Positions 1 through 64,000 of a stretch of DNA of 64,000 bases are shown here, piece by piece. How positions within the stretch are numbered: the first letter of the stretch is position 1; each line of letters begins with the position of its first letter. The stretch is taken from assembly GCA_022497155.1 (NCBI GenBank), contig MU385760.1, positions 62,001 to 126,000 on the forward strand. The letters run 5' to 3'. Origin of the DNA: Whalleya microplaca. Its lineage: Eukaryota; Ascomycota; Sordariomycetes; Xylariales; Xylariaceae. Made by a program: the position numbers and the translations under genes. The notes below the pieces were generated by a model. The model saw only the letters and a list, made by a program, of their open reading frames with translations. It was not told the origin of the DNA and did no database searches.

Positions 1-1466
1 CCCACAGGCTGATATTTCCATCTTTGCCTCCTGCCGCTAACCAGTGGGCTTCCTTTGCCATCTTGATTCGTCTATCCTTGACACTGAGTTCGCGCACTTT
101 GGACACGGGCACCATAGCTGTAGAATCGTGCTTAGAAACGCTTGCCTCAACCTCCTCCTTAGCTTCTGAGGCGTTTGAGTCAACTTGGTCGGGTAATGGA
201 TTGCTCGCTAAGGTGGCAAAAGCAACGGTAAAACAACCTACGCTGTGCCACTTCAGCACCGCTAGCTCTGACATCGTCTTAGCGGAGTAGACGCGCACTT
301 TCGAGTCCCATCCTGCTGTTGCGAAAATCTTGCCGTCGGACCGAATGCTCAGGCTCTGCTGTCCTGAGTGTTTGGTATTGATAATTTTCAAGGGCTGTGT
401 CTCGACTATCGGTTTCGGTTCCTTTTGAGTCGCCGCAGGCCTCGTTTCTGAAGCAAGAGCAGCAGATAGTGACGAGCGGCTAGGAGCACCGGGCCTCTTG
501 TTATCCTTCGTTGCCTCTACTTGTGGCCTCTGGATGGGCATAGCAGGAGTAGGAATTGGGTGCTTCGCAATAATAGCATCAGCCCCAGAAGTGAAGAAAT
601 AGTCTTTACTTGGAGAGACATCAAGTGAGAGAACTGGTTGACTATGCGCTTGGGCGTTGTATAGTACGTCCCAAGATCCGTTCTGTCTGAGTTGCGCAAC
701 TACTGCAAGGCCGGACTCGTAGGCAGCGGCAAGGATCAAAGACTCTTGACGCCAAAATAAAGATAGCGACATGACCATGCCCTTCTCCTCAGTCTTGTCT
801 CCTAGATGGATGGTGTGTAGGCGACTCTGGCTTGGTAGTTGAAAAATATCGACCTAGTTAGGGAATGAGTAACTACAATCATATAAGTTGTATCATATAA
901 TACTTATAGACTTACAGCTTCAGTCTTCAATGTGTTAGGTACTGCGACGAAGATCTCGTCCAAAACGGCATTGGGAGCAATAGTGCAAGACGCAAAGGAA
1001 CAGAAGTTCATAGTATTCACTTCGAGTATATGTAAAATCCATGGATGAGGTCTCTCGGGCGCGGAATCATCAAGCGGGAGAGCGGTGCTCATGCCAGACT
1101 CATCGTCGGCAGTGAGTTTCCAAACTACTAGGCGATTGTCTCTACCATGCCTAGAAGATACCTCTCAGCCCTGTACCACCAGACACAAACGAGTTTTCGA
1201 ATGTGAATGAATATATTGTAGACTATGTCCGGAGCTACTCACGTGATGATCTTGTCGTCGGTCCAGTCGGAAATACCCAGTATTGCGTTGGTGTGAGCAC
1301 GCCAGACGGCTCGCGGACGCATGATGGTTAGATCCCATAGTACCACGAACCCATCTGCATCCCCTGACGCAAGCCTTTGGTTTTTCCTCACGAATGCAGT
1401 GGTGTGTACTTGGGCCCGATGACCTCGGAGGATGGACTTGGGTTGCGCAGCCGGATGTTGAGACAT
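1..1466 (-). CDS. ASA1: ASTRA-associated protein 1 (WD40 repeat), C-terminal end cut by window edge
   Basis: Three exons: 1466-1243, 1150-916 and 853 to the left edge; introns 1151-1242 and 854-915 have GT/AG borders and keep frame. The protein starts [20 protein letters not shown] and shows WD-type blades ([48 protein letters not shown]). The block order and the phrases [18 protein letters not shown] and [20 protein letters not shown] are what I know from fungal Asa1. In yeast, Asa1 belongs to the ASTRA complex with Tra1 and the TTT factors (Tel2/Tti1/Tti2), which supports maturation of PIKK kinases. Only the last few residues after the final SLW are missing, so this is an intact gene cut by the window. 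A low-complexity Ala/Pro/Lys-rich linker separates blades in the second half. I see no signal peptide. The start is the first in-frame ATG giving the conserved N terminus. Confidence 0.88.
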
Positions 1467-4400
1467 GGTGGTAGGTAGTATACGAAAGCTCTTGGCTCTT
1501 GCGGTAAGGGCGTTTTACTCTCATGCGCCGTATTACTGTCCTCTAAAGCTATTTGAGGTCTTCGGATGGTCAGAGCGTTTCTGAAACCTGATTCTTTCGA
1601 TATCATGATGGGCTGAAGGAACCAAATGCATGGGATCGAATGCTCTTGTTAGCAGAGCCGCATGACAGCATAAGTGCAGTCGTCAAAAGTTGCCTTCCTC
1701 CCACATTGCAATGGCTGAATGAATAAACTGTAGTGCGAATGATACTCGGATAATTCAATAATCAAAGGTGAATAAGTGGGTCTATATACAAGATCTTGTC
1801 AATATATCGTTATACCTAGGTCTAATCTGTATCTTGTATACTTATCTCAACTATTACGCCAGCATCTCCTCCTCTCATACGCAATACTCCCCTCGTGGTG
1901 GTCTCCTTGTGAACATGGATTACCTGTCCAGCTGAACCCTAGCATAAGCCATACGCCAGCTGCCCAAGGCTGATGGCTATCTTGTTGCGAAGGTCGGCGA
2001 GAAGCTCTATTATGCAAATGATAGGCGTCAGTCGACGATGGATCCGTACAGCTTCTTCCCTGACCACCTGCCTGAAAGGGTTCACCAGAGCTCATTAATA
2101 AATCCACGGCCCCCGACAAGGCACCTCTGCCTGCAAGGACATCTACGCCGCCACTAGTTGGAGCACGTAGCCTGGGTGCTACAGAGATGCCCGAAGATGG
2201 CATTGCAGCATCATGCTAGATCCCAGCAGCTATCCGTAACTCCAATCAGAGCCATGTGGCAACCGTCTTGTTCACTGTAGGTCTCACCACACGGTTCACC
2301 AATCTACATTACCGGCATATTCCATTTTCGTGGATACCTTGTAAGCTGGATGTTGAAGCGCCGGTCGTGGTGTTGACCGAACGATCATTGAACGGAATGG
2401 GAGCCTAGTGGCAGCCCATTTATTCGTACGAGTGACGAAATCATCGATTTATCCTGTAGACCTGCTTAGTGGCATTTGTCTATCTAGAGTGTGGAAGTAG
2501 TGTCCGAATATAATAAACGGCAGAACAGTCGGAGAAAAAAAGCGGATGATCTACAAGACCATGCGGATATAACAGCGCCGGTAACGTTATGCTTAACATC
2601 CATCGTTCAGGGCTCCACCACCTCCTGTGTACCATGTACCAGTGTACGCATGAAGAACTGAGGCGAACTGATGATGACTGACGAGAATTGGAGCAAAAAG
2701 CTGGGGATTCCGCCTCAGTTCAAACAAAAGTGTGTCTTAGGTATTTCACATGTTTTGAGAGACATCATATGACCTTACTTGCAGTGTGCACCACATTCAG
2801 GCTATGTGTGAATGTCGATACACCGGCGCTTCTTTCGGAACTGCTACGGGCAAGCACATATTGTGGCTTGAGATTTGCAAATTACTTGGGAATCCATTCA
2901 AGCCATTCCTCGGCCCTTAGCTCGCGGCTCCTCACGAAGCCGGCCATGCAGCTATGTCGGGGAAGTAGAAGCACTTGATCCGCATTGTCCTTGGCCCCCC
3001 ATACTCTCAGACCGGAAGGCCAAGAGATTGGGTACGTTGCCGAAAGCATTCCGGGTCCAGCGCACAGTCAGTCGATCTGTTCGTTGAAACGAAAAGTCAT
3101 CCCAATCAAACAACAGCGAAACAGAGCACAACACCATGGTTGTGTTGGGGTTGGTCTATATTAACACCAACTGCGCAATGCAACGCTAATAGACGACACC
3201 AACAACAGAATATTGAATTCTCGATTCCTCATTCCTCGCTTCATTCCTCGCTAAGCCTTTTGTGTAATTCATTTTTTTCTTTTTCTTATTTCTCTAAGCC
3301 CACGGCGCGCTAGCTGGTTTGGCTGACATCGAGGCGGCTTGCAAATGGTGTCGTGAAGTTTGCACCACATCTACCTGATCTATCACTTCAGAGTACATCA
3401 GTTGCATGCAATCCCCACGATTCCGATTGCTGTCGCTTATCCTGTTTTTCCAAGTTTAAACAATTACCATGTAGAGGCTGTCACCGCCAGTTGGCCGGAT
3501 CGCGCTTAGCAGACATTGCCGAGTGGCGCGTGTTGTGATGAAGAATAAATGGCAACAATAAGACGATCAAACAGCATCAAAGCTTCACTGTCACCTATCA
3601 TTTTCCTACCTGGCTGGAGGATGCCTGAAAGTAAGCTTTCCGAGGGATAGCGATCAATAAGTCGCATACCGAATTAGTGATGGATAGTAGTCGTTCCCTC
3701 TCATCGTATTATCAAATGCGAAGTGAGCGAAGCAATCTCTGTAGATCTGCGAAAGGCTTGGCAGGGACCAATGACACCTCATGTGCAACTTTTGCCCATG
3801 CGTTACAGGCGTACCGATTTCACCTGGTAGGATTCTTTTCTCGGCACCTCCTGGAAGCAACTCAAGCCGAAGCACTTCTCTGACATGAGATGCTCGTCAA
3901 GGAGCGGGATGCTACCATTCCACTGGGGCGGTGGATACCTGTTCAACACCAGGAGAGCATGGATCATGGGGAAGCTGTGGGTTCTGGGCATGGTGGTTGG
4001 CTGGAACCCCAGTATGATCTGCGCCCAGCTATTACAGAAGAGGTTTAAATAAAGAAAAAACCCATCTCGAGAGGGATGTTTGAAACTTTGAATATTGAAG
4101 AAAATCCCCACGCTAACGCCTAGCTAACGAAAGTAGTTGATGATTGACGAGCTTCTAGAGCTACCTAAGTCGAATGAGTCGCGATTCTTCTTATTATTAT
4201 TATGTTTGTTATCTGTTCAGTGTTTCTCAGGGCGTACATACGTACTAGTAGAGGAAACTCTGTTGTGAATCTAGTTATTAGCCATTAGCGGCTCGGTTAG
4301 AGGACCCTTATTATTAGCATCCCGCCATCTGATCTGCTTCATCGTTTCTGTCTGAGCCAAGTTGCTGCGCTAAGAAGAAAGGGACATAAGGTCGTCTCAA

Positions 4401-5227
4401 CTGTCAATACTCAGTACCTTGGCACGAGGTAGTTTCTCGTCATCGTCAAGGACATAAACCCACTTGGTGCTTTTCTTTTGCACTTGTCATGGGCTGTGCT
4501 GTGCTCGGCCGTTCCAACTGAGGTCCACACACTTACATCGTTGAGGTTCTGGAAGGTTTATGTCGTCTTGTCTTCTTTTCAACTTACATCACTTACACTT
4601 AACCACTACCTAATCAAGTATACACGCATGCGTTTGTTTCCTCTTCCAAACCTAAAGCTTTACATCTAGTTCACCTTGCTGTATCGGTCCGGACGATTTG
4701 ACAGGAGGCAGGGAGATCCCATTGTTGGTTTATTAGAATCTTAATTACGGCCACGCACCACGGCAAGCCACAGCTCGCCTAGTCAGAAGCTTCCAATCAG
4801 TTGGCGTCGTCTCAATCAAGATCCGAGACATCTGGTGCAGCTCCCAAGATCCTGTACCTGAACCTTGATTCCCTGGCAAAAGCGGCCTCTCGCATACACA
4901 CCTTCGAGGGTGGCTTAAAGCCTGTCGTCCAGAGACACCGACCTTCCCCACCATCATTGCCTTCGACAATACTTGCCTTCTGCCCTCAAAAAGTGTCCTA
5001 CATTAAGGATTAGCAAACATTGCCAACAGTGGCCGCACAGTTCCGTCGTTGGTCGATGATCTTGAGCGACTGGTATCTCATCACATCTGAAGATTTCCCC
5101 GATTCGGGAGCGTACCGCACCCGAAGCCGCTAAGAGAAAACACCCGTCCCGTTCTGTTGTTCAACCTCCCCCCTTTCCTTTCCGCCTCTCGAATTTCCTC
5201 GTCTCTCCGGAGACACCTCTACCGTAG
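1467..5227. other. Gene-free stretch between ASA1 and the Zn2Cys6 gene
   Basis: About 3.8 kb with only short, overlapping open frames on both strands, none of which resembles a known family or can be extended by plausible introns. Base composition is mixed, not RIP-like. It must hold the ASA1 promoter on the left. The right end (about 5157-5215) is a strongly CT-rich tract, as often seen near transcription starts of fungal genes. I see no tRNA or repeat here. Confidence 0.5.
5157..5215 (+). promoter_or_regulatory. CT-rich tract upstream of the Zn2Cys6 regulator gene
   Basis: Long runs of C and T on the plus strand, directly before the first coding-like sequence of the Zn2Cys6 gene. Such tracts commonly mark core promoters/5' UTRs of highly regulated genes in filamentous fungi. 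It could instead be the polypyrimidine tract of a 5' intron ending near 5227. Confidence 0.35.
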
Positions 5228-8033
5228 CCCTGGCGGCATACGAAATCGCCCCGGCGAACGTCCTCGTACCGGGTTACGGACTCGGCGCGAATGCGCCGTT
5301 GTCACAACACTATGCGGAGCAGCCCTCACCGCCGTATACCGTCAACAACGGCTTCACGAACGATCAGTTTGAACTGCCGCCCTCGAAGCGGCAGAAGTTA
5401 TCCAGCCCCGTCTCGTCTAGCCTCAAGAACAACGGTTCAGCCAAATTTGGCAAGGCGGCCGATATGACGGTTCCGGATGCCATTCCGGCGAAGAGTAGGA
5501 GAGTGAGGACAGGTTGCTTAACATGTAGGGAAAGGCACCTCAAATGTGACGAGGGCACGCCAGATTGTCTAAACTGTCGCAAGAGCAATAGGGAATGCAA
5601 GCGTGGCGTGCGGCTCAATTTCATCGACATGACCTGCAAGGAGCCGCCATACGTACCACCAACAGATGAGTGGGCAGGTATGTTTTGTGTGTGCGAGATC
5701 CTGGCAAAATGAGTCACACATACTGATCTCCGGTGCAGTGCACTTTCAAGACGAGTCACGTTTAATTGCATCAGAATATCGGGGAGGTTTGGGAAGATAC
5801 TCCAAGTTCGATGTCCAGATCCCCTCTCCGCCGCGGGAATCGCACCTCGAGCCCACGTTTAGGCGGCGGCGGCAGTCACACGTCATTGATAACACGGGAC
5901 AGCAGACCAGGACAATCCACAGGTCACCGGCGATGATACCAACGCCGCAATCGCTATACTATGGCGAACAACGCCAGACGCACCAGGACCTCATGGTGGA
6001 CGCCCAGGCCCATTCGCGGAAGAACAGCGCCGCTTCGTTCATGGCCCCCATGGGCTCCGCGCACTCGGCAGGCTACGGAAACTTGATGTCAGATGCATTT
6101 GGAATCCGGGATGAAGGCAGCCGCGCCCCTTCACATCACGGCTACAAAAGCAGCGATGTGTCGACATCGGCCTCCATAGCAGGAGCCACAGGTGCGGGTC
6201 CGCTGTCGGTGTTCCGGGGCGGCCCCGGGGATAACAACCTGACACCGGGGGCCGAATCGGGCATGATGACGCCGCCGAGCGACAAGTCAGGCGAGCGCGA
6301 GTACCTCAACTCGCCCGAGGAGCTGCGGTTCATGCAGGTGTTCGTGTCAGAGGTGGGGATCTGGATGGACAGCCTGGACAAGGAGAAGCACTTCTCGCGG
6401 CTGATCCCGTACCACGCGCTCAAGTGCCCGATGCTGCTGAACGCGCTGCTGGCGTGCGGGGTCAAGCACCTGACGCTAACCCAACAATACGGCGACGACA
6501 AGGCCTTGTTCTACTACGACACGGCGACGACGCAGCTGCTGCGCAGCCTGCAGAACCCGGAGCGCAACACGGCCGAGTGCGCGGCGACGGCCGTCGTGCT
6601 CAACGTGTACGAGATCATGAGCGAGAAGCCGACGCAGCGGATGAGCCACATCGCGGGCGCGCGCGCGCTGATCCGCGAGTGCGGCTGGAACGCCAAGAGC
6701 AAGGGGCTCGGCGCCGCGTGCTTCTGGCTCAACGTCGGCATGGAGCTGCTCAGCTGCCTGGCCTTCAACTGGCAGACCGCCTGGGAGCCCGACCAGTGGG
6801 GCGTCGACATGGACTTCAGCACCGAGAAGGACACGGGCAACGAGGAGATCTGGGTCCACCGCATCTTCTACATCGTCGCCAAGATCGCCAACTTCCGCGC
6901 CAGCATCCCCAAGTTCCAGGAGCCCAGCCCCCACGACGAGCAGATCCGCCTGCAGACCAGGTACGCCGATTGGCAGCGCCTGAAGAACATGTGCGATAGC
7001 TGGAACAACTCGTGCCCGCGCCCCATGCACCCCTTCGGCTACCTGTATCCCTCGCAGCAGACCGGGGCCAACAAATCGCTGTTCCCGAACGTCTGGTAAG
7101 TCTAATTCCCTACAGTCCCCTTTTTTCCTCTTACCCTATTCGTAGTTACCCCTCGCATATAATATCTTGAATTATACCTAAACGTTTTGATACTATGTTA
7201 TATACATACTAATGAACATCGGTATAAAAAGGCTCATCAAGCGCGCGGCCATCGTCGGCCGCCTGTACTACCACACGGCGCAGTGCCTGCTGGCGCAGAT
7301 CAACCCGATCCTACCAAAGGACAGCGAGGAGGCGCGGGCGGTGCAGCAGCACCACGCGCACCAGGTGTGCGGGATCGTGGCGCACACGGAGGACCGCGGC
7401 GTGGCCAGCGTCAGCATCCGCTCCCTCGCCATCGTCGCCGAGATCCTGACCGAGCTGCCCGAGCAGCGCGAGGTCGTCGCCACCCTCGAGCGCATCGACC
7501 GCGAGACCGGCTGGAAGCTCGCCGGCGTCGTCAAGGGCCTCAAGATGAAGTGGGGCTGGGAGAAGATGGGCCACGCCGCCGGCCTCGCGGCACAGTTCCT
7601 GCCGCCTGCGAACGGTGCCAGTAATGGTGTCGGTGCCGGTGGTAATGGTAATGGTAATGGTGGGGTGGCGAGACGGGGAAGTGGGAGTATGGGGAACAAC
7701 AACCCCAATGGTAACGGGAGGGCGAGTGCGCTCGCGCACGCGAGGAAGCAGTCGCAGTCGCAGACGCACATCGAACACGTGCAAACGACCACGCCGCCCC
7801 AGCAGATGCCCATGCCGCCCTCGACGACAGCCTCGCAGCAGCAAGCGGCACAGGCACAGGCACAGGCACAGCAGGGGCCGGGATCGGGGCAGCAGCAGAA
7901 GTTGGCGGCGCCGCGCCCGATGCGCGTCAATCCGCTCAGCTTTGCGGATTTCAGCCTCCCGAACCATCCGTACCAGAACTGGTACGAGCCGCCTAGTCGG
8001 TCGAATGCTTATAATTCCCAGGGGTTCCTGTGA
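5228..8033 (+). CDS. Zn(II)2Cys6 fungal transcription factor
   Basis: Exons to 5677, 5739-7095 and 7232-8033; introns 5678-5738 and 7096-7231 are GT/AG and restore frame (second has a TACTAAT branch site). The zinc cluster is C-x2-C-x6-C-x6-C-x2-C-x6-C, from [12 protein letters not shown] on, preceded by basic SRRVR. A middle region rich in [15 protein letters not shown] helices looks like a fungal-specific regulatory domain. The C-terminal third is Gly/Asn, Gln and Ala low-complexity sequence. The 5' end is unsettled. The frame is open from 5134 and contains a plausible segment with PPSKRQK, but its first in-frame ATG is at 5464 (790 residues from there). I therefore suspect an upstream first exon joined at an acceptor near 5227 and start the feature there. 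Role: DNA-binding regulator in the nucleus; target genes cannot be told from the sequence. No metabolic cluster adjoins it. Confidence 0.82.
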
Positions 8034-9105
8034 GCCACCAGGTGACTGTTCAATTGAAGCCCCTATTTGAATGGGGTCGAAGAACCCCTTTTTGTATGGA
8101 GTAAGGTGTATATATATATATTTACGGCACAGTAGGCCGCGAGCTCGAGGAAGTTCTCGCTTGCCTGCTGGTTGGTATATCTCCCAGGACGGCATATACT
8201 GTCTCATTTTCTACATTTACGATTATGGCTCCTATGTATGGAATCATCGGGCAGTATGCGGGAAGCGCGGCGCCCTGGAACGATATGAAATGGCTCGGTA
8301 CTATAAAATGGTTATATAAACTTATTGGTTCGGATCGGGATCGGGATCAAGATCGGAAGCTCTCATATGTTAGCGACGCCATTGCGACTGGGAATAGGCG
8401 GGAACGGGCATTGATAATGGGTTACGGTTCGACACATATTAGCACGGCGTTTAGCAGGTGGATAGAGAGCATCAATGGCATTGAGCGCAATTCATATATG
8501 TCTTGACATTGAGTTAGAGATCTCCAGCTTGACAGGCCGCTGGCTTGGGATCGGTTTAAAACGTAATCTTATCTTATTGACAGGACCTTCTATTAGCTCA
8601 AGTCTGATGATAGCTGGAATAGAGAGCCATCCAAGTCTCAAAAAAGGAATTCAGGGCTTTGTTTTCCAGAATTCTTCTTGTTTCTCTCCACTGGTTCAGG
8701 GGAAGGCACCTATCGACTTAATGCAGTGGTGCTGCCCATTTATGCACGTCTCCTCATGCTCAAATTAGAGCCTATGGAGAGTTTCATTGGTCCTTCATAA
8801 CCTGTAAGCGGCGAGAGAACATCCTCTGGAGACCGCATGGTCTCGACGTGATCACTTTGAATGAATCGTGCTGCGGCCACTACCAACGTACTTCGTTGGT
8901 CATAGGCTTCCGTAACGAATCCATGACTAGGTGTAGTATGGAACTCCTGGAGGAAGAGCTGATGTGGTGACTCAACCGTCCGACAAGACAATGGTTGGCA
9001 AATGCAATATTGGTCACTTGCCACCAAGATTACCATGTCTGGTTACGTGATATATGCATGAAGCATGAAAGGTCACGGAGCAAGTCAATGTACCGAATAA
9101 CATCA
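8034..9105. other. Intergenic, no gene seen
   Basis: Between the tail-to-tail Zn2Cys6 gene and POP4. It contains a short TA run near 8110 and otherwise only short unsupported open frames. It should hold both 3' UTRs. Confidence 0.5.
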
Positions 9106-9789
9106 TCACAGCTTCTCCAAGAAGTGCCCCTTGAATTTCTTGTTAGCCCGATCAGCCGACCGATGCTGGAACTGGTCACCGTGTATCTCAAACACGAACG
9201 GCTTGCCGTCTCCCGATGTCTCCGGTGCATCCACCACCGGGACACAGACGCGAAACATAGTCCCCTCCTTCGGCACGGTCTTGACCTGGTTCCTCCTCGT
9301 GACGATCTCGAACACGAACCGCGAGTCCTTGATCACGATGCCCCGAATGCCCACACGGCTGGGACACCCACTCCGCGACACCTCGACCTCGGCGCCGTGG
9401 AAGTCCGCCGCGCTGAGCTTGGCCGCCGCGCCCTGCCCGCCTGTGTACAGCTCGTTGCCCAGGATCTCGCGCACGTAGCCGCGCCACAGCCGGTTCAGCG
9501 GCTCGAAGACGGCGTACGTCTGCCCTTCCCTAGGGATGTCGTAGAGGCCCCACCGGCGGCGCTCGCGCGCAGAGAGCGGCTTCGGCTTGAGGGCCCTCGC
9601 GCGCTTCTGGGTTGCACGGCGGGCCTGACGACGGGCGTCGCGCGCGTTGGGCGGCGGCGGAGAGCTCGGCTTGAGGAGCAGCGGGCGGTGCTGGATCTTG
9701 TCGGCGTAGATGCGGTTCGTGCTGTCGGGGCTGTGGGCGCGCGCGAGGAGCTCCTGCGTCAGGGCGGATTCGTCTTTTTTGGTGGCCAT
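9106..9789 (-). CDS. POP4: RNase P/MRP protein subunit POP4 (Rpp29)
   Basis: A single exon of 227 residues beginning MATKKDESALTQELLARAHS. After a basic N-terminal half (RRQARRATQKRARALKPK) comes the Rpp29/UPF0086 fold, a small SH3-like barrel: YDIPREGQTYAVFEPLNRLW, the GAEVEVSRSGCPSRVGIRGI strand region and GTMFRVCVP. Rpp29 binds RNase P/MRP RNA in the nucleus and nucleolus and is needed for tRNA 5' processing and rRNA maturation. Length and domain order fit fungal Pop4. The ATG at 9789 is the only good start. A RIP-mutated transposon begins just 184 bp upstream of this start, so the promoter must be very short or lie partly inside the transposon. Confidence 0.85.
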   Translation of the reverse strand: MATKKDESALTQELLARAHSPDSTNRIYADKIQHRPLLLKPSSPPPPNARDARRQARRATQKRARALKPKPLSARERRRWGLYDIPREGQTYAVFEPLNRLWRGYVREILGNELYTGGQGAAAKLSAADFHGAEVEVSRSGCPSRVGIRGIVIKDSRFVFEIVTRRNQVKTVPKEGTMFRVCVPVVDAPETSGDGKPFVFEIHGDQFQHRSADRANKKFKGHFLEKL

Positions 9790-9856
9790 GTTGTCATGTC
9801 ATCATTTGTGAGATGGGCAGGGGCATCTTTTGTATCTCTCGGTCTGGTGCATATGT

Positions 9857-9896
9857 AACGTGGCCGTGACCGTGGCTGCGTGGCCGTGGCCGTGTA
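9857..9896. repeat. Short CGTGGC-type tandem repeat
   Basis: Imperfect hexamer copies of cgtggc/cgtgac lie within the POP4 promoter, between the gene start and the transposon end. Probably simple-sequence DNA. Confidence 0.5.
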
Positions 9897-9973
9897 TTCC
9901 GGGAAAATAGTTGAAGTGGGAAAGGTTTGGGTTGAAGCTTTTTGAGCGGCTCTAGGTACAGATAAGGTTGCTA

Positions 9974-10017
9974 CAGTCACTCAAAAAAAGTTACGCCGAT
10001 TCCGAAATTCACCCGCG
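9974..10017 (+). repeat. Left terminal inverted repeat of the mariner element
   Basis: It starts CAGTCACTCAAAAAAAGTTA and continues with ACGCCGATTCC and CACCCGCG. Reading inward from the right end gives CAGTGGGTTTAAAAAAGTCA, then ACGCCGATTCC and ACCCCGCG. The two ends agree apart from a few transitions and a six-base gap. Confidence 0.85.
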
Positions 10018-10310
10018 TACAGCCATACTTTTAGTAATACAGCTGTCTTTTATAATAACTCTAATAAATTTAATTTTTATTTGTTTTATTTGAAAATTTT
10101 TATATGTATTCCTTAATCGATACCCTGCTTAGTAATATAAATTTTTCGTAACTTAATACTTTATATATTATTTATTTACGTTAATTATAGCTTAAAGCCG
10201 ATTATTTATAGTTTTAATTAACTTATTTAATATTTTAACTTTAAACTTTTCTTATATAGTTACGGCAGTTTTATAAAGTAAATCTAATAATATAACGTTT
10301 TTTAATATAG
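10018..10310 (-). pseudogene. Tc1/mariner transposase, C-terminal remnant
   Basis: AT-rich sequence whose minus-strand reading gives fragments like the C-terminal end of Tc1 transposases (an AIINVN/YIKY stretch matching the usual AVIDAxG/TKY ending, with stop codons where Trp or Gln codons are expected). It continues the reading that breaks off at 18,163, so insertion of the retrotransposon separated the two parts. Confidence 0.6.
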
Positions 10311-10387
10311 TAATATAATGGGCTGTGTTATAGTGGGGAATATTGGCGATTATAAGCCGATATGGCAGCCTAGCTCTCGAGAGCTAG

Positions 10388-10394
10388 TATAAAT
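10388..10394 (+). promoter_or_regulatory. TATA box of the LTR
   Basis: TATAAAT directly after a 16-bp perfect palindrome; kept as ATATAAAT in the 3' LTR. Position inside the LTR fits the retrotransposon's own promoter. Now inert. Confidence 0.5.
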
Positions 10395-10416
10395 GCTCTC
10401 GAGCTATGTCGATATA

Positions 10417-10815
10417 TTATAATGGGGCAGGGGATTACGGGTATTGACAGCAGCTTAGGAGCCACTAGAAGCCCCCTAAAGCCACGTCACAAAGCACTCC
10501 ACAGAGCACTCCACAAGGTATCCACAGAGCACTCCACAGGGCAATTTACAGTAGATCATATACCTATATTTAGCTGACCTTTTCCCTCACATCTCCTTCA
10601 CTTTTTTACAACAGATATTATTAAACAATAACAGAGATTACTAGATAGTCACACATAGCTTAAACGGCCTTGTCGCCGACAATAGACACATCTCTCCTTT
10701 CGATCAATCGCCGTTATAAGTGACTCTTTTGTTTTTCGTCGCCTTGACTACCTCCGATCAGCTAAGCCATAAAGTGGCACCTCCTTTACCTTAACACCGT
10801 GTTTTAAGACAATAT
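10417..10815. repeat. Non-RIPed 0.4-kb insertion in the 5' LTR, part of a dispersed repeat
   Basis: This block is absent from the 3' LTR and has ordinary composition (many CA and TG dinucleotides, e.g. repeated CACTCCACAGAG at 10,493-10,552), unlike the RIPed DNA on both sides. Its right part (10,644-10,815) matches 35,967-36,137. No clear terminal repeats; AT-rich flanks (GATAT/AATAT) might be a target duplication. Alternative: original LTR sequence lost from the 3' LTR, but then it should be RIPed. Confidence 0.65.
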
Positions 10816-10902
10816 CTTTTTGATTTTCTTTTTTTCTTTAGTTAGAAAATAAACACTTATTTAGTATTATAAAATTACATTTTAACGTAATAGCCTTTTA
10901 TA

Positions 10903-12300
10903 TATTTTCTAACTTACTAACTCCCGAGTTATATTAAAGCAGATTAAAATGTCAAAAAAAGCTTTAAAATAGCTCCTTAATAATCCGAAAATACCGTTAG
11001 CGAGATATACGGAAATATTAAATATTTAAGTCTATTAGATTTATATTTATCTCGAGCAAATATATATAATATTAAAAGCGGTATTAAAAAATAATTCGGA
11101 AAAATAACGACTAAAACGAGCGGCTTATAAATAAAGATTAAAAAAATAATAAGACAAATTATTATAACGTTAGGCGGTTTTAAAAATATAGTTATAAAAA
11201 AATCTCGACTTATTAATTATATAAAACGTAAATATAATAAAAAGTACTTCCGTATAAAACCCTCGGGATTTTTAAAAACTTTAAAAATAGCTAATTTAAG
11301 CAGATATAAACCTTTAGTTAAAAAACCTTTAGTTAAAAAACCCTTAAATATTTTTAGCACCTGCCCTAATAATTACTATAGCCCCGGTACTTAAACGTAA
11401 GCTATTATTATAGCCCGAAAAGTTCGGAAGCAAACGTAGCCGCTATTTTATATAAGAAATGTTAATAAAATATAAGCTTTAAAAAAATACGGAGTTTATA
11501 AAAAAGGACTAAAATAAATAATATAATATTTATAAGCGGCTCGAAAATAATATATAATATATAATAAAATTATATTATATTATAAAAAGACCTAATAAAA
11601 TATATAATTTAGCATTTTTTTTTTAATATTTATCGAACGTTTATAAAAACCGTAATAAAACTATTAAAACGGGGAGCAAACTATATAAATACCGTTAGTC
11701 TGCTAATTAAATTTTTATATTTTTTTATACTAATTTCAAGCGACTACTAGCAAAAATAAAAGGCAATATATAAAATAATAAAGCAAAACTCGTACTTATT
11801 AAAAAAGCGATTAACGATAAATTTAAAAACGCGCTAATTTTAATAGCGCTATTAAATATTTATTAAAACTAAGTTTACTAAATAATAAGTATCGTAGCCC
11901 GACTTAAAAAATTACTATTTTATTATAGCGGGAATAGTTTAAAAAATAAAATTACGCCGGATAAATTACCCTTTCCGGGCCTATTACTTCCTATTTTTAA
12001 TTACTTTAGAACTAATTATAAAGGCGATATATTAATAACTGGTATAGTTACGTTAATAAAAAACTAATAGGCTAAATAAGTAACAAATAAAAAACGAAAC
12101 GCTTAAATAAAGTGCGGAAAATGTTTGCGATATAAAAAAAAAGGCTACTTATTTAAAAAGTATACCTATTATTTTATAAAATTACCTACCTATATTAAAA
12201 TTAACGTAATAATAAGTTATAAATCTAAAGAAAATAAAGCCGAAAAAATATTAAAAAAGCAAAAAAACGAGTAGCTTTTAAATAAAGTCGCGTTTAAAAG
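10903..12300 (+). pseudogene. gag remnant of the gypsy element
   Basis: AT-rich, stop-riddled sequence between the 5' LTR and pol. At 12,111-12,167 a frame reads KCGKCLRYKKKGYLFKKY, which is a C-x2-C-x4-H-x4-C nucleocapsid zinc knuckle in which the His and last Cys positions are Tyr, as expected from C-to-T change (CAC to TAC, TGT to TAT on the opposite strand). The N-terminal part is not recognisable. Confidence 0.6.
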
Positions 12301-15300
12301 CTTAATATAATAGCAAAAAAAATTAATATAACCGAATAGCTTATAAACGGGAAATTTTTTATAATCGATATATATTTAAATTAATAACTATATATAAAAA
12401 CTTTTATAAATTTAAAATATAAATATTATATTACTATTAGTAAAAATATAATAAAACGCCTAAAATTGCCGCGTATATTTATCCGGGAAAAAACGGTAAA
12501 AAAAGCTACTTGTAAAAAAAGATTAAACGTTTCGGGTATAATTCGCGAGATAATTTATATAAAAGCTAATTTTAATAAATATAAGTTAAAAATATTTACG
12601 TATATTATACTAGGTTTAAATTATTTTATAATATTAAAAAAGCCTTAAATAAAACGTAATCGGGTAATATATATAACGCATAAATATATATTATATATAA
12701 AAGTTACCGGAAACTTAAAAGTATAAAAAAAAAACACTTCCTAAAAATTACAAAAGTCCGCAAAACTCGGGAGGCACTTTATATTAGTACAATATATTTC
12801 GCAAAAAAAATAAAAAAAACTCGGAAATAAAAAAAGCTAGGAAAACGAGTAATAGTTTAATAAACGGCTATATTTATTATTATATTAGCGGATATTAATA
12901 AGGCTTTAGCGCTTAAAAAAAATTAACGTTCGAAAGAATCTTTTTTTTTAATTAAAAAACTAGAAATAGTTATTCGAGAAAAAAAAAGGCAAAAATCTTT
13001 TATTATATTATATAAAAGCTAATTATAAAATTAACTTAAACCGTAATAAAGCGGGTAAAAAATTACCTACTTTTTAGGGGCTATTATATAATATATCCCG
13101 GAAAAAATTATTAGCGTTACGGAAAATATTAATTAAGCTATTAAATAAAAAATATATTTATATAAATAACTCGCTTATAAAAGTTTTTATATTTTTTATC
13201 CGGAAACCGAATAGCAGATTTTATTTTTATTATAATTATAAAATACTAAATAATATTATTTAATAAAATTAATACCCGCTTTTGTTTATATAAAAAATAC
13301 TTAAAACTTTTTCGGGAATAAAATAATTTTCTAAAATAAATATTAGGTCGGCTTTTTATAAAATTAAAATTAAAGAAGAAAATAAATAAAAAACGGCTTT
13401 TTATACCCGCTTTAAGCTATTCGAATAGCTCGTAACTTTTTTTAGCTTAACGGGTACTCCTATAACGTTTTAGCGCTATATAAACGATACGCTAAAAAAA
13501 TACTTAGATATTTTTTATTTAATATATATAAATAATATATTAATTTATTTTTTTGAAATAAAAAAAATTATATCGATAAAATAAAGAAAATATTAAAATA
13601 TTTAAAAGTAGCGGGCTTAAATCTAAATATAAATAAATATAAATTTGTAATAACTATTACGAAATATTTAAAATTTATTATCGAAATAAAAAAAAAAGTC
13701 TATATAAATCCGGCTAAAATATAAGCAATTAAAAAATAAAAGCTTTTTAAAACGTTTAAAAAAGTCTGTAATTTTTTAAGATTTATAAATTTCTACCACG
13801 ATTTTATTAAAAACTATATAAATTTTATTACTTTTTTATCGGCACTTACGAAAAAAAAAGTACCGTTTTAATAAAAGCTTTCGGAAAATTTAACGTTCGA
13901 GAATTTTAAACAAGCGTTTTTAAAAAAACCGGCTTTAATATAATAAAACCCCGAATAAAAAATAGTAGTCGAAATAAACTATTCGGGATAAGCTTACGGG
14001 AGGTACTTATTATAGCGTAATAAATAAGAGATTTTATTATTTATAACTTATTATTTTAGGCGGTTAATCCCGGCAAAAATTAATTACAAAATTTACGACA
14101 AAAAACTACTAATAATTATAAGCTATTTATAAATATAAAACGCGAAATTATAAAACGTAATTTTAATATTTATAATTTTATTTAATTATAAAAATCTAAA
14201 ATATTTTATAACTTTTTAAAAATTTTCTAAATAATAAATACGTTAATTAAAAAAATTAATATATTTTAATTTCCGATTAAAATTTCGCGCTAAATATTTA
14301 AACATTAAACCCGACGTTTTTTTATAGCGCAAATAAAACCTATTATAAAAAGTATAAAATAAAAAATATAAGGGATAAAAATTCCAACTATTATAAAAAA
14401 AATAATTACTTTATATATAATTTAAGAAATATAAACAAGCGGGAACTATTAAAATAAAGTATATTTAATTATATAAATAAAATATCCCGGAAGCTAAAGA
14501 AATTTTCGAATATAAAAATTTACAATTGTTATAAAATATAGGGGTAGCGAAAGACCCGAACTATATGCGAATAATAAAAGCAATAACTTAAAAAAACCGA
14601 GCGTTCCTTAAAAACTTAAACGTAAAAATATTATTATCGGAATATAATATTAATAATAAAAGTCGATTATATTTTCGCAAATATATTTAAATCTCTAATT
14701 AAAAACCGCTTTATACCGTTTTAATATAGAATATTTATAACTTATATTTAATAAAGCACCCGGGGAAAAAAAATATACTAATAATACTCTCGAGAACGTT
14801 TTACTGGCTTAAAATATCGGCGTTTATAAAACACTTTTATAGAAATTACGATATTTATAAAAAAAAACAGTATAACGTAACTAAAAAAAAAGGCTTTTAA
14901 AACTATTACTTATTTCGGATCGATTTTATAATAAGCTATTTATTAATTTTATAACCGACTTATTAACTACTTCCGAATAAAACCTTACTTTTATAATAGT
15001 GATTTTTAATTAATTAAAAAAGTAAGTTATATTAAAGGCTATAATTTTAATAAAAGCAGAAATATATACCGAACAGTTCGTAAACTATTATTAAAAATAT
15101 TATAGTTTTCCCTATATTATAATTAATAATAAAAAATCTAATTAAATAAGGCAGTTTTAAAAACGGCTTTACTTATTAATAAAGATCGAGTAACGTTTAT
15201 TAATTATATTTTATCCGGAAACCGATAAAATTACTAAATAAACGAACCAAAAAGTATTAGCATATTTTTAAACGTTTATATTATATACTTAATTCGAATA

Positions 15301-16000
15301 AAACTTATTACTACCGGAAGCAATACTCGTAATTAATAACCGAAATATTATAATAATAAAATTAAGTCCTTTTTTTATACTTTATAAATATTACGTAAAA
15401 CTTATTTTAATAATAAAATATATCCCGGAATTTATTTCCGAATTATATATACGGGTAAAAGCGATAAAATTTATATAAGCCGTAATAATAATTATATAAT
15501 AATAATAAAAAAATGCAACTAATAAACAGCGATTTTTTATAAAATAATTCCGAATAAGAAATAAGGTATAATTAATATTTAAAAACATTTCTATATTTTA
15601 ACCTTTATAAAAGCTAGCATAATTATATATTAAATATAAAATAACGCGCGTTATTAGCCCCTAAATTATAAAACTAAATATACCGAAAGAAATATATAAC
15701 CGGTTTTATATTAAGCTTATCCGCTACGTAAAAAATAATCCCCTACTTTTTTAAAGGAATAAAAATATATAACCTCCCTTTATAGTTAATAAAAAAAAAA
15801 TAAAGTAACAAATAAAAAAATTTATTTAAATAATTATTAAGCGGAAAAGGCGAAAAAAAACTAGATAAATACTAATAAAATAAGTAAGTTATACGGCCCT
15901 AATATAAAAACCGCTCGAAAATTTAAAAAATACCGAAATAATAAACCGTTTTAAAAAAAATTACAGTAATATAAAAACAAATAATAAGCTTAAAAAAATT
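12301..16000 (+). pseudogene. pol remnant (RT, RNase H, integrase) of the gypsy element
   Basis: Reverse transcriptase reads from about 13,085; the segment FSLTGTPITF-RYINDTLKKY followed by YLDIFYLIYINNILIYF (13,501-13,551) is the active-site region in which the catalytic Y-x-D-D reads YINN. RNase H shows at about 13,970 (VVEINYSG-AYGR, where VxETDASxxAxG is usual). The integrase zinc-binding region is at 14,755-14,880 (HPG...RTFYW...YRNYDIYKKK, both Cys positions now Tyr). Stops occupy many Trp and Gln positions. All changes fit G-to-A/C-to-T mutation. A chromodomain may follow near 15,780-15,950, but I am not sure. Confidence 0.7.
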
Positions 16001-17950
16001 AATGTAAAAAAAAGGGCAAAAATAATGCTCGCATAACAATTATATAATTAATAAAATATTAATAAAATACGGGAATAAAAGAATATAAATAAAATAAAAA
16101 AATATTATAGGAAATTATAAATTTTTTATTATTATAAATAATATAAACGTTACTTCCGAATAAATAATAAATAACCCCCCTTTATTTACGTAATTTTTTT
16201 TAGTAAACCGATAATTAAAATTATTATAAAACCGACCGAAAAACGTAATAAATCTAACCGAGCGGCGTATTTATATTAGCCGGGAATTAATAATTTAATT
16301 CGTTTTTTTTATTATCCTCTTTTTTTTATTTATATTTATTGCCTTTTTTTTTACTTTTATAGAAAGAAATTTAAAAGGGCAGCTATAGTTATAGTAAAAA
16401 ATATTAACAAAAATAAAAAAAACGTACGAGCAAAGGTTACGTAAGCTATATTTAAATAAAAGGTTTATAATAATAATGGGGGCGGATAAGATAAGCCGAA
16501 AAAAAAAACCGGAAACGGAAGTACGTATACGAGCGGCGGGTCCGGCGTTATTTATTATAAAACGCGCAATAGCCGTAATATCGCTAATATTATTAATAAT
16601 ACGCTCGAGCGGGCAAATAACCTCCCTAAATATAGCTATAAACTGCTTTTATATAATATATAAACTAAAAAAAATTACAGAAAAATAAAATAAAAACTTA
16701 TATATTATTTCTATTACTATTAAGCCCCGGCCCGGCTTAAGGCTATAGCGCTTATTTTAATACGCTCGAAATATACGACAGCATTAATAATATATTACGC
16801 CCGCGTTTTAGCCGACTCCTAAATAACAATAAAAGCTAAATAAAAAAAATAAATAACGGAAGCATTATAAAAGAGCGGGAAAATAAATAATTTATTAAAA
16901 TTCGAGCTATTATAAGCTCGACAAACTTTTATTAAAGTAATAGCGAGAAAGCAAACCTTAATACTTATAAATAATTACGAAACGGGATTAAAAAGCGGTA
17001 CTTAAACGAAAAAAATAAAAAATAACTTATAATAAAACAGTTATAACTTTTAATACATTTTATATACTGTATATTACGAATAGCTAAATATAGTTAGTAT
17101 TATATTTAAGATATTTTAGAACTAAAAAAAAAGAAAAAAAAAACTTATAAATTTAATCGGAATAAAAGGCAGAAAAATTTCTAATTATACGGCCGATATA
17201 AGGGCGGCATAAAATATAACGCATAAAAGGAAAAAAAGCTATAAAAGTAGCGCGAATAAGTAGCTTATTAAAGGCAGCAAAGCCGGAAAAAAAACGAGAC
17301 GAAAATATAGCGGCAGCAGCGAAAGCAAAAATAAGCAAAAATAGCGGCAAAAAAAAAAGACGCGTTACGGGAACATTATAAAAAAGTATATTAATAACTT
17401 AAATAATAAAAAAAAAGAAAAATTAAAAAATTAGAAATTTGGAAAATTAAAAAATAAAAAAATAAAAAAATAAAGTAAATAGTTAGGGAAATGGGTCTTT
17501 ATTTATAAATAGCCTAAAAAAAAAGGAGGAAAAAAGAAATTTCGAAAAAAAGGCCCGGGATATTTAAGCAATTTTTAAAAAAAAATTAATCGCGTAACTA
17601 ATTATAGAAATTAATTATATATTACGTTAGTTATGCGCTTAAGTTAATTAAAAGCGGAAATTAATTTATTAATTTAAAAATAGATTTAACTACCGAATAA
17701 AGAACTAATTAAAAGCGGGAATTAAGCTTTAATTTTACGCGCGTTTACTTTACACTCGATTAGCTAATAATAATATAAGATTAAAAACCCTTATAACAAA
17801 AGAATTCTTTTATAAAAATACCCTTATATTACCTCCCGAACCGGCTTTAATTAATAATAAAATAAACTATTAGCAGCTAAAAAAGCCGATAATTAACGGG
17901 AATCTATATATACCTTACGCTCGGGCATAAAAAACGCGATATAATCGCGC
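16001..17950. other. RIPed internal region of the gypsy element, nothing recognisable
   Basis: About 1.9 kb of AT-rich DNA between the pol remnant and the 3' LTR. Two short open frames (16,476-16,688 plus; 17,153-17,350 minus) are low-complexity products of the base bias and match nothing I know. It may be a degraded extra reading frame or untranslated part of the retrotransposon. Confidence 0.4.
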
Positions 17951-17968
17951 AAAAAATAAAGGGGGGAA
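17951..17968 (+). other. Polypurine tract
   Basis: AAAAAATAAAGGGGGGAA immediately before the 3' LTR: the usual priming site for plus-strand DNA synthesis of LTR retrotransposons. It fixes the element's orientation as plus. Confidence 0.65.
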
Positions 17969-18162
17969 TAATATAATAAGCTATACCGTAATAAAAAATA
18001 TCGGCGATTATAAGCCGATATAATAGCCTAGCTCTCGAGAGCTAATATAAATACTCTCGAGTTATATTAATATACTTTCTTGATTTTCTTTTCTTTTTTA
18101 GTTAAAAAATAAACACTTATTTAATATTATAAAATTACATTTTAGCGTAACAGCCTTTTATA
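17969..18162 (+). repeat. 3' LTR
   Basis: About 194 bp; same landmarks as the 5' LTR (palindrome at 18,029-18,044, TATA-like AATATAAAT, and TTATAAAATTACATTTTAGC). It lacks the 0.4-kb block found in the 5' copy. Confidence 0.75.
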
Positions 18163-19158
18163 AGCAAATAAGCTAAATTCCTTAACGTAAATTTTTTTTT
18201 AAACAATTTCCACAGATTTTCGATAAAGTTAAAGTTAAGTAAATATAAAAGCTAATTTATTAAAATAACGCCGTTTTTTTAGCTTAAAAACTTAACTAAT
18301 TTTAAACTATTCGAGCTTTATATATAGGTGCGTTATTTTAAGCATATATATTACCCGGCTTATATATAATTAAAAGGATTTTTTAAAAAAAATCTAAAAT
18401 AATTTAACTAATAATGTTTATATATTAAGCTTCGGGATTTCCGTAAAGGTTTAATAACGTAAACCTAATATTTTATTTAAAAATACCTATAAACATTTAG
18501 CTATATCTCGTTAGCTTATTTTTTAGCTATATATTTTTCCTGTTTAATTTTTTTCCTTACGGAATTATAATTATTAAGTTTTATATAAATAAAGTTATAA
18601 AGGTATTACTAAATATAAGTTTACCCGCTTATAAAATACCCACGCTTAACACTCACCCTGTTTATATTACACCGTTAATTTATTTAGGAACCTTTATTTT
18701 TTCCAGTATAATAATGGCTTATTTATATGCGATTTAATAAAATTCAGCCTTTTTTGGGCTATTTCTTTGGATAATTTTAGCTTCCGGAATGCCTTATAAT
18801 AAAAAATGCCGGCGGTTTAAAAGTAAGTTAAAATTATTATAGCTACTATATACTTTCCGATTTTTATAGCCAATTTTTTTAGGGAAATAAAAAGGTCTTT
18901 TTTAATAAGTCGATTAATATGTCTTTTATCTTTATTAGTTATTTTTAAAGGCCTTCCTTTACGTAATTAACTTCGAGCTGACTTTTAGACGCGGTAACGC
19001 CAACAGATTCCATATATTGACGCCGGATTTACATCAGCTAAAACCCCGATTGCTTTAGCTTTTACGCCCGAAAAAAAAAGGGCATTGATCCTTGATCTTT
19101 TATAAGGAGAATACTCTTTTCTGGATGTTTTAGGACCTCTTTTAGGTATTGCAGGCAT
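18163..19158 (-). pseudogene. Tc1/mariner transposase, N-terminal and central remnant
   Basis: Minus-strand reading from the ATG at 19,158: MPAIPKRGPKTSRKEYSPYK, then RINALFFSGVKAKAIG with the look of a helix-turn-helix. It is still open for the first 58 codons, then broken by stops. A KKDLFISLKKLAIKIG segment resembles the second DNA-binding helix region. Near 18,200-18,250 a frame reads LLNFNFIENLWKLFKKK, the counterpart of the SPDLNPIENLW block of Tc1-like DDE transposases. The C terminus lies beyond the gypsy insertion, at 10,018-10,310. Confidence 0.7.
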
Positions 19159-19203
19159 TTTTAAAGATGGTGGGTGGTATTTTATAAAGGTGACGCGTAA
19201 AAA

Positions 19204-19241
19204 CGCGGGGTGGAATCGGCGTGACTTTTTTAAACCCACTG
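19204..19241 (-). repeat. Right terminal inverted repeat of the mariner element
   Basis: Reading inward (minus strand): CAGTGGGTTTAAAAAAGTCA, ACGCCGATTCC, ACCCCGCG. Pairs with 9974-10017. Followed outward by TA (19,242-19,243). Confidence 0.85.
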
Positions 19242-19253
19242 TAGGTTACTTAT

Positions 19254-19283
19254 CTTTAGCGGCTTTAGCGGCTTTAGCGAGCT
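19254..19283. repeat. Triplicated TTTAGCGGC
   Basis: Three direct copies of a nine-base unit just outside the mariner element. Simple repeat, no function inferred. Confidence 0.5.
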
Positions 19284-19744
19284 GCGGGCAGGCGGCTTAA
19301 GGCGGTTCAGGGCCATTCAGCGGGCTCAGACAGTTCACATGCCCCGGAACCTCGGCATAAGCGCCCTCTAAGGTACCCCAGAATGACGTGACCCACCTGA
19401 ATGCCACCTCAAAGCTGAGATCATTACCACAACAGTGAGCGTCTTCCATATTTATTCATATTTATTCATATCTGAGTCCATAGCTACTTCTCTAGTCTAA
19501 TAGACTCAATTGAATATTGTATTCATTTACTATTATTATCATATTCGCTGTGAAAGTTGAATGCTTCACCTCAGCTATGCTCTGCGCATGTAATACCTCT
19601 GGGCCGCTGCGATATCCTCGGCCGTACCGAGTGCGATCTCCTTGATCCGGACATCAATAATCGAAGTCAAAGTCAAAGTTCAGGTCGGGTCGAGGTCGAG
19701 GTCGCGGTTGAAGTCGAGATCGAAGACGGAATTGGAAGTTTACC
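19284..19744 (+). other. Promoter region of the acyltransferase gene
   Basis: Sequence with normal base composition between the transposon and the acyltransferase start. It contains a repeated TATTCATATTTATTCATAT (about 19,450-19,470) and GTCGAG/GTCAAAG-type short repeats at 19,660-19,720. No gene seen. Confidence 0.4.
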
Positions 19745-22410
19745 ATGGCCCAAGACGATGATCCCACGCGCGACTCTGCGCCTGATCTGCAGATCCTAGG
19801 AGACCAGATCACTCTTCAGCCCAGGAGCTACGTCGAAGCCCGTCGCGATGTAGACCACGAGCAAGCCTTGATGCACAACATGGCCCGCTTCCGTTCCGAA
19901 CCTCTACAGTTTCTTCGCGAGGTCTCATTATACGTCTCCGGCACGGGATGGCGGGCCTACGACAAGGTCATCGGACAGCCCATATTCTTCTCGGGGTTCT
20001 CCGAACAGATGAAGAATGCCGTCGTATCCGCGCCGCTATTGCAATCTCGCATATCACAGCTGGCTGACAAGCGACTGCAAATAGAGGAGGAGGAGGGATG
20101 GCTGAACAAGGACGATAAGGACTTTGCCGCCAAAAAGGCACAGAGGCGAGCTACGATAGAATCGAGCATACAACAGGTCGCGGAGAAGATGACAAACGAC
20201 ATGATCTGCAAGTTCGAAAGTAAAACATTCATCAGGGGCGCATATTATCTGGTTACACAGTTGCTTACACGAGCTTATCATCAAGGTGAGCATCTCTTCG
20301 GCCCTGTGCTACGAGCCCATACATGATCTTCATGATCTTACCAAGTGCGCAGGTATACATGTTTCCAGTGAAGAGGTTTTAAGATTGAGAAAGGTCGCCG
20401 AAGAGGCCCAGAGAAAGAAGCAGAGCATCATTTTCCTACCGTCTCACCGTTCGCATGTGGATTATGTTTCCATGCAGTTAATATGTTACCGTCTGGGCTT
20501 GGCATTGCCTGTCGTGGTGGCCGGAGACAATCTGAACTTTCCAGTTGTCGGGAGCTTTTTGCAACATGCAGGTAAGTGGTTGTTATGAATCGCTCTTCTG
20601 TTCGGGGACATAACTCATAATCCCAGGTGCCATGTGGATTCGACGATCCTTTGGTAATGATACACTTTACACCACCCTTGTACAAGCTTATATAGATACC
20701 TTACTCCAAGGAGGCTACAATTTTGAGTGTTTCATCGAGGGCGGCCGATCCAGGACTGGAAAATTGCTATCCCCCAAGTTCGGTATTCTCAGCTTCATCC
20801 TAGACAGTATCATGTCAGGAAGAGTCAACGACGCCATCATATGTCCCGTCAGTACGCAGTACGACAAAGTCATTGAGACGGAAGGTTATGTTACCGAGCT
20901 CCTAGGTGTTCCCAAAAAGAAAGAGAACTTGGCCGATTTTCTCAGCGATGGCTCCTCTGTCTTATCTCTGCGGCTGGGAAGAGTGGATGTTCGTTTCCAC
21001 GAACCCTGGAGCTTACGCGGGTACATCGACGAACAGCTGACGAAACTTACCAAAACTCCAGAGACCTTGAAATCGGACGTCAACTCTCCCGAAAATGCTG
21101 CAATAAAACAGAAGTTACTGCGGGCTATGGGGTACAAAGTTCTATCCGACATCAACGATGTATCTGTGGTCATGCCCACAGCGTTAATCGGTACCGTCCT
21201 CCTGACGCTCAGGGGGCGAGGCGTAGGCAAATCAGAACTTATGCGGCGGATTGAATGGCTGACAGCCCGGGTCGGAGCAAAAGGTGGCCGTGTCGCTCAC
21301 TTTGGGAATGCCCCGTTATCCGACGTGATAGAGCGAGGATTGGATGTCCTGGGAAAGGACCTCGTTGGAGTCGTGCGAGATATAGCAGAGCCAACTTACT
21401 ATGCTGTCGACCGGTTCCAGCTATCTTTCTACCGCAACATGACGATCCATCTTTTCATCTCGGAGGCTTTGGTGAGTGCCAGCATGTATACCCGTGTAAA
21501 ACTTGGCGGCGGCCCGGCACACCAGGAGATTTCGTACGAGACTCTACGAGATCAGGTCCTGTTCCTCTCCTCGCTGTTCCGCGGGGAGTTCATTTTCCCA
21601 GGCGAGGGCCTGGCGGTGAATTTGGAAAAGACGTTGGTGGGGCTTGAGAACGACCGTGTCCTCAATCTCAAGCGGGATGACCAGGGCAAGATACTGAGCA
21701 TCGGTCTAGCAGACGAAGAGAGGGCCGTCGGCAGAGAAAACTACGACTTCTACTGCTTCCTGATCTGGCCGTTCATCGAGTCTACCTGGCTGGCTGCCGT
21801 CTCGCTGATGGGCCTCACCCCGCCCCTGGGGCAGAAAGATGATATCTGGATCGAGGTGGCGAAGGCACAGAACACGGCACAACTAGTATGTCAACCAACT
21901 CACCAATGAAACACACCTCTAGGGCTATAGCTAACCTCTTACTAGCTCGGCAAGACGCTCTACCACCAAGGCGACCTAAGCTACTTCGAGGCCGTCAACA
22001 AGGAGACGCTCAAGAACTCGTACCAGCGCTTCGAGGAGGAGGGCATAATCTACACGGTGAAAACCCGGGACGCGAAGTCCGCGCCGCCCCCGCGCCTACG
22101 CCTAGCAGCCGAATGGACGCCCTCGCGCGACCCGGCGACGGCCACGGGCGCCCTGCGGCCCGAGGGCCGCCTGTGGAACTTCATCGAGCGCATCGCGGCC
22201 AGCCGCCGCGAGGGCAAGAACCGCCGGGACGGCGCCACCGTCAGCACGCGCGTGCTGCGGCTCGCGGACACGCTGGGCGCGCGCCTGTTCGCCGAGGGGG
22301 CGGAGGGGGCGGAGGGGGCCAAGCTGAGCCCCGAGGCGCAGGAGAGGTTGAGGAGCGGGTTTAGGGCGGAGAGGAGGAGGAGGAAGTTGGAGGGGCGCGC
22401 GCAGTTGTAG
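19745..22410 (+). CDS. Glycerol-3-phosphate/dihydroxyacetone-phosphate acyltransferase (PlsB/GNPAT family)
   Basis: Exons 19,745-20,285, 20,353-20,571, 20,627-21,885 and 21,946-22,410; introns of 67, 55 and 60 nt with GT/AG ends; 827 residues. It carries the PlsB-type acyltransferase blocks: HRSHVD (His212 to Asp217, the H-x4-D catalytic pair), GAMWIRRSFG, and FIEGGRSRTGK (290-298), which binds the phosphate of the acceptor. The enzyme transfers an acyl group to the sn-1 position of glycerol 3-phosphate or DHAP, the first step of phospholipid or ether lipid synthesis. Animal GNPAT is peroxisomal with an AKL ending. This protein ends in AQL, which could be a weak PTS1, so a peroxisomal place is possible but unproven. 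Near the C terminus a GC-rich repeat encodes EGAEGAEGA, and the tail is very basic. It stands alone, 0.5 kb from the transposon. Confidence 0.87.
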
Positions 22411-25400
22411 GGGTAGTGGTGGTGTTGAGTTCGGGTTTGGGGGTGTGTGTATACATATGTGTATGAGCTACATGCGTATAACTACTAGTATATATAAATA
22501 TAATATCTCACACCTGTTATAGTATCGTGGGATAGGGTGCTAGTGTATAAGATATAAAGGGAGCCAATACGTATCAATAAAGTAAAATTAACCCTGATGG
22601 CATATATAATACCTCTTGATCAAAGGGGAGAGGTTTCAATTGAGTGGTAACTGACTACCAGGTACGGTGTACTAGCCCCATGACAATAGTTAACTTGTCA
22701 CGATTGGGGTAGTTGTTAGTTACCCCTTTTTATTATTGAGTTCGGTAAAATAGTGTTTCCGAGCGCTTAGTATCCAAGCCAAATCTTCTCACCTTCTAAC
22801 ACGAGATTACTTCGACAGTCACAACACTCAATTGACTAGTTGCGATCACGGCAACATTCAAATGACAATTACACACAATCACTGTGATATAATTGTCCTT
22901 TGTCCTATATCACACGACTATTACATGTAACATATATCCGGCTCTTTAATATATCACCCACCCAGAAAAAGGTTACATTCGCATTCAAGGATTCATAGGA
23001 TTGTTTGCAAGGCGATAGACCAAAACCATACACCGCCTTTTCTCACGGCCAAGCCCGGGAGTTACGTCCTCCCCAGGCGTAAATGTGCAATTTCTAGCTT
23101 GGCAGTAGTTGGAGCGAGTCCCGAGCGGTCCGTCCTAATAATAGAAGGAATTCTATTCATCATTACCTGAGGAGATATCTCACTTTGCCGATCTTCTGTG
23201 CCTATTGAGCCTCTTCGGAAATAAGAAACCTAACTAGGATCTTCGATATTAATTATGAGTCACAAGCTACATACCTAGATCTCCCGATATCCATCTTTCT
23301 ATTATCGTGATCTCAAGGATCGGGATACCCGCTTGGTGGTGACGAACGAATTGAGTGAGCGTAGCCGGGCTCACACACTATTTCAGCTGAACATGCCCAC
23401 CAAGTGCAAGATGATGCCGTGCATACGTCAAGCTATGGACTGTGTGCAACATCGATAAGCACCATGATTATACACCGACAGACACCCGCCGGCACTACTC
23501 AGCGGAAGCCTGGGCTAGTCGCCTGTGGCTCCAAACACGGTAGATGCTACCATACGTAGCCTTACCAGAAGGATGAACCCCCAATACTTCGCGAAGCTCT
23601 TGAGCACGTGAACTGATCCGCGGACTACGAGCCAAGGAGGAGATCTGGAACTTGCCGGTTTCTGGCCGGTGAAAATGCCTATCACGCTCAACTGCGTGGT
23701 GAAGTGGCCATATGTAAGTCGCCGCGGATCATCATGTGGCGGCTCGGGCTGCCGTCAAGTTTCGTGCTTACGCGACTGTATTTGAAACATCTCCATCATG
23801 AGCATTTTCCTAGGCCGTGTAGATTTGGAGGCTCGGGTCGCCCGCGAGGTATGCAAGTAGGTATGTAGGTCTGTTTCTAGCGCACGTGTGCACCCCGTCC
23901 TCGACCCGGAACAAAGATCTCGTATATGCAAGGCGCGAACAGCTGGGACAGGCAAGCATGGGTAAGATCTCGCATGTATGCACGCAATCTTGCATGACGA
24001 TCTTGCATGAAGTGAGTTTTTTGCCTGCCTCCCAGCGCCCAACCAATCAGTACGCTCGGCACAGGTGACTCGGCAGATCGTTAAAAGATACCCATCCCGC
24101 ATCCCCGTATGAAACCAGGCTCTGATGTCGTATCCCCGTGGGAGACACCGGATTTCCTAACTCAGATACCTATCTGATAGTTCTCGTAGTGAGTTCCGCC
24201 GACGATGACGTGAGATATATTCGCCAACACATCAAAGTCTCCCGCCAACAAGTGTTGTAGCTATCAGATTAACCCTTGTCGGGTCAAGCGGCATGTGTCC
24301 ACGGTAGTGCAGAATCATTGGACGCTCCATCGCGGTTTGTTGGAAGGATGAACCGGTGAGGCTCGATCGATAATGACAGTTCGTCTCGGCATGTGAAATC
24401 ACTGGTCTTCTGTTCGGCCATGCCATATATATATATGCGAGGCCGTCACGCCAAAGCTAGTGCTATATATTCTAAGTAGCCGTTAGATTTTTCATGCTTC
24501 ATGAGTACCTGTTTTCCCAGTTATCCCCTTTCAAGATACCTGACGAGTCTTCCAAGTTCACAACCTTATCCTCGAGTCGTATCAGCGTGCTTCTCCCTAT
24601 TCATTATATCTATAGTAACCATGTCAACGTCAACTGCTTCTGTCTGTGCCGGGTATGTAATAACTGTCTACACACTACCATACATAAAGGGGCAAGGTTG
24701 CTGATAGAAGGACTCCAAGCAGCTCAACGCCGCCAAAGCCCGAGCATACCTTTTCACACGTTTCCACAGCTCCTGGCGCGGCCAAGGAGAGAAGCTTAGC
24801 AGGTCATCGAATGATGATGTTCGGGCGAGCTCCGGGGAGCACCCTGCTTGGTTCTTCTCGAGATCCGGAGGCTATCATAAGGGAACACCGGGAGAGAGTC
24901 TCTGCTGAACTTAACGCAATTGTGCGTCGAGTATAGCCTGCCACCACGTTGTATTGTGGAGGTAAGTTCATCATTACTATGTTGCCAAATGGCTCTTGGT
25001 TTAGGTCGACTGATGGGTCTTTAGGCCTGAATAGGGGGGTGGGAGGTTATTGCTTAAAGCATTCTTGAACTCGGCCGTGTGATGCAGTAATCATTACACA
25101 CGCATCATCAGAAGGCACATAGCAGGAGATTTTCTGGCGTTGAATGATCTTGAATGAGATACGATTTATACATCAGATTACAAAGTATACGAAATTATAC
25201 TGCCTTTACCTAATAAACCCCCTTCCCCCCTTTCTCCTATCCTTTTGGTGCCCCGACGATCATTATGTTTCTCTGTGATAATAAGTATTTAAGTAATTGG
25301 ATACACTTTGAGTGTATCCATGCCTAGGTAAAGCGCGGCTCAGTTATCAAGTAGATGATTTATCGTCTCAGCTACTATCGGATCGACATATGTCGTAACG

Positions 25401-26817
25401 AATACGTGTGATGTCACACGGCTATTGGAGCCAAGACCTGTTGGAAGCTATACGAGATGCAGGAATGCTGCACGAGTACATATATTGGGTGCTGTTGGTT
25501 GTTATTCGTTACTGATGGAATGTATTACTGCCTAACAAAAGGCATGATCATCAGACGACGCCGATATAGGCAGCAAGAGATTACGCGTACTAGAGTACGT
25601 ACTGTAGTAGCAGGTCTATATAAGACCATACGCCGATACAGATTAGATTGAAACCCATAAGCACCCTCAGAGGCCCTAGAGAATTATTATTGAATCGACA
25701 TATTCCAAGCCCTATTACAGCCCTTGTCACATGTGATGTATTAATCAAAGGTTACTTATACTATATATCGCAGTCGGTGTCATAGCGGAACCACTGTGCA
25801 ACCAAGACTGCCCTTATCGCCCGCAACTAATTACCGTCTAGTTGGTGGTGAAATCCCTCATCCATCACGTATAATCTGTAGCCGACAATTTCATAACAGG
25901 GCAAGTACCCCGAGAAGGGTGGTAGGTATGTCAACAATACAAGGGCAGTATCAAGGTTAAGCTTGTGTACCAATAATATCTGAATCTAACGGTTCAGCTA
26001 ACCTGTTCCCTGTACTGATATCTTCCTGTATACTATTGGGTAAAAATCAAGCGATAACAATTTGTAATATATTGACAGGTTGATGAATACGTCCAAGCAG
26101 TATACTGTCCGTGTTGAACTACATTCACTGTCACTTATCTATATTCTTTACCTCTAAGCTTAGTTGAAGCTCGTATTACAATATTGTACGCAACCGTAGG
26201 AAAAGTATCCATAGTTAGTAGACCATTCCGAGTTTCATGGAGCTGGTAATGATATGGGGATACTGCGAAATAGGGGGGCAGGTGTGAGAACAGCTATTCG
26301 CAAAAGCCGAAGCCTACTAAGTAATGGTCACAACCCAATCTAAGTTCTCTTGATCAAAGTGAACGATTGGTATAACTGAAGAGCCTGAGGCTCTTAGAAA
26401 GAAGAGGAGGGAAAAGGCCAAGGCAATACATGCAGCATACCTATAATCGCGGATACCCCTTGTGGGTAATTTCTAAGCATATACCCTACGCCCCACTACG
26501 ATAAACTACCCCATCATACCTTTACCGCTCACACACACAGGTTGGCTGGGGTTCATCGCGTTAGACTAAGGGGGGGCAGAATGATGACCCTGCGAATACG
26601 GCACCGATTGCGGGGATCGACCATAAGGTTCACACCGGCTTTTACCCCGTACTGCCCACATGTATAGGGAAACATTGTTGGTTAATAAGCAAACATGTCC
26701 CTGCATAATCATTAGCTCAGAGCAACGGTTGGGCTTCCAAACTCCCCTCATACATTCACCATTCCAACATCTTGAACTGTTGAACTAGACTCAGACATCA
26801 AGGTCTCGATAGCAACT
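22411..26817. other. Gene-free stretch, 4.4 kb
   Basis: Only short open frames on both strands, none family-like. Composition is moderately AT-rich but has ordinary CA/TG content, so it is not a RIP relic. No repeat shared with other parts of the window was noticed. The right end holds the promoter of the transporter gene. Confidence 0.5.
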
Positions 26818-28479
26818 ATGCCGCCCAAAAGGGTACCCAAATTTGTGGTAGCTTCCGTTGTTGTTTCCCTTGGCGGGTTACTCAATGGCTACGACACCGG
26901 CTCGATCGGTGCCGTCACGCATATGCCGCAGTTCGCTGACTCTATCGGTCAGCTTTCGGCTACGATGCTTGGTGTTACTGTATCCATGATCATGTTAACC
27001 GGTGCAGTGCCGTCGATGTTCGGGGGCCATCTTGCCGACAAGTTCGGGCGGCTTAGCGTTATCAATCCGGGAGCTCTATGCTTCGGCATAGGCGCACTCT
27101 TGCAAGGCACCTCTTATGGCTTGCCACAGTTTATCGTCGGCAGGGCCATCGGGGGATTTGGTCAAGGCCTGTTCCTGAGCAACATCTCCGTGTATATCTG
27201 TGAGATTGCGCCCGCCAATTTCCGCGGCACGCTTGTTGGACTTCCTCAGTTCATGGCCACGGCTGGGGTTTGTTTTGGATACTTCACCTGCTACGGTACC
27301 GTGAACATCAAATCGGACATGGCCTGGCGTGTGCCGTATATCATACAGTGTTTCATTTCGGCCGTCCTTGCGTGGAGTTGCATTCTGCTTCCTGACTCCC
27401 CCCGGTGGCTAATGCTTCATGGGAGGCAGGCTGACGCACGGCGAGTCTTGGAGCGTCTTGATATCAACATGGTGGAGGCTGAGCGCGATATTCTTACGGC
27501 CACTGAGCAGGTACAAAGCCTGTCACCGTGGCAAGGCTTTGTACTTCTCTTCAAGAGGGGTTACCGCGCTCGCACAATCTTAGCTTTGTTCATACTCGGA
27601 ATGGTTCAGCTATCCGGCATTGATGCTGTGATTTATGTAAGTCTCTCACAGACAACGGATACTGAGATACTAATGCGCCCAAGTACGCCCCAGTCCTCTT
27701 TGAACAGGCCGGGCTGTCCTCGGAAAGTGCCTCATTTTTAGCGTCTGGCCTCTCGGGCATCTTGATGTTTGTAGTCTCCATACCAGCATTCTTGCTCGCC
27801 GATAAATGGGGGAGACGTACTTCAGCTATCAGTGGCGGCCTTTTGCTGTCTGCTTGTATGATGTTGATGGGAACGCTCTACGCTGCAGGGGTAGTTCATA
27901 CTTACGGTGTAGCTAGGTGGCTGGTCATTATCGCCGTCTTTGTGTTCGGCCTGACGTACTGCGCATCATGGGGTATCGTAGGGAAGATTTACGCCAGCGA
28001 GATCCAGCCAACACATACACGTGCAGCAGCGAACTGTGTAGCACAGGGTCTGAGTTTCGTAAGTACTTTTTGTATCATGACAGCCAAGAGTTCCCAACTA
28101 ATCCTAGACGTTTCAGTTTACAAATTTCCTTGTGGCCATCCTAACACCCATACTACTGGAAGCGTCCGCCTTCGGCGCGTACTTCCTTTTTGGTGGTCTC
28201 GCCTTTGGCACCGTTGCTGTACTCACGGCATATATGCCAGAAACTCGCGGACGCTCACTCGAGAACATCCAAGAAGCGTTCCACAGGCCCGCGCTGAGTA
28301 GCCTCACACAGCTCCTTAGGGTTTCTGGCTCCGCTCCAAGGCGCCGGGCCCCAAATACCCCTATACCTTCAAATGAAGAGGTTGAAATGAATACTCGTGA
28401 TGCAGCTGGATCGGCCACTGTTAGCGCAACCTTGGTAGAAACGGTGGCTAGGTCTATGAGACTCAACGTTTCGGTATAG
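26818..28479 (+). CDS. MFS transporter, sugar porter family
   Basis: Exons 26,818-27,636, 27,684-28,058 and 28,117-28,479 (introns 47 and 58 nt); 518 residues. Sugar-porter signatures are present in order: GGLLNGYDTGSIGAV in helix 1, DKFGR between helices 2 and 3, RAIGGFGQGLF, PDSPRWL before the central loop, QLSGIDAVIYYAPVLF, DKWGRR in the second half, and PETRGRSLENIQEAF at the end of helix 12. About 12 membrane helices in the plasma membrane are expected. The family moves hexoses, lactose/cellobiose, quinate and related small molecules by proton symport; the substrate here cannot be told. It ends 393 bp from the 3' end of the secreted hydrolase gene, tail to tail. Exon joins restore the conserved IYYAPVLF and LSFFTNFLVAIL text, which supports the intron model. 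Confidence 0.88.
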
Positions 28480-28872
28480 ACTATATGTCTCCTCTAAGTG
28501 CGACAAATTATGCTACTCTAGACTGGTACAGTTGGCATGAGTAAGGTCAAATAGCGGATAGGAAGCTACTGTAATAAAGGCACTGAGATTCAGAACCATG
28601 CCAATAACCGCATGCTAAACGAACCCAATTTGGTGGAACCTGATATCCGCGGTCTCAATAGTCATCCCTTTACCTAAACACAAGATTATATTACTCTGTG
28701 TAACGATGCCCCATTCCCTGAACAACTTTGGATGACGAAGTTCCCTTCGACTTCTTGGAGTGTTGTTAAATGTTGTATAAGAATTGTTATACAATGATAA
28801 AAAAGCCATTAACCCATCAAGTGGTATAGTGTAACAACGTAATATACTACATCCTCTGAATTTGAAGCCGGA

Positions 28873-30860
28873 TCATTCTTTGTTCAACGTGATTCTTAAC
28901 GACGGTGATGTAACACTTACCACCTTACCGTTTGAATCAAAATTGAAAATCAACTCATCCATAGCCGCCGTGCCGTATATGACAGATTCAATGGTGACCC
29001 AGTTTCCACACTCAGTCGAGAACATCTTGTTCTCATTTCTAGCGGCATCGGCATCCTCGAATATGGCTTTGAATACCACTCTCTTCCCACCATCTTCAGT
29101 TGGCCCCTCAAGTCCGGTTGGGTACAATCTGATCCTTGGTGTGACCGGTGTGTACTCCATCTGCAGTACTGTGGATATATACGCAAAGTCTGTTCCGTTG
29201 CTAAACCACTGCGAAACACCCAAGCCAGGAAGATCATCTGTAGTGATGGTGAGAGATGAGTTTACAGCGTTGTTAGTGGATACATAGTGTCCGTTGTAAA
29301 CGTCTCCTGCTTGGGTACGCGCTGCCTCATCTACCGCTGGGAGCAAAGACTCCCCTATCGTATCTACTTTTATATTAGAACTTTGTCTTCGTAGTGATAC
29401 TGGCAAGGGGAAATACCAGCAAGAGAAAAGCCAGAGTTGCCTGGGATTTCACCGGCTAGAAGAATCGAAATCCCAATGTCGAAATCTGGTATTATAGCAA
29501 GGAGAGCGCTGTAATCTCCAATGGATCCAGCCTTGTTATAAGCTGTTATATGTCTATACTTGTGTCCCAAATTAATCCTCCTGGCGCCCCATGGGACGCT
29601 GACCATTGCGAGCGGATCCGCCGAAAACGCAAAGGGCTTAAGCCAGCGTCTCGTCATGATAGGAGAGAGCAACTCGTAGTTGAGAATTGACCGACCTGTA
29701 GTAGATAGGTCTGATACTGAAGCATACATATTTCCAGTTCTATGTTCGCATAAGCCCCTATTTCATGTGTGGGTATGGCTAAAGACTCACGCGGCTGATT
29801 CACCAATATCAAAAGACCATCCTGTTTCAGTTCTGTTCCCGGGAATGATGCCTCGTGAATCATCGGGAGCCCTGAGAAACGAGTTATTCAATCCTAGCGG
29901 GTTGATGACCGTATCTTCAAGCAGTGTTTGAAAGGACTGCCCAGTAATTTCTTCTAGTGCATACCCCCTATGAAACCTAATGTTAATCATTTTAAATCAT
30001 ATAAAAAACAGGCATATCCTTACAGTAACTGAAAGCCAACGTTAGAATATGCTGGCGTTTGGAATGGAACAAACGATGGGTAGAATTTAGCGATCCCGGC
30101 GAAAAACTCTGCACACAATAATCAGCAATTGACTCTCAAATTTTCTCATCGACTCAGATCTTACGCTCCCGGGTGCACACAGGAGAGGCCCCGCAAGGGG
30201 GCTTTTCTTCTGAGCTCAAAGGCGGAAATCCTAGCTTGAGCACGTTGTCTCTTGTTTCTTTCGACTGTGTCAATTCTCCAAGCAACGCGTCTAATTAAAC
30301 TCTGTCAGTCTCATGTTAGGCTACATCTGAGGTTTGCACTGACATTCTCGTGGGATGCCAGTCATCTGCGTGGCCAAACCACCAATGGTAACATCATCCC
30401 AAGCAGTATCAGCCACAGGGTCCGTCCGATTTGCCAGTGCTTGAAGCTCAGGTACGTATTTTGTGATAGGTTCATTCCACATCTTGTCACCAGCATTGAT
30501 AAGGAAAGTGTAGATCGTAAAGATCTTCGTCAAACTCCCAAGGCGGAAGACCGTATTAGCGTCAACTGTACTCACACCGGTTGAGTTTTGGGTTGCAAGC
30601 TTTGGCGCTGTATGTGACACTGAAAATAGTGCCTTGGGGTCACTTGCAGAGAAAACCTCGATTGCAATGGAATAGTTCTGGGCTTCGGCTGTTATATTCG
30701 CGAATATGCTCGTAAGATTTGCGACAGCGGCCTGAAGCGCCTCGCTTTCAGAGAGTCCCACGGGCTTTGGATATATAGGACCATCAATAGGACATGCTGG
30801 ACCGGCCGCGGCTACCGATATCATGCAACCGATTAGAATGCCAATCTTCGTAAAGAACAT
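28873..30860 (-). CDS. Secreted beta-lactamase-fold serine hydrolase
   Basis: Six exons: 30,860-30,344; 30,290-30,165; 30,108-30,024; 29,967-29,791; 29,739-29,417; 29,366-28,873. Introns of 50-56 nt, all GT/AG; 573 residues, frame closed exactly. Residues 1-19 form a signal peptide. The class C/DD-peptidase triad is visible: Ser109-Leu-Thr-Lys112 (S-x-x-K), Tyr235-Ser-Asn (Y-x-N) and a KAG in place of the usual K/H-T-G. Many N-glycosylation sequons (NLT, NIT, NYS, NST) support secretion. Fungal relatives are secreted beta-lactamase-like hydrolases of mostly unknown substrate; some members of the wider family act on lactones or esters in secondary metabolism. The extra C-terminal part (after about 410) is the all-beta extension common in the fungal group. 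No other biosynthetic genes are near, so no pathway is inferred. Confidence 0.85.
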
Positions 30861-33800
30861 ATTGGGCTATCTTCAACCGTGTAATGACATGAAGACTGAG
30901 CAGGAACAAGGAAGCTATAGTAGCATGTTAATAGCTGCTGATGTATTCGGGTAGCTCAATAGAAAATCCAATGGTGCTCAAGAGATTGACAGGATCCCGC
31001 GCCAAGCAGAATTAGCTATCAAGCCCAGGTCGGTGGTGAGGATTATATTCACGGAGATATCGGTCCTTCTTAACGAATAACAGCAATGCGATCAACACGA
31101 TGGCTAAAACCCAAGTTCCGCGTGTGGGCAACGGAACTTGGGATATTAGGCATGTAACCCTCCATCCCAAAAATGCAGGAGTAATCAATATTAAAGCTTC
31201 TGCTTGCCTATTCCAGGTTTAGTAAGCAAGGTATAGGTTGCATCTAGATTATGTGGAGATGTCACAATATATGATTCAGGTACGCTCTGGCGAGCGCACA
31301 ACATAGAGTAGTCTAGATCTTATCATGCGAAATTTGACGAATGGGGCTTGCGGTCATATTCATCATGAAATATTTAAAGAAAAGAAAAAGAGCATTAATC
31401 CAGTGCAATGCAACAGAAACTAGACTGTACGTATTCTAGTTACTTCATTCATTATTCGTCTCTCGTGTTTCTAGGAATATGATAACGTATCTTACCCTTC
31501 CGAATCCCTAATCATGCAAAGGTCTCTAAAAAGGGGGGATTGGCATACGTAGTACCAATATAACCCCTGCTATTCTCGGGTAAAATACCAGGTAGTCTTG
31601 TCTGTAACGCCGTGAGATCATTGACCTTGGCGTTGTTGGGCTGTAACCTTCCGTCTACGGAAGATATATACTCAACCTATCAAATCAAATAATCCGTATG
31701 AAAGCTTTTCAGCTAAGTGCATATTGAATACCTATATGAAAAAGGTGGAGGCATTATAGAGAATCATTAGTGATTAGTGACACACAACCTATAGTTGACC
31801 TTTGTGTATAATATTAGCAATATTAGCTTTCAATCATCTTATCTCAAATGTATGAACTGAAAGACCGAGAATTCATAGATAAATCTATATAAATTTAATA
31901 CCTAATGAGAGTATGGTTGTTAACAGAAGAAGGTTTAGTAGTTACAATCTGTCAAAGAGAGAAGTAGTTTTGTAAGATTCTTTTTGACATAGTCACTGTT
32001 GTCCCGTTTTCGTTTCTGACACTGTGTCAATGATTCTATCTCAAACGTTAATTATATAGAGAACTTCCTCATTTCACCTCATGTATACAAAGTCAAATCG
32101 TAATTACCTTTCTGTAGTATTCAAACACCTTTATGTAATACTTAATCACCTTTCTGTAGTACTCAATTACCTTTCTGTAATACTCAATCACCTTTCTGTA
32201 GTACGAAATCTAGACCATGGTTCTTCGTGTAGGGTCTGTAAATGAGCGTGTATACGAGCCACTGCCCCCCGCAATTGGATTGTTTAATATAAATCGAAGT
32301 AGGTACGGCGGTCTGATAAATAGGAACATCGGAAACCAAAAATCCAAAGTAGCCGTTAGATATTTATATTCCTTAAATGTTGTTCAAATTGAAAGAGACC
32401 GGCCATAAGAGCCAGTGCATCCCATGTGCTGTCTCGACTACCTAGGTACGGTAATGTCTGCCAACATTATTCACTGTGTAGAGTCACGTAACCATAAACC
32501 TACAAGAGAGACATGGGCTGAACACATTGTGTCGTTGACATATTAGGTAGGCAGCATACGTCCTCGAATCAATAGACAAAGACAATGGCCATTTAGGCAG
32601 TCATTCTAATATAAAGGAAGAGGTAGAATAACATTTTAGGTTCAACTTTAGAGGTAATTCAGATGTTCTGTTCCCATTCGCTACGTGTTACAGAGTATAT
32701 AATGGGCTACTATCTGACTGGTATTAGCGGTATCGATTTTGCCACACTAAAGCTATATGGTTTATGGTCGAGAGTTAGTATATCATAGATCACAGTTGTG
32801 ACAGAGCCGCAAATACCAGCATTGACCGCAGTATTTATCGCATCCAGCGTACTATTAGACGCAGCAAAGTCGTATTCGATACTCTAGCTTATGAGGAGGA
32901 GCCAACGGGACTTCAGCTCTTTGCATTACGTCGCTAACAGAGCTTGTAAGTCAAATATATTAAACCAAGCACTCTAGTAACCAGGTTTCCAAACCCTAGG
33001 TAGCTAATCATTTTAGATAGGTATGAGCTTCAGTCCCGTATCGTTATTTCCCCGCATTATAGATTACATTACCTGCTGACTGGAAGTTACAGTGGAGTTT
33101 GTGTCATCGTTCATGCCCTCTGATCCAAGAATTTAGACTTATTGCGAAGTTTCACTCCTTCGATACCGTAAACGACAATGATTACTTTTAATGTTAATAC
33201 CTCAAGCCAACTGAGTGTCGACTTAATCCTTTACGAGACTCTGGACATATGCGTTATGATGTACACATAAGATATCGGGCCATATCGCAATTGAACCAAT
33301 CTACAGGCTTTGAAGCCCGGCGGAAGCCAAACGGGTATATTTGATTCCAAACATCTAACACCCTTACAATGCGTGTTCCAGGGTTATTTATTTCCAGCTG
33401 AAGCCTCCCTCGAAATGGCATCTATCTAATTTTGATACGTCTAGAGTCGAGTAAACATCTACATTTCGAGGCTCCAGGCTTTTGCAATTTGCACAACATT
33501 CAGTTGCATTCACTCTGGTCAATATGATTCATATTGGTTCAGAGAGTCAGTTACCTTGAAAGCCTCGGCTTTGTGAGTAGACTCTTCGATGGCTGGCTCC
33601 CCTGAATAACAGCATCCTCGCTCCAATGATTTACATATATGCTAAGTTATCTATTATGTGCTTGCAAGCTGAATCGAGCTGAGTCCTCCCCAACTATCCA
33701 CATCCATTTGCCAAGTCTCGATAAAACAGTACCCATATAGAATTGACACTTGACTTTATAGGGGAATGGTAGAATAAAAGCGGTAGGTTCAAGCGTTGTA

Positions 33801-35344
33801 GATGGTGAGGAACCATATCTGTAATGGAATACCCAAATGCTTAACTAGCCAAGAACAGCGAAGAACATAAATATAGAAGTGGATTTCATTCATTCTATAT
33901 ACCTAATATACAAGTTATCACAGCTACAGTGTGTGCAATGATCATTTAGGTGCTGCCGTGATCACTCTAGTAAAATTGTGTAAAGGTCTAAGATCCGAAG
34001 GATCTTCTAGTTACTATAATTGCTCCGAGATCCATAGGCTTAAAAAATATCTTCAATACCCCTATTATCGTGACACAAGTAAAGTTTAAATATAGTCTCG
34101 CCCGTCAAGAACCCCACAATTCAAGTCACCGACAAGTCGACGACCCCTTCCAAAAAGTAACAGAACATTTAAAAGTGTTCAGTAAGTAGCAATTTTAAGT
34201 AAAAAGTCTCCAGAATCTTACGTTAGCAACAAAGTATTTATGTGTACTAGAAGTGGATATTTAGCCCCGCAGTAATAAATCCTAAGCTGAAAATCAATCG
34301 CAGCAGTACCTAATAAAAGGTAGAAATTTAAAAACTACATCTCATTGTAACGCCTGACCAATTTATCTGAGCTAATCAGGAAGATATTGTAGTTGTTAAG
34401 TTCATGTAGAAGGAAAGTGAAAGGCGATGTCGGGCATGAAAACTTCATACCCATCCTAGAAGAAGTCAAGAGTAGAGACGACGGTATAACTCATGAACTG
34501 ATAATTATCTCTACATATAGTCGGTATTCTCATAGGAGTAGTAGAGGTCAAACAAGCGGTAGGAAGTTAAGCACGCAAGACTCTATAGTCTACTATTTTC
34601 TACTGTCTCGGTATGTACAGACTACTTAGCTCCAGTGTTCCGTTCTTTAATTTACATATTTTCCTTCGCAAGCTCCGTCCTAGCATTCCTATTGACCAGG
34701 GTACACAGAAATGGGATATGCCGAACCGTAGACTTTAAGTAAAGACAGTACCTCGGAAGTAATTATTACGTACTCAAGTCCCGTTTTTATGCTATATATA
34801 GAAATCCACATAAGATCCAGATGAAAGTAATATGCACATCTCGGTATCCCAGATCTCACATTACTCTTTATTTCGAAAATGTCAAACAGGCTGACAATGA
34901 ACTTGATTTACTTTGCCTTGATTTTTATTTACAGCAAGACTAACTACTAGCCTTTTACCAGCACATTGATAATTGACACTTTATTTTATAAAGACTGCAT
35001 TCTTATTCGTAACATAACTTTGAAACTGTTATAAGGGATGACCTCGTTATTTCGAACTCTTCTATCAGAGGATATGGGATCAGGTTAGTTGCTCCTCTAT
35101 TCTGATGCAATATGTTTATATATATACTGTGGGGATCACGGAAACGGAAAGTTCCCTGGATAGAGAGATCAATCGTGTGAAAACATTCCTAAGAGAAGCA
35201 AAACTAGAAAGTCTGATGTAAATCTTATACCTATATAAATGCCTGACCATCTTCAATTCCAACCTGCCATATTGCTATTACTTGATTGACAGTCTTATTG
35301 CAATACTTATTCCTGCTACCGACCGTGGCCATCGTCTCTTGAAT
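30861..35344. other. Gene-free, AT-leaning stretch, 4.5 kb
   Basis: No supported gene on either strand. The composition is AT-leaning but keeps CA and TG, so it is not strongly RIPed. It contains a 21-bp minisatellite at 32,101-32,204 (separate entry). The left end must hold the promoter of the secreted hydrolase, the right end that of the small secreted protein. Confidence 0.5.
32101..32204. repeat. 21-bp minisatellite, about five copies
   Basis: Repeating unit close to CACCTTTCTGTAGTACTCAAT, with one or two changes per copy. Lies in the middle of a gene-free stretch. Confidence 0.8.
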
Positions 35345-35837
35345 ATGCAGCTTGCAACCATTCTTTCTTTGGTGTCGCTTATAGCAACGGTGCAAGCCCG
35401 TTGTTATAGTCTGAAAGATGCCCCAGGCGAGACATGGGGTAGTAAGCAGGCGCTTGCGCGGGAGGTTGTAGACAAGCTCTGCTCGGGCTCAGATAGCATT
35501 TACGGCTCGCTCAATGGCACGTACGGAGCTGATGGCGACAGCTCGCAACACCGACTTAAACAAATGACGTTTGGTATGCCATACAATACATGGCAGCAGC
35601 ACATGGCCTTCGAGATTTGGCACCTCAAAAGTGGGCAACGCTATCTGGGGTATGAGGAGTGCAAGAGTGGCCTCAATAAGGAAGTCAACTGCGATGCCGG
35701 CGGCAGGACTGCGTACGAAAACTGGGAATACAGGTATGATCCTCATTGAAGTTACCTTGACTTCATTTATCAATATTGAACTTGGACTTACTTAATTTTA
35801 TAACAGAGCCGACATCGGTCCAGGGGAACAATACTAA
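35345..35837 (+). CDS. Small secreted cysteine-containing protein (effector-like)
   Basis: Exons 35,345-35,733 and 35,807-35,837 (73-nt intron, GT/AG); 139 residues. The first 18 residues (MQLATILSLVSLIATVQA) are a clear signal peptide. The mature part has four cysteines (20, 46, 106, 116), enough for two disulfide bonds, no membrane segment, and one N-glycosylation site (NGT). I do not recognise the family. Size, secretion and cysteines are those of many fungal effectors or apoplastic proteins, but this is only a resemblance. The start is the ATG giving the signal peptide; the frame is open upstream without another ATG. A dispersed repeat begins about 130 bp after the stop, and gene-poor DNA lies upstream, a setting where fast-evolving secreted proteins are often found. 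Confidence 0.7.
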
Positions 35838-35966
35838 ATTCGAATGTCCTTAAGCAAAAATCTCGTTTTGCCCCTTCCTAAAGCTCTGCGCCGAAGCCTG
35901 AGTATTGTTATGGGGCTAGTGTGCCGTAGCACATATATATTGCTTGTCTTTTTCCTTTCACTCTCA

Positions 35967-36137
35967 GATAGACTACACAGCTCAGACGGCTTGTCGCCGA
36001 TAATAGACATATCTCTCCTCTTGATCAATCGCCGTTACAAGTGACACTTTTGTTGCCTTGATTACCTCTGATCGGTTAGCTATGAAGTGGCTCCCCCTAT
36101 ACTACCTTTACCCCGACACCCCGTCCCAAGACAGTAT
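35967..36137. repeat. Second copy of the dispersed repeat found in the gypsy 5' LTR
   Basis: Aligns with 10,644-10,815 over about 170 bp, e.g. TTGTCGCCGAtAATAGACA, TGATCAATCGCCGTTACAAG and the CAAGACAGTAT end (AAGACAATAT in the other copy). Differences are largely C/T and G/A. No coding potential or terminal repeats seen; perhaps a short non-autonomous element or solo-LTR fragment. Confidence 0.7.
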
Positions 36138-37043
36138 TTAATTATAGCTGATATTGTGTTGGCAATTACTTGCCGCGGTCATGATATTAGTCCTCTAATT
36201 AAAGCCCTTGGAAATTAGCTCTCCTCCATGACTGTAGAGCTAGAGGGTGCCATTTGTGCAAATCCGCTCATGCAAGGGCTTATCCTTGCAGAACTAGAGC
36301 TTCAAATATCTTAGATAGGTAATATAGTCGTCCATGATTACAAGTATGCTGATATTTTACTGTTGACAAACCCCTACGGAGTGTTAAAGTTGGGCATATT
36401 CTTACTGTCAATATTGGACAAGGTAAGGAGGAGCATAGTGCAAGCTGAAGTTAAGGGGGGCGCAACCCCTTTACATACACATATACAGGCAGTGGCCATG
36501 TGTTTCATTAGCTCTAGAGGGTATCTTAACAGCAACCATGGACCCAGCTTAATCAACTACAACCTAGCAACACTGTATAATCCATTTTTTAACCTACGGC
36601 TTGAACTTCATTTTTATTTTATTCAACAAAATCCAAATTCGGGCTTCCCCCCTTATGCGTGAATGTTGGATGACTAACGCACTCCCTCGTCCCCTGGAAA
36701 TGCCACGATTCATGAACTCATTCTAAGATATATATAAATCATGAATAGATATAGGATATCATAGCCGTTTAGTGCTACCCACGCCACATCAGTTATTCAG
36801 TTATTTTGTTGGATGTTAGAACTATCGAAGCGTAGTTATTCGCCAAACAAACAAGTATATTTGCTAGCTAAGTAAAAGCAATTATGATTAAGGATTATTT
36901 GAAAGTGTAATGGCACAATTATAATCATCCCAAGCCATATCAAACGATTCTTGGAGATCGGGTTGTATTTGGAGCCGTTTCAACAGAAGCCATTCCATCT
37001 TAGTTGGCAACCCAGATCCCAAGAGATACAATCAACTAATTTC
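36138..37043. other. Intergenic, no gene seen
   Basis: Contains short unsupported frames only; it includes the 3' flank of the secreted-protein gene on the minus strand. Confidence 0.45.
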
Positions 37044-37844
37044 TCAAGGGCCATACTCAGGCCAGTTTATAGCCGAAACATCTTCGTAACATTTGGTGTT
37101 CGCAGCGAATTCGTGGCTTGCTGTGCTGCCTTCAGGAAGGTCGTTGAGGGTCGCGCATTCCGGGATGAGACGGATAGCGGTGCAATCTTTGGGGACATGG
37201 TGCACGGGTAAGGCGGTTACTGGGTCTGTCGTATCATATGAACGGCGAATGACGATGTACTCCTTCTGGTAGTAAGGTTCATTCCGTGGGCACGCGATAA
37301 AGACTCCCGTTGAACCACCGGTGAGGTAGGTGTAAGGGTCAGGGAACTGCTCCAAGGAGACTCCAATGGTGCCGGACCCAACATTTACATCAACGCCGTA
37401 CTCGCTTGGGTCCTGAGGAGCAGACTCATTGTTGCCCTGTACATAGATGCCAAAGGGAAAAGGAGGCGTGCCGCCATCGGTCAAGATGCTTCCCTTTCCA
37501 TAGCGGATTTCCTCAGCAGTGCCTGTTGCCATGTTAGTATTGTCAGCAAACCTAATTCTATTAGTTAGCCTGGACATACCATTGTGGTAGAAAATTCTGC
37601 CTGTATCTGCGCCACTATCGGCCAACAGAACAGCATCGTTAAGGCCGGCGCCAACGTGAATGCCGCTGAATACCCAATTGTTGATAGGAGGATTAAGATC
37701 GGTAGATGGGTCAGTGACGTTCGCAATCAAACGAAAGCCGGTGGACGAGGAGGTTGGCGGGTAGTGAGGCACAACCTGACGAGAGCTCAGAGGTACGGCG
37801 GAAGCTAGGCCAGCCAGACCAAGTGAAAGAAATGCAGTAAACAT
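37044..37844 (-). CDS. Secreted protein of unknown function (DUF7907-like)
   Basis: One exon, 266 residues from the ATG at 37,844. This start gives a signal peptide (MFTAFLSLGLAGLASAVPLS) followed by SSRQVVPHYP. The frame is open another 46 codons upstream, but that stretch would bury the signal peptide. The body (FRLIANVTDPSTDLNPP, INNWVFSGIHVGAG, GRIFYHNG) reads like the beta-rich secreted family of ascomycetes that I recall as DUF7907; no catalytic motif is known. Four or more cysteines occur in the last third (ACPRN, DCTAIRLIPEC, TKCYED). A GTATAAATA box on the minus strand near 37,966-37,976 lies about 120 bp upstream of the start. Function unknown; extracellular place inferred from the signal peptide. 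Confidence 0.72.
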   Translation of the reverse strand: MFTAFLSLGLAGLASAVPLSSRQVVPHYPPTSSSTGFRLIANVTDPSTDLNPPINNWVFSGIHVGAGLNDAVLLADSGADTGRIFYHNGMSRLTNRIRFADNTNMATGTAEEIRYGKGSILTDGGTPPFPFGIYVQGNNESAPQDPSEYGVDVNVGSGTIGVSLEQFPDPYTYLTGGSTGVFIACPRNEPYYQKEYIVIRRSYDTTDPVTALPVHHVPKDCTAIRLIPECATLNDLPEGSTASHEFAANTKCYEDVSAINWPEYGP

Positions 37845-37965
37845 CGTGATACTTCTCTCAAGGAGCGAGTGAGGCCCAATAATGAATGGTGAAACTATTA
37901 AAGTAATTAATGCGGCAGGATGTCTGTTGATGCAACCAAGTGAACTTAGAAGCGCTAGGCGGCCA

Positions 37966-37976
37966 TATTTATACAA
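37966..37976 (-). promoter_or_regulatory. TATA box of the DUF7907-like gene
   Basis: Minus strand reads GTATAAATATG about 120-130 bp before the chosen ATG, a usual TATA distance for fungal genes with short 5' UTRs. Confidence 0.4.
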
Positions 37977-37984
37977 CTTCACTC

Positions 37985-40376
37985 CGAAGCTTCAGGTTCC
38001 ATAGGTATATACGTGTGAAATGACAGTCAGCGTAGGTAGCATCCGTCCAATGTCACCAGTTTCGGCCCAGTAAAGTTGAAAGAAAGGGTTTCTTTGTGTG
38101 AGCAATACGAGCTGGCAACGCTTAGTCTAGTCACCAGGCAGTGAATATGCGCGATATCCCTACCTAGGTTAGGTATTCAGCCACACAAGCTTAGCTAGGA
38201 CAGTGTCGACCACACGCATTGACGCCTCGCCCCTCTAATGCAATTCTTCAAGAGCTATACGAGGTGATGTGACGTTACCGATGATATTCTTTTTCCCGCC
38301 GTCTTGTCACACAGAGCCCAACATTCTGGGCGTTGGTATTCTTTCCCAGCTGGCGTCATCAAGGAGAATAATACCAGCGACGTACGAGCCTCGGCGCTTG
38401 GTAGCCTTTGTTCTGTTTACCAAGCTAGTCAAGCCACCCTATTCAATTCGCTTAACTACCAACTCCTGTCTTAATGGAGCACCGTACCTGTCTCCGGGGT
38501 GACCATTCTAGAACTATATTAGGATGTGCAAGACTTTACGAACTCACTGTTTCTCTACCGAAAAGAGTTTGATGTGGCGACGCGGCAAGCAATTGACAAG
38601 CACGGGTGAGATCCTAGTTATTGTGGAGGCTACCTGTATGTAAGCTGTCTATATTAAAACTTCCCGTATTCATACAGGCTGCTGATTTGAGCAAGTTGTC
38701 GCATGTTAATATTCCATTGTGGCCTAGTTATCAGTCTAGTAGTCTATCCCTTCAACTTCCGTCAGATTGGTTTTAGATCATAGCTCATCATCATGTACGG
38801 GAATGCGAATATAACGTATTTCAAATGCAGCCTACTGATGAGATAAAATTTCAAAATACCTAGTTGCCAGGATGTTCGTGGAAAAGCACTTGGTCTACGG
38901 AGTACGTGAAAGCGCACAAACATCTAAACTTGGCATTCAACTTTCCATTCCGAACAGCGCTCAATTCTGCGATAGCCGGGTTTACGACAGTCCGATGGCA
39001 AATTTATCTAGATAAAAAGGAACACGGATCTGTTGTCATGAAAAGGGCACTTCTTGTTTGATGCAAGACACCCTTTTCTAACGCGTGCCATCAAGAACGA
39101 AGAGCTTCAGAACGGCTGGGTATATCCAACGCGGCTCTGCAACGGAATAACGAATAAAAGCTAAGTATATAATAAGGCCTTGCTCGTGCGTTTATAGATG
39201 GTCTTTAGCCATTGAGTCACGACTAGCTCTTGTTTGGTGCTCCCAAATATATAGTAGAAGCTGATGACGAAAGTCCTTTTTACCTTTGAACTCTAGTTAC
39301 GGTCCACAAGCCGTAATCGAATAAACTAACGAGCAACATTGTACAAACAACGCCCACGACCATGAATTCGTACTTCTCTTGTACATACAATGTATAGAAG
39401 GCCAACCCCAAGGAAGACTTGTAGGCGGTGTTGTGGTCGCTGAAACGGTTCAATTCGTAGCCTGTCCCCGCCGTGTGAGTATTACCATCCCTGACTCCCG
39501 AGTATCAATTGATGCTCAATTTACACAGTTCACTTGCAGCAATGTAGAGCGGTGCTACTATTACAAAACCTAAGCCATAAAAGCTTACCCTAGTCATAAT
39601 CTTGAATGTCTGATCTATAATCAGTTATTGAAAGTCAGTTGTAGTCTCTCTAAAGCCCGGCCCCTGATGGGTTTGACTACGACACATCTTTCACTGCACA
39701 TAGAGCGGATTTGTGTCGAGTTACAGAGTTAATGATACTTGATTGGCTTGAGGTTCAGCTACTCTGTAGTTGCGGATGGCCTGCTATATATACACGATGC
39801 TACTATATGCCATGTACTATACCAGTCCTTGGCCCTCAAACCAACAATTCGACCAACCCTTGACAAATCCACAAGCACTATCGAATCCCCAGCCTACCTT
39901 GTAGTCTTCGGCAGCTTTTACTAGCTATCAGTCAGAAGACTATAATTACTGTTACATATAACGGAACCTTAATCTCAACCTGGACTAGCCGTCTCCAAAC
40001 ATAATGATTAGTAGACTTTAAGGCAACTACGGTAGCGGAACTCAGGGACAGGGATATACATAGGCGATAGAGGAATTCAATTCCCTTAGAAATATAGCAC
40101 GAGATGTTCAAGGCAAAGCTTCATTTCCAAGGGCCCCAATTAGCCATGTCTCAATTAGTTCAATACTAGACAAGCCATGCAAAAGTGATTGGGCAATATC
40201 GGTGCAAAAACCGCATCCTCTATAAGCGCGTAATGGTAAAGGATATACCACGCTCATGTAACAGAACGGGACCGTCTAGCCACACGAAGTCTTCGAGGGA
40301 GGCACTCTCATCGGTACGACGTGGCCCATAGTTTATTTTCATCTCCAACGCCTCGAGATATCCACTTTTTCTCCAA
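37985..40376. other. Gene-free stretch, 2.4 kb
   Basis: No supported coding region, repeat or RNA gene. Ordinary composition. Confidence 0.45.
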
Positions 40377-41177
40377 TCACCACTTGGCCTCCTTGCGCTC
40401 TTGGAAGCCCTTTACGATGGCCACGATCTTCTCAAGGGCAGCTAGGTACACCCTCAACTCGGCTGTCACCTTGGCATGGTCGTCTCCGAGCTTAGGGTAG
40501 AAGTCTTTGCGGTAGGGGCAGGCACTCATGGCGGCAGAGAAAACAGGCTTAACCAGCATGCTATGGTGGGGTTTGAGGGTGTTTCCGTACGCGTTCCTGA
40601 AGGAGGTGGAGAGTTCCTCGGCATCCTGCGCCAGGTTCTGGCTGAGCGCAATGCAGGTGAAGTCCAGGCCCCTATAACATATTATCAGTTGGCAAGCGTT
40701 CGTTTTGTGGGTACATCCCGGGAATCTGCACATACCGGACCAACCACAGAAGGCCCTCGGCGGCTACGTGCTTCTTTGTCTTGAGCTCGTTGAGGACAAG
40801 AGCCTGTAGGGTCGTCGAATCGGCAGGGGCGGCGGTCTGGCGGTCACGGATTTTCTTGGAGATGTCAGCGTGCTTGCCTCGCGGCTAGGACCTGTTACAC
40901 TACGCACCTTGACATTGTTCAACATGTCGGACTTGACTGGTGAAAAGGCAACGGATCCAAGAGCATCTGTACAAGACAAGGGTCAGCAAGGGACATGATG
41001 GTTGTTTGATTGTAAAGACCTAGACTTACCGAACATAGTAGTCAAAGACTCGGCGGCCTCGAGGAATTCGGTGGTGGAGATGGCATTGTCGTTGTCGGCG
41101 TCGATCGGCACGTCAACGAAGGACCTCTTGAAGGTATCGAGGAGGGTACCGCCGGCTGGGATGGCTGGAGCAGACAT
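40377..41177 (-). CDS. Glycolipid transfer protein, HET-C2 type
   Basis: Exons 41,177-41,030, 40,966-40,908, 40,854-40,736 and 40,671-40,377 (introns 63, 53 and 64 nt); 206 residues, the usual length. The glycolipid-binding residues of the GLTP fold are in place: Asp63-x3-Asn67-x2-Lys70 (SDMLNNVKK), Trp106 in LLWLVRGLDF, and His144 in TLKPHHSML. The protein binds and moves glycosphingolipids between membranes in the cytosol. The Podospora anserina member HET-C2 controls vegetative incompatibility through its alleles, so allelic variation of this gene could matter for self/non-self recognition. All exon joins fall inside conserved text, and the total length is a whole number of codons. No lipid gene is adjacent. 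Confidence 0.9.
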
Positions 41178-41555
41178 GGCGCTGATATGGTGATCTAGTT
41201 GAGTAAAGAATAAAAGCAGATGAAGAATCGGGGAAAACTACCCGTGAATGATGGTAGATTTGAAGGGGAAAAGCAGATCAAGAAGAAGGGCGGTCAGTCA
41301 GGTAGAGAGAAGACCAGATTGAACTGGATGGAGCTTCGCAGGAGGTGAATTGGCTGAGACTTGGACCCTTTTTTGGAGTTAGTCTGTAGGGAGTTAGGCC
41401 TCAGTGAGGGGGCGGGGTCCGTGGCATGGTGATACCAGCCACAGGCGGGGCTCTCTGTGGCTTGGTTCAGATCTGGCTGTCTTGCTGTACTATGTATGTA
41501 TTCCGTACCTTGTGTACTTTGTATGTAATAAAAAGGGTCGGCCCCTCAGCCCCCG

Positions 41556-41597
41556 TGTCCCTCCGTGCCCCTCCGTGCCCCTCCGTACCCCTCCGTC
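41556..41597. repeat. Four copies of a CCCCTCCGTG decamer
   Basis: Tandem 10-bp units, nearly perfect, about 380-420 bp upstream of the glycolipid transfer protein start. CT-rich strand asymmetry is strong. Confidence 0.75.
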
Positions 41598-42164
41598 ATC
41601 AGTGCTGGTAGATCTCGCACTGTTGGCTCAACTGCCCCTCCTACCCCTCCTCGTCCTCACTGCCTCATAGAGCATCCTCACAAATTGTGCAGTGGTGAGG
41701 GATGCAATTCAGCTTGTAATATGCAGCATTGATTATACAAGATCAGTGGCATCAGCTGCACATATATGCACATAGTGGAGTATAGACCCGAATGTTCTGA
41801 TTTGGCTGCTTGGGTATGTACATACGTCGCAACACGAGACCTATTTCCCGATGCGGCCTTGCTCATTAACATATATGTAAGTCCTGTTTCTTGAGTCGGT
41901 CGTTACATGAAAAGGGGGATCATTGAATACATGTTTCAACGTCAATTCGGCTTGGAGACATATGACGTCACTTAAACCCCCAGACCTTCATTATGTCGTA
42001 TGCGCGTCCATACAGGTATTTAGCACTACCAGCTGAGACTTGGCATTGGTTTTCAAGCAAATGTACGGTACTGATTCTTGGCGACTATGCCGTATTGCCG
42101 TGATGCCGTGATCATGGATCGTAGCCCTACCATCCAAATTCTTGAAACGACAGGTACATGTAGG

Positions 42165-42203
42165 TATTGTACTGGGTATTGAACTGGGTATTGAACTAGG
42201 TAC
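42165..42203. repeat. GGTATTGAACT tandem triplication
   Basis: Three imperfect copies of an 11-12 bp unit in the upstream region of the phospholipase D gene. Confidence 0.55.
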
Positions 42204-42606
42204 GTTAGTCCAGGAACGTACGTCAACTACCTCTATGCAAGTACTTCTATGTACTATCTATAGTAGACAGCATTCAATTGGTCCCAGAACCTGCTCCTTT
42301 CAAGGCTACAAGACCTTAGCTCTCTCCCTCGAACCATCGACCAACCTATGACGACCTTCTTTTCTTACATACTTCTGACTCTACTTAACTACCTTTGTGT
42401 GCACTTTGTCTGACAAAAGCCGATTTCAACAACTCAACCTGCGTATCCTACGACCATACCTATTACTATAATATCCCTTCGAATTGGTCGACTGTGTACT
42501 CAACTCCGTATGTTTTATAGTCCAGCTCACAAACAGCAACGAGAATAGCCGGGCCGTCACCGCCTCCGCAAGTCATCGTCCTCAATGATCTCGTGCAACT
42601 CTCAAA

Positions 42607-45459
42607 ATGTCTAGTTCCCGTGAACACAATGGGGGCCACTCCAGCTTCTCTGACAAACTAATGCATCCCTTCCACGAGCTGAAGGAGAAGCTACATGACA
42701 CGCATTTGCATGAGGAATTGCACGACGCTAAAGTCAAGTTAATTCATCAAAAGTACGTCCTGGTATTTGACTTATAACACCATCAAGGGGCAAATCCATT
42801 GATAATGTTTTAGACACAAAATTGGGAAATTCGGGAATCTCGTATGCTACCCTTGAATTGGCCCATTTCCTCCAGTTTCATGATCACTCACCGAACCCCC
42901 AATTTAGCTTAATCCGGAACATCGCCACGATGAGGAGCATGAGAAGGCCTGCGATGAGAAGCGCAGCAGGATTGGCGACGAACACCGGTTCAAATCCTAT
43001 TTCCCCGAACGTGACGGGAATCTCATCAAGTGGTATGTTGACGGAAGGGATTACTTTTGGGTAAGTGCCACCCTATTCTGTTACTCACGGAACATTCTGA
43101 CTTGATTACATTGATAGGCTGTGTCAGAAGCCTTAGAACAAGCTAAGGAAACTATCTATATCGCTGACTGGTGGCTTTCACCTGAACTGTTCCTCCGCAG
43201 GCCGCCCTATTTCAACCAAGAATGGCGTCTGGACTATGTGTTGAAGCGTCGTGCCGAGGCTGGTGTGAAAATCTTCGTTATTGTGTATCGCGAAGTTGAG
43301 GCTGCAATAACTTGCAATTCTGAACACACCAAACACGCACTGCAAAGTCTATGTCCTGAGGGCTCTCCAGGATATGGTAACATCACGGTCATGCGGCACC
43401 CTGATCACAACGTTCTTGAGAATGCCGCAGATATGACGTTTTACTGGGCTCACCACGAGAAGTTTATCGTCATCGACTATGCAATGGCTTTCATTGGCGG
43501 TCTAGACCTTTGTTTTGGTCGTTGGGATAATCACCAGCACATTCTCTCTGACGTCCACCCGGAAGGCGTCGCTAATGAAATCTGGCCGGGTCAAGATTTC
43601 AACAATAACCGAGTAATGGACTTCCAGAACGTGCAGGATTGGAAGCAAAATGAATTGAGCAAGGCCGAATATGGTCGCATGCCCTGGCATGACGTTGCCA
43701 TGGGTGTAATCGGACCCTGTGTCTACGACATTGCAGAGCATTTTGTTCTACGTTGGAATTTCGTCAAGCGAGACAAGTACAAACGCGATGCAAGGTTTGA
43801 TTGGTTGATGTTACGGGGTAGGGAGGGCAAGGACGAGGACCTTGTGGGTGTACAACGACCGAAGCATCCAGTTGGTGAATATGTCCTTCACCCATTAACA
43901 CCGTTGGAGACGAAGAACCTTGATAACCGAGGCACCCTTCACGCTCAAGTCGTTCGCAGCAGCGCCGACTGGTCCAGCGGTATCTTAACCGACCACACCA
44001 TTCAGAACGCGTATTCAGAAATCATTCGCAATGCCCAGCATTACGTCTACATTGAAAACCAGTTCTTCATCACGGCTACCGGCGATCAACAATCCCCAAT
44101 TCACAACACAGTCGGGAGGGCCATCGTTGATGCTTGTGTGAGGGCCGGTAAAGAAGGCAGGAAATTTAGGGTCATCATCGTCATTCCAGCTATCCCGGGA
44201 TTCGCTGGTGATCTTCGTGATGATGCGGCAACGGGGACTCGCGCTATCATGGATTATCAGTTTAGATCGATATGCCGTGGCGAGCACTCAATCTTCGAGC
44301 AGATTCGTGCACAGGGTGTCGATCCCACAGATCACATATTCATCTTCAATCTGCGGTCTTACGATCGCTTAAACAGGACCCCGGCGATTCAGAAACAGGA
44401 AGAGATTTCTGGAGTGAATTACCAAGAGGTTCAGCGCGCCGAGGCCGAGGAAATTATGGGTGAAGGTATCCACGGCAGCGCAGATGTTGAGGGTGAACGG
44501 GACGAGCACATGGGTAAGAAAGAAGACCAGAAGGAGATCAAGGAAGACACGAAGAGCAAAGACGCTAAGCGTCGTTTCGAGGCTGCCAAGCAAGAGGGTC
44601 AGGAGACAAAATCGGCTTATAGCGTCGCTCACCATGCCATGGCTAGTACCAGTCCCGTCTCGGAGGAGCTCTGGGAAGGCCAGCCACAAGAGGAAGTCGA
44701 CAATTGGATCCAAGAAGAGCTTTACGTCCATGCTAAACTCCTTATCGTGGACGATCGCATTACAATCTGTGGCTCGAGCAACTTAAACGATCGCAGCCAA
44801 ATGGGAAGCCACGATAGCGAGTTGTCAATCGTCATGGAGGATACCGATAGGATTCAAAGTGTTATGGATGGACAAGCATTCGAGGCAGGAAGGCATGCTG
44901 CCACTTTGCGGCGGTACCTGTGGCGCGAACATCTAGGACTTCTACCTCCGCAGGAGCACGATGCGAGCGATGACCAGAACGCTCGCCCGCCAGGGGAGAA
45001 CTCGCCTAACAACATTTGGGACCAGGACGACAGTTACAAGTTCGTCCAGGACCCGATGAGTGACGAGCTCTGGAACATGTGGACCAGTAGTGCCACAACA
45101 AACACTGAGGTGTTCAGACACCTATTCCATGCGGACCCGGATGATAATGGTAAGTCTCCTTTACACATGCATGCATATACATACAGTCAAGACACCCAAA
45201 TCTACATTGTACGTGACATACATATATGTCTAACCCGGATACAGTGAAAACATTCGAGGACTACGACACCTTCCTGCCGCCGAAGGGCGTTAAAGCCGGC
45301 CACATCTTCGACAGGTTCTTGCCGCCTGAGGATATCCGAGCCAAACTTGATAAGATCAAGGGCCATCTCGTGTGGTTTCCTCTAGACTACCTGAAAGATG
45401 CGAATATGGCGGAAACAGGACTGCAGGTCAACTCGTGGACGGAGAGTGTGTATACTTAA
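42607..45459 (+). CDS. Phospholipase D (two HKD motifs)
   Basis: Exons 42,607-42,752, 42,814-42,841, 42,908-43,060, 43,118-45,149 and 45,245-45,459 (the second exon is only 28 nt); 857 residues. Both catalytic H-x-K-x4-D motifs are intact: His222/Lys224/Asp229 (HHEKFIVID) and His647/Lys649/Asp654 (VHAKLLIVDD followed by GSSNLNDRS). These make a PLD that hydrolyses phosphatidylcholine to phosphatidic acid and choline. It lacks PX and PH domains, so it belongs to the shorter fungal PLD group rather than Spo14. An inserted, highly charged segment (about 480-560, many Lys/Glu/Asp, e.g. KKEDQKEIKEDTKSK) separates the two halves. The N terminus is His-rich (HELKEKLHDTHLHEELHD). No signal peptide; cytosolic or membrane-bound. 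Confidence 0.9.
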
Positions 45460-47201
45460 TACAACGTGGTTCTTGGGGTGGTTGGGATACGCGGCTGGGG
45501 CCACTAAAATGCTTGCAAGGCGTTTTATGACAGGTTGGAGAGGAATGTCAGAGGCTTTCCTGAAATAGGTTCTTGGGTCAATAGGGATATGTCGAGGTTA
45601 GGAATATTATCGTTATATTCATGCATCGTCCTCGCTAAATGTTGACTCCTGAAACGATCGGAAGTCGATTCCTACACCGAAGGCAATACCACGGACAGAT
45701 AGGCCAAAGGTAGTATGTATTTCAAATTTTGTAGGAGAATCCTAGGTCAGATGCTTGAGGCTTGGTCTAGTCTTACCGACGAAGACATCGTTCCTATCGT
45801 GATGCCGACAGTGGAGTGCCGTGGACATCTCCGGGCTGTCCCCAGTGATAACATGGAAAACCTTCAACATGTCCATGTCAGTGTAGGTATGCCCCATCCT
45901 TAAGATACTATTTCAAGGCTGAAGTTTATGTACACATGGGACGTTGCAAAGGCTCATATTATCGTATCATCCCTTCGTCTTGAATACAATAGGTTATCTT
46001 AACCAAGGTTCATCTACCAAATTCACTACGGTTGTCTTCCTAAACCCCCCACACCTGGAAACCCATATGACTATGTCGTTCGACTGCGACGAAGAGGCTT
46101 AGATTCTTGCAGTTTCATCACCTTACTCCTCAGACCGGCATCGTAACACAGCCTCATAACTGTTCGGAACTTGCCTTGAGACTTGGAGGGTATAAATAGC
46201 CAATCAGTGCTACCTACCGAATCCGTAGAACTTATTCCGTCCCTCACATATGCTTGATCGCGAAGCCGAAATGGCTCATTGTAGTGCAGTCGTTGCTAAA
46301 CGAATGGACTTATCATACGTGTGAAGTCCCCGCGCCTACATGTACTGTCCATAATAGACCAAACCCTTGGGCAGAAGAAAGTACGATTATCCACAATCTC
46401 GCAAGTAACGAGCGTTGAACGACGTTTGTTACTACCCTTTCCGAACTTATAATCACTTCAATCCTACACTCCAGGAGCTTCCACAATTAAACGGGGACTG
46501 CATGTCTCGATAATCTTATTGTCTTTAGTTCAATGCAGTATGTTCTATGTATATGAAGGTTCGTGGCGTACCCTCAAGGGTCGGGTCGCGTCTACGTCCG
46601 TTGATTCTTGGGGTCCACAAGCTACCCGGACTGTCAATGAACAAGTTCATTGGCTAGATATTTATTGAGTTTCTTGCGTAACTCAGTTTTGACACTCTTT
46701 AGCGCCGTGGCACAGCGCCTCTTAAGCGCCGGCAGCCAATTCGTTTTCAAAACACCAAACGCTTCTACTCACATTACTTGGTGTATGCAATCTAGAACAG
46801 CGCTCCTATCAATGCAATTTGACCATGCTGCATCAAACTATATGGCCCCGCCGAGGCTTTCGTGCTAGCAATCTACCTAAATCCCTTCCTTCAAGCGCAC
46901 CATGACTATTGGGGTCTGATCGCGATCCTGTCGGATCACCGTTATAGAACAGACGAATCCTTTGGCCATAAAGAGATATGGTTACATACGTCAGAGATGT
47001 ATTTCAGCCTCCAACAACGGGCCTTGCTTGCCCTCGCTTTCTTGGCCCCAGCCTGGTTTCGATTATTGCTGTCCTTTGCCTCGAGGACTTTATAGTTTTC
47101 TCCTTTCCACTTAGGGTCCTGGATATAGGTAGTTCTGTCTTTTATCTCCTTTCCAACCATCGTCCTGCTCCTTGTGCAGTGCATGGTCTGCGGATTGTAC
47201 G
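45460..47201. other. Gene-free stretch, 1.7 kb
   Basis: Short overlapping frames only; no family-like sequence, repeat or tRNA seen. Confidence 0.45.
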
Positions 47202-48273
47202 ATGAAACGGGCATACGGCTGGTACCATATCGCACTTTGGCTGCTTGGGTTTCTATGTGCGACAAGTGCTCAAAACGAAGACAACCCGAACCATGGAGTG
47301 AGATGGCAGTATCCGACCAAAGGTTTGACATTCTACAACTCGGATACCGTTGAAGTTGTGTACACATCCAATTTCCCCAATCCACTGTTATATACGTTCT
47401 GCAAGTCGGGAGGTGCATCTCCAATACGTGAGTTTCTCCTAACATCTAGCATATGGTATTCTACCTCAAGTGTTTCCTACTTTTGCAAAGTTGCAATGGG
47501 TCCCCTGTCATGGAAGATGACCCGAACAACCATGTTCTGTCACGCCCCAGGACTAACCTCCAGACTCAGAGAAAGGCAAGCAGAATGTCACACCCTACAG
47601 TGGAACAGTGCCTGTGCGCCTCGACTGGACAGATGTCGGGCCGCTGTGTTGGTTCGACCTACGAGCGAATGAGACCGCGAGTTACGGGTCGAATAGCGAA
47701 TCGTTCCAATACGAGTTTACCCAACGCAGCCAAACAATTCTCGACTCTGAACAATTGAGTACCTCGAAAACCACAAGACGTCCAACAAGCACCGTGTTGG
47801 CCATTGAATTGCGCGACGTCGATCCAAGCGTCGTCGCAACAGCGCCTCCTAGTGCAGCCTCGAATCCTTCACCGTCCGAGTCGAAGCCCCGACTATCAGT
47901 CGCCGCACAAGCAGGAATCGGGGTTGGCGCTGGGTTGGCTGGTTTCGGTATAGCAGCACTGATTACAACTATATTTCTGAAGAGGCGCAAGAAGCAAGAT
48001 CGCGTGGAGAATAATCATTTTAGAGGTATGCCGCCAGCGCTGTATCCAGGCTTCCATGGCGGATATACTCATGGCCTTGGTTATTCCCCTCCGCCATTAT
48101 CCTCAATAAGCTACGAGTCGGCATCGAGTAATAAGCCAGTAAGGCGCAACGAGCCGATGATAATCAATAGGCCGGAGAAGAGCTACTATCAGCCGGCTGT
48201 TTACAGGCCTGCGCCTCAGGAATTGAGCTCAAATTGGCTACCTGCTGAATTGCCAGCGCCTTGGAAAAGATAG
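47202..48273 (+). CDS. Single-pass membrane protein with signal peptide and Pro-rich tail
   Basis: Exons 47,202-47,427 and 47,564-48,273; the 136-nt intron has GTGAGT, a GACTAAC branch site and a CCTCCAG acceptor, and the joined frame gives 311 residues. Parts: signal peptide 1-23 (ALWLLGFLCATSAQ), an ectodomain to about 185 with NVT/NET sequons and a paired-looking CWFDLRANET segment, a Ser/Thr/Pro-rich stalk, one membrane helix at about 191-214 (GVGAGLAGFGIAALITTIFL) followed by KRRKK as a stop-transfer, and a Pro/Tyr-rich cytosolic tail of about 95 residues. The layout resembles fungal surface sensors of the Wsc/Mid2 type and many unnamed fungal membrane proteins, but no WSC domain is visible. 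I do not recognise the family. Confidence 0.68.
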
Positions 48274-48947
48274 CGACAGAGTACAGACGAAGGTTCCTGT
48301 ACGTTTTGGTCCACGTTAGAAAACAGATCATAGGAGTCGCCTTAGGGTTAATATCTACGTTATAAGTCGCGAAATGATGAAGGACTTCTTCAATATTAGT
48401 CGGTGTCCTGTTTACAGCGACTACAAAGAGTGTTGATATGGCTACGGCGATGGTCCTCTTATTCAAGAACACCGCATTGCGAGGGCAGGAGATTAGAAGC
48501 AGGCCTTGTGGGCAAAAAGGACATTGTACCATTGCGCCTCGCCTACTGGGTGATTTATTTATGGCACGCATATTCTTCCTCCACAGAACAAGCTTCTGGT
48601 GATTTTCTCAACAGATTGCCGATCTGCGGGGTGGATTGGGGGGAATGGCCTCGCCCAGGTTCATAAGCTGGCCAATGGGGTACAACTCCGTCTCGGTATA
48701 TGATACCACGAAGAGTCCGCATTCTTTCATGGCACGATACCATGCGATGGGACTCACCCGGATTCTTGGTATAGACTAGATATTGTGGCCACGTCGTACT
48801 AGTTGGGGGGACGAGCACGTAAATATATGTATATATCTACACATCCAGAGGTCTTACATGTAGCTTCATACGGTCATGACTGAGAAAGACTCATGGTGTA
48901 ATAATATTATTGTTAATACGTCAAATTCCAACCAGCTATAAGCAGTC
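48274..48947. other. Intergenic, promoter of the GDSL esterase
   Basis: 0.67 kb with no supported gene. Confidence 0.45.
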
Positions 48948-49863
48948 ATGTTGCTGTCGGTTTTCTGGGCTTTGGCCCTTTCCGTCTTTGCCACGGCCTT
49001 ACCAGTGGGCAAGTTCGAGCCTAAGTCACCCGCCTTCTTCCTCGCCGGCGATTCAACCACAGCGCGCGATGGCGGTTGGGGTGACGGCTTCCTCGCTACT
49101 CTCATAGCGCCGGCCTGGGGCGTCAACATCGGGCACAGCGGCGCGACGACGGCATCGTTCGTTGTAGGTGGCGATTGGGCGAATGTAACCTCACATCTAA
49201 AGGACAACGCGGACAAGTATGACTGCTACGTGACAATAAGTGTAAGAATAGGCAGATACTATCCCTGGGCCTTCTAATCCCCAATTCTTGAGAACCGCTC
49301 GAGCTAACTCGCTCGCTACACTACCAACAGTTCGGGCACAACGACCAGAAGCCTGAAAATGGGGTCCCCTTCGACGTCTACCAGGCCAATCTCATCAAGT
49401 TTGCCAACGAAGTCAAGTCCCTAGGTGGAACACCGGTGAGTCTATCTGCGAGGCGAAAGACGATCCTTCGGAGAGGCTCGTCACTCATCGATATATACGT
49501 GCATAGCTCCTGACGTCCTCGCTCACGCGCCGGACCTTCGACACGGACAACGACCACAACGCCACGGACTCACTGCACAACGAGCGCTTGGCGGCTATAG
49601 CGGCAGCCGAGGCGACGAACTCGACCGTGGTTGACCTCAATGCAGCTAGTCTGGAGTACGTCAACGCCATTGGCAAGGATGCCGCGTGGGAGTATAATTA
49701 CGGCGAGGACAAGGCGGACAAGACACATCTGAACGAATGGGGTACAGTGGTGTTCGGTCGCCTGGTTGCGGATCTGATTATCCGAGAGAAACCAGATTTG
49801 GGGCGCTGGATCACTCCTAATGAAACGATGAGCCACGAGCTATCGCATGGGCTACCAGCATGA
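48948..49863 (+). CDS. Secreted GDSL/SGNH esterase, rhamnogalacturonan acetylesterase-like (CE12)
   Basis: Exons 48,948-49,241, 49,331-49,435 and 49,507-49,863 (introns 89 and 71 nt); 251 residues. Signal peptide 1-18, then the SGNH blocks: block I GDSTTARDGGWGDGF with Ser36, block II around HSGATTASF, block III FGHND (Asn102), block V Asp204-x2-His207 (DKTHLNEWG). This set and the length match rhamnogalacturonan acetylesterases, which remove acetyl groups from pectin side chains. I infer an extracellular plant cell-wall function, in line with a plant-associated or saprotrophic life. Sequons (NVT, NAT, NST) are present. It lies upstream of the PDX genes without an obvious link. Confidence 0.85.
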
Positions 49864-50094
49864 GATGAGATGTGGGCCGGTTAGAACCCATATGACTGTC
49901 TATGCTGTATATACAGTTCAGCCATTGCAAAACAACGCAATAAAAAATATCATTAGGCTTCGTTCAGGGCATCTGTGACTATATAGAACGCAACGCGCAT
50001 GGGAGTTGAATCTCACATGTTCACTCTAGCTCTAGGCGCCTCTTTCTTTTCGAACTTACTAGACTAGAGTGGCAAAAAGTTGTAAACCTCAAAG

Positions 50095-50545
50095 TTACCA
50101 TCCTCTACCGGCCATTTTCTGCTCAGGCTTCATGCTGTTGACACTGATGCCCACCATGGCCTCGCCGAGACCTTCACTGCACTCCGCAAGCACCTTCGCA
50201 TCTCGGAAGTGGGTTGTAGCCCTCACGATGGCCTTCGCTCTCTTCGCCGCATCGCCAGATTTGAAGATGCCACTGCCGACAAAGACGCCATCACAGCCTA
50301 ACTGCATCATGAGCGCCGCATCTGCCGGCGTCGCCACGCCACCCGCCGCGAAGTTGACCACAGGCAGGCGACCTAGCTCCGCGGTCTGCTTCAACAACGC
50401 AGCATCGCATTCGAACTCTCTCGCCAGGGCCCTGATGGCCAAGTCGCCACCCTCCTGCAGGGCGGCTTTCGCCCTCGCAATGTCGCGGTTGACGGTGCGC
50501 ATGTGCTTGACGGCCTCGACGACGTCGCCCGTGCCCGCCTCGCCC

Positions 50546-50580
<35 letters not shown>

Positions 50581-50677
50581 CCGCAGGGCCTCAGGCAGGT
50601 TCCGACAGCCGCAGACGAAGGGGATGTTATACCCGCTCTTCTCGACGTGGAAGGTGTCGTCGGCGGGCGTGAGCACC

Positions 50678-50711
<34 letters not shown>

Positions 50712-51060
50712 CGAGGATCTGGCACTCGACAAAGTGGCCGATGCGCGCCTTCGCCATGACGGGGATCGTCACGGCCTCCTGGATCTCCTTGATCTTGCCC
50801 GGGTCCGACATGCGCGCCACGCCGCCCTCGGCCCGGATGTCGGCCGGCACGCGCTCCAGGGCCATGACGGCGCAGGCGCCGGCGTCTTCGGCGATGCGCG
50901 CTTGCGCCGCGTCCGTCACGTCCATGATCACGCCGCCCTTGAGCATCTGCGCCAGTCCTGCCTTGACGACGAAGGAGGACTTAGCTGAGCCGGGGGCGGG
51001 CGTGCCATTGGCGGGTGCCAGGCCAGCGAGGTTGCTGTTGTTTGTGTCGTTGTTCCCCAT
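50095..51060 (-). CDS. PDX1: Pyridoxal 5'-phosphate synthase subunit PDX1 (PdxS/SNZ)
   Basis: A single exon of 321 residues. It contains the (beta/alpha)8 PdxS sequence: [101 protein letters not shown] and [12 protein letters not shown]1 joins ribose 5-phosphate, glyceraldehyde 3-phosphate and ammonia into pyridoxal phosphate; the lysines in the LKGGVIMD and MAKARIGH regions carry the intermediates. It works as a double hexameric ring with PDX2 feeding ammonia. The partner gene lies head-to-head 0.69 kb away. The N-terminal 30 residues (Asn/Ala/Gly-rich) are a usual fungal extension. Confidence 0.95.
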
Positions 51061-51746
51061 GGCTACGGGTGGCGGTTTTGATCGTCAAGCTTGGATGAAG
51101 GTTAATTGCACTAAACCGGTTGACTATTCTCTTCCTGGAAGATATTTATGTGAAGACGAAGGCCGTAACTAGCCGTAGTCTAAGTAGCAGGGGAACGAGG
51201 AGAGATATGAGAGATAGGAGAGATGTGATGTGTGTGATGATTAGTATGTCAGGGACATATCACATATGTAAGGACTCGGAACTATTTTCCTTGGGTGTAA
51301 CAAATCGCCTACATTTAAGGGTCCAGCCAGCCTGAATGATGTGGGTGACATTTTAAGATTTGTTCCAATGAGATATTTCCCCAGAATATTAGTCACTACT
51401 TTCATCCAAAGATTGACTAAGGAATTCTAGTAGTTGAAAATTTTCCTTGGGTAGGGCGCGACCTATGCCGAACTCTCGGGTACATGACGCAGACCGTCCC
51501 GCCGAACTCGGTACACTGATTTATCATAAAAGACACCGGCAAGCTTTCCGCGGGAACGCGGAAACAATCCAACACGGCAGAAAGGATATCAATACCGAGA
51601 AAAGCCGCCGGTGACTCAGAGAATTGTTCATCTGGATATTCCGCTCATTGTTGATCGGGTTGTATGGGAAGAGTCGAAGAGCGGCAAACACCAAGCTTTT
51701 GATGATTGAGTTGAGTTGAGGGTAATTAAATCTAGTGACAACGAAG
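51061..51746. promoter_or_regulatory. Shared promoter region of the divergent PDX1-PDX2 pair
   Basis: 686 bp between the two start codons, with no gene inside. A perfect TGACTCA (51,612-51,618) lies 129 bp before the PDX2 ATG. Yeast SNZ1/SNO1, the same pair in the same head-to-head arrangement, is driven by Gcn4 through such sites, so joint control by the Gcn4 homologue (CpcA/CPC1) is a fair inference. Confidence 0.6.
51612..51618. promoter_or_regulatory. TGACTCA, Gcn4/CpcA-type site
   Basis: Perfect palindromic bZIP site in the bidirectional promoter. A single 7-mer can occur by chance; position and the known regulation of the yeast pair raise its weight. Confidence 0.5.
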
Positions 51747-52632
51747 ATGATAACTGTTGGTGTCCTGGCGCTCCAGGGGGGCTTCTCAGAACATCTCAAC
51801 TCTCTACGAAAAGCAGCCGGACATATATCAACCGCATCGGCGTCAGTCTCCTGTTCAGACCTCTTCCACTTCGTAGAGGTGCGAACACCGGAGCAGTTGG
51901 CTACTTGCGACGCCTTGGTGATTCCTGGAGGAGAGAGCACTACTCTGTCATTGGTCGCAGCGCAGTCCGACTTATTGGAACCATTGCGAGAATTCGTCAA
52001 GTAGGTATACCATGTGTTTAATTCACTTAGTTTTACTCGCTAACTCTGTCGATGTGATCAGAGTTGCCAAGAAACCGACCTGGGGCACATGTGCTGGCCT
52101 CATTCTGCTGTCTGAGGAGGCGAGCGCTACCAAGAGAGGAGGACAGGAGCTGATCGGGGGACTTGACGTGAAGGTTCATCGCAACCATTTTGGTCGACAG
52201 AGAGAAAGCTTCGTGACAGACCTAGACTTGCCCTTTCTATCCCAGGGAGGCAACAACGAAGTTCAAGCTCAAGCTCTTCCTTTCCCGGCCGTCTTCATTC
52301 GAGCTCCTGTTGTTGACCAGATGTTGACTGACGATGTTGAATCGATCGACGGAAAGTTGTCAAGCGAAGGACTCTCAGAACCCGGTCCTAAGGCCCAAAC
52401 ACAACAGATTAAGGGGAAGATCGAGGTGTTGGCAGTGCTTCCGGGGCGTCACGCCTCGAACAAGGCAGCGATTGGAGATGCTCAACCTGTGGCTTCCAAG
52501 GGGGCAGGAGATATTGTGGCATTACGGCAAGGCAATGTCTTCGGTACGAGTTTCCATCCAGAGTTGACTGATGATATTCGAATACATGCTTGGTGGTTAG
52601 ACCAGGTAGTAGCAGAGTGGTGTAATAAGTAA
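51747..52632 (+). CDS. PDX2: Pyridoxal 5'-phosphate synthase glutaminase subunit PDX2 (PdxT/SNO)
   Basis: Exons 51,747-52,000 and 52,062-52,632 (61-nt intron); 274 residues. It is a class I glutamine amidotransferase: start MITVGVLALQGGFSEH, VIPGGESTT with the conserved PGGES, the nucleophile Cys in WGTCAGLILLSEE, and the His-Glu pair in TSFHPELTDD. It releases ammonia from glutamine and passes it to PDX1. An insertion of about 60 residues (after PVVDQML, with DVESIDGKLSSEGLSEPGPK) distinguishes it from the roughly 200-residue bacterial PdxT and is common in fungal homologues. The ATG at 51,747 is chosen because the catalytic-domain strand begins directly there. Confidence 0.94.
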
Positions 52633-53584
52633 TAAATGTTCAGAGCCAGCTTCAAATACCCCACAATGTGGCGTCCTTAGGTGCTTCTCAGCTCCGTTCC
52701 GGGTCCCCCACTTCGAAGCTACTGTAAACCCTGCCTAGGTCCAGGCCCTTATGGACCCGTGAGTTTATTTTCTTTTCTAGGGGTTGATGGTATTCGTGTT
52801 GTAGGCATTGTAGGTAGTGCTTTGCCAAAGTTATAGATAGTCCTTCTTATTCATGACTATCTAGGTAGTGTTCGTTTCACTTGTAATAGAGAGTTCCTTT
52901 TAGGAGATATATTGATTGCTTCAGAATCCTTGTCAATTCATTCCACAGTCAGGAGTTTTCCAGGGCTGCCAGGTCTGCCGGGGGAGAACCACTTTCAGAT
53001 ACCTATAACTCCATGTGAGAATGGCTTCATATCTCTTCTATAAGTAACTGACTATCACATAAACAAATAGGAAAAACCAACCTATTGATTTATACACAGA
53101 TTTATTCACTGCAATCACCTCAATTTCATGATCGTAAACTTAAAGCAATTAAGCTATAGACAACTATGATATGTATAGTGCTGTTGAGGATCGAACCTAT
53201 CTCATCTTCAGCAGCTTAGATAACGAGGGCTGTGGCTGTATGTACTATATGTAGGCCCCTCCTTGAGTCTGAGGTATGTACACGGACTGTGCTGGGAAGT
53301 GCGGGGTGTGCATGATGAATGCGCTACACCACTGTATCTAGTGGGGCACGAAGAAGAGATAACCAAAGATAGGGTTTGTCTAGGTCATGTACAAGTATAG
53401 GGCCTTATCGTACCTAAATAGCTGTATATATGGATGAATTAGACCTATCTTGTCTTGTTTCAGGTTTAGAACTTAGATATTGCGAAGTTGTCTGTAACTC
53501 AATATAACCTCCCCCTTGGCTTCCTAGCAACCTAGCGAAGGTCTTTATAGAAGTACCCTTGACCTACGACTATATCCATTCACC
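52633..53584. other. Intergenic, no gene seen
   Basis: 0.95 kb between PDX2 and the putative hxnM gene; no supported frame. Confidence 0.45.
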
Positions 53585-55034
53585 ATGGGAAAGAAAAAGG
53601 TCTTAGTTGGGTGAGTCTCAAATCAAGTTGTATGTGTGCTAGAATGTCCTCCGACTAATGCGAGGAGGTGATGATAGCTACGGTGTAGACATTGATGCTG
53701 TTGCTGGCTGGCTCGGCTCCTACGGAGGCGAAGACAGTACAAGCGATATTAGTAGAGGTTAGACTTTCTTGATGAGAAGGGACTAGAGATTCCCCCTATC
53801 CAGCTACGCATTTGGCTAATCGATAGTCACTACGGCCAGGTCTCTGGGCCGGCACAATTGGAACCCGTCGTTTGCTCAAACTGTTCGAGAAATACAACAT
53901 TAAAGCTTCATGGTTCATCCCTGGCCATTCCCTCGAGACTTTCCCCGAAGAGTGTGCCATGGTGAGAGACGCTGGTCACGAGATAGGCCTCCATGGGTAT
54001 TCACACGAGAATCCCGTAGATATGACATTTGAACAGCAGCGGGACGTCCTTGACAAGACTTTCAGAATGCTCACTGAATTTTGCGGCAAGCCTCCAAGAG
54101 GTAGCGTAGCGCCGTGGTGGGAGACAAGTAAGGAAGGCACAGAACTCATGCTCTCTTACGGCATTGAATATGATCATTCTATGTCTCATGAGGACTGCCA
54201 GATGTATTGGCTACGAACTGGCGATACATGGACAAAGGCAAGTATAACCATGTCACCCATTCATTATATAGCAAGTCTACAAATAATTGCTAACATGCCC
54301 GCAGTATGCCATACCCTTTAAGCTCCTCTTTAGTATCAACATGAAGCATGGTGTTTCTGTACATAGATATTAATCAGAATATGACAGGATTGACTACTCG
54401 AAGAAGGCCGAAGAGTGGATGAAGCCGTTGGTCAAGGGCCAGCCGACTGGGATGGTAGAGATCCCAGGTTCGTGGTATATCGATGACCTGCCACCCATGA
54501 TGTTCATGAAGAAGTCGGCCAATTCCCATGGTTGGGTTAACCCGAGGTACGCAGACGTGTTGATATTTCCATTGGACATATAAGCGCTAATAATGGCCAG
54601 AGATGTCGAAGACATTTGGCGTGACCACTTTGATTACTTCTAGTAAGTGGCGGGCCCTGCCGCCGATTGCAAGGTTTAGGGTATGCCTACTAATCGAAAT
54701 ATAGTCGAGAGTACGATGAATTTATTTTCCCAATGACGATCCATCCTGACGTCTCGGGAAGACCACACGTTCTTTTCATGCATGAAAGGTATGCTATCCC
54801 GCATCGGAGACACATTCCCTATGCTCATCCAGAAGCAGGTTGATTGAGCACATTAACAAGCATGAAGGTGTGGAGTGGATGACGATGGGCGAGGTGAGTC
54901 CAATCAGGAAAGAAAGGAGGTACTGTTACTAATCTGTGTAGATGTGCGACTACTTCAAGAGCAAGAATAAACCTCCAGAGGGGGCCATGATGCCCGCGCC
55001 ACCAGGAGATATCCTTAAAAAGGGGAAAGACTAG
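53585..55034 (+). CDS. hxnM: Polysaccharide-deacetylase-family cyclic imidase, HxnM-like (one splice join unresolved)
   Basis: Exons 53,585-53,610, 53,678-53,757, 53,840-54,239, about 54,388-54,546, 54,601-54,642, 54,705-54,788, 54,839-54,893 and 54,942-55,034. The NodB-type fold is clear: Asp13-x-Asp15 ([11 protein letters not shown]), His87-x3-His91 ([10 protein letters not shown]), later [11 protein letters not shown] and [13 protein letters not shown]. This subgroup (PuuE/PgdA-like) includes bacterial cyclic imidases and, as I recall, A. nidulans HxnM, which opens 3-hydroxypiperidine-2,6-dione to alpha-hydroxyglutaramate in nicotinate breakdown. Zinc-dependent, cytosolic (no signal peptide). 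Oddity: after GDTWTK the only good donor is GC (AAG|GCAAGT), and joining it to the AG before ATTGACTAC shifts frame by one base; see findings. It is tail to tail with the amidase gene (250 bp). Confidence 0.75.
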
Positions 55035-55284
55035 TAGGACGAGCTCATCTCAGTCGGCCATTGAGTGCTCTCATGTCATAAAGGCAATGGGCTAGGGAGA
55101 AGGCAGAACAAGAGTTCATAGCTAAGGATGTATTCGCGGTCTTCCCTGGTGATAGATACATCGTGGAGAATATAGCACAGGTTGGCCTATGATGCGTTCT
55201 TCAAACGTGTGTGTCGCCGAATTAGATATCAACTCCTGATCCCTTATTCTTCGATAACCGCTATGCAATGAATCCGGAAATGTT

Positions 55285-57300
55285 CTATCTAAGCAATTCA
55301 TCGATCACAGAACCAATCGCTAATACTTTCTCTTCTTCGAGCTTCCTTCCCACAACCTGTATTCCGACAGGTAGGCCTAGCTCAATCATCTTTTCCTTGT
55401 TCTGTCTCCATAATCCCGAATTCCACTCATCGATGGCATTCCTCGGTGTAGGATCCCAGGGTGCTTCCCTGTCGATGGCAGTCACTTTACCAGCAGGAAC
55501 CACCAGGGCTGGGTAATCTAGGACGTTCCATATCTTGGTGTATCCTACCCACCGACAAGACCGATGCGGGACAGCAGTGTGGGACATGACGGGCATCAAC
55601 ACGACATCAACCTGCTTGCCGGTTGTCGACGAACGGATTTCATTCCATTTCTTCAGGTACGCCTGCTGAAGTGCTACTTTACGTCTGTTTAGCTGCCAGT
55701 AATCATAGACTGAGATAGGTTGCCCCCGATTTACTAGCGCTTCGACGTGAGGTATAAAAGGTTCTCCACCTGCCAGAACATCACGGCGGATATCTTCGCC
55801 GCCGTCGGCAGTGTAATACTGATCCTAAGCCAGAAACGTCAGACTCGGAAGATACTGGCCACGAAATGATTGCCTTACCATTACCTGGATGCATTCAGCA
55901 TGGAGGTCGGCATTCCATTCAGCAATGTCATGACCAGCGGCTTTAAGCTTTTCAACTAAAGAGAGTAGCACTCGCTTCACAGGGGGGTGGGGTTGGACCA
56001 CCCCATCATCAACCAGAAGGCCAAAAGTTAACGGCTTGGACTTAAAGTCTTGATAAACCTCGTCTCTCCACGGCACCGGATTGCAGCGTGCATCATATTC
56101 CCAGGGGTTCAATTTGATAAGCTCCTTTAATGTCAATGTCAGCGAGGGAAGATTCCTTGCTAGTGGTCCGACAGATGAAGGGACATGTTCTTGTCCTTCT
56201 GTAGACACGGGTACACCATAGTAAGGAAGACGCGAACTCTGCGATCACGGACTTTAGTTAGACACACAGGCCGTGGAGAGCATAGCAAGTCAATCTCACG
56301 CTGGGCTTAAATCCGTAGAGTCCGATCATATGCGCCGGAATTCGTATGCTCCCGCCAATATCCGTCCCCCAACCTAGGAGACTGCCGTGAAGATGCAAGA
56401 GGGCCGCTTCGCCCCCAGTTGAACCTCCCGGAGTGTAATCCTTAGATGAAGGGTTCGTGGTTAGTCCCCATAGCGGGGTCTCCGTCTCGCACCACTGAGA
56501 GCCTTGTCAGATGCTTCCAATTCCTGAGCAAACATATTTACTTACCATTATGCTCTGTGGCAGATTCGTCTTGGCGAGGACAACAGCGCCGAGCTTCTTC
56601 AGCATACCAACCAAGACGGCATCTTCGGTCGCGGGCTTAAACGAGCGCCCGACATACCCTAGTGTGGTGTCGTGGCCTTTCACATTGAACTGGTCTTTGA
56701 GCGTGATGGGTATGCCATGCAATGGTCCGGCTACCTTTCCGTGCTCGGATTTATAGCGATCAAGCTCGCGCGCCTGAGCCAGAGCATCCTGAAAGAGGAT
56801 TTCCGTGAGACTATCACAGGTGTTGGTCGGCAGCCTAAACAAGGTTTAACAAGGTGCTTACCAGTTCGTCTACGATTTTACATAATCAGTGGCTTGTTGC
56901 TTTTAATCAAGGATGAGCCAGTAAATTTACCTGACTGTGCGCAGCTACAGCCCTATGATGGGATGAGTTAGCTATTGGCTATAGACACCATCTCGGGCTT
57001 TGAATTTGCGATTTACTTGTGTATGTACGCTTTTGTCACAGCCTCCGCACTAAGTTCATTAGAGGCGATGAGCCTGGCTAAAGTCGCAACATCGTCAATA
57101 TCTGTCACCACAGACGCATCAGGCGATGATGGAAGCTGACATTCCAAATCTCAGCATCAAGGTCTCCAGCTGGCAATGGTTTAACCATTCGTATGATTGC
57201 ATGCACGTACACTTTCATCCGCAGCAATAGCTAATGCGCGAGCCTGGGCTTCGCGCTTCAAACGAACCACCTCCTGCCATCCTTCTGGGGTTCCCGCCAT
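55285..57300 (-). CDS. hxnN: Amidase-signature family enzyme, HxnN-like
   Basis: Eight exons: 57,300-57,211; 57,135-57,017; 56,952-56,931; 56,869-56,862; 56,810-56,546; 56,494-56,300; 56,238-55,879; 55,824-55,285; 532 residues with frame closed exactly. The Ser-Ser-Lys triad is Lys118 (PITLKDQF), Ser193 (PGGSTGGEAALL) and Ser217 (GTDIGGSIRIP), with the same 75- and 24-residue spacing as in FAAH. The fourth exon has only 8 nt; it rebuilds the conserved AHSQTNCLTEIL text. Fungal acetamidase/FAAH-like enzymes hydrolyse small amides. Next to the cyclic imidase, the likely role is HxnN: alpha-hydroxyglutaramate to alpha-hydroxyglutarate plus ammonia. No signal peptide. Its promoter faces the HxnV-like gene. 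Confidence 0.82.
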
Positions 57301-58443
57301 TATGATAAGATGTTGTTAGGCTGTCAGGCAGGCTGTCAGGTTGTCAGGCTATTTTTTTGTTATTTTGCCTGGTCTGCCTGGTGTTTCATCAGCTGTTCGT
57401 TTCAATCGTTTCAATCAGGGTCCAGGAGTTCCAGTGTTATCTCAATAGCCAAGCTTAGCACGGCCCGAATTACAGTACAGAACGGAAGATCAACGCGCAA
57501 TTTATGGCTCAGGATTTCGGGATATGCTAGTATGGTACGGTAGTTGGTCGAGATTGCTGAGCCCGAGGATCCAGCAAAAGATCCAGCAAAAAGCTACTAG
57601 TAGTTACTTTACATACATAGATAGTACTTTACATAGTCGACACGCCGAACAACATAAGTAAGAGAAAGTAGAGACAAGAAGAAAAAAGACGGAGCCTTAT
57701 CGTGTAAGCACGAGTATCTTTATCCACTTGGTTCATCGGAAAGGGAAGTTAGCAAGCGGCACACTGTACAAGTGGTGTGATGTCTGACAGGGGTGGTCGC
57801 AGGAGTGGGAGTCTCAATTGTAGCAGCACTTGAGTATTATACTATGTAGTATGTACATCGCAGTTATTAGTCATGTAGGTGCTGGTACGGAGCAGGTAGT
57901 GAGTAAGGATGGGCTTAACGGGGCGTAACGGGCTCAGATGGGCTAAGATGGGTAAGGATGGGGGCGGTCCCAGAAGTCAGCGCCGTCCCCCAGCTGCCGC
58001 CTGATCGCCCAGGGTCTGAAGTACTTGGTATTATTATGTAGAGTCTGAGTAGGGTCTTCGTAGGGTCTGCGTCTAGAACGGCTATCCTAGGCAATCCTAG
58101 GCTATCCTAGATCGGAGTGGTTCGAGAAGCACGCCCGAACGCATGATAATGGCCTGAGCACAGTGCGACCGCCACCTCCATCCCTCCCACCGACCTACCC
58201 ACGTACCACGGAAGTAAGGCCATCCAGTCATCCCAAGTCACAGACGTGGACGATCGCTGTTTGCCGGTGAAACACGGTCAACGCGGCTCACTCAATCATC
58301 AATCAGGAGAAGGCAGACAACCTTCCACATTACTACTAAAACTGCCCTGGGACTGACCATATTCCGTTGTCTGACTGTTTACTTGAGTAACTCGACCTCA
58401 ATTCGGCTTTCCCTTTTCGCCTGCACGCCTGCACGCCCGCGCC
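57301..58443. promoter_or_regulatory. Shared upstream region of the HxnN-like and HxnV-like genes
   Basis: 1.14 kb between two divergent starts. It holds a GCTGTCAGG/GTTGTCAGG repeat (57,316-57,346), a G-rich repeat of GATGGG units (57,905-57,965) and CT-rich DNA near the HxnV start. No coding sequence. A common regulator binding here would co-regulate the two genes. Confidence 0.45.
57905..57965 (+). repeat. G-rich GATGGG-type repeat
   Basis: Six or more runs of three or more G separated by 5-8 bases (GGATGGG, CGGGGCG, ACGGGC, GATGGGC, GATGGGT, GATGGGGG). It could form a G-quadruplex, though the loops are at the long end. Confidence 0.5.
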
Positions 58444-60600
58444 ATGATTGTAGACGAGATCAACGGTGTGCGACAGAACGGCGACGCCAACGGTCGCGGG
58501 CCGGCCAAGCGGCGTGAAACGAATGGTTCACGACACAGCTCCGAGGTCTGCGTCATTGGCGCTGGCCCGGCCGGCTTGATGTGCGCGTGAGTAGAATGAA
58601 TGAATCTCTTATCCCCCGTATCCATCTCATGATGGAGTAATCGTCGATGCCCGACGCGCCGTTGCCATTTTTGTGCTAACCGCCAATGCAGTGTTCTGCT
58701 GGCCAGATTCGGCGTCAATGTCGAGGTTCTAGATGAACGGGCCGACCAGACACTGGCTGGTCGCGCCGACGGCTTACAGCCCAAGACGATAGAGACGCTG
58801 CGTCAACTTCGTCTTGCGGACGGCCTTTTAATGAGGGGCGCCAAGGTCTTTGACATTTGTTTCTGGGAAGCCACTGCAAACCGCCGATTAAGGCGCTTAG
58901 GCCGTGAAATTCACTATCCTGCATTGGTTGTTGACCTGCTAGATGACTACATTCTCCTCGTCCATCAGGGGGTAGTAGAGGGGGTGTTCTTAGATGATTT
59001 ACGAAAGCGGGGCGTCGAAGTGAAGCGAAGCCACCATTTTGTAAACTTCACGCAACGAGAGGATGAAGAGGGGTTGCTAGAGATTGAGTGCAAACATAGT
59101 ACCACAGAGGAGAAGGACGTGACGCTGTCTAAGTATATAGTAGGGTGTAAGTGCTAGACGACTTCGCGTATGGGGATTTTCCCACTGACTAACTTCATAT
59201 AAAGGTGACGGAGCGCGGTCTAAAGTACGGAACTGTATACCGGACACATATTCCGTAGGCAAGTCTCATGAGTCTGTATGGGCCGTGCTAGATGGAGAGC
59301 TCATCTCAGACTTCCCGGATCTTTGGTCTAAGACCGTTGTCTACAGTGAGCTACATGGGTCCATTCTCATCGTCCCGCGGGAGCGAGGCACAACCCGATT
59401 CTACGTCGAGATCAAGCCCGATACTGAGACTGGCAATTTGCGGTCACTTGGGCAGGAGTTCGTCATGCAGCGGGCCAGGCAGATCCTGGCCCCGTACTCG
59501 GTAGAGTGGCGTACGGTGGAGTGGTTCGGCAATTATCAAATCGGACAGCGAATCGCGAATAAGTTCACAGACCCGCACTTGCGAGCATTCATTGCCGGAG
59601 ATGCAAGCCATACGCATTCGCCCAAAGCGGCCCAGGGAATGAACACGAGCATGCACGACAGCTGGAATCTTGCATGGAAGCTGAACTTCGCAGTAAGGGG
59701 CTTGGCGAAGCCAATCCTACTTGAGTCCTATGAGATGGAACGCCGGAAGATCGCCCATGATCTCATCAACTTTGATTATGAGCACGCGAACCAAATCGCG
59801 GGTGGCGATGCGAGAGCGCTCGCTGAGAACTTCCGTACTAACGTCCGTTTCATTTCGGGAATTGGTGTTGAGTACGACCAGAACGCGCTGAACAACCCCA
59901 GTAAACGATACGGGGGAGAGTTAAGAGCAGGCTGTCTTGTGCCGCCTGCCAAGGTGACGCGCTATATCGACGCAAACCCGATCGACATTCAGCTGGATAT
60001 TCCCATGCTAGGTCAATTCAGGGTGTATTTCTTCGTGCCAGATATTCATAACAGCACACCGTTCCTCCAGACGTTCTGTCAGACGTTATCGAAACCAGAG
60101 TCCTTATTTACTAAACTAAGTCAAGCTGCTGCCACGAGCTATGCACAAAAACCACGTACCCCGACTGGCTCCGATGCCTATGTACGTCCAGAGAGATACA
60201 CGAGCGCCAGTGAACTAATGACTTTCGCTCTCATCAGTAAGTAAAGTCCTCAGGAACATATTGATAATAAACAACAAGATAGCTAACTCGGAGTTTTCAC
60301 ACAGCAACTATGGACAAAGCAAGAGTCGAGATCCAGGATCTCCCGCCACTCTTCGCTCGAAGTGCATGGACATTCTACTTAGACAACGTGCCGTACTTAG
60401 ACACCCGCAGGCAGGCATGTACAAGCAAGTGGGTAGGAACTCTGCAGAAGGATGAGGTGGCAATCGTGGTCTTACGGCCTGATGGCTATGTAGGGACAAT
60501 GAGTAGGTGGGACTCGCTTGGCGGAAACGCCGGTACCGTTGCTGCGGAGTGGCTCAACTCGTACTATGATGGGTTCCTTCAGGTTCCTGAGAGTAAATAA
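58444..60600 (+). CDS. hxnV: FAD monooxygenase of the phenol 2-monooxygenase family, HxnV-like
   Basis: Exons 58,444-58,586, 58,692-59,146, 59,205-60,236 and 60,305-60,600; 641 residues. FAD-binding Rossmann motif G39-A-G41-P-A-G44 (VCVIGAGPAGLMCA), the DG-type CDGARSKVR segment, and the second FAD motif G331-D332 (FIAGDASHTHSPKAAQGMN). The last third is the thioredoxin-like dimer domain of phenol hydroxylases (RVYFFVPD, VVLRPDGYVGTMSRWD). Such enzymes add a hydroxyl group to a phenol or pyridinol ring with NADPH and O2. In A. nidulans the like-built HxnV hydroxylates 2,5-dihydroxypyridine (to 2,3,6-trihydroxypyridine, as I recall). The neighbours make the same role here likely; alone, the sequence would only say phenolic-ring hydroxylase. 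Cytosolic. Confidence 0.82.
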
Positions 60601-61006
60601 TACTACCTAGATGATGAGGACAACCCGGATAGGAAGCGGACCTTAGTGGATGATAAACTCATGCATGGGATTCTTCAACGCATATTGGCAGGCCTGCGAT
60701 GGATTTGACATTTGGTAACCTTGTACCTCTGTATTTTCTGTTATTTCGCAGTTAGTCTTTCCCGGCGGTTTTCCTTGGTAGGATATATCAAGGCACACCC
60801 GCCTTAATGGTCCTAATGCCTACCCTACTCTACCGGTCAACATTCATCTACTCAATCGAGGTTCTAGCCCATTGAAGTGATGGATATGAGTGAAACCCGC
60901 TTGCGGGTTGTCTGCAAAAACATATACCGCATCAGTGTTACAGTTGAGGGAAGGGGGAAGATAATATCAATGTAGATAGCACAATGTTATCGATAGAGTT
61001 TTACTT
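60601..61006. other. Intergenic between convergent HxnV- and HxnX-like genes
   Basis: 0.4 kb, 3' flanks of two genes; no other feature seen. Confidence 0.5.
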
Positions 61007-62764
61007 TTACAACATTGGCTTTGTCTTTGCTTGTGCTCGGGTTTGCTCCCACCTGTTCTCTACATCCTGTATAACGTCGTACGTCAACAGCCAGCCACCG
61101 ACGCCATCGTACCTCCATGGTAAGGGGTCTTCTCCTGACTCTATCCGCGGCTCCAATATAGGGTTTGCCACTCCGAGTCTCTTTTCGTCAAGCTCTCCAA
61201 ATATCTTAAATCTCTCATCCCTTTTCCTCTGTTCTTCACCGTCATGGAGATGGTACAAGTATTGCTGGTAGTTGCCTCTCTCAACTACCTTTTCGGTCCT
61301 CTCTCTACGACAATCTTCATACATCTTTAGTGCTTGTAGCTTTTGTTCCCGAGACTTGCTGGTCAGCTTTGCGAGACAAAGGCCAAGCGCCGCTGCATCT
61401 TCTAAGGCCATGCCACAGCCACCTCATGAGAGAAGTTAGTGGACCAGATGAACGTCAAATAGGAGTCTCAAGCTCTCCTCATGGTATGAACCGCGGCAGG
61501 CTCGGATATAATGCAGCATCAGGGGAGACCTCAGGGTTTTCAGGAGTTGACTCACTGGCAAGGTATGGAAGGGTGGCATGTACACAATCACCCAAAAGCG
61601 TAAATGCACCTGATTCATGAGTCCATCGCTCAAGAGTCGGCCGAATGCAAAGCTTCCACTTCTGTACTGACTCGCAAAGACGTAGAAGTTTCCCTATTAT
61701 GGGATCCCAGTCTTTGTACAATGCTTGCATTTCTTGGACATTCCCGTCCACCGTCATAGCTGCCGCGGGCATGTCGTCCGGGACCAGCAAGACCATATTG
61801 AACAGCTCTCCGCCTCTGAGCACATAATTCACCGCATGCGCGTCTGGTCCCATCCAATAGTTAACTTGAGGATTCTGAATGAAATGTCGCAATTCAGGAT
61901 CAGCCAGCATGTCTTTCGCATTGATTAGCAATCTATACGCGAGGTCTCCCGTCGGCACCGGCGGATCCGGCTTCTTGAGGAGAACCTCGCGCAACCTAGA
62001 CGAAATACCATCTGCACCAACGATAAGATCTCCAGTCACAGTCCTGCCGTCGCTCAGTATCGCCGTCGCAGTGAGCCCATCTTGGGCGCATTCAATATTC
62101 GTCACTCTCGACCGGACTTGAACTACGGCTCCCAGCTCAAGCGCGCGATCCAGAAGGCAGCGATGCAAGTTGGCGCGATGGAAATCCCAAAATGGGGTCC
62201 CCAGGGCCTTTCCATAGGCTTGGAGGTCCATTCTCGACAATCGATTCCCTTTCCAGCCGATCATGTTACACCACCGTGGCATTGTCGCATGCTTGACGAG
62301 CTTGCCCTCCAGTCCCCAGGAAGTCAATATCCTCGAGGAATTGGGCAGAACCTGTATACCGGCACCGATTTCACCGATTTCGGATGCGCTCTCAAGCACA
62401 GTCACATTGTGTCCAGCTAGGAGAATGGATATTGCAGCACCAAGGCCACCAAGACCTATTACACATTCAGGAGTCAGCGAACCATCTATTAGGTGATATC
62501 CGAGGGCAATTTCGAGTACAATCAAAAGCACACACTGGGTGATCAACTCCAGTGTCACATCGCGGGAGTTGATTCCTCCCGAGACCGACTGGTCAGAAAA
62601 TAAATGACTCCGATTACTGACCTGCGCCTACAATGATAACCTAAAATTCAGTTTAATACCTTAATGCGCCAATGCTTTTATACATGTAAAGCCTTACTTA
62701 CATGTAGTTGACTCGGCGGGTCTCTTTTGATTCTCCGCTGCACTTCAGGGGGTGACCGAAGCAT
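61007..62764 (-). CDS. hxnX: FAD monooxygenase, 6-hydroxynicotinate/salicylate hydroxylase type, HxnX-like
   Basis: Exons 62,764-62,702, 62,640-62,622 (19 nt), 62,455-61,556 and 61,422-61,007; 465 residues with frame closed exactly. The first two introns restore the FAD motif VIIVGAGLGGLG (G26-A-G28-x2-G31), which an ATG inside the second intron would miss. Further marks: GADGISSRLRE (DG motif), GD at 316-317 (FTLLGDCVHATLPY) and GCGMALEDAAALG. This is the single-component group A flavin monooxygenase fold of salicylate hydroxylase and bacterial NicC, which turns 6-hydroxynicotinate into 2,5-dihydroxypyridine with loss of CO2. A. nidulans HxnX is built the same way and does this step. Convergent with the HxnV-like gene, divergent from the C2H2 regulator. 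Confidence 0.83.
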
Positions 62765-63565
62765 TTTGGGACGTGTTGCTATATTCGTCCTACAAGATGG
62801 CACACGATGACCTTAGCAAGACAAACGATGGGCACATATCATAATTTATATCACTACATCACAAGCAGTGGACTGCGTTGGCGGAGATAAAGAGAGGAGC
62901 TAAGAGAGACATGGCGTTTTGAGGCATTCAGAACCTTGGAACCTTTCCATAGGTATTCAATCAAGGGTATGCAGGCTCCCGTCATCACCACGTACCTAGA
63001 CCTATTATAGCAAACCTACACAGTGGAAGCTACGGACTGTATGTCAGGTTGCTGCTTGTTTTACATCCGAAGAATACTGCCGGGCTATCTGCAGCCAGTG
63101 CGACTGATAGGAGGTGATTGCAACCCCGCCCACTCTTGCAGACGCGAACACACACATATACAAGGCAGCCAAGGGTGGGGGTCAGAGAAAAGGCCCCGAA
63201 CACAATAGATCGGAACCTAAGTACTTAGCATTGCTTTCAACACACTTCCCCAGTTCCCACACTGGGCACATTCGCAGTCCGCCTTCCCGAATACCAAATC
63301 GTCTGACTAGCTGACTGATTGACCACTGTGCGTTGTGCTCCCTTGGCGCGAACTTGTGAGTGGGAGGAATATTGAGATTTGACAACGACAACACACCGGA
63401 CTATCACACACAACCCTGTTATGCTCATGCGGTAACACGCCCTCTAGTCGCGAAGTCTCTCGTAATAGAATGGGGGCTAGCCATTGTTCAGGAGACTCCA
63501 CATGATCTGCTTTCTCAAGGTGGTGGACAAAAGGTAGGTACTTTATTACGATTAGACCAGCCGAG
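62765..63565. promoter_or_regulatory. Shared upstream region of the HxnX-like and HxnR-like genes
   Basis: 0.8 kb between divergent starts, without a supported gene. A regulator gene sharing its promoter with a structural pathway gene fits pathway-specific control. I could not single out a binding motif. Confidence 0.4.
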
Positions 63566-64000
63566 ATGCAGCCATCCAAGCGAAGATCCCGGGATGCTGG
63601 AGTCCCTAGACGAGTGTTTACTTGTTCCCATGAGGGATGTGGGAGGTCCTTTTCGCGATCTGAGCACCTTCATCGTCACCAGAAGAACCACACCGACGGT
63701 GATGCAACTTGCCCACGATGCCGTGCTCATTTCAAGCGCCAGGACCTTCTTGGTGAGCTCCTGTTCTCCTGCAGACGGTGTGCCGCCTCCGCCTGACATT
63801 ATAGTGCAGATAGGCATATGAAACGCCATCAACAGAGGGATGAAGAAGCTGGCGGTGAGGGCAACGGTATACTAAATACTCGAAAACGTATGTGGAAGGA
63901 TGACAATGGGAAGATAGTCCGCAAAAAGCCGGCAGACTCTAACGGCGCAAGCTATTCCCCAATCCTCGTGCAGGCAGACGAGCCTATCTCACCACCGGTA
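63566..64000 (+). CDS. hxnR: C2H2 zinc-finger transcription factor, HxnR-like (partial at right edge)
   Basis: Exons 63,566-63,752 and 63,810 to the window end (57-nt intron); 126 residues visible. After a basic start (MQPSKRRSRDAGVPRR) come two C2H2 fingers: C-x4-C-x12-H-x3-H (CSHEGC...HQKNH) and C-x2-C-x12-H-x3-H (CPRC...HMKRH). The intron splits the second finger after RQDLL. Next is the stretch EEAGGEGNGILNTRKRMWKD, which I know from fungal regulators with two N-terminal fingers and a distal fungal-specific domain. HxnR, the activator of nicotinate genes in A. nidulans, is of this type. Other members of the class exist, so the name rests mainly on position next to four hxn-like enzyme genes. 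The rest lies outside the window. Confidence 0.7.

Follow-up and report, generated by a model that had tools for sequence, protein, structure and literature searches.

The nicotinate-utilisation (hxn) regulon of Aspergillus nidulans is described as comprising 11 genes in three clusters (PMC5746545, PMC8478523, PMC9304392), and Cyphellophora europaea is described as carrying 11 hxn genes in one contig (PMC8478523). The same work presents N/V and T/S as conserved divergent couples (PMC8478523), and clustering of hxnR with hxnS is stated to be maintained in Xylariales (PMC5746545). We analysed a stretch of 64,000 nucleotides (the window) of Whalleya microplaca together with adjoining sequence, and found seven genes in one block that is very probably the hxn cluster of this species, with a putative nested intron in hxnM.

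The gene models, built from the sequence, give the order hxnM-N-V-X-R-T-S over approximately 21.5 kb, with plus and minus strands in strict alternation. The first gene, hxnM (53585-55034, plus strand), encodes a predicted cyclic-imide hydrolase of the CE4 HpPgdA-like type (PF01522; 311 aa with stwintron splicing), and is followed by hxnN (57300-55285, minus strand; 8 exons), which encodes an amidase of 532 aa. A divergent promoter region common to both (57301-58443) separates hxnN from hxnV (58444-60600, plus strand; 4 exons), which encodes a phenol-hydroxylase-type flavoprotein of 641 aa. The 6-hydroxynicotinate monooxygenase-type flavoprotein of 465 aa encoded by hxnX (62764-61007, minus strand) likewise shares a divergent promoter region (62765-63565) with hxnR, which encodes a C2H2 and Fungal_trans regulator of 887 aa and occupies 63566-64000 in the window, extending on the plus strand to 66497 (2,497 bases beyond the edge). 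To the right of the window, hxnT (minus) and hxnS (plus) continue the alternation. All seven genes, hxnR included, have full frames after splicing, hxnM through either a stwintron or a five-residue insert. Pfam domains of the five window genes are, in order, Polysacc_deac_1, Amidase, FAD_binding_3 with Phe_hydrox_dim, FAD_binding_3, and C2H2 with Fungal_trans. These results agree with the families and alternating orientation given by the first-pass annotation, and with its intact K-S-S triad in the amidase (Lys118-Ser193-Ser217). Its five-gene block is real, but was cut by the window edge, and what it took to be the lower pathway and its regulator in one cluster is indeed one block that also contains hxnS, the first step, and hxnT. 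Since these two genes adjoin the five, upper and lower pathway steps lie in one cluster, and the concern that the genome might contain no upper-pathway genes is removed by hxnS itself. Perfect alternation has a probability by chance alone of approximately 1/64 for seven genes and 1/16 for five; thus, the strength of the assignment rests on gene content and not on orientation. The vitamin B6 genes SNO and SNZ border the cluster, with SNO as the upstream neighbour of hxnM (14 flanking frames were run against Pfam and the others were judged by eye).

The window genes look like hxn orthologues. Each of hxnM, N, V, X, R, T, and S has a probable orthologue in the A. nidulans regulon, which also shares the T/S divergent pair, the HxnS signature, and the regulator architecture. 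The W. microplaca genes differ in forming one block as opposed to three, in which hxnW, hxnY, hxnP, and hxnZ were not found, and in a HxnX that does not have the SRL tail of its A. nidulans counterpart. The putative stwintron in hxnM of W. microplaca may be a further difference. Single blocks of the Cyphellophora europaea type also resemble this locus, with M and N inside and the N/V and T/S couples kept, both of which are present here. Seven genes were found compared with eleven in those blocks, the M/W and P/Y couples are missing, and the strict alternation and the SNO/SNZ borders are further differences. The M/W and P/Y couples, which most but not all published clusters keep, are not counted as defining. 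The one-block hxn arrangement is already published and W. microplaca is a further example; the fresher details are hxnM intron 3, read as a stwintron, and a HxnX without the canonical peroxisomal tail.

Several features of individual proteins bear on their identity. The HxnR model equals a database protein (P0001) in length (887 aa), with 100% identity and coverage, and three of its matches (P0070-P0072) are annotated as "nicotinate catabolism cluster-specific transcription factor". PF04082 and one C2H2 finger exceed the Pfam cut-off; a second finger falls below it, with a readable Cys/His pattern. An aromatic patch, Y-x-[WF]-L-F, precedes PF04082 in 118/120 rows (the best 120 of 465 proteins, with gene models of uneven quality), and was equated with A. 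nidulans residues 226 and 228 by pattern and not by alignment. HxnS reads FATALH, whereas a paralogue on contig C5 of the same genome reads FTALW; the published diagnostic is an Ala insertion that gives FATAL plus His in HxnS, compared with FTAL in the HxA paralogue (PMC5746545). The next-best match to HxnV in its own genome is 37% identical over residues 32-635.

HxnM falls in the same tree group as ATEG_05673 of A. terreus, described as the deacetylase of a nicotinate cluster (PMC7842363), while an 80%-identical, unlinked paralogue on contig C4 falls in another. This was a quick tree of 122 rows with a midpoint root, in which a 61-row group (SH-aLRT 86) holds ATEG_05673 and 10 linked rows, which by themselves are not a single clade, and a 40-row group (SH-aLRT 86) holds the C4 copy. 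The relatives are the best 120 of 7988 proteins, again with models of uneven quality, and both this search and the junction counts given below used as query a 316-aa model with a five-residue insert that was later replaced by the stwintron model. With the same 316-aa query, the closest solved relative is 3qbu. Nine of the 120 rows lie on contigs of HxnR or HxnX rows, as judged by equal size of the longest contig after a match of two rows without a value was dropped.

No hxnW-, hxnY-, hxnP-, or hxnZ-like gene was found in the 104 kb covered around the cluster, where genes split into exons may escape detection. The cluster holds 7 of the 11 known hxn genes and is not complete in the 104 kb covered, so that the complete route and complete cluster initially proposed are not supported in that form; the suggestion to read to the right of position 64,000 yielded hxnS and hxnT, but not hxnW, hxnP, or hxnZ. 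Six SDR query frames, usable from 6 of 16 SDR loci in the same genome, gave no SDR match by tblastn in the 104 kb; elsewhere in the genome, where hxnW may lie, the scoring covered 18 of the 279 SDR candidates picked up in a first look. Concerning hxnY, PF03171 had no match on contig C51, with 26/26 candidates scored. A transporter scan of 302 frames (80 aa or longer), with a criterion of at least three membrane-like stretches and liable to miss short-exon genes, passed two frames of a sugar transporter and two antisense to other genes, and only the sugar transporter looks transporter-like in the 104 kb. A 2OG-dioxygenase gene close to an SDR gene on contig C17 was considered as a second hxn cluster and rejected, as, judged by eye, the surrounding 30 kb carries P450, MFS, and GMC-oxidoreductase genes and resembles a polyketide-synthase cluster.

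With only seven of the eleven genes found, the block could be regarded as a decaying remnant that, without hxnW and transporters, supports no growth on nicotinate or only partial detoxification, and several hxn gene losses are described in Ascomycota (PMC8478523). We consider such decay unlikely. The frames of all seven genes are full, HxnM and HxnX remain 93% and 84% identical to their counterparts in Xylariaceae sp. FL0662B, and loss of hxnP or hxnZ in A. nidulans impairs the use of pathway compounds but does not abolish it (PMC9304392).

The third intron of hxnM (54237-54387, plus strand) reads as a [D1,2] stwintron. Following G54237, an internal GC-AG intron (54238-54304, 67 nt) with a GCTAAC branch-like site would be removed, and the external remainder (54305-54387) would then be excised; this two-step removal gives WTKIDYS and restores the conserved protein. 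At the level of sequence, the internal and external introns each have a usable donor, branch, and acceptor. An earlier model of hxnM with a middle exon was discarded, as its frame is broken. In Hypoxylaceae and Xylariaceae, published [D1,2] stwintrons (PMC9024468, PMC12403724) similarly have an external donor split after the first G, a 5'-GGC start, and two U2-type introns of usual size with branch-like motifs in both, while the internal donor of hxnM is of the rare GC form, unlike theirs. The main texts of these two papers do not mention hxn, deacetylase, nicotin, or Whalleya, and their supplementary tables may list an hxnM stwintron.

Alternatively, hxnM may have no stwintron and carry a five-residue insert (AKYDR) or a frameshift, since a plain GT-AG splice (54242-54377) preserves the frame with the insert, and a single GC-AG splice (54238-54387) would shift it. 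The insert would sit where 98/120 listed relatives (the best 120 of 7988) and the C4 paralogue read precisely WTKIDY; a looser, insert-free form of the junction occurs in 102 of these rows, 15 do not fit it, and three have inserts. Odd and mutually different inserts appear at the same spot in 4/5 other protein rows of the hxnM clade (P0247 has none), a pattern that fits gene-prediction programs running into a stwintron they do not recognise, and the remainder of HxnM is 93% identical to its nearest listed relative. The stwintron motif (PMC9024468), with GC donors allowed, has a single match on both strands of the 104 kb, at 54237, exactly where the frame of hxnM requires it. Chance must be considered here: the GC donor was admitted only after the site had been seen, and shuffled 104-kb sequences gave 0.46 matches on average and 3 at most (all GC donors, 50 shuffles), or 0.05 per shuffle for the GCAAGT donor alone (20 shuffles). 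Taken together, an hxnM without a stwintron appears quite improbable. The published GT-donor motif also matches at 54546 (plus) and 62622 (minus), but plain introns explain both, and 20 shuffles of two-base blocks put the chance expectation at approximately 0.9 matches per 104 kb.

The HxnX model equals a W. microplaca database protein (P0121) in length (465 aa), with 100% identity and coverage. It ends in KPML and has no canonical PTS1, which is reportedly conserved in HxnX of Pezizomycotina. Among the best 120 of 1137 proteins (60-100% identical, with models of uneven quality), the canonical form [SAC][KRH][LM] ends only 6 rows, and HxnX from many species whose genes are linked to hxnR also does not have it; the tail was not treated as family-defining. 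A His234/Tyr238 pair is present, although this pattern occurs in 1-hydroxylases too and hence does not discriminate. It is very unlikely that the gene encodes a 4-hydroxybenzoate/vanillate 1-hydroxylase (of the MNX1 type) in a block that degrades phenolic acids: such enzymes are the top solved structures (8gsm, 343 bits; 8x38, 299 bits; two NicC entries score 162 and 160 bits) and the missing PTS1 would fit, but PYLASGxGMxxED occurs in 117 of these 120 rows, compared with PYLAQG or PYRAQG in three aligned solved hydroxylases, 42 HxnX rows, that of W. microplaca included, share an apparent contig with a HxnR row (best 120 of each list, judged by equal size of the longest contig), and hxnX lies between hxnV and hxnR, near a HxnS with the nicotinate signature.

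Putative regulatory sites are unevenly distributed. HxnR-like GHGGGG motifs exceed chance upstream of hxnM (5 compared with 1.0 expected) and between hxnT and hxnS (3 compared with 0.6), are near chance between hxnX and hxnR (2 compared with 1.0), and are absent between hxnN and hxnV (1.6 expected). The strongest excess by P value of AreA-like HGATAR sites is in the convergent V-X gap (5 compared with 1.5), which is not a promoter. We count this distribution against the hxn-regulon reading, along with the four hxn genes not found in the 104 kb, the HxnR finger below its Pfam cut-off, and the missing PTS1 and top solved relatives of HxnX.

If the genes act as their A. nidulans homologues do, HxnS would convert nicotinate to 6-hydroxynicotinate, HxnX would produce 2,5-dihydroxypyridine, and HxnV would produce trihydroxypyridine. 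HxnT may then reduce the ring, HxnM would open the cyclic imide, made functional through two-step removal of its nested intron, and HxnN would release ammonium, with all seven-gene pathway steps presumably under the control of HxnR. The published pathway (PMC9304392) places HxnW after HxnT and before HxnM, and this dehydrogenase and the transporters would have to be supplied from outside the cluster. It is possible, although we put it forward tentatively, that this Xylariales lineage has rebuilt its nicotinate pathway around a core of seven genes, in which the inherited hxnM stwintron obliges a two-step splice, HxnX has moved out of the peroxisome or reaches it through a non-canonical import signal, and an unlinked dehydrogenase performs the HxnW step.

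This locus adds a well-resolved Xylariales example to the published story of hxn cluster reshuffling, and places the first pathway gene, hxnS, near the five-gene block recognised earlier. The junction at hxnM intron 3 suggests that automatic annotation misread one splice junction of hxnM in some related fungi, and the canonical peroxisomal tail of HxnX, described as conserved, is missing in most of the relatives listed.

The W. microplaca genome (48.1 Mb in 114 contigs; Sordariomycetes, Xylariales, Xylariaceae in NCBI taxonomy) clusters six of the seven nicotinate pathway enzymes with the regulator HxnR on contig C51 (396,427 bases, of which the window spans positions 62001-126000). Spliced models were built by hand from the DNA read, window coordinates being continued rightward: hxnM (53585-55034, +), hxnN (57300-55285, -), hxnV (58444-60600, +), hxnX (62764-61007, -), hxnR (63566-66497, +), hxnT (69088-67719, -), and hxnS (69988-75074, +). 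After splicing, all seven genes have open frames, that of hxnM depending on how its third intron is read. The HxnX model (465 aa) is 100% identical to the W. microplaca database protein over all 465 residues, and the HxnR model (887 aa) likewise equals its database protein. Strands alternate without a break across the seven genes (1 in 64 by chance alone). The five-gene block in alternating orientation proposed by the first-pass annotation is borne out, with frames open once spliced. Its proposal of one cluster for the lower pathway and regulator is partly supported: the cluster also holds hxnT and hxnS, found where the sequence right of 64,000 was read for further hxn genes, and no hxnW-like gene was found in the 104 kb covered.

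The Pfam families of HxnM, HxnN, HxnX, HxnR, HxnT, and HxnV agree with the assigned names. HxnR contains PF04082 and two C2H2 fingers, one above the Pfam cut-off and the other below; its patch Y-x-[WF]-L-F recurs in 118 of its best 120 database relatives (of 465), and the next two long matches in its own genome are 30-32% identical. Among the best 120 relatives of each protein, HxnR and HxnX share contigs, as judged by equal contig size, in 42 cases with the own genome counted, and the two genes bear consecutive locus tags in Hypoxylon texense (Hte_001393/001394), Parahypoxylon ruwenzoriense (AAE478_001302/001303), Stylonectria norvegica (g400/g401), and Diaporthe amygdali (006872/006873). The K-S-S triad claimed for the amidase HxnN is confirmed by alignment, in which Lys118, Ser193, and Ser217 occupy the positions of the catalytic residues of fatty-acid amide hydrolases. 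HxnT retains the His-x-x-Asn of old yellow enzymes (residues from PMC9304392). For HxnN and HxnT, as for HxnV, a phenol-hydroxylase-type enzyme whose next own-genome match is 37% identical, hxn membership rests on family and position. HxnS resembles xanthine dehydrogenases along most of its length and carries FATALH, its hallmark according to PMC5746545 (section 2.2), which gives FTAL for xanthine dehydrogenases; the sole other HxnS match in the genome, on contig C5 and made up of three pieces with 45-63% identity, reads FTALW, with FTAL as in those enzymes. In a quick tree (SH-aLRT support only, midpoint root), HxnM falls in one group of 61 sequences with ATEG_05673, the A. terreus deacetylase that PMC7842363 places in nicotinate metabolism, and a paralogue on contig C4 falls in another. 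Across residues 31-269 this unlinked paralogue (L068, C4:971801-973000) shares 80% identity with HxnM; a second, more divergent copy lies at C3:375189-376334 (38-55% identical in pieces).

Intron 3 of hxnM (54237-54387, +) is a putative [D1,2] stwintron whose internal intron has a rare GC donor. No single canonical intron makes the WTK-IDY joint; once an internal GC-AG intron (54238-54304; GCTAAC precedes its acceptor) is taken out, the donor G-TATGCC is restored, and excision of the second intron then yields WTKIDYS. Exact WTKIDY occurs in 98 of the best 120 HxnM relatives (of 7988) and a looser insert-free form in 102, while the C4 paralogue also reads WTKIDY without an insert. The [D1,2] motif of PMC9024468, with GC in place of GT at the internal donor, matched a single time in 104 kb with both strands counted, at this very site, against chance matches per shuffle of two-base blocks of 0.46 for all GC donors and 0.05 for GCAAGT alone. 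Because the GC form was allowed post hoc, what carries the case is the precise location of the match and the recovery of the conserved protein. According to PMC9024468, [D1,2] stwintrons start with 5'-GGU, occasionally GGC, and are overlooked by annotation software. Odd, mutually different inserts stand at this spot in four of the five other same-clade relatives, and that of Xylariaceae sp. FL0662B begins ASITM, the coding of the first 15 bases of the W. microplaca internal intron. In four close relatives this junction appears to be mispredicted. The terms hxn, deacetylase, nicotin, and Whalleya are absent from the main texts of three stwintron papers, a prior supplementary-table listing being possible, and stwintron and nicotinate were not found together in one paper of the literature searched. 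A second GC-AG intron in the cluster is hxnS intron 10 (74690-74745, L010; GCAAGT donor).

According to PMC9304392, HxnX bears a canonical PTS1 (SRL), and its conservation extends to other Pezizomycotina. The W. microplaca protein ends in KPML (gene end near 61007-61020), and among the best 120 relatives (of 1137), some of which may carry wrong ends, [SAC][KRH][LM] closes six (ARL 3, SRL 1, SKL 1, AHL 1). Frequent ends are ASL (24), AVL (16), PLL (8), and ANL (8), often preceded by Arg. This count runs against the published conservation; non-canonical import signals are possible, so HxnX may or may not be peroxisomal.

Directly left of hxnM lies the vitamin B6 synthase pair SNZ (-) and SNO (+) at 50095-52632, 952 bases from the hxnM start codon, on the side where other fungi pair hxnW with hxnM. 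The two loci may be chance neighbours or functionally linked. Elsewhere, C17:56001-86000 (L053-L055) has by eye the look of a polyketide-synthase cluster that includes a 2OG-dioxygenase, an SDR, a P450, an MFS transporter, a GMC oxidoreductase, and a Zn2Cys6 regulator.

Across 24 site tests, putative HxnR sites (GHGGGG) number five upstream of hxnM (1.0 expected), three between hxnT and hxnS (0.6 expected), two between hxnX and hxnR (1.0 expected, near chance), and none in the hxnN-hxnV gap (1.6 expected). AreA-type sites (HGATAR) number nine upstream of hxnM (4.1 expected) and are also raised in the convergent hxnV-hxnX gap, which holds no promoter (5 vs 1.5 expected). The putative sites hint weakly at shared regulation.

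In A. nidulans the enzymes act in the order HxnS, HxnX, HxnV, HxnT, HxnW, HxnM, HxnN (PMC9304392). If the reactions are the same in W. microplaca, HxnS would convert nicotinate to 6-hydroxynicotinate, HxnX would form 2,5-dihydroxypyridine, and HxnV would yield 2,3,6-trihydroxypyridine, a product inferred and not detected in PMC9304392. HxnT would then reduce the ring, the HxnW step, whose gene was not found in the cluster, would give the imide, HxnM would open it, and HxnN would free ammonium to leave alpha-hydroxyglutarate.

Single-block clusters of 11 hxn genes, hxnM and hxnN as cluster members except in most of Aspergillus, and the N|V and T|S couples are all described in PMC8478523, and PMC5746545 (section 2.4) reports that hxnR-hxnS clustering is commonly absent in Sordariomycetes, Xylariales excepted. 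Since such clusters, couples, and Xylariales linkage are published, the W. microplaca cluster is ordinary in kind; the new details are the missing hxnW, the putative stwintron, and the HxnX tail.
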